Under the pieces are notes generated by a model. That model was not told where the DNA came from, did not search any database, and worked only from the letters and a program-made list of their open reading frames with translations. Made by a program: the position numbers and the translations under genes. A DNA stretch of 46,569 bases from the NCBI RefSeq assembly GCF_000607165.1, contig NZ_JFZG01000033.1, positions 1 to 46,569 on the forward strand, written 5' to 3'. How positions within the stretch are numbered: the stretch's first letter is position 1; every line of letters starts with the position of its first letter. Shown here in pieces: positions 1-46,569 of this stretch. The DNA comes from Ralstonia pickettii (GTDB taxonomy: Bacteria; Pseudomonadota; Gammaproteobacteria; Burkholderiales; Burkholderiaceae).

Positions 1-7
1 ACGCTAA

Positions 8-1933
8 ATGCTGAATCGAATTCTGAACAGGGGTGAGGCGAGCGTGAATCGCGCTGAGCCGGTCATCGGAAATCCCGTGGACATCGTTTCGTCGGGTGCT
101 TGGGTGCCCCCGTCGTCTCCCGGTGGGACTCCTCAAGGCACGGTAACGATCGATTCCGACGCTGCCGAGATTGCAACGCCGCGCATTGGTCCTCAGGACC
201 GCGATGCTGACGACTCGGTGGTCATCTCCACTGTTGACGCGCTTCCGCTCTTTACACGCAAGATGTATGACGACGATCTGGTCCAGATGCCGCCGTCCAT
301 GCGTCAATGTGTTTGTCCAGTGGAGGTGTCCCCGCCAAATGCTGAAGGTAAGAAGCGGGGCGAGTACGCCATCATTCTGACCAAGGACATGCGAAACGAC
401 GACTACGTCGAGGAGCTCGTTGCGCACTTGGCAGTCAAGTGGGACCTTGTTGCTGATGGCTATCACATTGCCTCTGATCAGGTACTGATTGATCTCGCAC
501 GCGACCGGGTGATGGAAAATCGTCGGCGCAAGTCTGCTGCTGTGTCGCTCGAGCAGAAGAACGCAAGCGCTCTTTACCGGCAGTTCGAACTGATGGGCGA
601 GTTCTCGATTGCAAATGAGGCCTCGGACTTGCATATCGAAATGAACCGCCGGCAGGCGAAATCTCAGGTCTCGTTCCGAATCCACGGAAAGCTGGTGCAG
701 CCGCCCGAGTTTTGGATCGACACGCATACGTTGCTGGACATGGTCGCGTACCTGTACAACAACAAGTCGCAGAATGGATCTCACAACTCGTACAACGAGA
801 ACATCCTGCAGCAGTGCCAACTGCAGTTGAAGATTCAAGGCCGTGAGGTTCTGTTCCGTTGGGCGTCAGGTCGGACCGCGCTCGGTAGCATCGTTGTGCT
901 GCGCATGTTGTTCCAGGATGACATGCAAAGCATCAAGTCTCTCGAGGAGCTCGGCTACTTCGACCAGCAGATCCATATGTGGCGGAACGCAATCAGCCGT
1001 CACAAGGGCGGAATCACTGTCGCTGGAATCGTCGGCTCGGGGAAATCGACGACCATGCAGACCAACATGGCCGGTCTTCCCGCTACGATGGCCAAGTACA
1101 CGGTTGAAGATCCGGTCGAGTACTTGATTCCTGGCGTACGCCAATTCAACGTGTCGCGTTCCCTGACTGATACGGAAGGCGATTCATTTATTGGCTGGAA
1201 GCGGCAGTTGAAGCGTATGGACCCCAGCGCAGTCCTTGTTGGTGAGTGTCGTGATTTGGAAAGCGCCTCGATGTTCCGTGACATTGTCGAATCCGGCCAC
1301 CTTGGGTTCACTACGGTTCACGCTCCGTCACACATTGGCAGTATCGACCGCTTTTGTTCGTCGGAGTTGGGGATTCCCCGTGAAGTCATGGCGACCCCTG
1401 GGTTCATGAACTTGCTTGTTTACCAAGCACTCGTGCCGATCAACTGCGAGTGTTGTAAGGAATTCCCCGCAACTCGAGTTGCTAGCCCGGAGTATTTGCA
1501 TCGCCTTGAACGCCTGTTTGAGATCGACGTTGACGGCATCTTCATAACGAATCTCCACGGGTGCGAAAAATGCCGCAAGCCAGGATTAACTGAACTCAAT
1601 GGCATTGCCGGGCGTAAGGTGGTCGCCGAGATGCTTGAGCTCGATACCTACATGCTGGAGATGATCCGCGATCATCGGAACATCGATCTGATCAAGTACG
1701 TCAACAAGCAGCGCACAGCAGGTTTCAACGAGGAAGACTCGGTCGGTAAGTCGGCAATGGAAGTTGCTATGTATCGCTGCTCGCGAGGCGAAGTGTCGCC
1801 CTTTGAAATCGAAGAGAAGTTTGGCACCTTCGAGCAGTATGAGAGCGAGCAGCAGCGCTTTGGTCTGGGAAAATTCGCCGGTGCGCAAGAGCGGTTTGAC
1901 TCCCTGCAGAGGAACTGGGGGGTTGTCGCATGA
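8..1933 (+). CDS. pilQ: PilQ-type pilus assembly ATPase (GspE/PilB family)
   Basis: Cytoplasmic hexameric ATPase that powers assembly of a type IVB conjugative pilus. Visible signatures are a Walker A motif at residues 340-348 (GIVGSGKST, K346), a degenerate Walker B segment VGECRD at 411-416 with E413, and downstream histidines in the TTVHAPSHIG segment. Two Cys groups near 480-483 and 519-522 match the zinc-binding C-domain of the GspE/PilB family. The length (641 aa) is somewhat above R64 PilQ because of a long N-terminal extension of about 90 residues. The ATG directly follows a TAA at 5-7 that probably ends the preceding pilus gene. Its stop overlaps the pilR start by 4 bases (ATGA), so the two are translationally coupled. 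Confidence 0.93.
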   Translation: MLNRILNRGEASVNRAEPVIGNPVDIVSSGAWVPPSSPGGTPQGTVTIDSDAAEIATPRIGPQDRDADDSVVISTVDALPLFTRKMYDDDLVQMPPSMRQCVCPVEVSPPNAEGKKRGEYAIILTKDMRNDDYVEELVAHLAVKWDLVADGYHIASDQVLIDLARDRVMENRRRKSAAVSLEQKNASALYRQFELMGEFSIANEASDLHIEMNRRQAKSQVSFRIHGKLVQPPEFWIDTHTLLDMVAYLYNNKSQNGSHNSYNENILQQCQLQLKIQGREVLFRWASGRTALGSIVVLRMLFQDDMQSIKSLEELGYFDQQIHMWRNAISRHKGGITVAGIVGSGKSTTMQTNMAGLPATMAKYTVEDPVEYLIPGVRQFNVSRSLTDTEGDSFIGWKRQLKRMDPSAVLVGECRDLESASMFRDIVESGHLGFTTVHAPSHIGSIDRFCSSELGIPREVMATPGFMNLLVYQALVPINCECCKEFPATRVASPEYLHRLERLFEIDVDGIFITNLHGCEKCRKPGLTELNGIAGRKVVAEMLELDTYMLEMIRDHRNIDLIKYVNKQRTAGFNEEDSVGKSAMEVAMYRCSRGEVSPFEIEEKFGTFEQYESEQQRFGLGKFAGAQERFDSLQRNWGVVA

Positions 1934-3084
1934 AAACCATGCTTGCTCGATTGCCATTTGGCAGAACGACCGCGACATCCGATCCGACAGCCGGTCGCGG
2001 TCTATATCTTGCAATACTCGACTTTAAACAGCGCCGGGGGGAGTTCTACGGGGATTTGGCTGGGATTATGGATGCCCAGCCTGGCCGGAACATCCGGGAA
2101 TTGCTTGAGCCCTATGTTGAACGGTATGGCTCCTTGCCGGAAGGCAAGCTCGCGGCGTTTTGGCTTCAGCGAATGGACGAGGACGTTGCTACGTTCTCTG
2201 AAGCGCTCACCGGGACCGTCCCATCGGAAGACCTAACCGTTCTTTCCTTTGCCGAGCGAGCAGGTGATCTCAAGGTTGGTTTGAAGCAACTCTCAGAAAG
2301 CATTCTTGGAATGGAGGCCGCGAAGAAGGTCGCACGCACTGTTTTGATGACTGCAGTTGCAGCCATTGTGATCTTCCACGTCTTCCTTGGCGTTGAAGGT
2401 TTCGTGCTCATGCCGCGACTTTTGAGAACGATCGGGGGGATGATCCCACCCGAACAGTGGGGCCCAGTTGGCAAGTTATTCAACACAGTTGGCGAGTTTA
2501 TTCGCAGCTGGGGCTGGGCAGTTCTCGCGCTCGAAGCGCTGGCAATATGGTGGGTCAAGTGGTCCTTCCCAAACTATGTCGGGAAACTCCGCCCGTGGCT
2601 CGACCGAAACTTTCTTCCCTATCAGTTCTACAGAGACTTTCGCGGGGCGTCATTCCTGTCTTCGCTCGGAGCGGCCACTACGAAAGTCGGGACCCAGGTG
2701 CAGACAGTTCCAGACGCTTTGGAAAAGATGGAGCCCGAAGCTTATCCCTGGCTGAGATGGCACATCAAGCAGATCCTCGACAACTTCGAGCAGGAGCCTA
2801 ACGCGAAGGGCGAAGCGTTCAATACAGGAATAGTCAACGATCGAGCTTACTACCGGATCGTTGACTTGGCCTCGTACAACGATATGTCGACCATGCTTGG
2901 CAAGGTCGGTGAGATCGTTCGTACGACGGCGCCGGTCGAGATGCAGAAGAAGGCCACCACGCTCCGATACATCGTTGTTATTGGCGTCATTCTGCTGATG
3001 ATGAGCTTCTACTTCGGAACGTTCAAGATGGGCGATGAGTTCAAACAGATCATCCAGTTGAACATGATGATGCGTGGCTCTTGA
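1930..3084 (+). CDS. pilR: PilR-type inner-membrane pilus platform protein (GspF family)
   Basis: Polytopic inner-membrane platform on which the PilQ ATPase acts during pilus extrusion. The 384-residue protein has a soluble N-terminal GspF-like helical domain (about 20-130, with the typical SFAERAG segment near 106-112), two hydrophobic segments near 136-160 and 193-210, a second cytoplasmic domain with LASYND, and a last membrane helix near 346-366. This is the usual three-helix arrangement of GspF/PilC/PilR. It overlaps pilQ by 4 bases. Position between pilQ and a prepilin gene matches R64 and PAPI-1 pil operons. Confidence 0.9.
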   Translation: MKTMLARLPFGRTTATSDPTAGRGLYLAILDFKQRRGEFYGDLAGIMDAQPGRNIRELLEPYVERYGSLPEGKLAAFWLQRMDEDVATFSEALTGTVPSEDLTVLSFAERAGDLKVGLKQLSESILGMEAAKKVARTVLMTAVAAIVIFHVFLGVEGFVLMPRLLRTIGGMIPPEQWGPVGKLFNTVGEFIRSWGWAVLALEALAIWWVKWSFPNYVGKLRPWLDRNFLPYQFYRDFRGASFLSSLGAATTKVGTQVQTVPDALEKMEPEAYPWLRWHIKQILDNFEQEPNAKGEAFNTGIVNDRAYYRIVDLASYNDMSTMLGKVGEIVRTTAPVEMQKKATTLRYIVVIGVILLMMSFYFGTFKMGDEFKQIIQLNMMMRGS

Positions 3085-3293
3085 GCCGAAACGCATTCGA
3101 TTTCCGTCCGAATGACCCCGCCGATAGGCTCTCTCTCGCTATTTCGGGTGCTTCTAGGACGTGTTTTACTGATTCCGAGGAAGAAGTGGCAATGGTTGAG
3201 TCGCGCCGAGTTCACGGATGTGGAGGCGCGAACGGTCGACGCTTCGTTCGTGGCGGTGGCGCACTTTCCTTCTATTACGTGCTGAGGAGCATC

Positions 3294-3896
3294 ATGGATA
3301 TTCGTTTTACTGAAGTGGAAAAGAGCGGCCTGGCGCAGCGGCCGCGCCGTCTGGGTTGGGCAAAGTCGTGTGCTCATCTGAAGGGCAACGGGCAGCGGGG
3401 CAGCGTGTTGGTCGAGTACGGCCTCTATTTGCTCGTGATTCTGATCGCCGTGGTCGGCTCGTACGCATATTTCAGTTCGAACAGCGTTGGCGAGCAAACC
3501 AATCTGCTCGGCAACGACCTGACTTCGTTGGCCGGCAAAGTGAAATCGACGTACGCAGGTCAGTACGCCAACGTTTCGAATGCATCCCTGGATACTGGTG
3601 GGTTCTTCAAGAACCTGGTTTCCATGCAGGACACCGCCGGCACCGTTACTGTTTCGCCTGGCGGCGGCCTGCTTACCGTTACGCCGGGCACCTTGAACAT
3701 CGCGAACGACTCCGTGCAGTATCAAATCACCAACCTACCTGATTCGGCTTGTCAGCCGATCATCTCGGCAATCATGCGGTCAGCGTCGCAGATCTCCATC
3801 AACGGCACAGTGATCAAGTCGTCGACGGTGACGTTCAATCCGGCCAACATGACTTGCACGAACAACGCGAACAAGCTGGTGTATCTCATGACCTGA
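3294..3896 (+). CDS. pilS: PilS-like type IVB major prepilin
   Basis: Structural pilin of the conjugative type IVB pilus. The chosen ATG has a good ribosome-binding site (GAGGAG) 6 bases upstream; the same frame stays open back to 3081, but no other start is as well supported. The 200-residue preprotein has a long positively charged leader ending QRG (residues 34-36), followed by SVLVE with the conserved Glu at +5 and about 20 hydrophobic residues. Cleavage after G36 by a prepilin peptidase is predicted; no such peptidase lies in the window. Two Cys in the C-terminal half (SACQ and MTCT) probably form the pilin disulfide. A strong terminator follows, consistent with high expression of the major subunit relative to pilV. 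Confidence 0.88.
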   Translation: MDIRFTEVEKSGLAQRPRRLGWAKSCAHLKGNGQRGSVLVEYGLYLLVILIAVVGSYAYFSSNSVGEQTNLLGNDLTSLAGKVKSTYAGQYANVSNASLDTGGFFKNLVSMQDTAGTVTVSPGGGLLTVTPGTLNIANDSVQYQITNLPDSACQPIISAIMRSASQISINGTVIKSSTVTFNPANMTCTNNANKLVYLMT

Positions 3897-3924
3897 TGCG
3901 GCCTGCGCAGGTCGAACATTTGGC

Positions 3925-3949
3925 AAAGGCGCCCGTGAGCGCCTTTTTT
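3925..3949 (+). terminator. Factor-independent terminator after pilS
   Basis: AAAGGCGC at 3925-3932 pairs perfectly with GCGCCTTT at 3939-3946 across a 6-base loop, and the T-run at 3944-3949 overlaps and follows the stem. It lies 28 bases after the pilS stop and upstream of pilV, so it should attenuate pilV relative to pilS. Confidence 0.88.
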
Positions 3950-4050
3950 CTTGGCACTTCTATCGCCTATACTTCCTGATGGGAAGTTTTATGCGCTCGG
4001 AAGCAACGCGGACATCGTTAGGATCATCGAAACACAGGGGATGGCATTCT

Positions 4051-5469
4051 ATGAATCAGACACTGGATTGGAAGGACGTGGTGGGGCGCCCCCCTATGTG
4101 GCGTGCAGGGGCGACGGCAACTGCGCGACGTGCTCGTCTGCGACAGAAGGGCAGCATGCTCATTGATACGGCGTTGGCGCTGACGATTGCCACCATGACG
4201 TTGGGAGGGCAGTTCGCCAACACCACCGAGGCAGTCGACGAGTCGCTTGCAAAGGCAACGGGGCAATGGGCTGTGGAGTTTCAGGGGGGGATTAACGGGT
4301 ACTACAGTGACTATGGCCAGCAGATCATGGCCGGGCAATCTGTGCCAGGGGTTGCCAGCCCCTATAAACCCACCGTGCCCGAGCTGATCAATCTCGGATA
4401 CCTGCCGTCCGGATTCGGCAGCGTGGCGCCCAACGGGCAGACCTTCACATCGTCAGTGTCGCAAGTTTGCGCTAGCGGAAATTGCTCGTTGGCCGGTTAC
4501 GCAGTCTCGACTGCACCTTACACGGATGCAAGCGGGGCGGTGCGCAATGATTTGGCCGGCATCGCAATGCAGGCCGCTGGCGCGGATGCTGGGATGTCTA
4601 CTCCTGGCAATGCGGGGAAGCTCATCGGGACAGGCAATGGGTGGCAGACTCCAATGTCGGGTGTGCCTGTGGGTACCCTGGCAATGCGTCTAGGCTCCTA
4701 TTCCGCGACGGATGCTCGCCTAAGTCAGTTTTACAAGCTGGATGGGTCGAGGAAGCTGACCGGCCCCATGAATGCGAACGGAAACTCAATGAGTAACGTT
4801 TCCACCTTGGGTGCCACGGGCAACGTGACTACCTCAGGTGGTGCATTTGTGGCCAGCACGCCAGGCATTGGTGTCAAGATTGCAGGAACGCAGTTCTACG
4901 GCGACTCGAGCAACATTGCGCTTCGTGCTCCCGGCGGCACCTACATCCAGCATACAGATGGCTCTTGGGCGTCGATGAATTCTGGGACGATCAATGCCTA
5001 CCAGGATTTGAACGTAGCGGGCAACTCTACGCACAGCGGCGTAACTTGGCTCAACGGTACGACCGTACACAATGGTTACACCTATTTGCAGGGGGGAGCG
5101 GTCGTGAACTCAGCCCTGGCAATGGCAGCGACCGCCTGGTCAGGTTATGGTTGCTCAGGGACGGGCATCACTACAGATCCGAACGGAAAGATTCTCTCTT
5201 GCCAAGGTGGCGTTTGGCAGTTGGCCTCAGGAATGGGACAGCCTTTCCAAGTGGCTGGCAGCGGAACTTGCGACTATAGTGCGGCAATCGCTCAGTGTCC
5301 CGCTGGGTCCAAGTTGGTCGGTGGAGGCTATGTTCTGACTTGGTACAACGGCGGTTCCTTCAGCCATGCCCCGGACGGTTCGTATCCAGACAGTGGCAAC
5401 AACCGATGGGTCTTAAATGGTTCCGGCACCAATAGTTGTTTCGCAAGCTACGCGAGCTGCGTCTACTAA
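4051..5469 (+). CDS. pilV: PilV-like minor pilin / pilus tip adhesin
   Basis: Tip adhesin of the type IVB pilus, thought to select recipient cells in R64-type systems. With the ATG at 4051 the protein has 472 residues: an Arg-rich leader, a cleavage site RQKG/SMLID (G34), then a hydrophobic helix. Position +5 is Asp instead of the usual Glu. The next 100 residues (FQGGINGYYSDYGQQI, ELINLGYLPSGF) resemble the shufflon-type PilV N-domain. Residues from about 240 onward are Gly/Ser/Thr/Asn-rich with tail-fibre-like beta repeats and end in a Cys-rich adhesin domain. An upstream in-frame start at 3979 exists, but GGGG at 4037-4040 favours 4051. I see no alternative C-terminal cassettes or inverted shufflon repeats downstream, so the tip specificity looks fixed. 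Confidence 0.85.
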   Translation: MNQTLDWKDVVGRPPMWRAGATATARRARLRQKGSMLIDTALALTIATMTLGGQFANTTEAVDESLAKATGQWAVEFQGGINGYYSDYGQQIMAGQSVPGVASPYKPTVPELINLGYLPSGFGSVAPNGQTFTSSVSQVCASGNCSLAGYAVSTAPYTDASGAVRNDLAGIAMQAAGADAGMSTPGNAGKLIGTGNGWQTPMSGVPVGTLAMRLGSYSATDARLSQFYKLDGSRKLTGPMNANGNSMSNVSTLGATGNVTTSGGAFVASTPGIGVKIAGTQFYGDSSNIALRAPGGTYIQHTDGSWASMNSGTINAYQDLNVAGNSTHSGVTWLNGTTVHNGYTYLQGGAVVNSALAMAATAWSGYGCSGTGITTDPNGKILSCQGGVWQLASGMGQPFQVAGSGTCDYSAAIAQCPAGSKLVGGGYVLTWYNGGSFSHAPDGSYPDSGNNRWVLNGSGTNSCFASYASCVY

Positions 5470-5476
5470 ATGATCG

Positions 5477-5515
5477 AATGGGCTTGGCGGTGTCCTTACC
5501 GGCAAGCCCATTTTC
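5477..5515 (+). terminator. Factor-independent terminator after pilV
   Basis: AATGGGCTTG at 5477-5486 pairs with CAAGCCCATT at 5503-5512, followed by a T-rich stretch (TTTTCTTTCC from 5511). It lies 8 bases after the pilV stop and closes the pilus operon before the convergent transglycosylase gene. Confidence 0.85.
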
Positions 5516-5633
5516 TTTCCACGGTCAGCATGCACAAGTGCCGTACCGGAACCCACAGAATCACTAGCCCGCGCACTGGTGAGTTTGGAGTGCACGGTCG
5601 CCCCATTGTAGGCAACGATGCCGCAAGACGCCT

Positions 5634-6116
5634 TCAGCGCGACGTCACCTGTCCCCAGGAAGTAAGGATCTGCTGTATGGCACGGGCATACTTGTCCCGA
5701 TGCTGAGGCGTCTCAGAATGGTAGGCGCCGATGGCTTCCCAAGTGTTACCGTACTTTGCCATCTTCGTCTTCAGCCGCCAGGCAGCAACATATATGTTGA
5801 TGCATCGGTCCATAAGTGCTGAAGGCGTTATTCCCCATGTTGCAAGCTCGGGAAAGTGCACCGAGTTTATCTGCAATTCGCCGACGTCTACTGAGCCATT
5901 GGAATTCCTGTGGACAGCAGTCGGGTTCCCCTTCGATTCGTACCAGGCGATCGCCCTGAGTACATAGGGGTTCACTGATTGGTATGCACCGGCGTCGTCG
6001 AAGCAGTCTGCCTTGGCAGGCAGACTGCAGACGAGCAGGGCGATGACGAGGCAGCTCGCTAACCGAGACACGAAGTAGCTTCGGCGACTTTTAGCGGTCA
6101 ATGCGCGTTCAAACAT
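5634..6116 (-). CDS. Pilus-associated lytic transglycosylase (SLT domain, PilT/VirB1-like)
   Basis: Periplasmic muramidase-like enzyme expected to open peptidoglycan for the conjugative pilus. From the ATG at 6116 it has 160 residues: a signal peptide (about 1-36, ending AKA), then an SLT domain with catalytic Glu in AWYES (E60), the NSNGSVDVGELQIN segment (71-84) and the IGAYHSE motif (129-135). In R64- and PAPI-type operons the equivalent gene (pilT, not the retraction ATPase) sits inside the pil operon. Here it lies on the opposite strand, convergent with pilV, at the end of the parM transcript. A GTG at 6149 would add 11 residues; neither start has a clear ribosome-binding site. Confidence 0.85.
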   Translation of the reverse strand: MFERALTAKSRRSYFVSRLASCLVIALLVCSLPAKADCFDDAGAYQSVNPYVLRAIAWYESKGNPTAVHRNSNGSVDVGELQINSVHFPELATWGITPSALMDRCINIYVAAWRLKTKMAKYGNTWEAIGAYHSETPQHRDKYARAIQQILTSWGQVTSR

Positions 6117-6462
6117 AGCTGTATCGCAAGGGCACTTGGCGTCGGCCACCTCCGGCCGGCGGGTCGATATCGCAGCTGTTCGCGAAACGGTCCAGCTTGA
6201 GGCTAGCAGTATCCAACTTGGCCAGCACGCGACCGAGGCGGATCAAAATCCAAGCGATCGCCGGCGGGAAATGTCGGCCGGCCACTGCTTCGGCGTAAGC
6301 GTCTTCCACAACGCCATCCTTTTCGACCAGGCTGTTCCCGAGCCCCTCCACTCGCAAGAAGAGTTCATAGAGCTCGTCACGGCCGTCCCCACGGCCGCGC
6401 AGTTGGGCCGGTACGCTTCGGCGGTCGAGTTGGGCGTGTTCGCACAGATATTCGTGAGTCAT
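6109..6462 (-). CDS. Hypothetical protein, third gene of the parM operon
   Basis: 117-residue protein of unknown function. The start is well supported by AAGGAGG about 5 bases upstream of the ATG. The central part is helical (DELYELFLRVEGL, PPAIAWILIRLGRVLAKLDTA) and the C-terminus is Gly/Arg-rich; no signal peptide or membrane helix. It overlaps the start of the transglycosylase gene and follows the StbB-like gene by 65 bases, so co-transcription with parM is likely. I do not recognise the family. Confidence 0.75.
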   Translation of the reverse strand: MTHEYLCEHAQLDRRSVPAQLRGRGDGRDELYELFLRVEGLGNSLVEKDGVVEDAYAEAVAGRHFPPAIAWILIRLGRVLAKLDTASLKLDRFANSCDIDPPAGGGRRQVPLRYSYV

Positions 6463-6527
6463 TTGATCCTCCTTGAGTTGCTCCACGCTTTCAAATTTAC
6501 AGAAGCGCAACCCAAGTTCTAGCCCCC

Positions 6528-6962
6528 TTATTCAGGGATCCACATGTGTTCTGCCAGCGAAGCGTCAACGACATGTGAGTCTTCGGGCTCGCCGAGTTTC
6601 ACCCCGGCCGTCTGCGCAACGCTCGAGGAGGGAACAGTCGCCTGTATCGAAGCGGAAGGGGGCGCTGCTCCAAGAATCAATGCGTCCGTCTGGGCTGCTG
6701 GTGCCGGCAGGGAAGAATGAATTGGCGCCACAGCAGCCGGCGCAAAGAGGGATGGCCCCCCCCTGAAGTTCAAGAGTTTCACGATATCGGCGACGGAACG
6801 CATCGGTCCGCAAAGCTCTTCCAGAGTGGCTCCGATCTCTGCAAGCCGAAGTACTTCTGCATTGAGATCGGATTCTTCGTCGAGATTCCCCAGATGTCGA
6901 TTGACGGCGTGATGAGGCGGGACGGTCAACCTCATGCGGCGACCGGCTGAAGTACGTGCCAT
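6528..6962 (-). CDS. Putative ParR/StbB-like partner of ParM
   Basis: 144-residue protein starting 9 bases after the parM stop on the same strand. The basic N-terminus (MARTSAGRRMRLTV) and following helix (DLNAEVLRLAEIGATLEEL) fit a small ribbon-helix-helix-type DNA-binding domain; the rest is Ala/Pro/Ser-rich and probably disordered. In ParM/StbA partition systems the gene directly after the actin-like ATPase encodes the centromere-binding adaptor, so this is the best candidate for the protein that binds the CAAGAA and GGCCA motifs upstream of parM. The role is inferred from position; sequence identity to known StbB is not demonstrated. Confidence 0.6.
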   Translation of the reverse strand: MARTSAGRRMRLTVPPHHAVNRHLGNLDEESDLNAEVLRLAEIGATLEELCGPMRSVADIVKLLNFRGGPSLFAPAAVAPIHSSLPAPAAQTDALILGAAPPSASIQATVPSSSVAQTAGVKLGEPEDSHVVDASLAEHMWIPE

Positions 6963-6971
6963 GGCTCCCCC

Positions 6972-8024
6972 TTATGCGGCAGCGCGTTGTCGGTCCATTG
7001 CGGCCCAGAACTCGCCGGCGTACTGAAAGCCGCGGACATTGCTGTACACAGGATCAGTATCAACGTGAATTTGGCTGTGGGTCTTGCCGAGTTCCTTCTT
7101 GACGTGGTCGACGAACAAGTGGGCTCCGCCTCCGGTAATGAGAATGTTGTCAATGTCCGAAAGGTTGCCGATCGACATGAGCATCTCATTGATGGCATCG
7201 GCGACGATTTGGTCAACAAGAGGCTTGAAGGGGCTGATGTCGATAGTCTTTCCGTTGATGGTCAACGGGCTCCCCGTACGAAGAGCATTGTCGATTCGAG
7301 ACATAGTCCGGGGGTTCGACGTGAGGTCCGGGCCAATGTGATCCGCGACTGCGCTGATAACTGCCCAAACTGACTTTGGAGTCGCGCTGCATCGGCCGGT
7401 GAGCGGCTTTGCGCCCTCGGTGACGAACCAGTCAAGCGTGCCATAGCCAGGGTCAAGAACCAGATTGGTCTGCTGCGACATCGACTGGAGCAGCTTGCGC
7501 GGAACGGCGTAGTTGTAGAAGGCACCGCTCGGTTGGGGAAACACCTTCACCCGGCGGACGTCGACTTTGAGGACTTGGTCGTGTGCCACAGGATTTGGCA
7601 CTTCATGCGTTCCCGTCAGTAGCTCCGTGAGCTCCTTCGAGTACCGGTCATAGGTCGTCAGAGGTAGGCCAACGACCATGTAGTCGATGGCGTTCAGCCG
7701 CATCTTCTGGAGTGCTCCGAGAAAGAGTGCGCGATATGCGCGCGAAGTCGAATATGCACTCGCCACCTCACGCTTATAGATACCTTTGGATTCGGCAAGA
7801 GCGTCTGCACCGACCGAATAGTTCTCGCCATCAACCTGAACAACAATTCGGTCCACCTTTGCCATCAACCCACCAGTGAAGTCCGATTGCGTAGCCCGAG
7901 GTGCGAGTGAGGGGAAAAGCCCGACTTTGACATCCATGTCGATGTCGAGTTGGGAAAGGGTGTGCTTGGTGTTGCCGTAGCCAACATCGATAGCGCGAAC
8001 GATCGCAGGGGTGGACTTTGACAT
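6972..8024 (-). CDS. parM: ParM/StbA-family actin-like plasmid segregation ATPase
   Basis: Actin-like filament-forming ATPase that pushes plasmid copies apart. The 350-residue protein shows the three actin-fold nucleotide motifs: phosphate 1 near 12-20 (IDVGYGNTK, D13), phosphate 2 near 189-199 (VLDPGYGTLDW, D191) and the adenosine motif near 294-304 (ILITGGGAHLF). The start ATG is preceded by GGAG 8 bases upstream. It is the first gene of a minus-strand operon with the StbB-like gene and two more. A sigma70-like promoter overlapping a palindrome lies 28-56 bases upstream, which suggests autoregulation by its partner. A PRTRC-type assignment is less likely because no other PRTRC genes are adjacent. 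Confidence 0.9.
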   Translation of the reverse strand: MSKSTPAIVRAIDVGYGNTKHTLSQLDIDMDVKVGLFPSLAPRATQSDFTGGLMAKVDRIVVQVDGENYSVGADALAESKGIYKREVASAYSTSRAYRALFLGALQKMRLNAIDYMVVGLPLTTYDRYSKELTELLTGTHEVPNPVAHDQVLKVDVRRVKVFPQPSGAFYNYAVPRKLLQSMSQQTNLVLDPGYGTLDWFVTEGAKPLTGRCSATPKSVWAVISAVADHIGPDLTSNPRTMSRIDNALRTGSPLTINGKTIDISPFKPLVDQIVADAINEMLMSIGNLSDIDNILITGGGAHLFVDHVKKELGKTHSQIHVDTDPVYSNVRGFQYAGEFWAAMDRQRAAA

Positions 8025-8051
8025 TTAAGGTTCTCCGCAAGAAGTACGGCA

Positions 8052-8080
8052 AGGATATGGTTCCTGTAACTTCCTGGCAA
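8052..8080 (-). promoter_or_regulatory. Candidate parM promoter
   Basis: Reading the minus strand, TTGCCA (8080-8075) is followed after exactly 17 bases by TATCCT (8057-8052), 28 bases before the parM ATG. One and two mismatches to the sigma70 consensus. The -35 box overlaps the CAAGAA palindrome at 8077-8091, so a protein bound there would block transcription. Confidence 0.6.
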
Positions 8081-8091
8081 GAAGTTCTTGC
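8077..8091. promoter_or_regulatory. CAAGAA palindrome, probable parM operator
   Basis: GCAAGAA-G-TTCTTGC is an inverted repeat with perfect 7-base arms. A further half-site GCAAGAAGT lies at 8037-8045 next to the parM ribosome-binding site. An arms-swapped version (TTCTTG-A-CAAGAA) is at 8463-8475, and another copy of GCAAGAAGTTC is at 46126-46136. Likely binding site of the ParR/StbB-like protein. Confidence 0.55.
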
Positions 8092-8097
8092 GAATTG

Positions 8098-8253
8098 TGG
8101 CCAATTCGAGGCCACACAATGGCCAAGATGAGCCAGTAATGAGCTGCTCAAGGCCAATTTGGGGCCGTTATGCTCGCTGCTTTCCAGTGTTGGCAGGCAT
8201 ATGGGGCCACGCTTGGTCCGTCCAGAGGCCAAGTGGAGGACAAGTTCGGCCAC
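8098..8253. repeat. GGCCA repeat cluster, candidate centromere
   Basis: Seven or eight copies of GGCC(A) in about 155 bases directly upstream of the parM promoter: TGGCCAA at 8098-8104 and 8120-8126, AGGCCA at 8109-8114, AGGCCAA at 8151-8157 and 8226-8232, GGGGCC at 8161-8166 and 8203-8208, GGCCAC at 8248-8253. Iterated short sites beside an actin-type partition operon are typical of parC/stb centromeres. Spacing is irregular, so a replication-iteron role is less likely. Confidence 0.45.
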
Positions 8254-8462
8254 GCGCTGTCGAGACTTGGTTGGATCTCCACTCAATCTCGTCTCTGTTC
8301 GGGGATTGCCCCGCTATTAGAGGAACGCGGCGAGGACAGGCGCTCTGGTTTTTATGAACGGTGTTACAAAGAGAGTGTCCCTGCATGCGGCAGGAAACAC
8401 CGTAGGTAGAAAGGAATCGGAGGAATTTACAAACAGTAGAGCGGGGCTGAAGGGAAAATTCA

Positions 8463-8492
8463 TTCTTGACAAGAAATGCGCGGCGCCATAAT
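8463..8492 (+). promoter_or_regulatory. Candidate promoter overlapped by a CAAGAA dyad
   Basis: TTGACA at 8466-8471 and CATAAT at 8487-8492 with a short 15-base spacer. The -35 lies inside TTCTTG-A-CAAGAA (8463-8475). It points into a long stretch without a convincing plus-strand gene, so a non-coding transcript is possible. Confidence 0.35.
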
Positions 8493-8543
8493 CTGCACGC
8501 CATCTACTGCGCCTCGGCGCGGTGATCGGCAGCTGGGCCGCAT

Positions 8544-8867
8544 CTAGCCCCCGAACGCCTGCCAGAAGGCTGGCTTCGGATCAGGACGCGCAATGCGTTC
8601 GAACTTGTGGAAGATTGGAGCGCAGACCGCTCCGCCCGGAATCCGATGAGGATCGACCGGGCAAAAGGTATGAAGTGGATCCCTCAGGGATTCGTGCGGC
8701 TCGCCAAATCGGCGTAGACGTGGCAACGCCCGCCAACGGCATTTCAATACGTGACGATCCAAATCCGCGATGACCTCCTGCAGCGACAGCTGCCGGGTTG
8801 GTCCGGCATGCTTCGCGCTTAGAGCGCGGGTTCGGCATTCGTACACGCATAGAAATTTCCAAGGCAC
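8544..8867 (-). CDS. Weak hypothetical ORF in the parM-integrase gap
   Basis: 107-codon minus-strand frame from a GTG. The part reading LSLQEVIADLDRHVLKCR and the following RLRRFGEP segment look protein-like, but there is no clear ribosome-binding site and competing frames are open in the same place. It may be a decayed gene. Confidence 0.25.
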   Translation of the reverse strand: MPWKFLCVYECRTRALSAKHAGPTRQLSLQEVIADLDRHVLKCRWRALPRLRRFGEPHESLRDPLHTFCPVDPHRIPGGAVCAPIFHKFERIARPDPKPAFWQAFGG

Positions 8868-8931
8868 CCCACAACCCGCGAATAGGTGCTTCCGCTAGGA
8901 AGGTCTAGTCGGTTGGGTTTCGCAATATGAA

Positions 8932-9043
8932 ATCGGTGCACACCACCGATGAAAAAGCTGTGTGAGCGCTCCTATAGGGAGCCAGCCGCCAGCCTCCCGT
9001 CCTACACGGGGGGGCTACTGGCGCGAAGCGCGCGATGTGCTTC
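8932..9043 (+). ncRNA. Four-hairpin structured element (RNA or single-strand DNA structure)
   Basis: Four consecutive stem-loops in 112 bases: ATCGGTG/CACCGAT (8932-8938/8944-8950, 5-base loop); GCTCC/GGAGC (8968-8972/8978-8982); a two-tier stem CGCCAG/CTGGCG (8987-8992/9018-9023) around CCTCCCGT/ACGGGGGG (8993-9000/9006-9013, loop CCTAC); and GAAGCGC/GTGCTTC (9025-9031/9037-9043) followed by TTGTTTCC. The density far exceeds the surrounding sequence. The T-rich end suggests a plus-strand RNA. An oriT or single-strand origin is the main alternative. I recognise no known RNA family. Confidence 0.45.
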
Positions 9044-9605
9044 TTGTTTCCGATGACTCTCATTCCGCTGGACGCGGCTTCGTGCTAACCGCATGGAAGT
9101 CGACCTACCCGTTTGCGAGCGCCCATTGAGGCGTGTCGTGGGCGGGTCTGGTATCTGGCAACTTGCTCGAACCCGTCACGGTTCGGTGGCCGCAAGGGAT
9201 GGAATGGGAGGAGAGAGATTCGTTCAGGAGGCGCTGGAGTGCGCCAAATGACAATCCGAGGGTGTCGCCACCTCCAACAAACGCGACTTAGGCTCCTCTC
9301 TTTGACACAAGAGAGGATGGCGCACCAGCGCAATTGCATAGCCAAGGGATTGGTTATGTAGTTCCGAGAGTTTCTAACGTACGGCCCTGCCAACCCCTGT
9401 CGCTACGGAAGCGACCAAGCAATTCCTGTAGGAACGCGGTGCAAGCAATAGACAGCCGGCCTCATGCTCGGAGGGATTGATGCGTCAAAGCGTCGATTCC
9501 TGCGGGGATGAGACCGGGGAGTGGAATTCGATGGCATCTGGGCTATGGAGCCTGGACGGTTGAAAGAAACACAAAGCGTGGTCAGTGCTACCACGGAGCC
9601 AAGCG
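9044..9605. other. Gap upstream of the recombinase gene
   Basis: No gene with a credible start is visible. It holds a strong hairpin (CATAGCCAA/TTGGTTATG, 9337-9345 and 9350-9358, loop GGGA) and a smaller dyad TTCCT-GT-AGGAA at 9423-9434. Dyads beside a tyrosine recombinase gene could be recombination or excision sites, but I see no second matching copy in the window. Confidence 0.4.
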
Positions 9606-11072
9606 ATGGATGATTTTTTCGAAGGGACTGGGACGGGGCGAAATCCAAGCCGGAAGGGGACGGAAGGCATGTACTCGACCTCGTGGAACTGGAAGAAGCA
9701 GCTTACCGATCTGATCAAGAAGCCAGAGAACCTCCGGACTGTCCGGGGAGATCGGCGCGCATCGGATCGTACCCAGGAAGCACGTTCGAAGATTCTCTTT
9801 CTGGGTTTCGAGGAACTGAAGCTGCTCGGATTCCGCTTTGAGACTATCCACAGCTTCCGGAAGAAGCACATGCAGGCGCTCGTGAAGAAATGGTTGGATG
9901 AGGGGAAGTCCGCATCAACCATTCAGAACCGTCTGACGGCATTCCGTATTTTCGCTTCCTGGATTGGCAAGGCCGACATGATTGGGCCCACCGAGGATTT
10001 CGTGAAGGATGACCCGGATGCTGCCAAGCGCACGCTCTCTGCGCAGGTGGACAAGAGCTGGTCCGGCAACGGCGTGGACATCGACGGAAAGCTCGCTCAG
10101 ATCCGGGCGGCCGACGAACGCGCGGGGCTCATGCTCCTGGCGGGACGAACCTGGGGTCTGCGTCGGCTCGAGATGGTGTGTATTCGTCCGTACGCCACGA
10201 TCGATCAGGGCGGCGTGACGAACATCCTCGCATTCAGCGATGTCAACGTGACTCGGGACGAATTGAAGGCGGCCATCGCGGCGAGTGGCACTGGCCTTCC
10301 GATCAAGAAGGGTACGAAGGGCGGGCGGTATCGCGTGCTTCCCCTGGATACGCCTGAGAAGCTGGCCGTGCTCAAGGAACTCCAGTCGGTGGTCCGCGAC
10401 CGTGATGGTCACCTCGGCTGGCCGGGGAAATCCCTGCAGGCCAATGCCAATCACCTGTCGTACCTGGCTCGGAAGTTCGGTCTGACCAAGGCGGACCTCG
10501 GCGTCACGCTTCATGGACTGCGCCACGAGGTGGCCAACAACGAGTTCGAGCACCTTTCTGGCGTAAAGAGTGCGATCCGAGGCGGCAACAGTCCTTTGCG
10601 TGGGGAGACCCGGGTTGCTGCCCAGCTGGTGGCCCGGCTACTTGGCCACTCACGGGTCAACATCATCAGCGCGTATTGCGGAACGGTGGTGAATATGGGC
10701 GAGGTTCACAAGAATCGCGCGGTCGCTGAGTTGGACGCCCTGCAGCCTCACATCGAGGCGATGTCGGCGGCGCTTGATCAACACGGCTTCATCAGTCTGT
10801 ACATGGTCGGCACCAGGGCGATGGGCAGGCGGCGTCCGCAGGACACGACCGTTCCGTACGAGTTTGTGACATTCGGGGAGATGGGCCAGCCGACGCCGCC
10901 GCTTCAGGCGGATCTGGAGGCGATCCTCAAGTCGCGGGTGCACGTTCGCGTGATGGCCGATACGCCGTTGGAGACGAGTGCCACCTACCTGGACAACATG
11001 CTCGTGGTGATTGACGGTGGTTCGCCCGGTTCCGGCAAGGAAGATGCAGAGGGTGAGCTTGATGTCGCATGA
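9606..11072 (+). CDS. Tyrosine recombinase / integrase
   Basis: Site-specific recombinase of the tyrosine family, 488 residues from the ATG at 9606, which has GGAG 7 bases upstream; a GTG at 9585 is less likely. Residues 50-130 form a SAM-like core-binding domain (TIQNRLTAFRIFASW). Catalytic residues can be placed: Arg in WGLRRLEM (R186), Lys in KGTKGGRYRVLPL (K238), H-x2-R in LHGLRHE (H303, R306), His in LLGHSRV (H348) and the nucleophile Tyr in ISAYCG (Y357). About 130 residues follow the active-site Tyr, an unusually long C-terminal tail. The layout resembles the Integrase_1-type proteins of proteobacterial plasmids and islands. It could integrate or excise the element or resolve multimers; no att pair is identifiable here. 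Confidence 0.9.
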   Translation: MDDFFEGTGTGRNPSRKGTEGMYSTSWNWKKQLTDLIKKPENLRTVRGDRRASDRTQEARSKILFLGFEELKLLGFRFETIHSFRKKHMQALVKKWLDEGKSASTIQNRLTAFRIFASWIGKADMIGPTEDFVKDDPDAAKRTLSAQVDKSWSGNGVDIDGKLAQIRAADERAGLMLLAGRTWGLRRLEMVCIRPYATIDQGGVTNILAFSDVNVTRDELKAAIAASGTGLPIKKGTKGGRYRVLPLDTPEKLAVLKELQSVVRDRDGHLGWPGKSLQANANHLSYLARKFGLTKADLGVTLHGLRHEVANNEFEHLSGVKSAIRGGNSPLRGETRVAAQLVARLLGHSRVNIISAYCGTVVNMGEVHKNRAVAELDALQPHIEAMSAALDQHGFISLYMVGTRAMGRRRPQDTTVPYEFVTFGEMGQPTPPLQADLEAILKSRVHVRVMADTPLETSATYLDNMLVVIDGGSPGSGKEDAEGELDVA

Positions 11073-11343
11073 AGGCCGTACAGCTACGCGGCGGCAGTGC
11101 ATTCGCGCGCAGGATCCCAGCGGAGAGTGGTGGTGCCAACTGGCGGGCGCGCGTCCGTGGGCGAATGAATCGGCCGTCACGCGCGGCTGGCGGACCTGCC
11201 GAGCCTGGGTCTTCAACGGCAATCAGGTCTGCCAACCGACCAGTCGGTGTCGCCTAAGAGGTGAGCGCAGTGCAAATTCCCGTTTGGAAGCTGTGGGATG
11301 CAGGCTTGCTGCTGGTGGAGGGCGTGAATATGGCAACCTTTAA
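11062..11343 (+). CDS. Small hypothetical protein overlapping the integrase end
   Basis: 93-residue frame starting 11 bases before the end of the integrase gene. It has Cys/Trp pairs (RQCIRAQ, EWWCQLAG, WRTCRAW, QVCQPTS) that could bind a metal, and many Arg. The overlap suggests coupling. Family unknown; a competing ORF at 11069 in another frame is less protein-like. Confidence 0.4.
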   Translation: MSHEGRTATRRQCIRAQDPSGEWWCQLAGARPWANESAVTRGWRTCRAWVFNGNQVCQPTSRCRLRGERSANSRLEAVGCRLAAGGGREYGNL

Positions 11344-11382
11344 CCGGCATCGCCAGCGGTTTCCTGTCGGGAGGAGACTGCC

Positions 11383-12885
11383 ATGAGATCTGAGATTGAC
11401 GATGCCGGCGAGACGATTCCCTACGCCCACAAGCACCGCTCCAATGATGCCGAGGTGAATGAGGGGAAGGCGGTCTGCCTGGCTGACTTCTGGCCAGAGC
11501 CTGATTGGAAGCTGTGGATCGATGAAGGGCGACCGTGCGAGGTCGTGGCCAAACTGGCGGTCCTCTATTCAGGATTTGCCAGCCGCCCTAAATCGGGCAT
11601 GAAAGAGTGCAGTGCTCGCGACTGGCAGATTGCCTTCGAGCGGGCTGCTCCCCTCATCCGAGATCTCTTCGAGCGTGCTCGGACTGTTGCAGACGTGGAA
11701 CGCATGCCGAATGATCTCGCCTGCGCGGCAGGATTCGAACTTCCCAACCTGCCTAACCTCTCCTTGCGTGATCGGGGCGTCCAGGTATTCCTTGCGCTGG
11801 GCCGGGGATCGCGGCGATTGCGCGGGCCATTCAACCTGACGTTGCGCCAATTGGCTCTCGCAACCTGGCTGCCGGATCTCGGATGGCCTGAAAACGCCCA
11901 CGCCTTCGATTCGGCCATCGTCCCCGTGAAACTCACAGACGGCACCTGGGCCGTCGGGCGGGTGGAGGGGAACCGCTACACATTGCTCGCCGAGAAAATC
12001 CTGACCAGAGCAGAGGCATTGGAGTCAGCCCGTCAACACATTGCGAAAGGCACAAGCGCGGTCGGTGCCGGCAGGGCCGCTCGAGCGCGGGAGATTGAAC
12101 GGGTTGGCGCAGACCACCGGAAAGGGCGAGACGTCACGCCAGAAGAGTTGATGGGCGTGTTTGGCTTCCGCGGCATCCAGTTTGGGGAATCCTTGGGACA
12201 GGCCGAGCGGCAACTGTGGGTCAACGAGCTCTATGACGCTTTGCACGATCTGGCCGCCTTTCTCGGCTTGAAGCCACGTTGGATCGGGCTCAAGGGGCTG
12301 GCGCTGGCCGTAGGGGCGCGCGGCGTCGGGCGGGCGCTTGCCCATTACGAGCCCGGGCTGCGTTGCTTCAATTACACCCGCAAGCGCGGTGCCGGCTCGG
12401 TGGCGCACGAATGGTGGCATGCCTTAGATGCCTATCTCGTCCAGTGGGTCAACCCTTCCTACTTCAGGCTTGCAGATGGTTACCTGTCATTGCACGATTG
12501 GGCCTTCCCAGCCGCATCACACCCATCGGCGCCTAAGTTGCTCCCAGCGTTGCGAGAGATCTTGAGCTTCACCGGAAGGACAGGGCAGGCGTCCGAGTTC
12601 CTCCGAGACGCTTGGAAGATTGCGGGAATGCCACGCCAGGGTGAGTACTGGTATCAGCGCCACGAGATGATTGCCCGGGCGTTCGAGGCGTATGTCCAGG
12701 ATGGCTTGGCCGCACGAGGCCAAATCAGCCCCTACCTAGTATTGGGCACATCCCAACAGGAAATGGCTGAAGAGGATGCGGACCTTCGGGCGTACCCAGT
12801 GGGTGAGGAGCGGCTTGCACTCAATGGGTATTTCGACGCGATCTTTGCGGCGCTTCGAGGTATTGCTCCAGCTGGCGGCGCTTGA
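11383..12885 (+). CDS. LPD1-domain protein with HEWWH metallopeptidase-like motif
   Basis: 500-residue protein with a clear ribosome-binding site (GGGAGGAG) upstream of ATG 11383. Residues 258-350 match the large-polyvalent-protein-associated domain LPD1: VFGFRGIQFGE, then RQLWVNELYDALHDLAAFLG, GARG near 311-314, AHYEP near 320-324 and GAGSVAHEWWHALDAY (337-351). The HEWWH (342-346) with D349 resembles a zincin active site. LPD1 proteins are known mostly from phages and conjugative elements, often fused into giant polyvalent proteins, and are thought to be delivered with DNA or to act on host proteins. Here LPD1 is a stand-alone gene with a unique N-terminal half. Activity is inferred, not shown. 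Confidence 0.75.
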   Translation: MRSEIDDAGETIPYAHKHRSNDAEVNEGKAVCLADFWPEPDWKLWIDEGRPCEVVAKLAVLYSGFASRPKSGMKECSARDWQIAFERAAPLIRDLFERARTVADVERMPNDLACAAGFELPNLPNLSLRDRGVQVFLALGRGSRRLRGPFNLTLRQLALATWLPDLGWPENAHAFDSAIVPVKLTDGTWAVGRVEGNRYTLLAEKILTRAEALESARQHIAKGTSAVGAGRAARAREIERVGADHRKGRDVTPEELMGVFGFRGIQFGESLGQAERQLWVNELYDALHDLAAFLGLKPRWIGLKGLALAVGARGVGRALAHYEPGLRCFNYTRKRGAGSVAHEWWHALDAYLVQWVNPSYFRLADGYLSLHDWAFPAASHPSAPKLLPALREILSFTGRTGQASEFLRDAWKIAGMPRQGEYWYQRHEMIARAFEAYVQDGLAARGQISPYLVLGTSQQEMAEEDADLRAYPVGEERLALNGYFDAIFAALRGIAPAGGA

Positions 12886-12958
12886 GTAAGGCGTCATCTG
12901 CACCGCGCCTTGCCATTCGGAGCGCTTGACAGATTCCTTTATGGAACAGGACGCGCAA

Positions 12959-12973
12959 GGTAACCAGGTTTAC
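12959..12973. repeat. GGTAACCAGGTTTAC site, copy 1
   Basis: 15-base sequence identical to one at 28636-28650. It is an imperfect dyad (GTAA...TTAC) in the 270-base gap before the gene at 13158. A frame from ATG 12941 runs through the gap (74 codons) but has no ribosome-binding site and is not called. A shared operator is the simplest reading. Confidence 0.4.
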
Positions 12974-13157
12974 TGGGAACGGCGGAACGACTGTCGGAGA
13001 CGCAACGGCAAATTCCTATCGGGAGTGCAGGGCGGTTGCGGCAGCACCGTGGGCGTCGAGCGCATGGTTGTGACTCATCAGCGGAACTGGATCTGCTGCG
13101 CGCCGTCGATATATTGGGTAGCTCGAGCACGTACGGCTGACATGAACGAGAGGATCT

Positions 13158-13694
13158 ATGCCTGAAGCCATCTGTGAATCAGCAACCCAGCCTGATGCCG
13201 GTCCTGCGGCGCACTTCGATCCGGCGGCCATCGTGGAAGCCGTGAACACTGCAAACGACCGCTTTGGCGCGTCCGTGATCTTCAATCTGCTGCTTGACGA
13301 ACGAGATGTCTCCGGCCGCAGCCTGGAACACATCAAGCGGGCTCTGGGCGACGGCGCCGATGAGCTCATTCACAACTATCAGGCGGCACGGTCCGCTTTG
13401 ACCGACAAGATGAAGGAACGGGTGAGGGCAGGACGCGATGCAGCCGGTGCACAGTTGAATGCGATGCTCAGTGCGGCAGGGATTTCGATTTCCGGTGAGC
13501 CACAGTTGCTGGCCACGCGGCGTGGCGGGTTGATTCAGGCCCGAGTGGTCAGCGTCAGTTCTGCCCGCCTAGTGGAGGATGGGTCCATCTGGGGCTTCCT
13601 GCGGCTTGAGACCTCGCGCCATTCCTATGAGGAAAAGGAATTCACCTTCTCGGAAGGGAAGCTCTTGGTTCGCGATGAGCCTGATCTCGTCTGA
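13158..13694 (+). CDS. Hypothetical protein, 178 aa
   Basis: Starts at an ATG with GAGAGG 5 bases upstream. The first 80 residues are helical (FDPAAIVEAVNTANDRFGASVIFNL), then a charged helix (ALTDKMKERVRAG), then a beta-rich C-terminal domain (SIWGFLRLETSRHSYEEKEFTF) that looks like a small barrel. No signal or membrane segment. First gene of a long co-directional series; family not recognised. Confidence 0.7.
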   Translation: MPEAICESATQPDAGPAAHFDPAAIVEAVNTANDRFGASVIFNLLLDERDVSGRSLEHIKRALGDGADELIHNYQAARSALTDKMKERVRAGRDAAGAQLNAMLSAAGISISGEPQLLATRRGGLIQARVVSVSSARLVEDGSIWGFLRLETSRHSYEEKEFTFSEGKLLVRDEPDLV

Positions 13695-13764
13695 CACGAC
13701 CGACTGCGTTGGACGAAAGCCGATCAGCGGCAATACGGGCACGCGCCTGAGAAGGGAGATGAAC

Positions 13765-14295
13765 ATGCAGTACGAGCACATTCCATACGAGGCGTTTGGC
13801 GAGGGCGGTGAGTACACGCGCGCCGCACGTGAGATTGGCGAATTGCCATGGGAGATGCGGGCCCAGGCGCTCAAGGACGCCACATCGGAGATATCGGGGT
13901 TGATCGGCCAGCAGGCGGCGCGGGTGATCTCAAGTGGAACGCCGGCCTACCTGGCCTTCGACATGCGGCCAGAGGAGGCAAACCGGCATGCGCATGCGGA
14001 CATCCTCCTAAAGTTGGGTACCCACATTCCGCTCAGCTACTGCAGTAAAGGGGGCAAAGCGACCGTGCCAAAGCCGAGCGCCGCGCAGCAAAAGATCATC
14101 AATCGGGTCAACGCCGGCGAATCCGTGGTCTTCGACTCGAAGAGCGGGCGTTTTGTGATGCACAGCATAGGCAAGACTTCCCAGGTCGACCAGCGGACCA
14201 TCGACGCGATGCTGAGAGCGGGCATGTTGGAGAAAGACAATCTGGGCCGGTGCAAGCTCAACAATGTGTTCGGTCAAAGTGATCCGGCCGCGTAG
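13765..14295 (+). CDS. Hypothetical protein, 176 aa
   Basis: ATG 13765 is placed by AAGGGAG 6 bases upstream; the in-frame ATG at 13759 is too close to that site. Soluble and helical at the N-terminus (AAREIGELPWEMRAQALKDA), with a C-terminal segment (QRTIDAMLRAGMLEKDN) resembling a winged-helix recognition part. It follows the previous gene by 70 bases. Function unknown. Confidence 0.7.
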   Translation: MQYEHIPYEAFGEGGEYTRAAREIGELPWEMRAQALKDATSEISGLIGQQAARVISSGTPAYLAFDMRPEEANRHAHADILLKLGTHIPLSYCSKGGKATVPKPSAAQQKIINRVNAGESVVFDSKSGRFVMHSIGKTSQVDQRTIDAMLRAGMLEKDNLGRCKLNNVFGQSDPAA

Positions 14296-14376
14296 CCACG
14301 TGTCGACCCCAGATGGCGGGGCGTTTGTGGCCGCAGCGGTCATCCGTACGAATTCCATTTATCCAGGGAGCAACCT

Positions 14377-14589
14377 TTGACAAACCGTCACAGCACCAAT
14401 GGCCGATTCCGGATCAATGAGGAGCAGCTGTCGTACGCCACCGGCCCATTTGCGTACGAGTTCGTGCCAAGCCGCGCGATCGGCAAGTGGCGTCTGCACG
14501 ATGCCAAGGACAACGCCGTCGGCAGCGCCGAAGACGAGGCTGCGGCCGTTCAGGCGGTGCGTGTGCTGAATGGCGACACGCTTCACTGA
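14377..14589 (+). CDS. Hypothetical protein, 70 aa (TTG start)
   Basis: A TTG start is chosen because AGGGAG lies 7 bases upstream and no ATG exists near it. The sequence GKWRLHDAKDNAVGSAEDEAAAVQAVRVLNGD looks like a compact beta-alpha domain in which a residue string is followed by an Ala-rich helix. Family unknown. Confidence 0.6.
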   Translation: MTNRHSTNGRFRINEEQLSYATGPFAYEFVPSRAIGKWRLHDAKDNAVGSAEDEAAAVQAVRVLNGDTLH

Positions 14590-14664
14590 ACACCGGTTCT
14601 GTCCATAGCAACGAAGTCCCGCAGCAACCGCTGTGGATTCAATCCCGAACGGAAGGAGAATGAA

Positions 14665-14946
14665 GTGCACGAAATGCTTGAAGACATCCGCCTCTTCTGG
14701 AGAACCGAAAGGACGGCGGCGCTCCTCCTCTTTGCGAGCATCCTTGGCTTGCTCCTCGCCGGCACCGCGGGCGTTACATTCTTGCTGGACGGCAATATCC
14801 TCGCGTTCGCCGTGAGCGTTTTTGCGTTCCTCATCTTCGCGCTTCCGGTGTTTGTCCTGAGCACCGTGAACTTTGCGTCGGCACAATGGGATCGGCGCCA
14901 AGCGAAGAGTCGCAGCGGATCCAAGCGTTCCTGCGAAATCCGTTAA
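14665..14946 (+). CDS. Small membrane protein, two helices
   Basis: 93 residues from GTG 14665 with GGAAGGAG 6 bases upstream. Two hydrophobic segments near 18-42 and 45-68, then a basic tail (RRQAKSRSGSKR). Probably a cytoplasmic-membrane hairpin protein. Function unknown. Confidence 0.6.
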   Translation: MHEMLEDIRLFWRTERTAALLLFASILGLLLAGTAGVTFLLDGNILAFAVSVFAFLIFALPVFVLSTVNFASAQWDRRQAKSRSGSKRSCEIR

Positions 14947-15177
14947 GGAAATTGAGGCGTGAGGATGCGGCGGGCAACCGGAGTCTCCATCAACCGGGCC
15001 TTACCCGGGCAGTGGTCGTGACCTGCACCACGCAGGCGCCCACGGATGTCGCCAAGTGGTTAGGTGGATCTGGCCGGAGACACGCAGCGACGATGGGAGG
15101 CGATCCCGGTACCGGCCCGACATCCCCGCCCATCCAGAGGAAATGTGAGTGATCCGGAATAACGTGTGGAGGCATTC

Positions 15178-15408
15178 ATGAACACCCCTCAGAGCCCCAG
15201 CATTGCGAGCGCCGAAGCGAGGCGTTGCGCCACGTGCGGGGCTACGTCCGCAGAGGAGGCCTGGAACATCTGCAATGCCACTAGTGAGGCAGTTTGCTAT
15301 GGCCTAACCCTCTTCCCGCTGGACATCCAGATCGGCCGAATCGAGTGCGGAGCAGTCACAGTCGATAGTTCCGACGGCATGCCCGATTCCACACGACTCT
15401 CCAAATAG
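15178..15408 (+). CDS. Small Cys-rich hypothetical protein, 76 aa
   Basis: Starts at ATG 15178 with TGGAGG upstream. An N-terminal CATC pair (residues 17-20) followed by two more Cys (WNICN, AVCYG) could form a zinc site. Downstream part is beta-like and ends in a polar tail. No relatives recognised. Confidence 0.5.
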   Translation: MNTPQSPSIASAEARRCATCGATSAEEAWNICNATSEAVCYGLTLFPLDIQIGRIECGAVTVDSSDGMPDSTRLSK

Positions 15409-15493
15409 TTGAAATGTGTAACTTGCGTTGCCGGTTTTGCCGACTGGGTGCCATTTCTAGGTATGGGCAGCGTGCCCAATCTAGGAGATGGTC

Positions 15494-15886
15494 ATGAATC
15501 GAATTGAACAGGGTGTGAGCTGGAAGGACCGTATGAAAGACGTCAAGCGCTGGGCCAACGTCGAGCGAATCGCTCGCAATGCCACCATCACGCTCATCGC
15601 GATCTCGGCCGCGTTCGTGGTAGGGCAGTTCACCGCGGCATCGGCAATGTCTTCTGAGTTCGTGGAGGGAAGGCTAAACGCGTGGGCTTCAGGCGATCCA
15701 CACAAGGCCCAAGCCGTTGCGGACTTTCGGCAGTGTCAGCTTGCCGGGCCGGCGGTCAGCTTGGCGGGATGCATCGAGCAGGTCGCTCCTGGCGAATTGG
15801 GGAAAGCGCTGTCGGACCAGGTACATCAGGTCCAGGCGACTGCCGCGCGCGGCACGCCGGCGCCACTAAACTGGTTCTTGAACTGA
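15494..15886 (+). CDS. Single-pass membrane protein with periplasmic domain, 130 aa
   Basis: AGGAG lies 6 bases before ATG 15494 (another in-frame ATG is at 15488). A basic N-terminus is followed by a membrane helix (near 30-52, ATITLIAISAAFVVGQF) and a domain with a Cys pair (RQCQLAG, AGCIEQ). Function unknown. The next gene starts 11 bases later. Confidence 0.6.
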   Translation: MNRIEQGVSWKDRMKDVKRWANVERIARNATITLIAISAAFVVGQFTAASAMSSEFVEGRLNAWASGDPHKAQAVADFRQCQLAGPAVSLAGCIEQVAPGELGKALSDQVHQVQATAARGTPAPLNWFLN

Positions 15887-15896
15887 ACCGAACGGA

Positions 15897-16283
15897 ATGA
15901 AGATGCCCAACCGCCGAAAAGTCGAAGGCCAAGATGTTGCCCTCATCGTGATGGGGGTGATTTTTGCTGCAGCTGCGTATCTCCTTGGTACGAGTTACCT
16001 ATTCCAGATAGGCGCAGACGGTTCATTCCTCATGTACCGGGCTGCACAGCTTGGGCTGGTCCCAGACAAATGGGCGAAGGGGCATTTGCTTGATGTCGTC
16101 TATTTCAAGCAAATCTCAGATGGAACCTGGGAATATCGGGTTCCAAGGAAACTCATCGGATACGCCTACGTGCCTGGCGTAGTCGCAAAGCAGACATCCA
16201 AGGATCTAGGAGCGCTTTGCAATACGCCGGATCCGAACGGGAATCGGGGCTGCCAACGAGCTCGTTTCATCGAAAAGCCCTGA
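15897..16283 (+). CDS. Membrane-anchored hypothetical protein, 128 aa
   Basis: N-terminal anchor near 15-37 (ALIVMGVIFAAAAYLLGTSYLF), then a soluble domain with two Cys near the end (ALCNTPD, RGCQRA) fitting periplasmic exposure. ATG 15897 and ATG 15903 are both possible. Function unknown. Confidence 0.55.
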   Translation: MKMPNRRKVEGQDVALIVMGVIFAAAAYLLGTSYLFQIGADGSFLMYRAAQLGLVPDKWAKGHLLDVVYFKQISDGTWEYRVPRKLIGYAYVPGVVAKQTSKDLGALCNTPDPNGNRGCQRARFIEKP

Positions 16284-16653
16284 CCTCTTTTGCTGCCCGC
16301 ACGGCCCAACTGATTTCCGCCGGCGGCTGTCGGCTGATTCGGAAATCCGGATTGGAACGCGGTACCGGAGTACCCGGTAATCGGACGCACCTCGATCCGA
16401 ACTCGTCTCGGAAGCCGGTCTAGGCCGAAACGCAGGCCACTCTTGAAATCCGCGTGCCCAAGTGTAAAAGAGGGGTGCGTGCTCGGGAGTTAGCCCAGCG
16501 GTATCGCTATTCGTGGGTCTCCAGGGCTCTGGACCGGCTGGAATGCCCCATTGGTTAAGTATCCAGAACGTTTGCCGATATAGCGTTGTTGAAGGCGCGG
16601 AGTCTGTTGCTTCGCGGCGGTGCCGTCAGGGCGCCAATATTAGAGATTCACAT
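16284..16653. other. Intergenic gap, nothing firm
   Basis: 370 bases without a convincing gene. A segment near 16490-16520 resembles a tRNA D-arm (GTTAGCCCAGCGGTA), but no anticodon or T-arm completes it. Confidence 0.4.
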
Positions 16654-16935
16654 ATGCTGAAAATCATTGCGATAACGAGTGCTTTCTTTGCCGTTATGAC
16701 CGTCCTTGCAGGACTTGTCCTGGGGGGCTGGAATAAGCTTGCTTGGACGATTTGCGCCGTCGCATTGGTGCTTGCCATCGGAAATGCCGTGAACATCGCC
16801 GGGGCTCCAGACTGGGTCCGTTATCTCATCGTCTTCCTCGTGCTCGTCGCAACCTTCTACGTTTGTATCGGCGGACCCGGCACGTTGCATGTCGATTCGC
16901 CTCGGAAAACCCGCCCAAATTGGCCTTGGGAGTGA
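16654..16935 (+). CDS. Small polytopic membrane protein, 93 aa
   Basis: Three hydrophobic segments (about 2-25, 29-47 and 55-76) dominate the protein; the C-terminus is short and polar. The upstream frame is open to 16513, but ATG 16654 begins the first membrane helix. No strong ribosome-binding site. Function unknown. Confidence 0.5.
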   Translation: MLKIIAITSAFFAVMTVLAGLVLGGWNKLAWTICAVALVLAIGNAVNIAGAPDWVRYLIVFLVLVATFYVCIGGPGTLHVDSPRKTRPNWPWE

Positions 16936-16942
16936 CGCGTTG

Positions 16943-17257
16943 ATGCCACGGATCATCACAGACGCCGCGGGCAACGTTGTTGTCATCCAGGGGCAAGTCG
17001 GTCAGGTTGTCAAAGGCGACCAAACCGGTTCCGTCCGGATCGAAATGCGCGGGAATGGCAAAGGCATGACTGTCACGACGCTTCCGGATGCCGCTATCGA
17101 GCGGGCGCGGGGATATTTCAGTGCCGTCGCCGCGCTGCTCCGGCTGGAGGGTGGCGTTACGCCGGCGGTGCGGACCCTGTTTGCGGCGGGCGGTGATCCA
17201 ACCAAAGCCGAATCTGACGATGTGACGCTGTTCCGCGAGCACGGCTTACTCGACTGA
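16943..17257 (+). CDS. Hypothetical soluble protein, 104 aa
   Basis: ATG 16943 lies 7 bases after the previous stop with GGGAG about 11 bases upstream; an earlier in-frame ATG at 16889 would overlap the preceding gene. Beta-strands with Gly turns (NVVVIQGQVGQVVKGDQTG) lead into a helical C-terminus (AAIERARGYFSAVAALL). Family unknown. Confidence 0.55.
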   Translation: MPRIITDAAGNVVVIQGQVGQVVKGDQTGSVRIEMRGNGKGMTVTTLPDAAIERARGYFSAVAALLRLEGGVTPAVRTLFAAGGDPTKAESDDVTLFREHGLLD

Positions 17258-17267
17258 CTGCTGACAA

Positions 17268-17426
17268 ATGCAAACCTACATTCTCATCATGATCGCCATC
17301 AGCTCCATGACTGGCCAGGTCGAAGCAATCCATTCCACCGAGTTTTCCGGCAAGCCCACCTGCGAGGCAGCGGCAAAGCAGCTTGCGAAAGACGGTGTAC
17401 TGAAGACAACTTGCGTCCCCAAATGA
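17268..17426 (+). CDS. Secreted micro-protein, 52 aa
   Basis: Short ORF beginning 10 bases after the previous stop. A hydrophobic start (MQTYILIMIAISSMTG) could be a signal or anchor. Two Cys (PTCEAAA, TTCVPK) then frame a helix, with a spacing seen in many small phage and plasmid proteins ending in C-V-P-K. Probably a real gene though very short; function unknown. Confidence 0.55.
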   Translation: MQTYILIMIAISSMTGQVEAIHSTEFSGKPTCEAAAKQLAKDGVLKTTCVPK

Positions 17427-17444
17427 GCTGAGGACGCGGAACAC

Positions 17445-17690
17445 ATGACCATGTCATCGACGATGAACATCACCTTCACTGCCGGCCTGCCTGATGATCA
17501 TGGGCAGTACTTGTTCTGGCTGTGGGACGACACTGTGGTCGAAGCCGCGTTGCATCGCGACGACGAGCTTGGCCAGGTCATTACGTACTACAACCTCGCC
17601 ATTCCTGAGCGACCGGAACGAATCGTGCATCGCGCCGAGACGGGAAAGGTGAAGGGCTGGGCTAATCTGAAGCAGCGCAGCGTGCGCTGA
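17445..17690 (+). CDS. Hypothetical protein, 81 aa
   Basis: Soluble beta-rich protein (YLFWLWDDTVVEAALHRDD). ATG 17445 has GCGGAA upstream; an in-frame ATG follows at 17451. Lies 18 bases after the micro-protein gene in the same series. Function unknown. Confidence 0.55.
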   Translation: MTMSSTMNITFTAGLPDDHGQYLFWLWDDTVVEAALHRDDELGQVITYYNLAIPERPERIVHRAETGKVKGWANLKQRSVR

Positions 17691-17705
17691 TTCAAGGGGG
17701 GTACG

Positions 17706-18164
17706 GTGAACAATTCCAGCGCAAACACTGCTCGAAGCCGAGCTACATCCCCAGGGGCGATTCTGCTATCGCTTCTTGTGCTGGGCCTTGTCATATGGGG
17801 TATCGCCGACAGGCTGAGCGCCTTGTCCGACTGGGTGTCGAGCAACAAGATCCGGGAACGCGAGGAAGCGCTCCTGACTGGAAAGGCCGTGGATGATTCG
17901 ACGGTTGTCCTAACCACGCTCAAAGACGCGACCGGCGTTCGCCAGGTGTATTACAAGTTCGGTCACAGCGAATACGCGAAAGCGCTTCGTGACGCGGGCA
18001 TCGGATGCCGGTTCTATACGCCCGGGGGCACAGCCTACTCGTTCGCGCAGTACAAGACGACAGACCCCATTCCGTTCGACAAAGTGCCGACCGGGGTGTG
18101 GGTGAAAGGCACCTGCGATATCGACCAGGTTGGCGGCGTCGACCTCGCCCGCATTCAAAAGTAG
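17706..18164 (+). CDS. Membrane-anchored hypothetical protein, 152 aa
   Basis: GTG start with AGGGGGG 4-5 bases upstream. One membrane helix near 17-36 (AILLSLLVLGLVIWGIADRL), then a charged helix and a domain with Cys (IGCRFYT, GTCDID) that may be periplasmic. Function unknown. Confidence 0.6.
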   Translation: MNNSSANTARSRATSPGAILLSLLVLGLVIWGIADRLSALSDWVSSNKIREREEALLTGKAVDDSTVVLTTLKDATGVRQVYYKFGHSEYAKALRDAGIGCRFYTPGGTAYSFAQYKTTDPIPFDKVPTGVWVKGTCDIDQVGGVDLARIQK

Positions 18165-18191
18165 ACAACTGCACACTGGGGAGGAGTCAAT

Positions 18192-18686
18192 ATGCGCAAT
18201 GCAAACGTGACCGTTTATCAGACAGCACGCTCGACGCTATGGGGAAAACTCGGCTGGATTCTTTGTGGAATCGTGGCCGCGGTGTGTCTGGTTGGAGTGG
18301 CGACCAACTATCACAAGCTCCTGCAGGAAACGACGTCCCGAGGTGCGCCGTGTGTCGATGGCGACTACAAGGCGCCGAGCGATGCGAAAACGCTGCGGGG
18401 ACTAGTCGAACACTATGCCGGCATGTGCTCCTATAAGGTTGTCTGGAACACGAAGGTCGACCACGTCGTGGACCCGAACGTATTCAACGCCGCCGGCGTC
18501 CTTTACGGAACGCGGGATTTCGCGGGCGCGGTACAGAACACGTTGGTCAAGTCGGTGGAAATGGGGCTCTATCGGATGCCCCACCTCGTTGCCTGCTTTG
18601 ACGAGAAGGCAAAGACAATCACGGTGATCGAGTACGAAACGATGAGCTCGTATAAGCACTGCGCACTGGCCCCAATGGGCTGGTGA
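18192..18686 (+). CDS. Anchored protein with possible TcpQ/PilL-like C-terminal domain
   Basis: 164 residues with a very strong ribosome-binding site (GGGGAGGAG). An N-terminal anchor near 18-40 is followed by a domain with the order TLRGLVEHYAG, YKVVWN, GTRDFAGAVQNTLV, ITVIEYE. This beta-alpha pattern (a helix, a VVW strand, an AV-rich helix and a final V strand) resembles the C-terminal domain of TcpQ/PilL proteins that help secretins of type IVB pili. A similar protein is encoded at 41519-41932. The assignment is pattern-based. Confidence 0.5.
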   Translation: MRNANVTVYQTARSTLWGKLGWILCGIVAAVCLVGVATNYHKLLQETTSRGAPCVDGDYKAPSDAKTLRGLVEHYAGMCSYKVVWNTKVDHVVDPNVFNAAGVLYGTRDFAGAVQNTLVKSVEMGLYRMPHLVACFDEKAKTITVIEYETMSSYKHCALAPMGW

Positions 18687-18793
18687 CAGTTAGGTCGCCT
18701 GCGGGCTGTGCCTATACGGCGTCTGTGAGTTCGACGAAAGCCATGTCGATGCCACGGGAGAGCGGTCAGAACGGGGCCATAAGGAATCGAGAA

Positions 18794-19024
18794 ATGAATC
18801 AGCGTAGCAAGTCGAAACGTATCGGGTGGTGGTTCTTCGTCGCCTGGACCGTACTCAGTGGACTGGTCGTTGGTTGGGGTACACCGCTGTTTGCGGTGCC
18901 AACCATGGGGCAAATCGTGCTGTTACTCGAGCTGACAGCCTTCGGGTTTGTCGCGGCGTTCGGTGTGACCCTGCTCGTCGAGATTTGGTCGCCACTGATT
19001 CTCGGGCATCGCCGGGATGAATGA
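18794..19024 (+). CDS. Small two-helix membrane protein, 76 aa
   Basis: ATG 18794 is preceded by AAGGAAT. Two hydrophobic segments (about 12-32 and 40-65). The frame is open upstream to 18683, but this start gives a normal basic N-terminus (MNQRSKSKR). Function unknown. Confidence 0.55.
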   Translation: MNQRSKSKRIGWWFFVAWTVLSGLVVGWGTPLFAVPTMGQIVLLLELTAFGFVAAFGVTLLVEIWSPLILGHRRDE

Positions 19025-19122
19025 CGGGGTCCGCGGCCGCTGATGTTGCGTAAACGCGGACGTTCCAGAGCATAAGGTGAGCCGAGCTTATTGGCTCAAA
19101 CTTCGATCAATCGAGGAACCCC

Positions 19123-19329
19123 ATGTCGAAACCACCGCTTAATCCTCCCATCCCACCGGATGAGTCAGAGCCTCTTAAGAAGGGCCTCCTGAAAGGGCGC
19201 CTTGAGCGAAATCTTGATAATGAGAAGAAGCGTTGCTACGTCACACAAGAGAAGGAAAGGTGCGACGGAAGCGTGCGGCTTCAAGGCGGTGCAGTGTGCT
19301 CACTGTGCGGTAAGAAAGGAAAGGTGTGA
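19123..19329 (+). CDS. Small Lys-rich protein with Cys pairs, 68 aa
   Basis: ATG with GAGGA upstream. Pro-rich start, a long charged middle and four Cys (KRCYV, ERCDG, AVCSLCGKKG) ending in a knuckle-like CSLCG. Could bind zinc or nucleic acid. Function unknown. Confidence 0.5.
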   Translation: MSKPPLNPPIPPDESEPLKKGLLKGRLERNLDNEKKRCYVTQEKERCDGSVRLQGGAVCSLCGKKGKV

Positions 19330-19372
19330 TGCCTGGAGAATCCCGAAAGGAAACCTCTTCCAAGGGAAAAGC

Positions 19373-19792
19373 ATGACCCCGAAATCGCTCTTTGTGCGTG
19401 GCTACGAGATTCCCCTTGCCACTTGGTCCAACCGATGCTTCTACGGGCTGTGGCTCTTCGCCCCAACCTTTGCGCTCGTGCTTTCGATCTACTTTGCCCG
19501 CTCTGCTGTTTCAGCCAGCTTGGCGTGGTTTTTGATTGCTATCGGCATTTTTCACATCCGAAACGTTGTCGTCCGCAAGGAGGTGGACGAAGGGCTGCAC
19601 GATAGTCTCTATGGACCACACCTTATGCGAATGCGGCAACGGGAGTTCGACGAACGGTTGCCGTGGTTCAGAAAGGCTTTGTTTTCTGCGGTGGCGATGG
19701 TGGTCGTAGCCGGTGTAGTGCTACATATCGTTGGCATTGACGTCGTGTCATCGCTGGCGGCATTTCATGCGTCCTTGGTCACCAAGAACTAG
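19373..19792 (+). CDS. Polytopic membrane protein, 139 aa
   Basis: ATG 19373 follows the spacer AAGGGAAAAGC, the GGAAAA-type signal seen before many genes in this window. Hydrophobic segments near 23-43, 47-62 and 107-127, with a basic loop between the second and third. Upstream in-frame sequence overlaps the preceding gene and is not used. Function unknown. Confidence 0.55.
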   Translation: MTPKSLFVRGYEIPLATWSNRCFYGLWLFAPTFALVLSIYFARSAVSASLAWFLIAIGIFHIRNVVVRKEVDEGLHDSLYGPHLMRMRQREFDERLPWFRKALFSAVAMVVVAGVVLHIVGIDVVSSLAAFHASLVTKN

Positions 19793-19806
19793 GTAGAGTT
19801 TTGGCA

Positions 19807-20058
19807 ATGATCGGCGAATACGGCAGCACCAAGACCTGCGAAAACTGCACGAGCTGGCGCAGGCTTGAGCCCTTTGAGCACATAGAGAAGGGCACCATCG
19901 AGCGAGGCGCCTGCGGGCGATTCCAACTGAGCCCGCACGAATTGGCTCCGGATGAGATTGCGAAGCCGGCCGATCCTGGGCGGCATGACTACGTGATCGG
20001 TGGGATGGTGATAACCGGCCCGCAGTTTGGCTGCATCCACTACTCCCGGAAGGCCTAG
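19807..20058 (+). CDS. Small zinc-ribbon-like protein, 83 aa
   Basis: Contains TCENCTSW (Cys 11 and 14), then RGACGRF and FGCIHY, a four-Cys pattern that fits a structural zinc site. No membrane segment. It follows the previous stop by 14 bases. One of several Cys4 mini-proteins in the window. Confidence 0.6.
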   Translation: MIGEYGSTKTCENCTSWRRLEPFEHIEKGTIERGACGRFQLSPHELAPDEIAKPADPGRHDYVIGGMVITGPQFGCIHYSRKA

Positions 20059-20076
20059 GAAAGATCGGAGATTCCT

Positions 20077-20424
20077 GTGTTGCATCTGCTTTCGTTCGTC
20101 GTCCTTGTCATCTTCGCCATTGGCTGCGCTGCCTATATCTGGCTAGACCAGGCTTATGGCTCGCCTAAGCCCTCTGAAAGGGGTATCACGCTCATGCTAT
20201 TTGCATGGCTCTTTGCCGGGATGGTGAAGCCCGAAATTCCGGCTATCGTCTGGAGCTGGTGGAGCCAGGTACTGCCAGAGACCGGAACAACCCTTCACCT
20301 GGTGACGACTGGGCTGCTAACACTTTTGTCTTGGCTCGCCATGATGCTAGGAGTCATTGGTGTGGGGGCGAGCATTTCCTACGGCTGGTTGCACTGGCGC
20401 AGGAATCCTCGTCAAGTCATGTAA
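20077..20424 (+). CDS. Polytopic membrane protein, 115 aa
   Basis: GTG start with CGGAG upstream. Hydrophobic segments near 2-24, 36-62 and 75-100; ends with a basic tail (HWRRNPRQ). Function unknown. Confidence 0.55.
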   Translation: MLHLLSFVVLVIFAIGCAAYIWLDQAYGSPKPSERGITLMLFAWLFAGMVKPEIPAIVWSWWSQVLPETGTTLHLVTTGLLTLLSWLAMMLGVIGVGASISYGWLHWRRNPRQVM

Positions 20425-20500
20425 ATAGGAAAACCCAACTTGGCGAGAACTGCGCCCCGCACCCGGCCGGACGCCGGCAGACACTAAAATGGAAGAACAA

Positions 20501-20920
20501 ATGTTGAAGTCGAGTCTTGTGTTAGCCGTTTTGGTCGCGTTGGCAGGTGCTGCTCATGCCGCGTCAACGTGCAGCCCGGAGGGGGATTTCGCGCGCTACC
20601 TTGATAACGAGGTCAAGCAGGAACACATCAGCATCAAGAACGATAAGGCTGTGCTGCGTACATTTGAAGCGAGCCATCGCTTGGCAAGCGTTTCCGACAA
20701 GGATCTTCGCCTACTGACGGAAGAGCATGCGACCGTGAAATTCGATGGCGACGGCAAGAACGGTGTTCGGAGTTTCGACCTCGTGAGCGAGAAAGGTGAC
20801 CGGCTGTACATGATGGCAATCGATTGCAACGCCAAGACCAACTTCGAGGGGAAGGCGGCCCAGTACATCGAGAACCCGAGCGTTGGCGCTTGGGTACGCG
20901 TTCGCAATGCACAGATGTGA
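20501..20920 (+). CDS. Secreted hypothetical protein, 139 aa
   Basis: Starts with a clean signal peptide (LVLAVLVALAGAAHAA, cleavage near residue 21). The mature part has a Cys pair (STCSPEG, IDCNAK) and a charged middle. An in-frame ATG at 20489 would add four residues. Likely periplasmic; function unknown. Confidence 0.6.
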   Translation: MLKSSLVLAVLVALAGAAHAASTCSPEGDFARYLDNEVKQEHISIKNDKAVLRTFEASHRLASVSDKDLRLLTEEHATVKFDGDGKNGVRSFDLVSEKGDRLYMMAIDCNAKTNFEGKAAQYIENPSVGAWVRVRNAQM

Positions 20921-20936
20921 CGCCTCGGAAAAGTCC

Positions 20937-21323
20937 ATGAGTACACGCTTCCCGATCAAATCTGTCTTTGAATCTTCGACCGATGCCACAACGCCAGTGC
21001 CTTCGCAGCCGATGGCGGGCGCCAAGTTCGATCGGGATTCGCGTGTGGTCGCATTTGCCGTTACGGCCGGCGTGCTGTTCATGCTCGCGTGCTTCTACGT
21101 GGTGCTTTACCTCGGCTATAGCAGGAGCATCGTCACGTTCGCGAGTCCACTCGGGGTTGCGCTTCCGTGCGCCGTTTACTTGTCGCTCACCTCGCGGATG
21201 AATGGCGAAACGCGACGATCGCAAGCAAGCGCAATAGCGCTGGGCATTTTCGGCGGGTACGTAGGCGGCCAGGTCCTCGTCGCAATCTTCGTTCTAGCCT
21301 GGAACCTGGTCGGCTCGGCATAG
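20937..21323 (+). CDS. Membrane protein, paralogue of the gene at 30739
   Basis: 128 residues from ATG 20937, preceded by CCTCGGAAAAG. The N-terminus (MSTRFPIKSVFES) and all three hydrophobic segments match the protein at 30739-31122: both share FASPLGVA/FVSPLGVA, SRMNGET/SRMDGET and a GYVGG segment. This is an ancient duplication, since the two differ throughout. Function unknown; conservation suggests a selected role. Confidence 0.65.
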   Translation: MSTRFPIKSVFESSTDATTPVPSQPMAGAKFDRDSRVVAFAVTAGVLFMLACFYVVLYLGYSRSIVTFASPLGVALPCAVYLSLTSRMNGETRRSQASAIALGIFGGYVGGQVLVAIFVLAWNLVGSA

Positions 21324-21364
21324 GCCTGCGGAACGCCAAACGAACAACCTCTTAGGAACACAAC

Positions 21365-21622
21365 ATGGCAGCTAAGAAAAATGCGGCACTCACCTTCGGG
21401 CTCCTGGTGATTCTTGTCTTGTGTACGCTGAAGATCCCAGGTAATGGATTGACGGCCGTGGCCATGCAGGCGGCAGCTGGCGTCGTCGCGTATCTCTTCA
21501 TGATGAACTTCTGCACCTTCCTTGGAAGCGTCTTTGTCGGCACGAAAGATGCCAATAGCGACAAAGCCGACGGTGCGGTAGATGGATCCTTTGGTCACCA
21601 AATCCACGGCGAGAGCCGCTAA
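21365..21622 (+). CDS. Small membrane protein, 85 aa
   Basis: ATG with TAGGAA upstream. Two hydrophobic segments (about 8-25 and 32-57) and a hydrophilic tail. Next gene starts 10 bases later. Function unknown. Confidence 0.55.
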   Translation: MAAKKNAALTFGLLVILVLCTLKIPGNGLTAVAMQAAAGVVAYLFMMNFCTFLGSVFVGTKDANSDKADGAVDGSFGHQIHGESR

Positions 21623-21632
21623 GGAATCCACT

Positions 21633-21848
21633 ATGGAAAAAGTAATCGGCTGCAGAACTTGGCTGTTTGCCTGCGCGTCGCTTGCGATCTGGCTGATGGC
21701 CATGCACTTCGTGTACGTGACGGTGGGCAGGGCGGCGATTGGTCCATGGTCGGCCCTGGGCGCTTTGACTGTGCCCGCGATTTGGTTTCTTGCGCGCCGA
21801 GTGTTGTTTTGGCATCGCCGTAGGGGGCATGGCCATGAACGAGCGTAA
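21633..21848 (+). CDS. Small membrane protein, 71 aa
   Basis: ATG 21633 with AAGGA upstream. Two hydrophobic segments (about 9-30 and 40-55), basic His/Arg-rich C-terminus. Overlaps the next gene by 14 bases. Confidence 0.55.
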   Translation: MEKVIGCRTWLFACASLAIWLMAMHFVYVTVGRAAIGPWSALGALTVPAIWFLARRVLFWHRRRGHGHERA

Positions 21849-22059
21849 ACGCCGAATCCTCGAGCGTGCGGCAAACGCTGCTGAAGTCCTCATCTTTCTC
21901 AGTGCGGTCATCACTGGCTGGTTGGTCTTTTTCGGCCAAGATGAGATGCTCGGCTTCTTCCTTTTCCCATCGTTCCTGTACTGTTTTGTTGGCGCTCTGT
22001 ATGTAGTGCTATCGCGGCTAGCCATGACCATTCTGCGATCTCGCTATCCACACCATTAG
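21835..22059 (+). CDS. Small membrane protein, 74 aa
   Basis: ATG 21835 with AGGGGG about 8 bases upstream; overlaps the previous gene, so the pair is probably coupled. Basic N-terminus (MNERKRRILERA), two hydrophobic segments. Function unknown. Last gene of the first train. Confidence 0.55.
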   Translation: MNERKRRILERAANAAEVLIFLSAVITGWLVFFGQDEMLGFFLFPSFLYCFVGALYVVLSRLAMTILRSRYPHH

Positions 22060-22554
22060 GACGGATCTGCGGGCAAGCCGTCGCCGGCAGGCCCGCCTGG
22101 AAAGAAGCGTGAAGCGCGCGGAAGATCACGCTGTCACCCCTTGGGGCATTCAGCTGCTGGGGAACGCGAGGAATTCATCCGACCACTGAGGCAAAGCCGC
22201 TAACCGAGCAGCGGCCATCTCCTGGGAGCGGCCTGCGCGCGATCCGGATCAGCGCAGTGATTCCATTCCGTTCCGGGCACGCCCGAAATGGACACGCCCG
22301 TCCATCTTGAAGCGTGCTTCCGCGCGCGATCGGGTCCGCCGAACGCTGGCGAATATCCGGCCAACATGTCCTTCAAAGCCACCTTTGCCGGCAAAGCCTG
22401 CGCGCCCCATGCGATCGGGTTTGCCATGCGCATAGACCTGGTGACTTACCACATTGCTAGAGGGGGAAACGGCGCCACGGACCGCGCGTCAGGCCATCAA
22501 TCGCGGCTGTATCATTTGGCATAGAAGAATCGGGTTCAACCTTGGGGAGGCGGC
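22060..22554. other. Intergenic gap before the 22555 gene
   Basis: 495 bases. Frames are open on both strands, but none has a ribosome-binding site or protein-like composition. TTCCGGGC and GCCCGAA near 22270-22290 form a local dyad inside a larger inverted pattern (CCATT...AATGG), possibly a remnant of an element end, but with no partner seen. Confidence 0.35.
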
Positions 22555-23448
22555 ATGGCACGTGGGCAACCGAAAGTCGTTGTGGACGTGAAGGACATCG
22601 GCGGTGGTGAGCTTCAGTACACCGACACGGAAGGGAAGTCGCACACTTACTATCCGAACCGCCGCATCTGGTTGGAAGCGCAGACGCTCGAACTGCTGAC
22701 TTTCCTGAGGGAGCCTCAGGAACAGGGTGATCTGCCGCAGCTGGTAACGCGCGTCCGAGGTACCGCGGTGCTCGAGGACTATTCGATCTCGGTGGTCGGC
22801 GACCCCACCTCGAAAGTCCGAAAACTGTCCATTGTTCTTGGAGCCGAGGAACCGCGCGCAACTCGTGAGGCGCCCGAACCCGGGCCCGACGGGTTCGAGT
22901 TTGGCCAGTTGGGTCGCGCGATGCTGGGCTTTAACAGAGGCGATTGGGAGATCGGGAACAGCGACGAATGGTGGGTCGAATGCTACTTGCCGAAGCCATT
23001 CATTGAGAACCTTGTCGCGGAAGTCCGTAACGGCGAGATCCACGATATGCAGTTGAGTCTCTCATTGCGTGGGCTCTATACAACCGAGCACACCATGGCG
23101 CCGGTGTCGTCGCGAGGCCATCTGTTCATCCGACCCAACAAGCGGGATAACACGATTGATCTCCCGGAGCTGGCCACCGGCTCAGTGCAATCGATTCACT
23201 TTGCATCGTCTAGCAGAGATCTGCGTAAGGCCGATGCGAATCAGGCAGAAGCGGGCCCCACGGCCGCGCTGCAGAGCGCAGATGACAGCCTTTTGAATGA
23301 GGACGTTGCCCCGGCCGCCGGCGCGGGGAATGATCCTGTGGCGACGGCCATCGATCATCTCATCGCGAGCCTGGACAAAATTCACGGCATCGTGAAGTGG
23401 GTAGGCCCTTGCATTGCGATCGCGTTGGCGATCATGGCCTTCAGGTAG
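22555..23448 (+). CDS. Tail-anchored hypothetical protein, 297 aa
   Basis: Good ribosome-binding site (GGGGAGG). A large soluble N-terminal part rich in beta strands (YSISVVGDPTSKVRKLSIVLG, IHDMQLSLSLRGLYTTEH), a polar linker around 220-265, and a hydrophobic C-terminus (WVGPCIAIALAIMAF) that would anchor it in the membrane. Stand-alone, 70 bases from the convergent hipA gene. Family not recognised; a sensor or effector role is possible but not supported. Confidence 0.65.
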   Translation: MARGQPKVVVDVKDIGGGELQYTDTEGKSHTYYPNRRIWLEAQTLELLTFLREPQEQGDLPQLVTRVRGTAVLEDYSISVVGDPTSKVRKLSIVLGAEEPRATREAPEPGPDGFEFGQLGRAMLGFNRGDWEIGNSDEWWVECYLPKPFIENLVAEVRNGEIHDMQLSLSLRGLYTTEHTMAPVSSRGHLFIRPNKRDNTIDLPELATGSVQSIHFASSSRDLRKADANQAEAGPTAALQSADDSLLNEDVAPAAGAGNDPVATAIDHLIASLDKIHGIVKWVGPCIAIALAIMAFR

Positions 23449-23517
23449 GCAGCGGCTCCGCCGAGGGCATGTGCTCGCGTCGGCGGCCGACTGCCGCTAT
23501 TCTCGGTTGGCCGTGAG

Positions 23518-24879
23518 CTATGCTGCTGCGTGGCGCTCCAGACGTGCACGGGCGGACGCCACCATGGGTTGGCTGTTGAAGAAGGCCAACAAGTTTTCCT
23601 TCTGCCGGGCAGTGAGTTTCGACTCTTCAATCATCTGCGGCCACGCCTTGACCGCGTTTTGCACGGTTTGCATAACGACTGTGGCCAAAGGTTTCTCGGG
23701 CAAGCCTAGGTTCTCGCTGAATCTGCGTAGGATTGTCGGACTCAAGCGCTGCTTCGGTGCAGGCTTATCCTTTGGCGGCGGCGGCAAGAGTTCTGGCGGG
23801 ATGATGTAGAGCCCGTGCCCTTGGCGGTTGTTGTAGGCGCTGTAGGCCACGATATCGTACGCTGGCGAAAGCGTTGGGCTTACACCGTCCAGGTAGAGCA
23901 CACCGATGTTCTTGATGTGCATGTCGGGGTTTCCCAGCAACTCGTTCACGGTGATCCGGCGCAGCAACTCATGGATCGCCGGTTCGCCAAGTGTGGGTTC
24001 GTCCAACATGACGGCGGCAATGTCGAAGTAGCTCGAGCGGTATTTGTTCTCGGGCTGAATCTCCAGAATCTGCCCGAAGTCTTCCGCGTGGATACGGCCA
24101 CCAGGGGACCGATCAAATCGCGTGACGGCCAGAAAGTTTGTCTTGCCGGTCGTTTCATCCCCCAAGTCGTAATTGTGCTCAACGGCGAGCTTTTCCAACG
24201 GCTCGAGCGTGACCTCGCATACCGTGACGCCGGCTGCGGCTGCAAGGCGCAGGGAAAGGTCTTCAAGTTCCGGGAGGAGGGCGTAACCAACCACCGGCAG
24301 CTTGGCGATGATGTGCGTGTCCTGCAATTTGGTACGCGCCACGTAGCGGTCGCCTTCCTTCAAGACGCCCAGCTTGGCTTGCATGCCTGATACCGACATG
24401 CCGTCCTCCATCGGCTCAGCGACTACGCTCATTTCGAGCGAATCAGCGTCCTGTGTGACCAGGTGAGCGACCTCCTGGAAGTCGAGCTCAACGGGACGCG
24501 CGGAGACGTTACCAGGCAGGTCTCGCCCCGTGGCAGCGAGCATTTCAAAGTGATCATCCGGTTCGCACTTGCGTTCCGCTGCGATGTGGTCGCGGAACAC
24601 GCCCTCCGGCAGCAATCCCTGAAAGAATGCCGGGAGGAGGAAGGCGTCCTTTTTGGCCGAGTAGCTGCCGTTGAATACCGGCTGGGTGACATCTGCCCAG
24701 AACGCGCGCTGCTGAGCAGGGTCTGCCGCCTGCATAGAGAGGGAGAGCGTCGGCGGTTGCGGCAGGTCGATGTAGTCGTCGCTCGCGACGAAGCGAATGA
24801 TCGGGTCATCCGTCCCGTACTTGAACAGGGTGCCGACACGCAGCGTGCCGATGTTGATTGCCAGGGCGCGAAACAGCAT
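23518..24879 (-). CDS. hipA: HipA-type Ser/Thr kinase toxin
   Basis: Type II toxin-antitoxin kinase; E. coli HipA phosphorylates glutamyl-tRNA synthetase and causes persistence. The 453 residues include the SGMQAK loop (164-169), the catalytic GNPDMHIKN segment (316-324, D319) and PAYD (339-342) in place of DFG, all HipA hallmarks. A proline-rich insert (about 362-376, PPELLPPPPKDKP) is unusual. The ATG overlaps the antitoxin stop (TGATG) with GGGAGG upstream, so toxin translation is coupled to antitoxin. The target may differ from HipA of E. coli. Confidence 0.9.
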   Translation of the reverse strand: MLFRALAINIGTLRVGTLFKYGTDDPIIRFVASDDYIDLPQPPTLSLSMQAADPAQQRAFWADVTQPVFNGSYSAKKDAFLLPAFFQGLLPEGVFRDHIAAERKCEPDDHFEMLAATGRDLPGNVSARPVELDFQEVAHLVTQDADSLEMSVVAEPMEDGMSVSGMQAKLGVLKEGDRYVARTKLQDTHIIAKLPVVGYALLPELEDLSLRLAAAAGVTVCEVTLEPLEKLAVEHNYDLGDETTGKTNFLAVTRFDRSPGGRIHAEDFGQILEIQPENKYRSSYFDIAAVMLDEPTLGEPAIHELLRRITVNELLGNPDMHIKNIGVLYLDGVSPTLSPAYDIVAYSAYNNRQGHGLYIIPPELLPPPPKDKPAPKQRLSPTILRRFSENLGLPEKPLATVVMQTVQNAVKAWPQMIEESKLTARQKENLLAFFNSQPMVASARARLERHAAA

Positions 24880-25259
24880 CACGCGCCTCCCTTGCGCACA
24901 CGTGCCAGTCGCGCTTGGACTTTGCTTTGGATTCCCGAAGTCCGTTCCTTTCCGGATTCGCTACCTCGGAGTGAGGCCTTCAGACCATCAATGCGGAGTT
25001 GTGGGCGCTCAACGGTCGAACGGGCACTATTCCCGGACGGAAACATTGCACGCGCCTCTTTGGGTACCAACACCAACTCCAAGCCAAGCCGGTCGGCCAC
25101 CGCCATGAGCGTGGACACTTTGAAGTCTTGGTCGCCGCTCAGCACGTGGCTGAGTGTCCTGTATGTGACTCCTGCGTCGGCGGCGAGCTGCATCTTGCCG
25201 TACCGACGCTTGCTCGCGCGCTCGGCGAGCGCCTTCGAAACTTCGCCCAAAGTGATCAT
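24879..25259 (-). CDS. hipB: HipB-type XRE antitoxin
   Basis: 126-residue antitoxin and repressor. An XRE helix-turn-helix occupies about residues 18-62 (MQLAADAGVTYRTLSHVLSG, then TLMAVADRLGLELVLVP). The C-terminal 60 residues are basic and disordered, longer than in E. coli HipB. It precedes hipA with a 1-base overlap. Five copies of a TACTTTAGTA dyad upstream, one just before its start, show strong autoregulation. Confidence 0.88.
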   Translation of the reverse strand: MITLGEVSKALAERASKRRYGKMQLAADAGVTYRTLSHVLSGDQDFKVSTLMAVADRLGLELVLVPKEARAMFPSGNSARSTVERPQLRIDGLKASLRGSESGKERTSGIQSKVQARLARVRKGGA

Positions 25260-25262
25260 GGT

Positions 25263-25435
25263 GGTACTAAAGTGTCATTGCTGATCGAAATTATACTTTA
25301 GTACCATCTTCCAAACTTTCCAAGGGGTGTGTAGAAGTAGTAGTAAAGTATCAACCGGCGCGAGGATGATACTTTAGTATCACTTCTGACTTGCACCAAA
25401 GTGCAATTTCACAAGCAAATGATACTTTAGTACCT
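25263..25435. promoter_or_regulatory. HipB operator array, five dyads
   Basis: Five copies of a dyad with consensus TGATACTTTAGTATCA: 25263-25277 (reverse), 25291-25306, 25341-25353 (reverse), 25367-25382 (perfect arms TGATACT/AGTATCA) and 25420-25435. Centres are about 28, 48, 28 and 53 bases apart, close to helical multiples for some pairs. The first copy overlaps the translation start region. TATACT within copy 2 may be part of the hipBA -10 region. Confidence 0.8.
25391..25406. promoter_or_regulatory. TTGCAC/GTGCAA dyad among HipB operators
   Basis: TTGCAC-CAAA-GTGCAA with perfect 6-base arms, between operators 4 and 5, unlike the HipB motif. Possibly the site of another regulator. Confidence 0.4.
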
Positions 25436-25527
25436 GAGCGGAGCCGGGTGCTCGCCCATGTGCGTCACCAGGCGCTATGGTGCGCTCCAGACGGGGTCTT
25501 CCCAAGCGTGAGTGCCGACGTCTACCC

Positions 25528-25803
25528 TCACTCCACTCGTGGTTTGCACGGCGGCGCGTCGATGAAACCAACGTGGGATAGATCGACGGTAATTGCGCTC
25601 TCAAATCGGTCTGTGCCGGTGTAAGGTCGTGCCCACTGACGACGCTCCTTCGGTGTTCTCTTCGAGCAGACGCGCTCGTGGCGGCGCTTCCACACCTTGC
25701 ATAGCCCCTGCATGTCGCGGTTGAAAATGGTGAACAACCGAAACTCTGCGCCGCAGTGGTTGCAGCTGGCATAGCCAGTGTTGTTGAGTCCCGTGGTCGA
25801 AAT
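25528..25803 (-). CDS. Small C2HC zinc-finger-like protein with no standard start
   Basis: The frame reads from the stop of the DUF6283 gene: ASCNHCGAEFRLF, DMQGLC, WKRRHERVCSKR, then a polar C-terminus. CNHC plus HERVC fits a zinc finger (C-x2-C ... H-x3-C). Upstream there is no ATG, GTG or TTG before the Cys pair; the first candidates are CTG (25806) or ATT (25803), the latter overlapping the TGA as TGATT. An ATG at 25737 would lose the first two Cys. Translation coupled to the upstream gene, or a recent start-codon loss, are both possible. Confidence 0.5.
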   Translation of the reverse strand: MSTTGLNNTGYASCNHCGAEFRLFTIFNRDMQGLCKVWKRRHERVCSKRTPKERRQWARPYTGTDRFESAITVDLSHVGFIDAPPCKPRVE

Positions 25804-26225
25804 CAGTCCCGGCAGGCACCCAAAACTGGATCGTCCGGCGCCACGCCATTTGCGATCGCCATCGCACGATAGTTCTCGTGAAGCTCGTGGCCGCCATCGA
25901 CCACGTCGCTGAAACTGTCGCCTCTAACCATCTTGAGTCGGACCGCGAGGTTGTGTGCCGCACCCCGAAGTAGGAAGCCGGCGCACATCGCAGGATTGCT
26001 CGTGCCGGAATCGTGGCAGGCAAAAGTATGGGAACTCATGTCGTACGCCGTCTCCGCCGAATGACGAAACGCCTCGGCCGGAAACTCCCCAACGGCGTCG
26101 ACGCGCCATGGGCACTTGTCGCACGGGCGACGTCGATAGCTTCCTTTCCCGCCCTCGGATGTCACCACCTGGTGATCAGGGCCCGCTGGTCGTGTGCGCG
26201 TGATTTCTGGTGCTGATCGAGACAT
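25803..26225 (-). CDS. DUF6283-like protein
   Basis: 140 residues from ATG 26225, chosen because AGAGGG lies about 7 bases upstream; two other in-frame ATGs precede it. The RPCDKCPWR segment, then TFACHDS and PAMCAGFLL, match the conserved Cys/His core of DUF6283 proteins found on phages and plasmids, probably a metal-binding fold. Function unknown. It is followed without gap by the zinc-finger ORF. Confidence 0.65.
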   Translation of the reverse strand: MSRSAPEITRTRPAGPDHQVVTSEGGKGSYRRRPCDKCPWRVDAVGEFPAEAFRHSAETAYDMSSHTFACHDSGTSNPAMCAGFLLRGAAHNLAVRLKMVRGDSFSDVVDGGHELHENYRAMAIANGVAPDDPVLGACRD

Positions 26226-26288
26226 CGACATTCCCTCTTTGGTAACCCAGATCATGGTGCGATCGTGACGAGCGTCGAGCAATGCCCA

Positions 26289-26516
26289 TTACGCAGCATT
26301 ACCCGAAATCCGGATGAGAAACAGTTCCCAGAATGCAGGGTCCATGCGTCGTGCGCCGCCTTCCCACAATTCCCATGCACGAGTCGTCTTGTAGATGAGC
26401 CGCGCAGCTGCAGCCTGGGAAATGCCAGCGCGTAACCGGGCAGCTTTGATATCGGCCGGCGGAGGATTGCCGGGAGGGCGGGGTGCGTCCTGCCGGCGTT
26501 CAGTGCGAAACGGCAT
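26289..26516 (-). CDS. XRE-like transcriptional regulator, 75 aa
   Basis: Helix-turn-helix in residues 22-64 (ADIKAARLRAGISQAAAARL, then TTRAWELWEGGARRMD), a pattern frequent in small phage and plasmid regulators. ATG 26516 overlaps the previous stop (TGATG). Third gene of a minus-strand operon; the dyad at 27198-27212 upstream of that operon is a plausible target. Confidence 0.7.
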   Translation of the reverse strand: MPFRTERRQDAPRPPGNPPPADIKAARLRAGISQAAAARLIYKTTRAWELWEGGARRMDPAFWELFLIRISGNAA

Positions 26517-26905
26517 CAGTGATCCGTGTAGATGACGTGGCCGACGACCTGGCCGTTGGCCAGCAGGGCCGACGAAGCATAGTGAAACGGGCACTCTTCA
26601 TCCGTATTCATGGGCCTCTGTGCGCCCACTGACACTGCATGCAACTGACCATCCTGATCGCAGTAGAAAAAGTCCGGGAGCGGCCCGTCAAAGCAGTCCT
26701 GCAGGTCGAATGCCCGGCTGATCGCAGCTTCTGTGGTTGGCCACAGCTTCTTCTTACCGTCGTCGAGCACGCGCACCTCGAAAAATCGAGAGGCATACAA
26801 GGCGTTCATTTCGGCCTGCTGGTCGCGAATGAGCTGGCACGCAGCACTGTAGGCCTCATTGATGCCCTTCGTTTCGAGAATGCGGTCAATAGTGGGGTTT
26901 GCCAT
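26516..26905 (-). CDS. Hypothetical protein, 129 aa
   Basis: Soluble alpha/beta protein (TIDRILETKGINEAYSAACQ at the start; FFEVRVLDDGKKKLWPT; SALLANGQVVGHVIYTD at the end). Coupled by a 1-base overlap to the XRE gene. An AGAAGA ribosome-binding site precedes the ATG. Not recognised; the pairing with a small XRE protein raises the chance of a two-gene regulatory or toxin-antitoxin module, without direct evidence. Confidence 0.65.
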   Translation of the reverse strand: MANPTIDRILETKGINEAYSAACQLIRDQQAEMNALYASRFFEVRVLDDGKKKLWPTTEAAISRAFDLQDCFDGPLPDFFYCDQDGQLHAVSVGAQRPMNTDEECPFHYASSALLANGQVVGHVIYTDH

Positions 26906-26929
26906 GTTCGTCTTCTGGCTCTCACTTCG

Positions 26930-27133
26930 TTATTCGAGATTGGACAAAGCGTCTTCGGGGTCGGTGTCGGTCAACATGACCTGTGCGGCGCAGGCCCCTT
27001 GCCATGCCTCCGCTTCGTGCGGATGGGTCGCACGATCGAATCGGTAGCCCTCGGGTGCCGTGTACCCGCGGATCTCGTAGAGCTTTCGCGCAAGGGCATT
27101 GGTTTGGTCAATCACTTCCTGTTCGGTACGCAT
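26930..27133 (-). CDS. Small hypothetical protein, 67 aa
   Basis: Acidic helical protein (MRTEQEVIDQTNALARKLYE, GYTAPEGYRFDRA). ATG with GAGAGTGAAGA upstream; 24 bases before the next gene. First gene of the XRE operon. Function unknown. Confidence 0.6.
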   Translation of the reverse strand: MRTEQEVIDQTNALARKLYEIRGYTAPEGYRFDRATHPHEAEAWQGACAAQVMLTDTDPEDALSNLE

Positions 27134-27353
27134 TCTTCACTCTCAAGATGGTTTGCGCGGGCATTGCGCCGTGGCGCCGATCACAGATCAAACGATACCG
27201 AACAATGTTCGGCGTTCAAGCCTGCCCAAGAACGGTTTGAAGGTGGAGAAACAAACAGATTCCTGTTGGGAATTGTCGTGCTATCCTTCCAACGAATTCC
27301 AACGGTAGCTGGGCCGAATGCCAGCCTGCCGCTGCCAACCGGCTGCGGTTCTA
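27134..27353. promoter_or_regulatory. Divergent control region with CCGAAC dyad
   Basis: Between the minus-strand XRE operon and the plus-strand leader. CCGAAC-AAT-GTTCGG (27198-27212) is a perfect 6-base-arm dyad. A second imperfect inverted pair (GTTGGGAATT near 27266, AATTCCAAC near 27294) follows. Likely holds both promoters; I could not place confident -35/-10 boxes. Confidence 0.45.
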
Positions 27354-27440
27354 TTCACCGCCAGGTGGATCTCTTCAACCCATGCGGGGCTAGTGACCCC
27401 ATGGGGCGCCTGCTTCGCTGATTCCTTTTCGGAGCAGGAA
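27354..27440 (+). promoter_or_regulatory. Structured leader A, sequesters the ribosome-binding site
   Basis: Three stems: TTCACC/GGTGGA (27354-27359/27364-27369); CCCAT-GC-GGGG with CCCC-ATGGG (27379-27383, 27386-27389/27397-27405, loop CTAGTGA); and CCTGCTTCG/CGGAGCAGG (27409-27417/27430-27438), which buries the ribosome-binding site GGAG. A homologous leader lies at 28748-28837, with a changed base preserving pairing (ATGGG becomes GTGGG). It should keep translation off until a ligand, protein or temperature opens it. Confidence 0.65.
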
Positions 27441-27791
27441 ATGTCGATCAATAAGCTTCACCCGCATGATGTCCAGGTAACTGGAGGCCTTCTGTCGCTG
27501 GTGCTGGTGATTCGCAACGCTGCAGTGCTGTACCAGTCCGAAGCGGTCATGGCTCACCTCCTCGAGCTGCCGCTGCCCAAACCAAGCGATTACTTGATGC
27601 GTTGTAAGGACTTGTTCTACAAGACCTATGCAGAGCAAGTGACGAAGGTCGGGCTCTCTCTGGATGACGCTACTTTCCAGGCAATCGTTCTCGGACGGCT
27701 GCCGGCAGAGGTGGTGGATGCGAAGTTCGGTGATTTGGAAGCGAACTGGGTGTTCAATCCAATCCGCCGCGAGACGTGGCGCAAGCTCTAA
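27441..27791 (+). CDS. Hypothetical protein under leader A, 116 aa
   Basis: Soluble helical protein (LLSLVLVIRNAAVLYQSEAV, CKDLFYKTYAEQVTKVGLSL, DDATFQAIVLGRLPAEVVD). The start ATG directly follows the ribosome-binding site held in the leader hairpin. No family recognised. The elaborate leader suggests its level must be tightly controlled. Confidence 0.65.
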   Translation: MSINKLHPHDVQVTGGLLSLVLVIRNAAVLYQSEAVMAHLLELPLPKPSDYLMRCKDLFYKTYAEQVTKVGLSLDDATFQAIVLGRLPAEVVDAKFGDLEANWVFNPIRRETWRKL

Positions 27792-27943
27792 TGCAAGCCG
27801 CACCGTGCCCACAATCGACATTTGTCGGCTGTGGGCATCGTGTCACCTTCGATTCAACAGAGGATCTGCCGAGAATGAGCAGGCTCTTTCCAGAAATTCC
27901 TGGAAAGAAATTGTGACGGTCTGAGCAGTAGCATCAACGCCTT

Positions 27944-27990
27944 GGGGCACGAGTTGCCCTGATGGGGTTTGCTCGTGCTCCTTTCAGGAG
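27944..27990 (+). promoter_or_regulatory. Leader B, two mutually exclusive structures
   Basis: GGGGCACGAG (27944-27953) can form a 10-pair stem with CTCGTGCTCC (27972-27981), one G-T pair, with a small CCC/GGG hairpin inside. Alternatively CTCCT (27978-27982) pairs with the ribosome-binding site AGGAG (27986-27990) across TTC, while GGGCA/TGCCC (27945-27949/27955-27959) closes the upstream half. The two folds share CTCC, giving an on/off switch for the gene at 28001. Confidence 0.55.
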
Positions 27991-28000
27991 GGGTACGGAA

Positions 28001-28588
28001 ATGAACATGAAATCGGACACGGCAGAGTTTGACACCGAGATCGTCGGGTTGAACAAGCGGCAGTTGACGGCGCGGGTGCTGACGATGGAGCAGGAACAAG
28101 CCAAGCGTGAGCAGCTGCTTGGAGATCCTGCCAGGCTGGCCGAGTACGCGGTAGACAAGGGTCTGCCAGTCAGCGAAATGCGAGAGTTGCTCCAGGCTAA
28201 CCACCGGAACAACGCTCCGCGCCTCGCGCGGTACAAGGAAGTTCTTGCAATCAAGCCCGATGCTCGGCGTGTGCAATTCGGTTGGACGGAATTGCCGCCC
28301 GATGCAGTGTTTCCACCCAGTGTCGGTGACCAGCATCAATCACCTGGCGTGGCCAACCGAAATCAGAGTGCAGACACGTCGCATTTAGTGGCACTCCATG
28401 AGCGCTTATTGCGTGAGCGCGCCCGGCTCGCAACAGCCGGATCCGAAGAGGAAAGGGCTGTGCGGCAGGTATGGGTCGCTCAGGCTGAGCGCGAGCTCGA
28501 GGGCGAACTGAAGTTCCTCGGCATGGATGGCGGTACTGAGGTTGCCGAAATCAGTGACGATGATGTGCTGGCTGAGCTTGGGAAGTAA
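28001..28588 (+). CDS. Hypothetical protein under leader B, 195 aa
   Basis: AGGAGGGG ribosome-binding site lies in the switchable leader. ATG 28001 is chosen over an upstream in-frame start that would remove the leader. Highly charged and helical, with two probable coiled coils (ARVLTMEQEQAKREQLLGD near 25-43 and LHERLLRERARLATAGSEEE). No membrane segment; function unknown. Confidence 0.65.
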   Translation: MNMKSDTAEFDTEIVGLNKRQLTARVLTMEQEQAKREQLLGDPARLAEYAVDKGLPVSEMRELLQANHRNNAPRLARYKEVLAIKPDARRVQFGWTELPPDAVFPPSVGDQHQSPGVANRNQSADTSHLVALHERLLRERARLATAGSEEERAVRQVWVAQAERELEGELKFLGMDGGTEVAEISDDDVLAELGK

Positions 28589-28635
28589 CCCGCCGGGCCA
28601 GGTTTCAGCGGCCAACCTCCAGAGACGTCGACATA

Positions 28636-28650
28636 GGTAACCAGGTTTAC
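28636..28650. repeat. GGTAACCAGGTTTAC site, copy 2
   Basis: Identical over 15 bases to 12959-12973, here extended to GGTAA-CCAGGT-TTACC. It lies 100 bases upstream of leader C, in the place expected for a promoter or operator. Confidence 0.4.
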
Positions 28651-28747
28651 CGACGAATCGCGGAGGTCGTCCGTTTTGCAGGGAGCTCGCCGGCGCAGTA
28701 GCCGCCGGATTGAAGCCAACCAACGCGGCCTCTGAGCCGCGGTTCTG

Positions 28748-28837
28748 TTCACCACCTGGTGGACGTCTTTAACCCATGCGGGGCTTGTGACCCCGTGGGG
28801 GCACCTGCTTCGCAATTTTCTTTGTAGGAGCAGGAAT
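28748..28837 (+). promoter_or_regulatory. Structured leader C, homologue of leader A
   Basis: Same order of stems: TTCACC/GGTGGA (28748-28753/28758-28763), CCCAT-GC-GGGG with CCCC-GTGGG (28773-28783/28791-28799, loop CTTGTGA) and CCTGCTTC/GGAGCAGG (28804-28811/28827-28834) covering the ribosome-binding site. Stems are conserved while loops differ from leader A (CTAGTGA/CTTGTGA; GCCA/ACCT), the pattern of a conserved RNA. Confidence 0.65.
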
Positions 28838-30121
28838 ATGCTGAACATCAAGCCCGAGTCGAGTACCCAAGTCGTAATCGAGCCTTCCGGCCTCAACGTC
28901 AATCGCGTGCTCGAGGAGGGCACGCCGGAAGTCTCGCAAAAGCCGACGAACGACTCTTCCTTTCCAGACCGTGTGCGATTTAACTGGGGATTCCACGATG
29001 GAACTGCCGAGGCAGAGCGGGCAAAGGTACGTGAAATGGATCAACATCCTGATCGTGTCTATGCCGCGGGCTATGTCCGTGGCGTACTGGCCTGGAAGAA
29101 TCTGGGATACCGACCTGAAACAAGCGATGAAGCGTGGTCAACATTCCAGGGACATCGTGCCGGGCGGGCAGATGGAGAAAATCCGGAAAACGAAATCCCA
29201 GGCCCCGGAGAGTGCCAGACCTATCTGTACGATGACGGGACCGATTCGGGCTTCATCATTCGAAATGAAGGGAATGGCCTCTTCAAAGCGGAAGAGTGGC
29301 GCAACGGTGATATTGCTGACATCACGTATGGACCATACGCGCAGATGAAAGCGTGGACCGACACAGAATCGTCTTCCCACAATGCCTGGCGTACAGCAAA
29401 CGGCTATGGCTCATTGCCGCTGCGCACGCTCAGCGAGTTATACGGGCTTTGGGATGCCCTCCGCGACGTCCCCGTTACCGAGGATGGCCGCAATCTTGAC
29501 GGGGCGTTCCTGCACTTCTCCAAGGGTGTCGAAACGGAGACTGTTTGGCGCTGGTTTGAGGCACAGAACCCGAAGTTCATCGTGGGCGACGTGCAGCGAG
29601 GCATCCGGCACACAGCTTCCAATCAGGAAAGCGCGACAGTTTCGCAGGTAGCACGAACGCCATGGGAGCGTGATGACGTCCAGTTCCCGCGGCTGCTGGC
29701 CGAGATCCTGGCGACCCAGAATTCGTTGGACAAGAAGGCCCTGGCGGACTCCATGGGACTGTCACTGGAGCAGGTAGCGACTCTGTTCGATCGTGCCGCA
29801 GCAACCTGGGAGGCTTTCCAAGCAAAATCTGCATTGGAAGCAAACGGAGCCTCGAGTACCCCGGGATTAACCGAGGTACGAAAAGCCGTGCTGCAGTACA
29901 CGGTATTGCACGACGACGATATCGACCTCTCCACGATTTCGTTGGAGGAAATTGGCAAGGCCTGCCGAGAGGGCGGCTACATTGGGGGAGATCTCATCGT
30001 GGTATCGGATGAGCATCTGACCCAGTCCCAGTTGGATGTCGAAGCAGCAAGGCTCGGCGCAGATCCCACGTTCTTTTGCATCGAGGGTGACGACGACGCC
30101 CCCGCGCCACCTTCGTTCTGA
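28838..30121 (+). CDS. Large hypothetical protein under leader C, 427 aa
   Basis: ATG 28838 lies just after the leader hairpin; the frame is open upstream, but that part is the leader. The region RFNWGFHDGTAEAERAKV, followed by YAAGYVRGVLAWKNLGYRPE and an FQGHRAGRADG segment, looks like one domain, and the part around 265-345 (LLAEILATQNSLDKKALADS, LSLEQVATLFDRA) like a helix-turn-helix. C-terminal residues are acidic. No signal or membrane segment. Soluble, possibly DNA-interacting; family not recognised. A strong terminator follows. Confidence 0.7.
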   Translation: MLNIKPESSTQVVIEPSGLNVNRVLEEGTPEVSQKPTNDSSFPDRVRFNWGFHDGTAEAERAKVREMDQHPDRVYAAGYVRGVLAWKNLGYRPETSDEAWSTFQGHRAGRADGENPENEIPGPGECQTYLYDDGTDSGFIIRNEGNGLFKAEEWRNGDIADITYGPYAQMKAWTDTESSSHNAWRTANGYGSLPLRTLSELYGLWDALRDVPVTEDGRNLDGAFLHFSKGVETETVWRWFEAQNPKFIVGDVQRGIRHTASNQESATVSQVARTPWERDDVQFPRLLAEILATQNSLDKKALADSMGLSLEQVATLFDRAAATWEAFQAKSALEANGASSTPGLTEVRKAVLQYTVLHDDDIDLSTISLEEIGKACREGGYIGGDLIVVSDEHLTQSQLDVEAARLGADPTFFCIEGDDDAPAPPSF

Positions 30122-30146
30122 AGGTAGTCTTCAACAAGCCATCACG

Positions 30147-30185
30147 CCCGCCGTGGGTCCCACTAGGGGCCCCGGCGGGTTTTTC
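30147..30185 (+). terminator. Factor-independent terminator after the 28838 gene
   Basis: CCCGCCG (30147-30153) pairs with CGGCGGG (30173-30179), followed by TTTTTCTTTT. Closes the leader-controlled block. Confidence 0.85.
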
Positions 30186-30207
30186 TTTTGGGCTAACCGA
30201 CCGAAAA

Positions 30208-30498
30208 TCGTGCCGCTGCGCGATTCCAGAAAGACCTTCGGCTGAAGCGCGGAGGGCTGTAAGTGCAGGACGGACGCTCTTCCGCATCGTCAAGATGCAC
30301 CAATCTCGTTTCTGAGTTGATACGGTCCACGCTGAAGTTCCATGGCGAACTGCCGTTAATGCTCTTTGGCCGCGAATTTCGGCGTTTGCAGGCCCTAGAA
30401 TGTCGGCAATCTTCGAGCAAGATGTGGGATACCGAGGGTGGACCCGAGCAGAAGCGCTCCTGTTGCGCTCTCGGGCCAGAACTCAAAGGAAAAGAATC
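30208..30498. repeat. Long duplicated leader, copy 1
   Basis: Similar, in order, to 39206-39480. Shared blocks include ACGCTGAAGTTCC, TTTGCAGGCCCTAGA and GAGCAAGATGTGGGAT, ending at the AAAGGAAAA ribosome-binding site of the next gene. TAGAAT (TAGATT in copy 2) may be a -10 box. Probably the control region of a cassette run; no credible protein in it. Confidence 0.65.
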
Positions 30499-30696
30499 GT
30501 GATCCAAATGTGCGAGCGAGATTACAAGCGCCTTCTGGAAGGGCGGAATGCTTTGGGAGCCGCCCTGGCCGCACTGGTCAACGCGCCTGACGTGGCAACC
30601 TCAGAATTGGCCCCGCGTTCCGAAGTGCTGGAGCATGCCCGGGCTGTCCTTGCCGAGTATGGTGCACACCAAGCCTTCGTGCTGGAATCAACCTAA
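30499..30696 (+). CDS. Hypothetical protein, 65 aa, duplicated at 36346
   Basis: GTG start with AAAGGAAAAG upstream; an ATG lies three codons later. Helical throughout (RDYKRLLEGRNALGAALAAL, SEVLEHARAVLAEYGAHQAF). The copy at 36346-36543 is nearly identical: the proteins differ at one residue (E/K) over the full length, with scattered silent changes in the DNA. Function unknown. Confidence 0.7.
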   Translation: MIQMCERDYKRLLEGRNALGAALAALVNAPDVATSELAPRSEVLEHARAVLAEYGAHQAFVLEST

Positions 30697-30738
30697 CGGA
30701 AGAAGCCCATAGAAGGCACCAATTATCAGGACAACAGG

Positions 30739-31122
30739 ATGAGTAAGCGATTCCCGCTCCAATCGGTGTTCGATCAGCGGCCCCAGATCAGGTCTGCGCC
30801 GAAATTTACACTTAGCGACACTGCCCACATGGACAAGGAATCAAAGCTGGTCCTACTCGCTGCAGTAATGTGCGCGGTGTTTATGGTGGCGTGCATCTAC
30901 GTTGTGTACTTCCTAGGCTGGACCAAATCTATCGCTACTTTCGTGAGTCCCCTTGGGGTTGCAGTACCTTGCGTTCTGCAAATGTCGATCGTGTCCAGAA
31001 TGGACGGGGAAACAGGGAGGGCGCGAGCTAGCTCGCTTGCGGGTGGGTTCGCTATCGGCTACGTAGGCGGCGTGATTCTTATGGCGATTTTCGCTCTGAC
31101 GTGGGATTTCACGATCAGGTAA
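30739..31122 (+). CDS. Membrane protein, paralogue of the gene at 20937
   Basis: 127 residues, same N-terminal motif (MSKRFPLQSVFDQ) and membrane core as the 20937 protein, with hydrophobic segments near 35-58, 62-83 and 103-122. ATG with CAGG just upstream. Presence of one paralogue in each small-gene train links the two arrays. Confidence 0.65.
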   Translation: MSKRFPLQSVFDQRPQIRSAPKFTLSDTAHMDKESKLVLLAAVMCAVFMVACIYVVYFLGWTKSIATFVSPLGVAVPCVLQMSIVSRMDGETGRARASSLAGGFAIGYVGGVILMAIFALTWDFTIR

Positions 31123-31138
31123 TTGACTGGAAAATTTT

Positions 31139-31444
31139 GTGAAGCTCAAAGACCTCACTCGCCTTCGCTTCTTTGACGAAAGCCGCGACGTCGGTGACGG
31201 CCCAAACTGGGCGAAGTGGCTGTTCATTGTGGCTGCTGCAATATCCTACAGCAGCATAACTCTTGGCCTTATCGGTGTGGCATTTGGGAAGGATCCAAGA
31301 CCCCTGCTCGCTTTGATGGTGGTGAGCCAAGCGGTAGTGGCAGGTGCGTCATTTCATCTAGGCATGCCGGGCAGGGCTTGGAATGGACTGGTATTAGCTG
31401 CCGCATTCGCCGGGGTCTTGTGCCTAATGACTCGTTTCGCATGA
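31139..31444 (+). CDS. Polytopic membrane protein, 101 aa
   Basis: GTG start 16 bases after the previous stop. Soluble N-terminus (KLKDLTRLRFFDESRDVGDG), then hydrophobic segments near 28-48, 54-70 and 80-98. Function unknown. Confidence 0.55.
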   Translation: MKLKDLTRLRFFDESRDVGDGPNWAKWLFIVAAAISYSSITLGLIGVAFGKDPRPLLALMVVSQAVVAGASFHLGMPGRAWNGLVLAAAFAGVLCLMTRFA

Positions 31445-31478
31445 CGTATCTACTGTAGACCTCGGAAAAGGAGGGGGG

Positions 31479-31610
31479 ATGCCTGACATTCCATTTGACG
31501 TAGTTGTCATCGTAGCTGGAGCAGGGCTGCTGCTAATGCTGGTCGCCGCCTTCTTCCTGAAGACAGAGAAGCCAGCAGAAACGCATGTGAACCGGAACCG
31601 AGCAAAGTGA
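31479..31610 (+). CDS. Single-helix micro-protein, 43 aa
   Basis: Short ORF with a strong purine tract (AAAAGGAGGGGGG) before the ATG. One membrane helix (VVVIVAGAGLLLMLVAAFF) and a basic polar tail. Likely a real small membrane protein; function unknown. Confidence 0.5.
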   Translation: MPDIPFDVVVIVAGAGLLLMLVAAFFLKTEKPAETHVNRNRAK

Positions 31611-31750
31611 AGGGAAAACGCCTGGTCGCTGAAACGTAGGGGGTGGTCGACCTCATGCAGTGGCCAGGCTGGGGCGATGTGATGACTCGACGCATCAAGG
31701 AACGCGCAACGGCCTCGATGCCGTAACTCTGACCACGAAAAAAGATCGCG

Positions 31751-31957
31751 ATGTTGGAAACGTGGATTCAATGGACATGTGACGGCTGTGGAGTCACAGA
31801 GATGCACTCGCAATCGGATGTGGCGAAGGGCCAGGTGCGAGCATCACTGAAGAGCGGCGGGTGGCGATCGCATGGGCGCCTTGACTATTGCCTTCGTTGT
31901 GTGAAGTCTGGCGCGGCGGGGCGTCGTGAGACCAACATGGGTTTGACGGCCGAATAG
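31751..31957 (+). CDS. Zinc-ribbon mini-protein, 68 aa
   Basis: TCDGCGVTE and YCLRCVK provide two CxxC pairs about 38 residues apart, a classic zinc ribbon. The gap before it (31611-31750) holds only a 23-codon frame. Function unknown. Confidence 0.65.
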   Translation: MLETWIQWTCDGCGVTEMHSQSDVAKGQVRASLKSGGWRSHGRLDYCLRCVKSGAAGRRETNMGLTAE

Positions 31958-32009
31958 CAGGAAAGTTACCAAGCTGCGGGTCTGTAACGCGATCTGACCA
32001 GGAAAAAAC

Positions 32010-32453
32010 ATGCGACTGGTTCACGAAATCTCCGACCACACAAAACGATGGTGGGATTTGGTGTGGTTCCTGCCAGCGGCGGCGGAGCAGCCAGAGGGGC
32101 AGGATTGGGCGGAGCTGCGTAGCCATCCATGCGGAGGCATGTCTTGCAACTATCTGGATGGCTGGGTTCTGCCTGTTGCTGGAGCGCCAGCTTGTCAGGA
32201 CATGCTCCGCGACATCGTAGATGAGGCCTGGTGCACGGACCAACTGGGTCTCGATTACGGAGTGAGCGACTCAGCGAAAGCAGAGTACGTGGGCTATTTG
32301 GCAGGGAAGGGCTTGGAGCCCGGCGAGTTGAGCATGCTTCAGCAAGGCGCCTACCCGCTGTCGGCCACCAATCGCGTGCTGGACACCCTCGGGATTGGGG
32401 AAAGTCCCGCTTCTGGGGCGCTGCTCATGGTCCTTGGTCCCAACTGCGACTAG
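32010..32453 (+). CDS. Hypothetical protein, 147 aa
   Basis: Soluble, Trp-rich N-terminus (RWWDLVWFLPAAAEQ), helical C-terminal half (YLAGKGLEPGELSMLQQGAY). Preceded by the GGAAAAAAC spacer. Function unknown. Confidence 0.6.
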   Translation: MRLVHEISDHTKRWWDLVWFLPAAAEQPEGQDWAELRSHPCGGMSCNYLDGWVLPVAGAPACQDMLRDIVDEAWCTDQLGLDYGVSDSAKAEYVGYLAGKGLEPGELSMLQQGAYPLSATNRVLDTLGIGESPASGALLMVLGPNCD

Positions 32454-32468
32454 ATCGGGAAAAACGAA

Positions 32469-32828
32469 ATGACGACTACCTCTACCTACTTCGGTTCGGT
32501 CCTTCTGGGGGCTGCAGCTGTGTACTTCGGTCTGTACGGGGCTAACCCAGTCTCGGTTTTGTTCATCGCCGTCTGCGTGATGTCAATGCTTCTGCCAGTC
32601 CTCATGGGAACCCGCCGCAAGGTGGCACTGGTGCGCATGGGTGGCGCAGTCGCGGGCGCACTGCTGATGGGACTTCTCGCTTGGCGGATCAGTACGCCCA
32701 TCGGCCAAGCGGCGGTGGGAAGTCGTGCTAATGAAGAGAGCGTCAGCAAGCTTCTGCAAATGCAGGCAGAGAGCCGTATTGCCACGCTGAAGATCGAGGC
32801 GAAGCGAAATCAGGCTCAGTCGCACTGA
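32469..32828 (+). CDS. Membrane protein with coiled tail, 119 aa
   Basis: Three hydrophobic segments (about 7-24, 27-45, 55-73), then a charged helical tail (SVSKLLQMQAESRIATLKIE). GGGAAAAACGAA spacer before the ATG. Function unknown. Confidence 0.55.
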   Translation: MTTTSTYFGSVLLGAAAVYFGLYGANPVSVLFIAVCVMSMLLPVLMGTRRKVALVRMGGAVAGALLMGLLAWRISTPIGQAAVGSRANEESVSKLLQMQAESRIATLKIEAKRNQAQSH

Positions 32829-32840
32829 CCACGGAAAAGC

Positions 32841-33134
32841 ATGACTGCCAGCAACGAGATTCCTCGAATCGAGGGTATCCCGTCGAAGGACGGGGCCTAC
32901 TGGTACTACAAGCGCGGCGCGGTGTTGCCGAGCTTGGTGCAGGTTGGCACGCGCGATGGGGAGCGAGTCATCAAGGATGGCTCCTCAGTCCAACGGTATT
33001 GGTGGCCAGGTGAGTTCTTTGTTGGTCCGATCGAACCTCCCTTTGCGACCCCCGTGGACTTGGCGAACGCCTACAGAACGCATGGCGAAGAGCCACAATA
33101 CTCTGACACGGTGAGCGGCAAGGCTGTTCGCTGA
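32841..33134 (+). CDS. Hypothetical protein, 97 aa
   Basis: Soluble, aromatic-rich beta protein (GAYWYYKRGAVLPSLVQVG, QRYWWPGEFFVGPIEPP). 12 bases after the previous stop with the CGGAAAAGC spacer. Function unknown. Confidence 0.55.
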   Translation: MTASNEIPRIEGIPSKDGAYWYYKRGAVLPSLVQVGTRDGERVIKDGSSVQRYWWPGEFFVGPIEPPFATPVDLANAYRTHGEEPQYSDTVSGKAVR

Positions 33135-33165
33135 TACACGCAGGAAATAAGAACCGGATACGACG

Positions 33166-33360
33166 ATGGAAACGCTGACAGATAGCGAGCGCATCGCGCT
33201 TGTCGAGCTATGGAAAGCAGAGTTCCTGCATTGCATGGATACTCGTCGCCCTGTCTATCCAGGTGCCGTTGGTCGCGACGGTATGCGGCTTGTAAAGAAG
33301 GGCCTGGCGGAGCGGATTGGCCCAGTTACAAACGAGGCCGGCGCTCGCTATACCGCCTAG
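33166..33360 (+). CDS. Winged-helix-like protein, 64 aa, probably frameshifted
   Basis: The order of helices and the segment RLVKKGLAERIGPVTNEAGA-RYTA resemble the wing of small MarR/PadR-like domains. Right after the stop, another frame reads RLTEAGKARAAQ, the usual continuation of such wings, and stays open to 33445. A small insertion near 33357-33364 would explain this. The gene may be a recent pseudogene or a shortened functional version. Confidence 0.5.
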   Translation: METLTDSERIALVELWKAEFLHCMDTRRPVYPGAVGRDGMRLVKKGLAERIGPVTNEAGARYTA

Positions 33361-33474
33361 GCTTACCGAAGCAGGCAAAGCTCGTGCTGCGCAACATGTA
33401 CCAGCCGCAATGCGGAACTCGACCTTCTCTGGAATTCGCCGTTGAGGCCTGAAGGCTGATAGGAAACGCACAAG

Positions 33475-33852
33475 ATGACCTACCAATCTGTTACCACCTG
33501 GCAAGCCGAGGACTTCGAAGTCGAGGTGCGCTACGGCTTCTTCTCTACGGTCGAGGCTGCGGCCGAGATGGCACGCAATGGCATCGAAGGCATCTTCGTA
33601 GACGGCGGGGGCTTGTGGGCCGATCTGCGTGATCGGACGCGGGCGCCAGTCCGGGAAGGTTCCTTCACCGTCCGCCGCTTGCGCGAAGGTTCCCGCAGAG
33701 CAGCGAGTCATCGGGCACTGACCATCGAAGACTTCGATGTCGTTGCCATGAGCGCCGACGCAATGCGTAAGGAGCCCGCAATGCGGAGCTTTGGTTCGAA
33801 GTCCTATGGCGTGGTTGACGCGGCCGGCAAGCCGGTGATCCTTCCCAACTAA
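33475..33852 (+). CDS. Hypothetical protein, 125 aa
   Basis: Soluble alpha/beta protein (FEVEVRYGFFSTVEAAAEMA, IEGIFVDGGGLWADL). ATG preceded by AGGAAACGCACAAG. Function unknown. Confidence 0.6.
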   Translation: MTYQSVTTWQAEDFEVEVRYGFFSTVEAAAEMARNGIEGIFVDGGGLWADLRDRTRAPVREGSFTVRRLREGSRRAASHRALTIEDFDVVAMSADAMRKEPAMRSFGSKSYGVVDAAGKPVILPN

Positions 33853-33866
33853 TCCACGGGAAAAGC

Positions 33867-34145
33867 ATGGCAGGCATTACGGGGTTCAGACTGAGGCAAA
33901 CAAGCACCTCGCAGGCGGCGAGGGCTAAATCGCCGGCAAAGCGGCCAGCTGCCCTATACGATCAGCAAGCGCAGGATCGCGTCATGGCGAAGATCAACGC
34001 GATGGGTGAGACGTTTTATGCCATGTCGGAGAGTGAATACGACGACTGGCTCGATGCTCTTCCCCAGGATGAGTTCTTTGAGTTCATGTCAGTGATGATC
34101 GAGTCGGATGACAGACAACGACAGGCAAGTAGTCGAGCAGCGTAG
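33867..34145 (+). CDS. Hypothetical protein, 92 aa; full-length paralogue of 37126
   Basis: Basic N-terminus (MAGITGFRLRQTSTSQAARA) and acidic C-terminus (YDDWLDALPQDEFFEFMSVM). The first 48 residues recur at 37126-37272, where the rest is lost. Spacer CGGGAAAAGC before ATG. Function unknown. Confidence 0.6.
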   Translation: MAGITGFRLRQTSTSQAARAKSPAKRPAALYDQQAQDRVMAKINAMGETFYAMSESEYDDWLDALPQDEFFEFMSVMIESDDRQRQASSRAA

Positions 34146-34170
34146 CAACGGAAAAACTGAGGGAATGGCG

Positions 34171-34356
34171 ATGTTCGCACCAACCACAGATCAGCGTGCG
34201 CAGGCACAAATCGACACACAGGCCCACTCTGGCAAGTTCATCCGAGACGACGGAAGTGCCGATCGATTCCGTACCAGCAGCCAAGCTCTCGCAGTCGTGT
34301 GGGCTGACCGCGCGATCGAGGCCGCACGGCGCAAGACGCCCGACCGTGTGGTCTGA
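34171..34356 (+). CDS. Hypothetical protein, 61 aa
   Basis: ATG 34171 placed by GAGGG 7 bases upstream (in-frame ATG also at 34165). Soluble, Ala/Asp/Arg-rich (SSQALAVVWADRAIEAARRK). Function unknown. Confidence 0.5.
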   Translation: MFAPTTDQRAQAQIDTQAHSGKFIRDDGSADRFRTSSQALAVVWADRAIEAARRKTPDRVV

Positions 34357-34365
34357 CAAGGAAAA

Positions 34366-34566
34366 ATGCCCGTGAGCCGAAACGGTAAGAAGCCGCTCGA
34401 TTGGGCCGGACTGCCTCGTCTCGATCCTCGTTACTACAACGAGGAAAGGGAGCTGATTGGTCATACCGTTGTCCCGATGGATCGTCCGTCGGATGGGGTG
34501 TTCTGGTGTCGAATTTGTGGAGGGCACCCGACCGATCCTATACATCAGCCCGGATATAAACCGTAA
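34366..34566 (+). CDS. Small protein with CRIC motif, 66 aa
   Basis: Begins 9 bases after the previous stop with spacer AAGGAAAA. Basic Pro-rich start and VFWCRICGGHPTDPIHQ near the end, where CxxC plus two His may bind a metal. Function unknown. Confidence 0.5.
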   Translation: MPVSRNGKKPLDWAGLPRLDPRYYNEERELIGHTVVPMDRPSDGVFWCRICGGHPTDPIHQPGYKP

Positions 34567-34582
34567 CGGGAAAGGAAACAAC

Positions 34583-34771
34583 ATGGCCATCTGGTTAGCA
34601 CTCGGACTTGTCGCACTCGTGGCTCTCACCATTGCCGTCGCTGCCCAACGCCGCGCGGCTGATGATCCCGCTGTGGACCGTGTCCGTTCAGCCGTTCAAG
34701 AAGTTTGGGAGTCGGTCCGTCACGTTGACGCGAATGGTGTCGAGCAACGACACAAAGATGGTGATCAATGA
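34583..34771 (+). CDS. Single-helix membrane protein, 62 aa
   Basis: N-terminal helix (IWLALGLVALVALTIAVAA) then a charged amphipathic helix (VDRVRSAVQEVWESVRHVD). Spacer GGAAAGGAAACAAC before the ATG. Function unknown. Confidence 0.55.
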   Translation: MAIWLALGLVALVALTIAVAAQRRAADDPAVDRVRSAVQEVWESVRHVDANGVEQRHKDGDQ

Positions 34772-34784
34772 AAGGAAAAGTCAG

Positions 34785-35096
34785 ATGAAAATTGCGCACC
34801 GATTCGCTCTGAGTATGGGCTGCGTACTGATCTACTCAATGATCGCCATTGGGCTCTTCTTTATCGTCCACCGTGCATGGAATGGCGTTTGCGGGAATCT
34901 CAGCCTCTCGCCCATGGCAGATAATCCGCCACTAGGTCTATGCGCTCTGTCCGGCCTCGCCTTACTGGCCTATTTGCCGCTGGCCGGTGCTGGAGTCGTC
35001 TACCTCGTCGCCTGGATCTATCGGCGCTTGAGAGGCGCTGACAAGGCCTCCGAACTTCCCAACGAGTTCATCAGCCCGGTGCCTCGCGCCCGCTAA
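34785..35096 (+). CDS. Two-helix membrane protein, 103 aa
   Basis: ATG 34785 with AAAGGAAAAG upstream. Hydrophobic segments near 9-30 and 52-77, with a Cys in the loop between them (NGVCGN) and a basic C-terminus. Function unknown. Confidence 0.55.
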   Translation: MKIAHRFALSMGCVLIYSMIAIGLFFIVHRAWNGVCGNLSLSPMADNPPLGLCALSGLALLAYLPLAGAGVVYLVAWIYRRLRGADKASELPNEFISPVPRAR

Positions 35097-35104
35097 CTGG
35101 AAAA

Positions 35105-35365
35105 ATGAAAGCGAAAGAACTGCGAGCGCTCATTGAGGGCATTGCCGACGATCAGGACATCGAGCTGTGCATCGAGACGGATGAGATGCAGTTGTGGAGC
35201 GGCCAAATTGAGTCCGCATCGCTTCAGGCCGGCGAGACCGGCAACCCGTGCGTTGTCGTGCAATGCGGCGATGACGAAGTGAACGCTGCTGATGCTGGTC
35301 CTCCGTATGGGAACGCCGAGAACGATCAAGTAGAAGTGGTGGTTCGCGCGCCTGACATTCATTAA
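35105..35365 (+). CDS. Hypothetical acidic protein, 86 aa
   Basis: Begins KAKELRALIEGIADDQDIEL, then beta strands (CVVVQCGDDEV) and a C-terminal VEVVVRAP. The start and strand order resemble a small beta-alpha fold often seen beside phage genes. Spacer TGGAAAA. Function unknown. Confidence 0.55.
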   Translation: MKAKELRALIEGIADDQDIELCIETDEMQLWSGQIESASLQAGETGNPCVVVQCGDDEVNAADAGPPYGNAENDQVEVVVRAPDIH

Positions 35366-35378
35366 TGGGTAAACAGTA

Positions 35379-35666
35379 ATGAGCGCATCAAGAGAAAACT
35401 TACTTCGCGTGCAGCAGCAACGAGACGCCGTTAGAGCCGCCTGCAAAGCAGGCGGCATTCAGAACGATGTGCGGCTTGCAGCTGCCGACGCTGCGTACAA
35501 GGAGGCGGAAAGGCAGTATCGCGAAATTCAACGCGGGAAGATTGTGGCCGGTGTGTGCTTTGCGGCGGCGTGCGGTGCGGTTGGGCTTGCCCTCGGCTTA
35601 CCCGCTTGGGGCGTTGCAGCCATCTTCTTGGGTGGAGTCGGTGTGGTCAAACTCCTGACTATTTGA
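35379..35666 (+). CDS. Coiled-coil plus membrane hairpin protein, 95 aa
   Basis: A charged coiled helix (about 1-52) followed by a Gly/Ala-rich hydrophobic stretch (VAGVCFAAACGAVGLALGL and AAIFLGGVGVVKLL). Function unknown. Confidence 0.5.
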   Translation: MSASRENLLRVQQQRDAVRAACKAGGIQNDVRLAAADAAYKEAERQYREIQRGKIVAGVCFAAACGAVGLALGLPAWGVAAIFLGGVGVVKLLTI

Positions 35667-35768
35667 ACAGGGAAGAAAGCATCTCTTGCAGAGCTTCGAG
35701 AACACGATTAGGAAAATCTGGCGCGAGATGCGCACCGCAGCGGCCGGAAGCCGACAGTGACCTCAACA

Positions 35769-36323
35769 ATGAAGACTTTGCCTTTGACACTGGCTGTCGC
35801 GATGCTTGCGACAGGGATGAATGCCTACGCTGCAGGTGCTCTGACCGAACTCGAGCTGCTTAGTAGCGCCGCCAACGCCTACGCGGCTATTAATGCCACC
35901 GCCTTGTACGATGGCGCAGACGTGCGCGAGAGGGTGATGACGATTCCGCATGGATCGTCCTATGGACAATCGCTCCACCCGTCGACCGACGCGCTGAAAG
36001 CTATGGGATATCTGCCTCCTGGCGCGAGTGGTGGAGACGTCAGTCTGGAATTCACCCCGTCTGGATGCAACAAGGGGAAGGCGCACAAATGCTCCCTGAT
36101 CGTGTACGCGACCGTTGCAGGCGCAACGAAGTCGAGATCTTGGCCGATCCGTTATGACGAGCAGGTACCCGTGAGGGTCCAGGCGATGCCTGTTTCCTGT
36201 GCTAGTGGCGGAGGCTCCGACATCGTCAGCGGTGGGAAAGTGGATTGCCGTCGTGGCGGCCAGATCAATTGGGAGTTGGTCGGCCGGAAGGCGACAAACG
36301 GCGAGACGCAAGTAGGCAAGTAG
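35769..36323 (+). CDS. Secreted protein with pilin-like segment, 184 aa
   Basis: Signal peptide (KTLPLTLAVAMLATGMNAYA, cleavage after about residue 22). The mature part (ELLSSAANAYAAINATALYD, then a STDALKAMGYLPPGA segment) recalls the PilV N-domain region at 4260-4420 (GINGYYSDYG, ELINLGYLPSGF). It lacks a prepilin leader. Four Cys may form disulfides. Could be a periplasmic pilin-like protein or a decoy; low-certainty resemblance. Confidence 0.55.
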   Translation: MKTLPLTLAVAMLATGMNAYAAGALTELELLSSAANAYAAINATALYDGADVRERVMTIPHGSSYGQSLHPSTDALKAMGYLPPGASGGDVSLEFTPSGCNKGKAHKCSLIVYATVAGATKSRSWPIRYDEQVPVRVQAMPVSCASGGGSDIVSGGKVDCRRGGQINWELVGRKATNGETQVGK

Positions 36324-36345
36324 GCAAGTAGGACGAACAATAATC

Positions 36346-36543
36346 GTGATCCAAATGTGCGAGCGAGATTACAAGCGCCTTTTGGAAGGGCGGAATGCTT
36401 TGGGAGCCGCGCTGGCCGCGCTCGTCAACGCGCCTGACGTGGCAACCTCAGAATTGGCCCCACGTTCTGAAGTGCTGAAGCATGCCCGGGCTGTCCTTGC
36501 CGAGTATGGGGCCCACCAAGCCTTCGTGCTGGAATCAACCTAA
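36346..36543 (+). CDS. Hypothetical protein, 65 aa, copy of 30499
   Basis: Near-identical second copy of the 30499 gene, with the same GTG start context (AATCGTGATCCAAATG). Upstream sequence is different, so only the coding unit was duplicated. Stop overlaps the next frame (TAATG). Confidence 0.7.
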   Translation: MIQMCERDYKRLLEGRNALGAALAALVNAPDVATSELAPRSEVLKHARAVLAEYGAHQAFVLEST

Positions 36544-36554
36544 TGGAAACCAAC

Positions 36555-36815
36555 ATGAGCGATTCGAATGAATTCCGCGTGCAAATCAACGGGGGGCCCG
36601 AGCACGTCATCGCCGTTTTGACCGGCGAATATGGTCTTGCTGCTCTAGCGAGTCTGGCGATGGTTGAGCACGAACAACGTCGGGGGGCCGGCCAGGACTA
36701 CGACGTCGTGAAAATTTGGATTCCTGAGCAGGTTAAGGGGGGGTACGGACCTTACTTCTACGCATGGGATGGCCACAGTTTCAGCTCATGCGTTCCTTCA
36801 GAACGCCAATGGTAA
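36555..36815 (+). CDS. Hypothetical protein, 86 aa
   Basis: ATG 36555 with GGAAA upstream (an ATG at 36543 overlaps the previous stop). Soluble (EFRVQINGGPEHVIAVLTGE, then VVKIWIPEQVKGGYGPYF). Function unknown. Confidence 0.55.
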   Translation: MSDSNEFRVQINGGPEHVIAVLTGEYGLAALASLAMVEHEQRRGAGQDYDVVKIWIPEQVKGGYGPYFYAWDGHSFSSCVPSERQW

Positions 36816-36894
36816 GACGCACAGGCAAAAACTTGCGCCAGTTTTTGAGATACTTGACCGTTCTCGGTGCGCAGTAGGGACCTCGGAAAAGGAT

Positions 36895-37110
36895 ATGAAG
36901 AGTGCAATGTTTCTGGTGAAGCATCGGCAATCGCCAAAGCTGGCGGCAATTGTTGAGTACAGCGAAGCCTCTGGACGGCGGGGAAAGGTTCTGGTCTCCG
37001 AGCCTATTGCCGACGATTTCACCAACGAGACGCTGATTGAGGTAGCGCGTCGCCTTGTCCCGCAAGTTAGCGGCTACCACGTGATCTTGCCGGTTGGCGT
37101 TGACCTATAA
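36895..37110 (+). CDS. Hypothetical protein, 71 aa
   Basis: ATG 36895 follows CCTCGGAAAAGGAT, the same spacer as before 20937 and 31479. Alpha/beta protein (KLAAIVEYSEASGRRGKVLV, ETLIEVARRLVPQVSGYHVI). Function unknown. Confidence 0.55.
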   Translation: MKSAMFLVKHRQSPKLAAIVEYSEASGRRGKVLVSEPIADDFTNETLIEVARRLVPQVSGYHVILPVGVDL

Positions 37111-37125
37111 CACCACGAAAGGATC

Positions 37126-37272
37126 ATGGCGGGCATTGCGGGGTTTAGGCTGAGGCGAACAGGCACCTCTGAGAAGGCGAGGGACACCTCGACGCGAAGT
37201 AAGCCAGCGGCCCTATACGGTCTGCAAGCCCAGGATCGCGTCATGGCGAAGATCAATAGGATGGGTGAGTGA
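37126..37272 (+). pseudogene. Truncated paralogue of the 33867 gene
   Basis: 48 codons matching the N-terminus of the 33867 protein (MAGIAGFRLRRTGTS ... QAQDRVMAKINRMGE), then a stop exactly where the homology ends. The following gene begins at GTG 37265 inside this end. The duplicate was cut by recombination with the next cassette. Confidence 0.65.
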
Positions 37273-37558
37273 CGGGCCTGAACGGCAGGCCGCCCAGGCA
37301 CGCAGGATCGTGACCGGAGATTCGAAATTGGATATCGATAGCAACAACATTGACCTGACGACGATGGTTGAGGCTGCAGACCGTGAGTTGCTGGTGGCCG
37401 GCCTGCAATCGCTGTACCGCGAGCGCGTAGCTGCGCGAAATGCAGCCGTCTCGGTAGCGATCATGCGCGGGGGTGAGCAACCGGCAGATGAGATGTTTGG
37501 TATCGGCGAAGTTGCTGCGCTCCTGCGTCGCGTAGGGGCAGCGCCGGCCTCGTTCTGA
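37265..37558 (+). CDS. Hypothetical protein, 97 aa
   Basis: GTG start overlapping the stop of the truncated paralogue by 8 bases. Helical (LTTMVEAADRELLVAGLQSL, VAALLRRVGAAPASF). Its original start may have been lost at the junction. Function unknown. Confidence 0.5.
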   Translation: MSDGPERQAAQARRIVTGDSKLDIDSNNIDLTTMVEAADRELLVAGLQSLYRERVAARNAAVSVAIMRGGEQPADEMFGIGEVAALLRRVGAAPASF

Positions 37559-37600
37559 TCGGAAGAATCCAACTTCACAAGACGTTAGAGAACATCGTTA

Positions 37601-37873
37601 ATGAAAAGAACGGTCGCAATCGTCGGTACAGCAAGCGTCTTCTACACCCTTGGCCTATTCACGCCAATCTGGATTGCGCGATACACACACAAGCAAGATA
37701 TTCAGGGCATCGCCGACCACTGCAACAAACTCACTTCCGATAGCGGGAGAGTGGGAGATGCCAGCAAGACCTTCTTCCGAGAGTGTTTCAACCAGAATGT
37801 TGCCTCTTTAGTTGAGGCACGTGAGAAGTCGGCTGCGCGAGAAGCTGGTGATCTTGCAAGAAGACTGGACTAA
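37601..37873 (+). CDS. Membrane-anchored or secreted protein, 90 aa
   Basis: N-terminal hydrophobic segment (VAIVGTASVFYTLGLFTPIW) then a charged region with two Cys (DHCNKLT, RECFNQN). Function unknown. Confidence 0.55.
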   Translation: MKRTVAIVGTASVFYTLGLFTPIWIARYTHKQDIQGIADHCNKLTSDSGRVGDASKTFFRECFNQNVASLVEAREKSAAREAGDLARRLD

Positions 37874-37909
37874 TTCTAGGGGTGGGTCGGAATAATTGGT
37901 GAGTTCGAA

Positions 37910-38122
37910 ATGAAGAAGATAGGTCGATGGACTCAACGGGATGTGGTCTTTGCGTGCTTGATGCTGCTGCTGTTCATCAACGGCTTGGTTCTTCACGATG
38001 ATTTTCTCTATGGCGGCGGAATCGGCTGCGTCGCCCTCGCGGTGATCTGGTACATGGGCCGTGGGCCGGGAGGCAACCCGCGCACAAGCGACAAGATTGA
38101 AAAAGGTTGGCCTTTCCAATAG
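37910..38122 (+). CDS. Small two-helix membrane protein, 70 aa
   Basis: Hydrophobic segments near 12-28 and 34-49 with polar ends. Function unknown. Confidence 0.5.
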   Translation: MKKIGRWTQRDVVFACLMLLLFINGLVLHDDFLYGGGIGCVALAVIWYMGRGPGGNPRTSDKIEKGWPFQ

Positions 38123-38226
38123 CCAGGAATCATTAAGAAAAAGTCCATGCTGCGAACGATGTGAAACGTGTCCGTCGAGCCAGCCCGCCCATGAATCGCT
38201 TGAACCCTTGGTAGAGGAAGGTGTCG

Positions 38227-38655
38227 ATGCGCATTGTTTGTAAATTGAGTGGTTGGGCGGCCGCAGTGGCGTGTGCAACTGCGTGCACGCATGCACCCAG
38301 GAGTGAGCCCGTTTATCTCACGATGACGGTCCAGTCGACTCAGTGCGTTCTGGAGGAGATCGGTAGCGGCTACAAGGCCAATATCGTGCGTTTCAAGGGT
38401 TCGCTACGCGAGATCGATCCCCAAGTGTTCCGATGCTCAGTAGAAGTACCAAAGGCGGAGTTCGAAGGAAAGTTGGGCGTCTGCACGATGCGCGGGTACA
38501 CCCTTTCGTCCGGGAGCCTCTTCAAGGGAGATCGCACGACGCGACGCAGCTCATGCGACATGCGTCCATTGCGGAACTCGAACATGTATGTCGAAGCGAC
38601 TGGCATCGACCAGGACTCTTGCGACTGGATTTGTACGCCAGCAGCGAGTCGATGA
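38227..38655 (+). CDS. Exported Cys-rich protein, possible lipoprotein, 142 aa
   Basis: Signal-like start (WAAAVACATACTHA) whose TAC could be a weak lipobox. The mature part has Cys residues in TQCVLEE, FRCSVEV, GVCTMRG, SSCDMRP and SCDWICTP, fitting disulfides. Probably periplasmic or lipid-anchored. Function unknown. Confidence 0.55.
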   Translation: MRIVCKLSGWAAAVACATACTHAPRSEPVYLTMTVQSTQCVLEEIGSGYKANIVRFKGSLREIDPQVFRCSVEVPKAEFEGKLGVCTMRGYTLSSGSLFKGDRTTRRSSCDMRPLRNSNMYVEATGIDQDSCDWICTPAASR

Positions 38656-38722
38656 TGGCCGGCGGCGAGGCCTCTTGGCCATGCTTGGCGCTGGCCGTAC
38701 CGCCAACCTGACAGAAAAATCC

Positions 38723-39010
38723 ATGGAACTTCTCGGAATCCTAGTCGTGGTGCTTTGGGCGCTGCCGATGTATGTCGCAATGGGTTTTGACAAAGACCCG
38801 GGCTCGACCTTCACAGGCGTATTCCTATCGAATTCAGCGATCGCTGCGGAGATATATGCCCTGTCGAGGCTGCTTTCCGTTCTCTCCGGGGACAGGCGAT
38901 TCTGGGTGATCCTGTGCCTCCTGCTCCTGGTCGGAACGTACTACGGGGTTTGGTACGTCTTCTCTGAAAATTTCCGAAGATTGCTAGGCAGTTTGCTGCG
39001 TCGTCACTAG
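38723..39010 (+). CDS. Polytopic membrane protein, 95 aa
   Basis: Hydrophobic segments near 2-20, 31-52 and 60-80; basic C-terminus (RRLLGSLLRRH). Spacer ACAGAAAAATCC. Function unknown. Confidence 0.5.
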   Translation: MELLGILVVVLWALPMYVAMGFDKDPGSTFTGVFLSNSAIAAEIYALSRLLSVLSGDRRFWVILCLLLLVGTYYGVWYVFSENFRRLLGSLLRRH

Positions 39011-39014
39011 AGTC

Positions 39015-39205
39015 CGCGCCCCACACGTCAGATAGCAAGAGAGAGCAGGTACAGGGCGCTTGATGTCCGCGTTCGGCTGGCAGGCGAACGGCTCCATTTG
39101 GCCTGGCGGTTGTCGATTGCGCATCGCCAGCAGGCCGATCGACCCAACTTCTCTGTTGAGCCGTCATAGGGCTTGAAGAGCGCTGCTGTTGAACCGACCC
39201 AAAGT
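39015..39205. other. Gap with a 14-base repeat
   Basis: No gene seen. CGCGCCCCACACGT at 39015-39028 recurs at 40206-40219, each time just after a stop codon; perhaps a cassette junction mark. Confidence 0.35.
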
Positions 39206-39480
39206 GATGCCGCTGCGCGAATCCTGAAGGGACTACGGCTGGGATTGCTGTATTTACCGAACGGAAGCGCTCCGGCCTCGGCAAGACCGTCACCCCCGGT
39301 CCTGAGCTGAACCAGTCAACGCTGAAGTTCCCTGGCGGACTGCCGATAATGCCTTTTGGCCGGGATGCCGGATTTGCAGGCCCTAGATTGCCGGGAATGT
39401 TTGAGCAAGATGTGGGATGTCGAGGCAAGCTCCGAACAGAAGCGCTCCCGATGCGCTCTTGGGCCGGATTTCAAAGGAAA
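39206..39480. repeat. Long duplicated leader, copy 2
   Basis: Homologue of 30208-30498; contains AACGCTGAAGTTCC, TTTGCAGGCCCTAGA, GAGCAAGATGTGGGAT and CAAAGGAAA before the next ATG. Downstream genes are unrelated, so the block behaves as a portable control region. Confidence 0.65.
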
Positions 39481-39810
39481 ATGCTCGTGAAGAAGATTCT
39501 CACACTAATCGCGTGCCTTGTGCCTCTGCTGGCCATTGCGCAACAGCAGACGTCAGCCTCTGGGACCTCGAAGCCCAAGATTGACAATGGCTCTGTGCCA
39601 GCATCAGTTGTGGACCGGGACGGCGCATACATCGAGTACAAGGCAGTGTTGTCAGACGGCAAGACGTCGATCGACCTGGGGCAGTATGTGCAAGCACAGG
39701 AATGTCTCCATCGCCTTGAGCTCGCCTCCACATCGCCTGAATTCTCCCGAGCGATCCAACAGCGGCCGATTCTTTACCTCCAATGCGTGGCTTTGCGCAA
39801 GAAGGACTGA
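39481..39810 (+). CDS. Secreted protein, 109 aa
   Basis: Signal peptide (VKKILTLIACLVPLLAIAQQ, cleavage near residue 20). A mature domain with two Cys (QECLHRL, LQCVALR). First gene after leader copy 2. Function unknown. Confidence 0.6.
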   Translation: MLVKKILTLIACLVPLLAIAQQQTSASGTSKPKIDNGSVPASVVDRDGAYIEYKAVLSDGKTSIDLGQYVQAQECLHRLELASTSPEFSRAIQQRPILYLQCVALRKKD

Positions 39811-39817
39811 GAACAAT

Positions 39818-40192
39818 ATGTCGAACAAGGCATTCATATCTGACTGGACGAAGGTCATCCATAGTCTGCCGATGGACAGCGCCGCGGAGCAGGTGCATGA
39901 ATCGAAGATGCAGCAGGGAGGGCAGGGCACGCCCGAAGCTTTTGCGGTGGGTGACACTGTTACCTGGACCAGTCAATCAAGCGGATACACCCGAACCAAG
40001 AAGGGCGTGATCGAAGAGGTTGTGCCAACACAAGGCAAGCCAAACCGAGATCAGTTCCCGCAGTTGTACCGGAGTGCCGGCGTAGGGGCCCCACGCAATC
40101 ACGTTTCGTACGTCGTTCGCGTCGCTGGCAAGACGGCGAAATCGGCCGGAACCGTGTACTGGCCACGTAGTGCCGGACTCAAGAAGATGTAA
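39818..40192 (+). CDS. Tudor/SH3-like domain protein, 124 aa
   Basis: Residues 42-110 (AVGDTVTWTSQSSGYTRTKK, GVIEEVVP, HVSYVVRVAGK) look like the Hva1-type Tudor/SH3 barrel found in small DNA- or RNA-associated bacterial proteins. ATG 39818 starts 8 bases after the previous stop. Fold inferred from pattern. Confidence 0.55.
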   Translation: MSNKAFISDWTKVIHSLPMDSAAEQVHESKMQQGGQGTPEAFAVGDTVTWTSQSSGYTRTKKGVIEEVVPTQGKPNRDQFPQLYRSAGVGAPRNHVSYVVRVAGKTAKSAGTVYWPRSAGLKKM

Positions 40193-40249
40193 AAACTGGC
40201 GCTCGCGCGCCCCACACGTTGGCTGGTTGCCAACTCAAGAGGTTCCAGA

Positions 40250-40651
40250 ATGCTGAGCATTGGCGTAGGTCCCGCCCTGATCCTAGCTTGCGTACTAGGT
40301 GCGACGGTCTTCGGGGTTCCTGTGGTCGTTCTTGCCCCGGTGGCTGCACTGGTTATGTGCTTGGCTGCGTACGGCGTCTCCCGTGATACGAACATATTCC
40401 ACCTCGGTTTCGTAGTGGTAGGGATCGTTGTAGGAAAGATGCTGGTCAAGTTCATAAATTCTGCACTGGCGAGCCAAGGGGAGCGGTTTCTCGAATGGCC
40501 AGGGGTCCTGGCCAACGCCTTGACGTCAAATGGCGTGATTATTGCCGTGTCGGTCATTGCGTTTTTTGTTGCAATGCTCCTGGGCATCTTCGGACCGTTG
40601 AGGAAGCTTGGGAAAGGCGACGATGTTTCGAAGGACGGCGAAAGCCGCTAA
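40250..40651 (+). CDS. Polytopic membrane protein, 133 aa
   Basis: Four hydrophobic segments (about 2-22, 24-44, 52-68, 93-115) and a charged tail. AGAGG upstream of the ATG. Function unknown. Confidence 0.55.
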   Translation: MLSIGVGPALILACVLGATVFGVPVVVLAPVAALVMCLAAYGVSRDTNIFHLGFVVVGIVVGKMLVKFINSALASQGERFLEWPGVLANALTSNGVIIAVSVIAFFVAMLLGIFGPLRKLGKGDDVSKDGESR

Positions 40652-40667
40652 TCCCGAGGACTGCGCG

Positions 40668-41009
40668 ATGAGCAAATCCAATCAGGCAGACGTTTCACAC
40701 GCGCTGCGCATTGTCGGTGCAGAGGATTTCTCTGACGATGGGCAGTCCGGGGTTGTCACGGTTTCTGGGGACTTCGCATCAGCCATCATGGGTCAACTGG
40801 CCTCAGACCCTGAAGCGCGGCGACGCATGGGGCTCGATGATCAACCGGTGCGCATCAGTCGGATGGGCGGCCTGGAGATCTGCTGCAACGGCTTCTACAT
40901 CGAAGGCCGTGGCGTGCGTGCAGTTGTGCACCGTGCGGCACGTTCTGTCATGAACTGCGCACGCCTTTCAACTGGCACGCTCAAGCCAGGGGATGCGTGC
41001 CCGCATTAA
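40668..41009 (+). CDS. Hypothetical protein, 113 aa
   Basis: Soluble (VSHALRIVGAEDFSDDGQSG, FASAIMGQLASDPEARRRMG) with a Cys pair (LEICCNGFY). GAGGA lies 9 bases upstream of the ATG. Function unknown. Confidence 0.55.
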   Translation: MSKSNQADVSHALRIVGAEDFSDDGQSGVVTVSGDFASAIMGQLASDPEARRRMGLDDQPVRISRMGGLEICCNGFYIEGRGVRAVVHRAARSVMNCARLSTGTLKPGDACPH

Positions 41010-41065
41010 GGATAGACGTCAGACCGTTGTTATCGTCGATCAGCCATAAGCCAAAGCCATAAGCT

Positions 41066-41416
41066 ATGAAGCACACAGTAAGTTCCGTAAAGCAGGTCAG
41101 CAGCGCCACCGACAATGCTACGAAGATTGTCGCTGAGTTCTGCCACGAGGTTCTGGAGGAGGCAAAGAAGCGGCAGCGCCGTCTTTCTTCCATAGCCGAC
41201 CTTGAGGCGATTCTCGACTCCGAGCAGCTCGCGATTGCAGGCGATGCGAGGGCAGGTATTCGACATCTCGCCGCGAGCGTGCTCGATGTCAGTGAGCATC
41301 ATCAGAAAGGCGCTATGGCCGGCCGGTTTGACGAAACGCTCTCGCAACTCGCGAAGATCCAAGACGAGGTCGAATCGACCTATCGTTGGCTCCACGCTTT
41401 GTATGCGCGGGATTAA
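41066..41416 (+). CDS. Helical hypothetical protein, 116 aa
   Basis: Almost entirely helical with coiled potential (VAEFCHEVLEEAKKRQRRLS, LSQLAKIQDEVESTYRWLHA). No membrane segment. Function unknown. Confidence 0.6.
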   Translation: MKHTVSSVKQVSSATDNATKIVAEFCHEVLEEAKKRQRRLSSIADLEAILDSEQLAIAGDARAGIRHLAASVLDVSEHHQKGAMAGRFDETLSQLAKIQDEVESTYRWLHALYARD

Positions 41417-41518
41417 GGTGAGCTAGTCGGCACGTCAAATAGCCGCGCACGTTCCGGCGAGCATTGTGTCGTCCGGTGAAGCAGAGCGCTCTCGAACGAA
41501 CTAGTCCAAGAAAAGACG

Positions 41519-41932
41519 ATGAAAAAATTGTTAGCGGTTGCGTTGATGATGGTGGTGGTGGTGGCTAAGGCCAACGTCAACGCCAACGCAGGGGATACGG
41601 GCCGGTATCGCGCCTTGCCGTCAGACAAAACCGTGGCTGGCTTGGTGACTAGGTTGGGCGCCCAAGATGGCCTGGTCGTCAAATGGGCCGCAGGCTATGA
41701 CGTCGAGGTCGATAGTGCCGAGGCATTCACCAATGAGGCTAACCTCAGCTCTGCATCGTCGCTCGTCGAAGCGGTGCAGCGTATTGTCAAGCTGCTCGCG
41801 ACGAAACCGGTGGCCGGTGAATTGGTGCCGAAGGAAACGCCGCTTGTGGCATGCGTGTACGCCGAAGGTAAGGGGTACATCGTCGTCCGTCCCGTTGGCG
41901 AGTCATGCGAGGGTCCGCGCCAGCGACCATAG
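41519..41932 (+). CDS. Secreted protein with possible TcpQ/PilL-like domain, 137 aa
   Basis: Signal peptide (KKLLAVALMMVVVVAKANV). The mature part (DKTVAGLVTRLGAQDGLVVK, SSLVEAVQRIVKLLA, GKGYIVVRPVGESC) shares its order with the 18192 protein and with the C-terminal domain of TcpQ/PilL, which caps or stabilises type IVB pilus secretins. No secretin gene is in the window. Pattern-based. Confidence 0.5.
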   Translation: MKKLLAVALMMVVVVAKANVNANAGDTGRYRALPSDKTVAGLVTRLGAQDGLVVKWAAGYDVEVDSAEAFTNEANLSSASSLVEAVQRIVKLLATKPVAGELVPKETPLVACVYAEGKGYIVVRPVGESCEGPRQRP

Positions 41933-41940
41933 GAGGTGTC

Positions 41941-42156
41941 ATGCCGGTATACACCGAGAGCAACAACAGCATCTTCAAGCCTGAACTGCCCGCGGACCCT
42001 TTGGAGCTGGCGGACCTGCGTCGCCGAAACAATCCGAACGGAGAGCCGGTCGGGAATTTCACGGGGCGTTGTGCACATTGCGGCAGCAGCGATTTGTGGG
42101 ACGACAATCTAGCGTACGGCTGTAATGCTTGCGGCGCGCTGCTCGGCGGCAACTGA
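41941..42156 (+). CDS. Zinc-ribbon mini-protein, 71 aa
   Basis: AGGAGGT ribosome-binding site. C-terminal ribbon GRCAHCGSSDLW with YGCNACGALLGG: two CxxC knuckles 18 residues apart. An N-terminal polar arm may contact a partner. Function unknown. Confidence 0.65.
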   Translation: MPVYTESNNSIFKPELPADPLELADLRRRNNPNGEPVGNFTGRCAHCGSSDLWDDNLAYGCNACGALLGGN

Positions 42157-42235
42157 GTGAACACTCGTTCGACGCAGGAATCGCAAGAGTTCGGCGAAAA
42201 CACGGGTACGAAGCCCCGTGTCTGGGAGACCAGGG

Positions 42236-42532
42236 ATGCAAACCAGACTAAACATTGGAATGTCGTTCGCCGGCGTGGCGGTTTTCGCCGCCGCGATCGC
42301 TGCCGCGCCCATGCTCCAGCACAACCCATTGTTGAAATGGGCCATCTACCTCATCGGTGGCGCGCTGTTGTCACCGTTGGCTCTAGCCGTCTTTCCAGGT
42401 GATGGAACGTCGGAAGCAAAGCAAGTGCTAGAACTGGATCCGTACTCTGGCGATCCTGCGGACCTGCGCCTGGATAATCCGTATCGTGAGATTGGGGTGA
42501 ATGGTGAGAGTCTCCAGCGGCACTTCGATTGA
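42236..42532 (+). CDS. Two-helix membrane protein, 98 aa
   Basis: Hydrophobic segments near 7-26 and 33-53 then an acidic soluble tail (YSGDPADLRLDNPYREIG). ATG 42236 with GGGAG upstream. Function unknown. Confidence 0.5.
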   Translation: MQTRLNIGMSFAGVAVFAAAIAAAPMLQHNPLLKWAIYLIGGALLSPLALAVFPGDGTSEAKQVLELDPYSGDPADLRLDNPYREIGVNGESLQRHFD

Positions 42533-42545
42533 CAAAAGGGAAGCG

Positions 42546-42875
42546 ATGGAAAGCCTTGGCCGTTGGAGAGAACCGAATCCCTTCATTGGACCGACGGCAA
42601 CCGTGCAGTGGGTGGCTCCTGGTCGCTCGGGGATTCAGACATGGATCGGCCTCGTCGATGGCCACAAGGTCGCCACAATCAAGCGGCAGCCCGGGCACGC
42701 CGGGTCAAGCTGCACGGCGCTCCTGGATGGCTGGATGTGGAACATGACGAAGATTTCTTCTCCACTGCCCGTTAGCGAAAGCGTTGCCCGCAGCTTCGAA
42801 TCAGTGCCGGCGGCGAAGAAGGCCATTGCCCTAGCTGTCAGTCTCCACCCAAATCATGCCGATGGGTGTAGTTGA
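42546..42875 (+). CDS. Hypothetical protein, 109 aa
   Basis: Beta-rich (ATVQWVAPGRSGIQTWIGLV) then a helical end (SFESVPAAKKAIALAVSL). AAAGGGAAG ribosome-binding site. It looks like a small protein of the phage or plasmid accessory type. Function unknown. Confidence 0.55.
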   Translation: MESLGRWREPNPFIGPTATVQWVAPGRSGIQTWIGLVDGHKVATIKRQPGHAGSSCTALLDGWMWNMTKISSPLPVSESVARSFESVPAAKKAIALAVSLHPNHADGCS

Positions 42876-42887
42876 GGAACGAATGAC

Positions 42888-43046
42888 ATGTTGTTCAGGT
42901 TGATATACGCATTGATGAATACGCCGAAAGAGGTCTGTGCTAAGTACGGACACGTGCCGGGGGATCTCGCTGAAACGTCTGGCAATGGGCACAAATGGAC
43001 GTGCAGGCGTTGCGGGCAGAATGGCCACACCCCTGAGGGTCGTTAA
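42888..43046 (+). CDS. DUF1660-like zinc-ribbon micro-protein, 52 aa
   Basis: Short ORF with EVCAKYGHVPG, then GHKWTCRRCGQNGH. The Cys/His layout (C...GH...C-x2-CG) resembles DUF1660 prophage proteins. ATG follows GAGGAACGA. Function unknown. Confidence 0.55.
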   Translation: MLFRLIYALMNTPKEVCAKYGHVPGDLAETSGNGHKWTCRRCGQNGHTPEGR

Positions 43047-43098
43047 TCTGCGCACTTGAGAACCGGCTTGGCAACCCCGCTGATACGCGGGAAAGGGC

Positions 43099-43368
43099 TT
43101 ATGGTCGCGGTTCGGAAAGCGATTTCGGACAGTTAGGCAGTGACGGTTGCAGCAATCCCTTGTCACGCCACCACGAGAACGTCGCAAAGAAGTTCCAGAC
43201 GATCGGAAAGATCAGCCGTCCACCGGCTCCCGTCTGGAATAGCGGGACTGCTCCTACTCCAACGAAATATGGGAGCTTTGCGGTCCTTCGAGCCGGCGAC
43301 ATGCCGTCACTTCCCCCGTCGGTCGAGCGCTGAACAGGGCCTCTAGAAAGGCTCGTGTTGTCGTCCAT
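43099..43368 (-). CDS. Weak minus-strand ORF, possible membrane protein
   Basis: 89 codons from ATG 43368 with a hydrophobic middle (LPYFVGVGAVPLFQ, RLIFPIVWNFFATFSWW). No clear ribosome-binding site, and the only minus-strand gene for 16 kb. It is the best coding candidate in the 500-base gap 43047-43547, otherwise empty. Confidence 0.3.
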   Translation of the reverse strand: MDDNTSLSRGPVQRSTDGGSDGMSPARRTAKLPYFVGVGAVPLFQTGAGGRLIFPIVWNFFATFSWWRDKGLLQPSLPNCPKSLSEPRP

Positions 43369-43547
43369 AATTCGTCCATGAAAACCATTTCTTTGCGGCG
43401 TGCCAGACACCAAGGAGACTGCAAGGTGTTGGTAAAGGGGGCACGCATCCCGGTTACTCTCGGCGCAGGCTTTACGTCCAGACGGAAGGCCGCAGACGAG
43501 AGTTACGCATGCGACATCTCCAAATTCGAACAACAGGGGCAGCAATC

Positions 43548-43772
43548 ATGAGCGCAGTCAATGACTTCCTCGAGAACATCGACGAGCAGGACCTGCGGGC
43601 CGCGGTGGCCGAGATCAAACAGGTTCACGCGACGGGCATCTTGCCGGATGGCGTGGTGCGGCGCCTCACCAGGGGTTTGGTTGATCGCACCCGCATTCCG
43701 ACCGCGGAAGCTCGTGATGTCGTTGAAAAGGCCGTATTGCGCATGGCGGCCTTCCGATGGGCTGGCGTTTGA
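43548..43772 (+). CDS. Hypothetical protein, 74 aa
   Basis: Helical and acidic (VNDFLENIDEQDLRAAVAEI, TAEARDVVEKAVLRMAAFRW). GGGGC lies upstream. Function unknown. Confidence 0.55.
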   Translation: MSAVNDFLENIDEQDLRAAVAEIKQVHATGILPDGVVRRLTRGLVDRTRIPTAEARDVVEKAVLRMAAFRWAGV

Positions 43773-43813
43773 CGCCATAGCCAACAGATAAACTCGGCGA
43801 CGAGGAAAATGAG

Positions 43814-44071
43814 ATGAGTGGAAATCTGGGCTGGAAAGGGAAGCGGGTCAAACATGCAGATGGCCGCACCGGAGTGATTCGTTCCGAATCCCTTGGGTTC
43901 TGTTTTGTCGGCCTCACCATCGCCATCGACGGCATCGAGGCGACAGACTGGGTGCAGTTGAATAGCAACGGTCCTGATACAGGCGCATTCGGTTGGTGTT
44001 GGAATGCCTCGATCGATGACGAGCCGGAGAATTGGCTACCGCTTGGCGACCACAACAGCAAAGCTGCCTAA
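43814..44071 (+). CDS. KOW/SH3-like small protein, 85 aa
   Basis: Starts WKGKRVKHADGRTGVIRSES, a typical SH3/KOW-type beta hairpin for nucleic-acid or protein contact, followed by Trp-rich strands (ATDWVQL, FGWCWN). GAGGAAAA upstream. Function unknown. Confidence 0.55.
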   Translation: MSGNLGWKGKRVKHADGRTGVIRSESLGFCFVGLTIAIDGIEATDWVQLNSNGPDTGAFGWCWNASIDDEPENWLPLGDHNSKAA

Positions 44072-44090
44072 CCTGACCAGATTCGCGATG

Positions 44091-44348
44091 ATGAGCAAGA
44101 ACATAATCGACCAGGCTTCTTTGCCAGAAGGCTGGGTTGCCGAGCAACATCCCAGTTTCCCGGAGGTTGCGGTCCTGACTAGGCCAAACGGTGGCTTTGT
44201 CAGTGTCGACCTGCAAAAGCGAATCTTCAGCCTCGGCTACTGTCGGCCGCATTTTCCTATGAGTGGAGCTGCCACCTATGGAGGGCGCGGCTGGAAGTCG
44301 CGCATTGTTGCCGATGCTGTTGCTTGGCTGAATCGCCAGATGGCTTAA
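44091..44348 (+). CDS. Hypothetical protein, 85 aa
   Basis: SLPEGWVAEQHPSFPEVAVL and RPNGGFVSVDLQKRIFSLGY resemble a WW-like or small beta sheet protein of phage origin, ending in a helix (IVADAVAWLNRQ). ATG 44088 is an equal start. Function unknown. Confidence 0.55.
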   Translation: MSKNIIDQASLPEGWVAEQHPSFPEVAVLTRPNGGFVSVDLQKRIFSLGYCRPHFPMSGAATYGGRGWKSRIVADAVAWLNRQMA

Positions 44349-44382
44349 CCCGCCAATAGCCAATTCGGAAAGGGCGGCCAAC

Positions 44383-44475
44383 ATGAGCTACGTTGTATCT
44401 GAGGTTCCGACATCAACGTTGATCCTCCTCCACTCGGGTACCAATCAAAATGGACCACTTCAGGCCGTTGCGTGA
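44383..44475 (+). CDS. Possible 30-aa micro-ORF
   Basis: Has AAAGGG upstream of its ATG and overlaps the next gene by 26 bases. Could be a leader peptide coupling translation into the 44450 gene. Too short to judge by composition. Confidence 0.25.
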   Translation: MSYVVSEVPTSTLILLHSGTNQNGPLQAVA

Positions 44476-44728
44476 ACCAGCACGCAGCATCTATGACGCT
44501 CTTGTGCGGGAAGCGTCCAAGCGCAGCGAGCGTACGGTAGAAGAATGGCTAGCGGCGGAGCCAGTTGCGGTCCATCGCGAGGCGAGCTTTCAGGCCGACA
44601 AGTTGGGGCTGAAGAGGCCGTCGATGCAGGATGTCGAGCGTGCAGAACGATTGGCGACGGGGCATACGGACTACGCGTCAAAATGGGCAATCGGCGTTGC
44701 TGAAGCCATGACGCCCACCCGCGGCTAA
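44450..44728 (+). CDS. Hypothetical protein, 92 aa
   Basis: Helical (ARSIYDALVREASKRSERTV, QDVERAERLATGHTDYASKW). Soluble. Function unknown. Confidence 0.55.
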   Translation: MDHFRPLREPARSIYDALVREASKRSERTVEEWLAAEPVAVHREASFQADKLGLKRPSMQDVERAERLATGHTDYASKWAIGVAEAMTPTRG

Positions 44729-44735
44729 CAGAGCG

Positions 44736-45047
44736 ATGCTGCTGCACTACGAGACGGTTGCGGACGCCCAGGCTGCGGCATTCCAGTTGGAGCGACTGGG
44801 GGGAACGGCATGTCGGTTGCTCGAGCAATGCGTCGGAGCGCAAGAGTTGAAACGCACGAAGGTCTCCCAAACGGCGCTCAGACTTTCCGACGCCGGCTTC
44901 CTCTTCATCCGAGAAAGCGGCAACTTGTGGCGGCAGGAGATAGCGCTGCTTCCCTCTTTGGCTGGCGAGGAGGCGCTCGACGCTCTTGCCCAGATGCAAG
45001 CGAACAAGCGCGCTATCGTCGGTACGGACGAGAAGGACCATCAATGA
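44736..45047 (+). CDS. Hypothetical protein, 103 aa
   Basis: Soluble helical protein (VADAQAAAFQLERLGGTACR, EEALDALAQMQANKRAIV). 7 bases after the previous stop and overlapping the next start by 4 (ATGA). First gene of a coupled three-gene set. Confidence 0.6.
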   Translation: MLLHYETVADAQAAAFQLERLGGTACRLLEQCVGAQELKRTKVSQTALRLSDAGFLFIRESGNLWRQEIALLPSLAGEEALDALAQMQANKRAIVGTDEKDHQ

Positions 45048-45487
45048 GCCAGTTGCAGCCTGTCGAAGAACTTTGTTCGAGCATTCGAGGCATCTTTGAG
45101 CATTTGCTTGCCATCGAAAAAATCGCCGGCACAGCGGGGACGTGCTTGTACGGGTCGATCCTGCTCCAGCAGGCGCTCGACCGATTTGGAAACTGTGAAA
45201 CGGTGGTCCGCGGTGGGGATGGGGCCGGTGACGGCGGCGCGCAGGACAAGACCGGGGCCTGGCACGGCCACTATTGGGTCGAAGGGCGGACTCAAGATGG
45301 GAAACCGTTCTTGGCCGATATCACAGCGGATCAGTTTGGCTGGCCGCCCGTCGTCGTCCTCCCGTTGGGAGAGGGGCGCGGAAGATACCAACCTGGCGAT
45401 GACGCGACTTGCGGTCGCGCGGTAGAGTTTGAGCTTGCTCAAATGCTTGGCGCCGGTGGTGCGCTTGAAAAGGCCGCTGCGCAATGA
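45044..45487 (+). CDS. Transglutaminase/papain-fold-like protein, 147 aa
   Basis: ATG overlaps the previous stop. The order of a Cys on a helix (GTCLYGSILLQQALDRFG, C34), a His on a strand (AWHGHYWVEG, H76) and an Asp (FLADITADQFG, D92) reproduces the Cys-His-Asp triad of transglutaminase-like cysteine peptidases. HYWVE and D-x-T-x-x-QFG resemble accessory proteins on phages and plasmids. Substrate unknown. Coupled on both sides by 4-base overlaps. Confidence 0.6.
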   Translation: MSQLQPVEELCSSIRGIFEHLLAIEKIAGTAGTCLYGSILLQQALDRFGNCETVVRGGDGAGDGGAQDKTGAWHGHYWVEGRTQDGKPFLADITADQFGWPPVVVLPLGEGRGRYQPGDDATCGRAVEFELAQMLGAGGALEKAAAQ

Positions 45488-45984
45488 AGCCGCCGGCACC
45501 ACTTTTCGAGTTGACGTACCAACACAACCGGCGCAAGCACCGACACCGGTGTCGATGCTGTTTGCGGATCGTGGAAGCTGGGGAACAAGTCTTGATGGCG
45601 CGCGTGCCTACGGGTTTCGTAGTCGGCCAAAACAAGACCTGGGTCTTGCATCTCGCTTGTGGCGACAAGCAGCATGGCAAAGGGCCATGGTTACATCGAG
45701 ACGCACTGCGGCAAAGTGGAGTGGAGCACCTGAGAAATTCGGGATGGACGAAACTGCACGATGACCCTCGCGCCCGCCTGACCGGCAACTGGCAGCGCAT
45801 TGAGGACGGCACGTTCGTTCCAGACTTGAGTCAGGAAGCCGACGACGTCCGGTTGGGATATATGACGGCGGACCAGCTGGAGAGTCTCGGCGCCCGCATG
45901 CGAGCTGAGTATGCGCGGGCGATGCATGAGCTAGGCGCAATGCCACCATTCGCGGACCTTATGGGTGCCGATGGCAACCCATAA
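45484..45984 (+). CDS. Zinc-finger protein (CxxC...HxxC), 166 aa
   Basis: N-terminal finger: HRCRCCLRIVEAGE (C23-x2-C26) and TWVLHLACGDK (H56-x2-C59), the spacing of PARP-type fingers that bind nicked or broken DNA. The C-terminal half is acidic and helical. Translationally coupled (ATGA) to the transglutaminase-like gene, so the two probably act together. DNA-end binding is a family-based guess. Confidence 0.6.
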   Translation: MKPPAPLFELTYQHNRRKHRHRCRCCLRIVEAGEQVLMARVPTGFVVGQNKTWVLHLACGDKQHGKGPWLHRDALRQSGVEHLRNSGWTKLHDDPRARLTGNWQRIEDGTFVPDLSQEADDVRLGYMTADQLESLGARMRAEYARAMHELGAMPPFADLMGADGNP

Positions 45985-46118
45985 CGGGGGATGCGCGGTG
46001 ACGGGTGCCGCACCAAAGACCGTGCCGGCCGAAGCCAGATAGCCACGGCTGAAAGCGTCCTTGACGGACGCCCAGATGAGCAACATCAAAGTGGCCCCCA
46101 CGTTCAACAGTGATACCA

Positions 46119-46153
46119 TTTCCTAGCAAGAAGTTCGGCGGCATAAAATGGCC
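46119..46153 (+). promoter_or_regulatory. parM-type operator upstream of the last gene
   Basis: TTCCTAGCAAGAAGTTC followed by ATGGCC matches 8071-8102 (TTCCTGGCAAGAAGTTC then TGGCC) in order and nearly in spacing (23 versus 21 bases). TAAAAT at 46144-46149 may be a -10 box. Confidence 0.5.
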
Positions 46154-46217
46154 GACGCTGTAGCTTGGTTCGCTGATTAATTTCGACCAGCCAGCGACAA
46201 CTAGCGGTGGGATCCTC

Positions 46218-46569
46218 GTGGAAGAACTGAATCTAAGGAATTCGTACGCCCTCATCCCGTACGTCGCCGTAGGCGTGATGGCTGCTGTCAGTGCATGGTC
46301 CGCATGCAGTGCGTATCTCGGCAAGCGAAAGACAAAGCGCGCTGCGGAAGATTGTCAAACCGTCGAGCAGACGATCTTTCGATCTGAGGCGCTTGAACAG
46401 TTTTGGGCGCTGCGCATGCTACCCAATGCCTTGGCCGGCGAGGGCATGTTCAAGGAACACTATATCCGGGGCATGCTCTCGACAATTCGGCGGATACACG
46501 CCGATCTGCTGCAGCTGGCCAGGCAAGTTCAAATTGGAATTCCTCTGACGCCAGCACAGCGCGAACACC
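46218..46569 (+). CDS. Membrane-anchored protein, partial at the window end
   Basis: Starts at GTG 46218 (weak GGTGGG upstream) and runs off the edge, 117 codons seen. N-terminal membrane helix (ALIPYVAVGVMAAVSAWSAC), then a charged helical domain (EQTIFRSEALEQFWALRMLP, STIRRIHADLLQLARQVQ). Located behind a ParM-type operator, so possibly controlled with partition. Family unknown. Confidence 0.5.
   Translation, partial: MEELNLRNSYALIPYVAVGVMAAVSAWSACSAYLGKRKTKRAAEDCQTVEQTIFRSEALEQFWALRMLPNALAGEGMFKEHYIRGMLSTIRRIHADLLQLARQVQIGIPLTPAQREH

Follow-up and report, generated by a model that had tools for sequence, protein, structure and literature searches.

Multi-copy leaders of proteobacterial mobile elements resemble a two-state translational switch

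The leaders described here are a real sequence unit that recurs in many copies on mobile elements, and they look like a translational switch whose two states are supported by co-evolution of the pairing segments. The window, that is, the whole analysed stretch of 46,569 nucleotides of Ralstonia pickettii DNA, had been given a first-pass annotation that described two homologous structured leaders, each with a final hairpin burying the ribosome-binding site of an unrelated gene. The central feature absent from that static picture is an alternative helix, in which the strand that hides the Shine-Dalgarno (SD) sequence pairs with a segment further upstream. We consider it probable, from comparison of the copies, that the leaders are cis-acting two-state translational switches made of a chain of segments, a to f, anchored at the SD.

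The two leaders at 27354-27440 and 28748-28837 are real, with stems as previously described. Leader DNA of copies 1 and 2 aligns at 84% identity over query bases 1-97 (E = 3.9 × 10−21), and a pattern written from both matched the window exactly twice and none of 100 shuffles. Stem changes keep the pairing (CCCAT with ATGGG or GTGGG in the two leaders), the final hairpin pairs CCTGCTTC with GGAGCAGG, which contains the SD, and the 116-aa and 427-aa products are indeed unrelated (best BLASTP E = 2.2). The fold of copy 1 alone is not special (z = −1.38), because 20 of 200 shuffles fold equally well; for copy 2, z = −3.16. In each copy GCGGGGC (27384-27390; 28778-28784) can also pair with GCTTCGC (27412-27418; 28807-28813), a pairing that rules out stem 2 as well as the SD hairpin. 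Directly before the gene sited between copies 1 and 2, a search of the window with covariance model R2 (see below), filters off, revealed a third copy at 27933-27994, which is diverged (21.6 bits, E = 0.006); its duplexes were computed at −17.4 (b:e) and −12.6 (e:f) kcal/mol, with a fold z of −3.08 for 27925-28010. The next R2 match in the window (11.3 bits, E = 1.1), in which most of the model is deleted, was taken as noise. The features are as follows.

27303..27326, + strand: 5' element CGGTAGCTGG..CCAGCC of copy 1, resembling the 5' end of the Rfam DUF3085 RNA
27354..27369, + strand: P1 hairpin of copy 1, from the fold; by eye like the last radC RNA hairpin
27374..27438, + strand: switch module, copy 1 (R1 70.5 bits, in the R1 seed; R2 63.4 bits)
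Copy 1 segments, + strand: a AACCC 27377-27381; b GCGGGGC 27384-27390; c CCCC 27397-27400
Copy 1 segments, + strand: d GGGG 27403-27406; e CCTGCTTCGC 27409-27418; f GGAGCAGG 27431-27438
27441..27791, + strand: gene of copy 1, 116 aa, no known family (Pfam run on the longer ORF 27318-27791: none)
27933..27994, + strand: switch module, copy 3, diverged (R2 21.6 bits)
Copy 3 segments, + strand: b GGGGCACGAG 27944-27953; e CTCGTGCTCC 27972-27981; f from 27987
28001..28588, + strand: gene of copy 3, 195 aa, no known family
28748..28763, + strand: P1 hairpin of copy 2, from the fold
28768..28834, + strand: switch module, copy 2 (R1 77.9 bits, in the R1 seed; R2 71.4 bits)
Copy 2 segments, + strand: a AACCC 28771-28775; b GCGGGGC 28778-28784; c CCCC 28791-28794
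Copy 2 segments, + strand: d GGGGG 28797-28801; e CCTGCTTCGC 28804-28813; f GGAGCAGG 28827-28834
28838..30121, + strand: gene of copy 2, 427 aa

Elsewhere in the window, 23518-24882 (− strand) encodes a HipA-like protein (HipA_C 136 bits, Couple_hipA 64.5 bits), a possible toxin of a toxin-antitoxin pair, and 11383-12885 (+ strand) has a CLCA_X family match of 132 bits against a cut-off of 260. The frame 8-3084 (+ strand) encodes a GspE/PilB-like ATPase, with matches below the curated cut-offs; the PulF-like protein encoded after it has 78% identity to a pBN2 protein and less than 60% in 1171 of 1172 plasmid records, 897 of the 1172 being predicted to be conjugative.

Further copies were collected with a loose motif scan, which used neither the b:e nor the e:f pairing, of contigs C33 and C34 of the window genome and of contig G005:C4 of a relative; it gave 28 distinct matches, 22 of which were accepted by eye. 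Covariance model R1 was built from 12 of these 22 copies, picked for good alignment (set A2), and model R2 from 79 matches, 78 of them distinct (alignment A4). R2 was run over 74 loci, some of which overlap, so that many of its 184 matches at E ≤ 0.05 represent a copy already counted; alignment of the best 150 left 124 distinct modules of at least 48 bases. The segment consensus is UYAACCC for a, GCGGGGC.. for b, CCCCG for c, GGGG for d, YTGCUUCGC for e and GGAGCA, the SD, for f. These segments appear to allow two mutually exclusive folds: state A, with helices a:d, b:c and e:f, and state B, with b:e enclosing c:d. The SD-hiding strand e pairs either with f or with the upstream b, and b can pair with c as well. 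We read the segments as a chain that starts at the SD, where GGAG of f fixes CUYC in e, and this in turn GRGG in b, CYCC in c, GGGG in d and CCC in a; the extra A residues of segment a may remain for a binding partner to read. Over the 124 copies the modules fold with a mean z of −4.0, and 116 lie below −2.

We compared the pairing of each segment with its own partner to its pairing with the segment of another copy, a partner-swap test (5000 permutations) that needs no alignment. For the 22 copies accepted by eye, none of the 5000 permutations was as good for b:c, b:e or e:f, and 182 were for b:f. All 28 distinct scan matches, unselected, gave z = −5.6 for b:c, −8.4 for b:e and −6.9 for e:f (0 of 5000 in each case), with z = −1.9 (181 of 5000) and −0.4 for b:f and c:f. 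Counts on R1 or R2 matches lean towards b:e because both models were built on structure B, a lean of which these two scan-based tests (22 and 28 copies) are free. The 37 distinct megaplasmid copies gave z = −5.9 for b:c, −11.0 for b:e and −9.4 for e:f, and −1.2, −0.4 and 0.1 for b:f, c:e and c:f, respectively. When segments were swapped only within a locus, using the 50 of 75 non-megaplasmid copies that lie in loci with at least three copies, the corresponding values were −4.7, −7.8 and −6.3, with 0.4 for b:f, −2.5 for c:e (32 of 5000) and −0.2 for c:f. As judged from these sequences, b:c, b:e and e:f co-evolve, whereas c:f does not and b:f hardly does; it is this co-evolution that makes the leader look like a two-state translational switch.

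Two-sided changes in the alignments point the same way for most helices. In A2 (12 copies), 6 pairs have two-sided changes under state A, compared to 1.6 in shuffles, and 6 under state B, compared to 2.5. In A4, structure B has 108 two-sided cells vs. 31.7 in shuffles and 11 of 13 pairs with two-sided changes vs. 5.6, both counts coming from an alignment that was fitted to B. Structure A has 91 two-sided cells in A4 vs. 38.3 in shuffles; its 7 pairs with two-sided changes do not exceed the shuffles (6.4). The a:d helix has no two-sided change in the A4 alignment, so that covarying pairing with d does not account for how nearly invariant AACCC is. Covariation in a larger alignment, which the first-pass annotation had set as a test of its proposal, was accordingly found, both by the swap tests for b:c, b:e and e:f and as two-sided changes. 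Taking a translational switch to be marked by mutually exclusive helices that both covary, one of them holding the SD, we find this combination in the leaders, most weakly for a:d.

Energies were predicted with RNAfold for 112 copies, using the modules alone and leaving aside upstream domains, Mg2+ and ribosomes. With f present, A is predicted to lie below B by a median of 5.9 kcal/mol and is the lower state in 100 of the 112 copies; it is not lower in 12, and the gap is at most 3 kcal/mol in 26. With f left out, as if transcription had stopped before the SD, forbidding b:e costs a predicted median of 3.3 kcal/mol (more than 1 in 86 of 112). A would accordingly be the resting fold of the finished RNA and B the better fold just before the SD is transcribed. 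On these predictions the SD would be made when B is still favoured, and completion of the RNA would shift the preference to A, which gives a built-in interval of time unless one of the two states is held in place. The predicted stability of A in 100 of 112 copies, and the fact that no ligand or factor is known, would also suit a hairpin that merely lowers translation, with b:e as an intermediate or scaffold without regulation. We consider this improbable: b:e covaries above the other helices (z = −11.0 and −7.8, and −8.4 in the scan matches), which a static hairpin does not need, and radC-type domains lie directly upstream of some copies. The first-pass annotation had also named a thermosensor among the possible functions; an RNA thermometer is disfavoured, by prediction alone, as the median accessibility of the SD stays low in the 112 copies (0.006 at 20 °C and 0.025 at 45 °C, with means of 0.111 and 0.128).

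Between e and f lies a loop rich in U (42%) and poor in G (8%), which would suit ribosome loading when the loop is free. A U-rich stretch behind b:e could also form an intrinsic terminator, with A as the antiterminator. A run of at least four T within 8 nt after b:e occurs in 36 of the 124 copies, at least six T of eight in 15, and of 8 terminator-like matches in the region (3.3 in shuffles) two fall in copy 2, at 28795-28813 and 28798-28811. However, 88 of the 124 copies lack such a run, so that termination is not general; copy 1 has no match in the terminator scan, and read-through would meet an mRNA with its SD hidden in A. We therefore hold transcription attenuation to be a poor candidate, with a low probability, and retain the translational switch as the preferred reading.

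The search for further copies by covariance model that the first-pass annotation had suggested yielded many, at least 31 in the window genome and 39 on pBN2. In the window genome (5.75 Mb, 38 contigs), R1 gave 35 matches at E ≤ 10, all on contigs C31, C33 and C34; with two antisense partial and two weak matches set aside, 31 have E ≤ 0.05, a lower bound, with 150 of 2221 first-look candidates scored. Contig G005:C4 of the relative (341,809 bases) has counterparts of these leaders. Two wider surveys with R1 used stricter filters, which lose weak matches. Across the class, 11 of 274 genomes had a match at E ≤ 0.01, one of them being the window genome (G000) itself; across the family, 11 of 299 did at E ≤ 0.001, again including G000 as well as G005. 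R2 at E ≤ 0.1 identified 39 matches on pBN2, 7 on pWTJH2, 2 on a B. contaminans plasmid and none on pQBR103, although the latter carries a distant relative of the 427-aa protein. At E ≤ 0.01, seven genomes had 28, 6, 12, 29, 21, 3 and 23 R2 matches (150 candidates scored in each), with all 29 of the Pseudomonas genome G599 on one contig and all 23 of G604 likewise, and each of seven plasmids, two of them alphaproteobacterial, had 1 to 8. The module is thus present in beta- and gammaproteobacteria and on two alphaproteobacterial plasmids.

An exact leader pattern gave 11 stretches in genome_contigs, assigned to Paraburkholderia (3), Corticibacter, Pseudomonas, Sulfuritalea, Burkholderia, Herbaspirillum, Acidovorax, an unclassified proteobacterium and Streptomyces. 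The Streptomyces stretch (L118), a doubtful candidate, scores 23.7 bits with R2 but was chosen by the pattern itself, and the motif scan found no leader with a start codon there; the same scan also missed L116 and L123, both of which are R1-positive. A blastn search of PLSDB with leader 1 gave no match, and exact radC-core and leader patterns gave 0 stretches each in 2.9 million viral contigs. Given the distribution of R1 and R2 matches and these two exact-pattern searches of viral contigs, both empty, the element seems to be one of plasmids and integrative elements.

On G005:C4, 36 of the 37 leader matches lie on one strand, compared to 63% of 390 non-overlapping ORFs, with a p-value (8 × 10−7) that is not independent because genes sit in operons. 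Such a bias would also be expected if the hairpins acted in the incoming single-stranded plasmid DNA as Frpo-like promoters. According to the cited part of one paper, anti-defence genes of leading regions lie on the T-strand, some of them behind Frpo, which they can use (PMC11541004), and the leader sequence also folds as DNA (z = −2.7 and −2.0). Against this, the SD itself forms the 3' strand of the module, which ends at the start codon, and alternatives centred on the SD make sense in RNA; moreover, a linear scan of 27150-30220 for unfolded promoters found no sigma-70-like match where 1.0 was expected. We regard a single-stranded DNA element as very unlikely, and an RNA switch remains our reading of the module.

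What lies upstream of the module differs between copies. We identified ten radC RNAs above the Rfam cut-off in seven plasmid loci and one more in locus L100, and for 8 of these 11 an R2 match begins 4-30 nt past the end of the radC model, three of the eight matches being weak (E = 0.09-0.15) and six coming from three related Stutzerimonas plasmids. In two other radC loci (L161 and L162), R2 with filters off scored at the right place only at chance level (5.1 and 7.8 bits), and in a third (L164) a search without filters gave no score there. By eye, all three have a diverged chain (CCCCAGGAGGG..) behind the radC RNA; the L161 duplexes were computed at −17.9 (b:e) and −16.6 (e:f) kcal/mol, and a hairpin over the SD appears in the folds of L161 and L162, but not of L164, whose stretch ended right behind the SD. 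Like the radC RNA (RF01754), the leaders sit before plasmid or ICE genes (STY4534/DUF3577, RadC), and its last hairpin resembles, by eye, P1 of the window leaders. Unlike them, the Rfam model leaves the switch module outside, and RF01754 has no match in the window at the gathering threshold and none in 27250-28900 at E up to 10. In a table of 2010 by Weinberg, the radC RNA is marked 'Y' (certain) as an RNA, 'y' (probable) as cis-regulatory and '?' (uncertain) as a switch (PMC2864571).

The DUF3085 RNA (RF02959) has a consensus that begins CGGuAGCUGG and ends CAACCCacCGGG, corresponding to the 5' element and segments a-b of the window leaders; this likeness is judged from the Rfam model, which stops at b, without c-f or the SD, and its matches lie below the gathering score. 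In the window it matches 27303-27388 with 17.9 bits, vs. a gathering score of 40.6 (E = 3.6). Twelve matches were found on pBN2 at E ≤ 10, the best with 25.6 bits and none over the cut-off, and 10 of these, including all 8 with E < 0.3, end inside the start of a leader. Weak matches of this kind are common, occurring at E ≤ 10 in 13 of 19 records, none of which exceeds the gathering cut-off, and in 8 of 14 control genomes; overlap with leaders was compared in pBN2. GGTAGC occurs within 200 nt upstream of 30 of 121 copies, compared to 7.0 expected from mononucleotide shuffles, and the 60 nt upstream of the modules fold better than shuffles (mean z = −1.29, with 70 of 122 below −1). Searches of 143 genomes of the class with RF02959 and RF01754, and of 185 genomes with PF11284, gave no match, the controls being likewise silent, and a radC region gave none in ecoli_genomes. 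The DUF3085 gene is stated often to adjoin radC in the passage cited (PMC12826799). The claim that the RNA is undescribed is thus right only in part: we found no description of the two-state module among open-licence PMC papers, but the region upstream of it is the Rfam radC RNA in some copies, and at 10 pBN2 leaders the DUF3085 RNA matches below threshold.

At the match end, 119 of the 124 distinct copies (from the best 150 of 184 matches) have a start codon that opens an ORF of 30 codons or more, and 117 of these are ATG; an earlier set of 112 copies had 105 start codons, 103 of them ATG, compared to 17% ATG in random windows of equal width. The 119 downstream proteins, of which 10 are truncated where their locus ends, group into 90 BLAST clusters at E = 10−4, the largest having five members. 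With 119 of 124 copies abutting a start codon and 90 protein clusters behind them, the proposal of a conserved leader able to bury the SD of unrelated genes is supported. BLAST relatives of the 427-aa protein in three other loci, L116, L127 (pBN2) and L128 (pWTJH2), also sit behind a module. All 119 proteins were scanned for known families, and the counts given here, from listings of 25 families out of 30, 108 and 38, are lower bounds. Among the families listed, those with several members are DUF3150 (3), DndC-like (3), C5-cytosine methylase (2), DpdA (2) and SNF2 helicase (2); single ones include RadC, the ArdC N-domain, the antirestriction family PF03230, N6/N4 methylase, DUF3577/STY4534, DUF3275, DUF932, PRTRC ParB and others. 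Since no more than 38 pairings of a protein with a family can be read from the Pfam table, 81 or more of the 119 have no Pfam family at E = 0.001. The known families include antirestriction, DNA methylation, RadC, ParB and ICE replication, which point to genes used while establishing in a new host, an 'establishment regulon' that rests on a minority of the proteins because at least 81 of 119 lack a family.

In the switch that we propose, state A would combine a:d and b:c with e:f and enclose the SD in a stem, turning translation off, and state B would form b:e around the small c:d hairpin, leaving a (UYAACCC) and f single-stranded and turning translation on. According to the fold predictions, nascent mRNA would pass through the SD-free state B before settling in A. 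How long B lasts may depend on a factor that acts on the domain upstream (radC-type, DUF3085-like or a short hairpin), on UYAACCC or on both, and such a factor could thereby co-ordinate dozens of plasmid genes. We advance only tentatively, and with some doubt, a further idea: some 30-40 leaders of an element may be flipped together by a single signal that is either absent or present only on entry into a new cell. Sensor domains of several kinds (radC RNA, DUF3085-like element, short hairpins) would then be joined to the one shared module, which would time a burst of establishment and anti-restriction proteins; if true, this would be an RNA-level counterpart of zygotic induction.

As to candidate triggers, G000 and G005 have no match to PF02599 (CsrA) or PF04352 (ProQ) at E ≤ 0.001, and neither protein is therefore a general partner; of the other six records searched, five have a ProQ match and one a CsrA match. 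Both proteins were rejected as a general trigger. In the Pseudomonas genome G599, the contig with all 29 leaders also encodes a CsrA homologue (G599:C44:35006-35164). On pBN2, the Burkholderia sRNA ncS54 (RF02871, 60.2 bits) lies at L127:9470-9552 beside umuDC-like genes, and by eye it has no GGGTT complement of the AACCC motif. A stalled ribosome on a leader peptide, in erm-type attenuation, would follow the same pairing logic (1:2 and 3:4 vs. 2:3), but a plausible upstream ORF ending near segment a occurs in 22 of the 124 copies compared to 21.8 in shuffles; with no excess of ORFs, a leader-peptide attenuator was rejected and is extremely unlikely.

A two-state module of this kind would give the orphan radC RNA, and probably the DUF3085 RNA, a common output and a testable mechanism. 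It suggests translational co-ordination of dozens of unrelated genes by some of the large plasmids and integrative elements of Proteobacteria, it bears on how such elements briefly switch on establishment genes after entry, and, used as a marker, it picks out hypothetical proteins as candidates for a role in establishment. Erm-type attenuators and the expression platforms of translational riboswitches are built of helices that exclude one another, the SD lying in the last. The window leaders share this arrangement but, unlike those systems, have no leader peptide and occur in up to some 30-40 copies per element before unrelated genes. Another comparison is with EGeRS1 of the pLS20-family Bacillus plasmids, the mechanism of which is given as unknown by its authors (PMC8708921). 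EGeRS1 differs in being 400-600 bp long, Gram-positive and present in five copies on pLS20, and two-state pairing does not figure in the cited part of its description (PMC8708921). The likeness to the leaders lies in the structured sequences themselves, which, according to the same part of that paper, are repeated before several establishment operons and reach the ribosome-binding site, with ardC among the genes served (PMC8708921).
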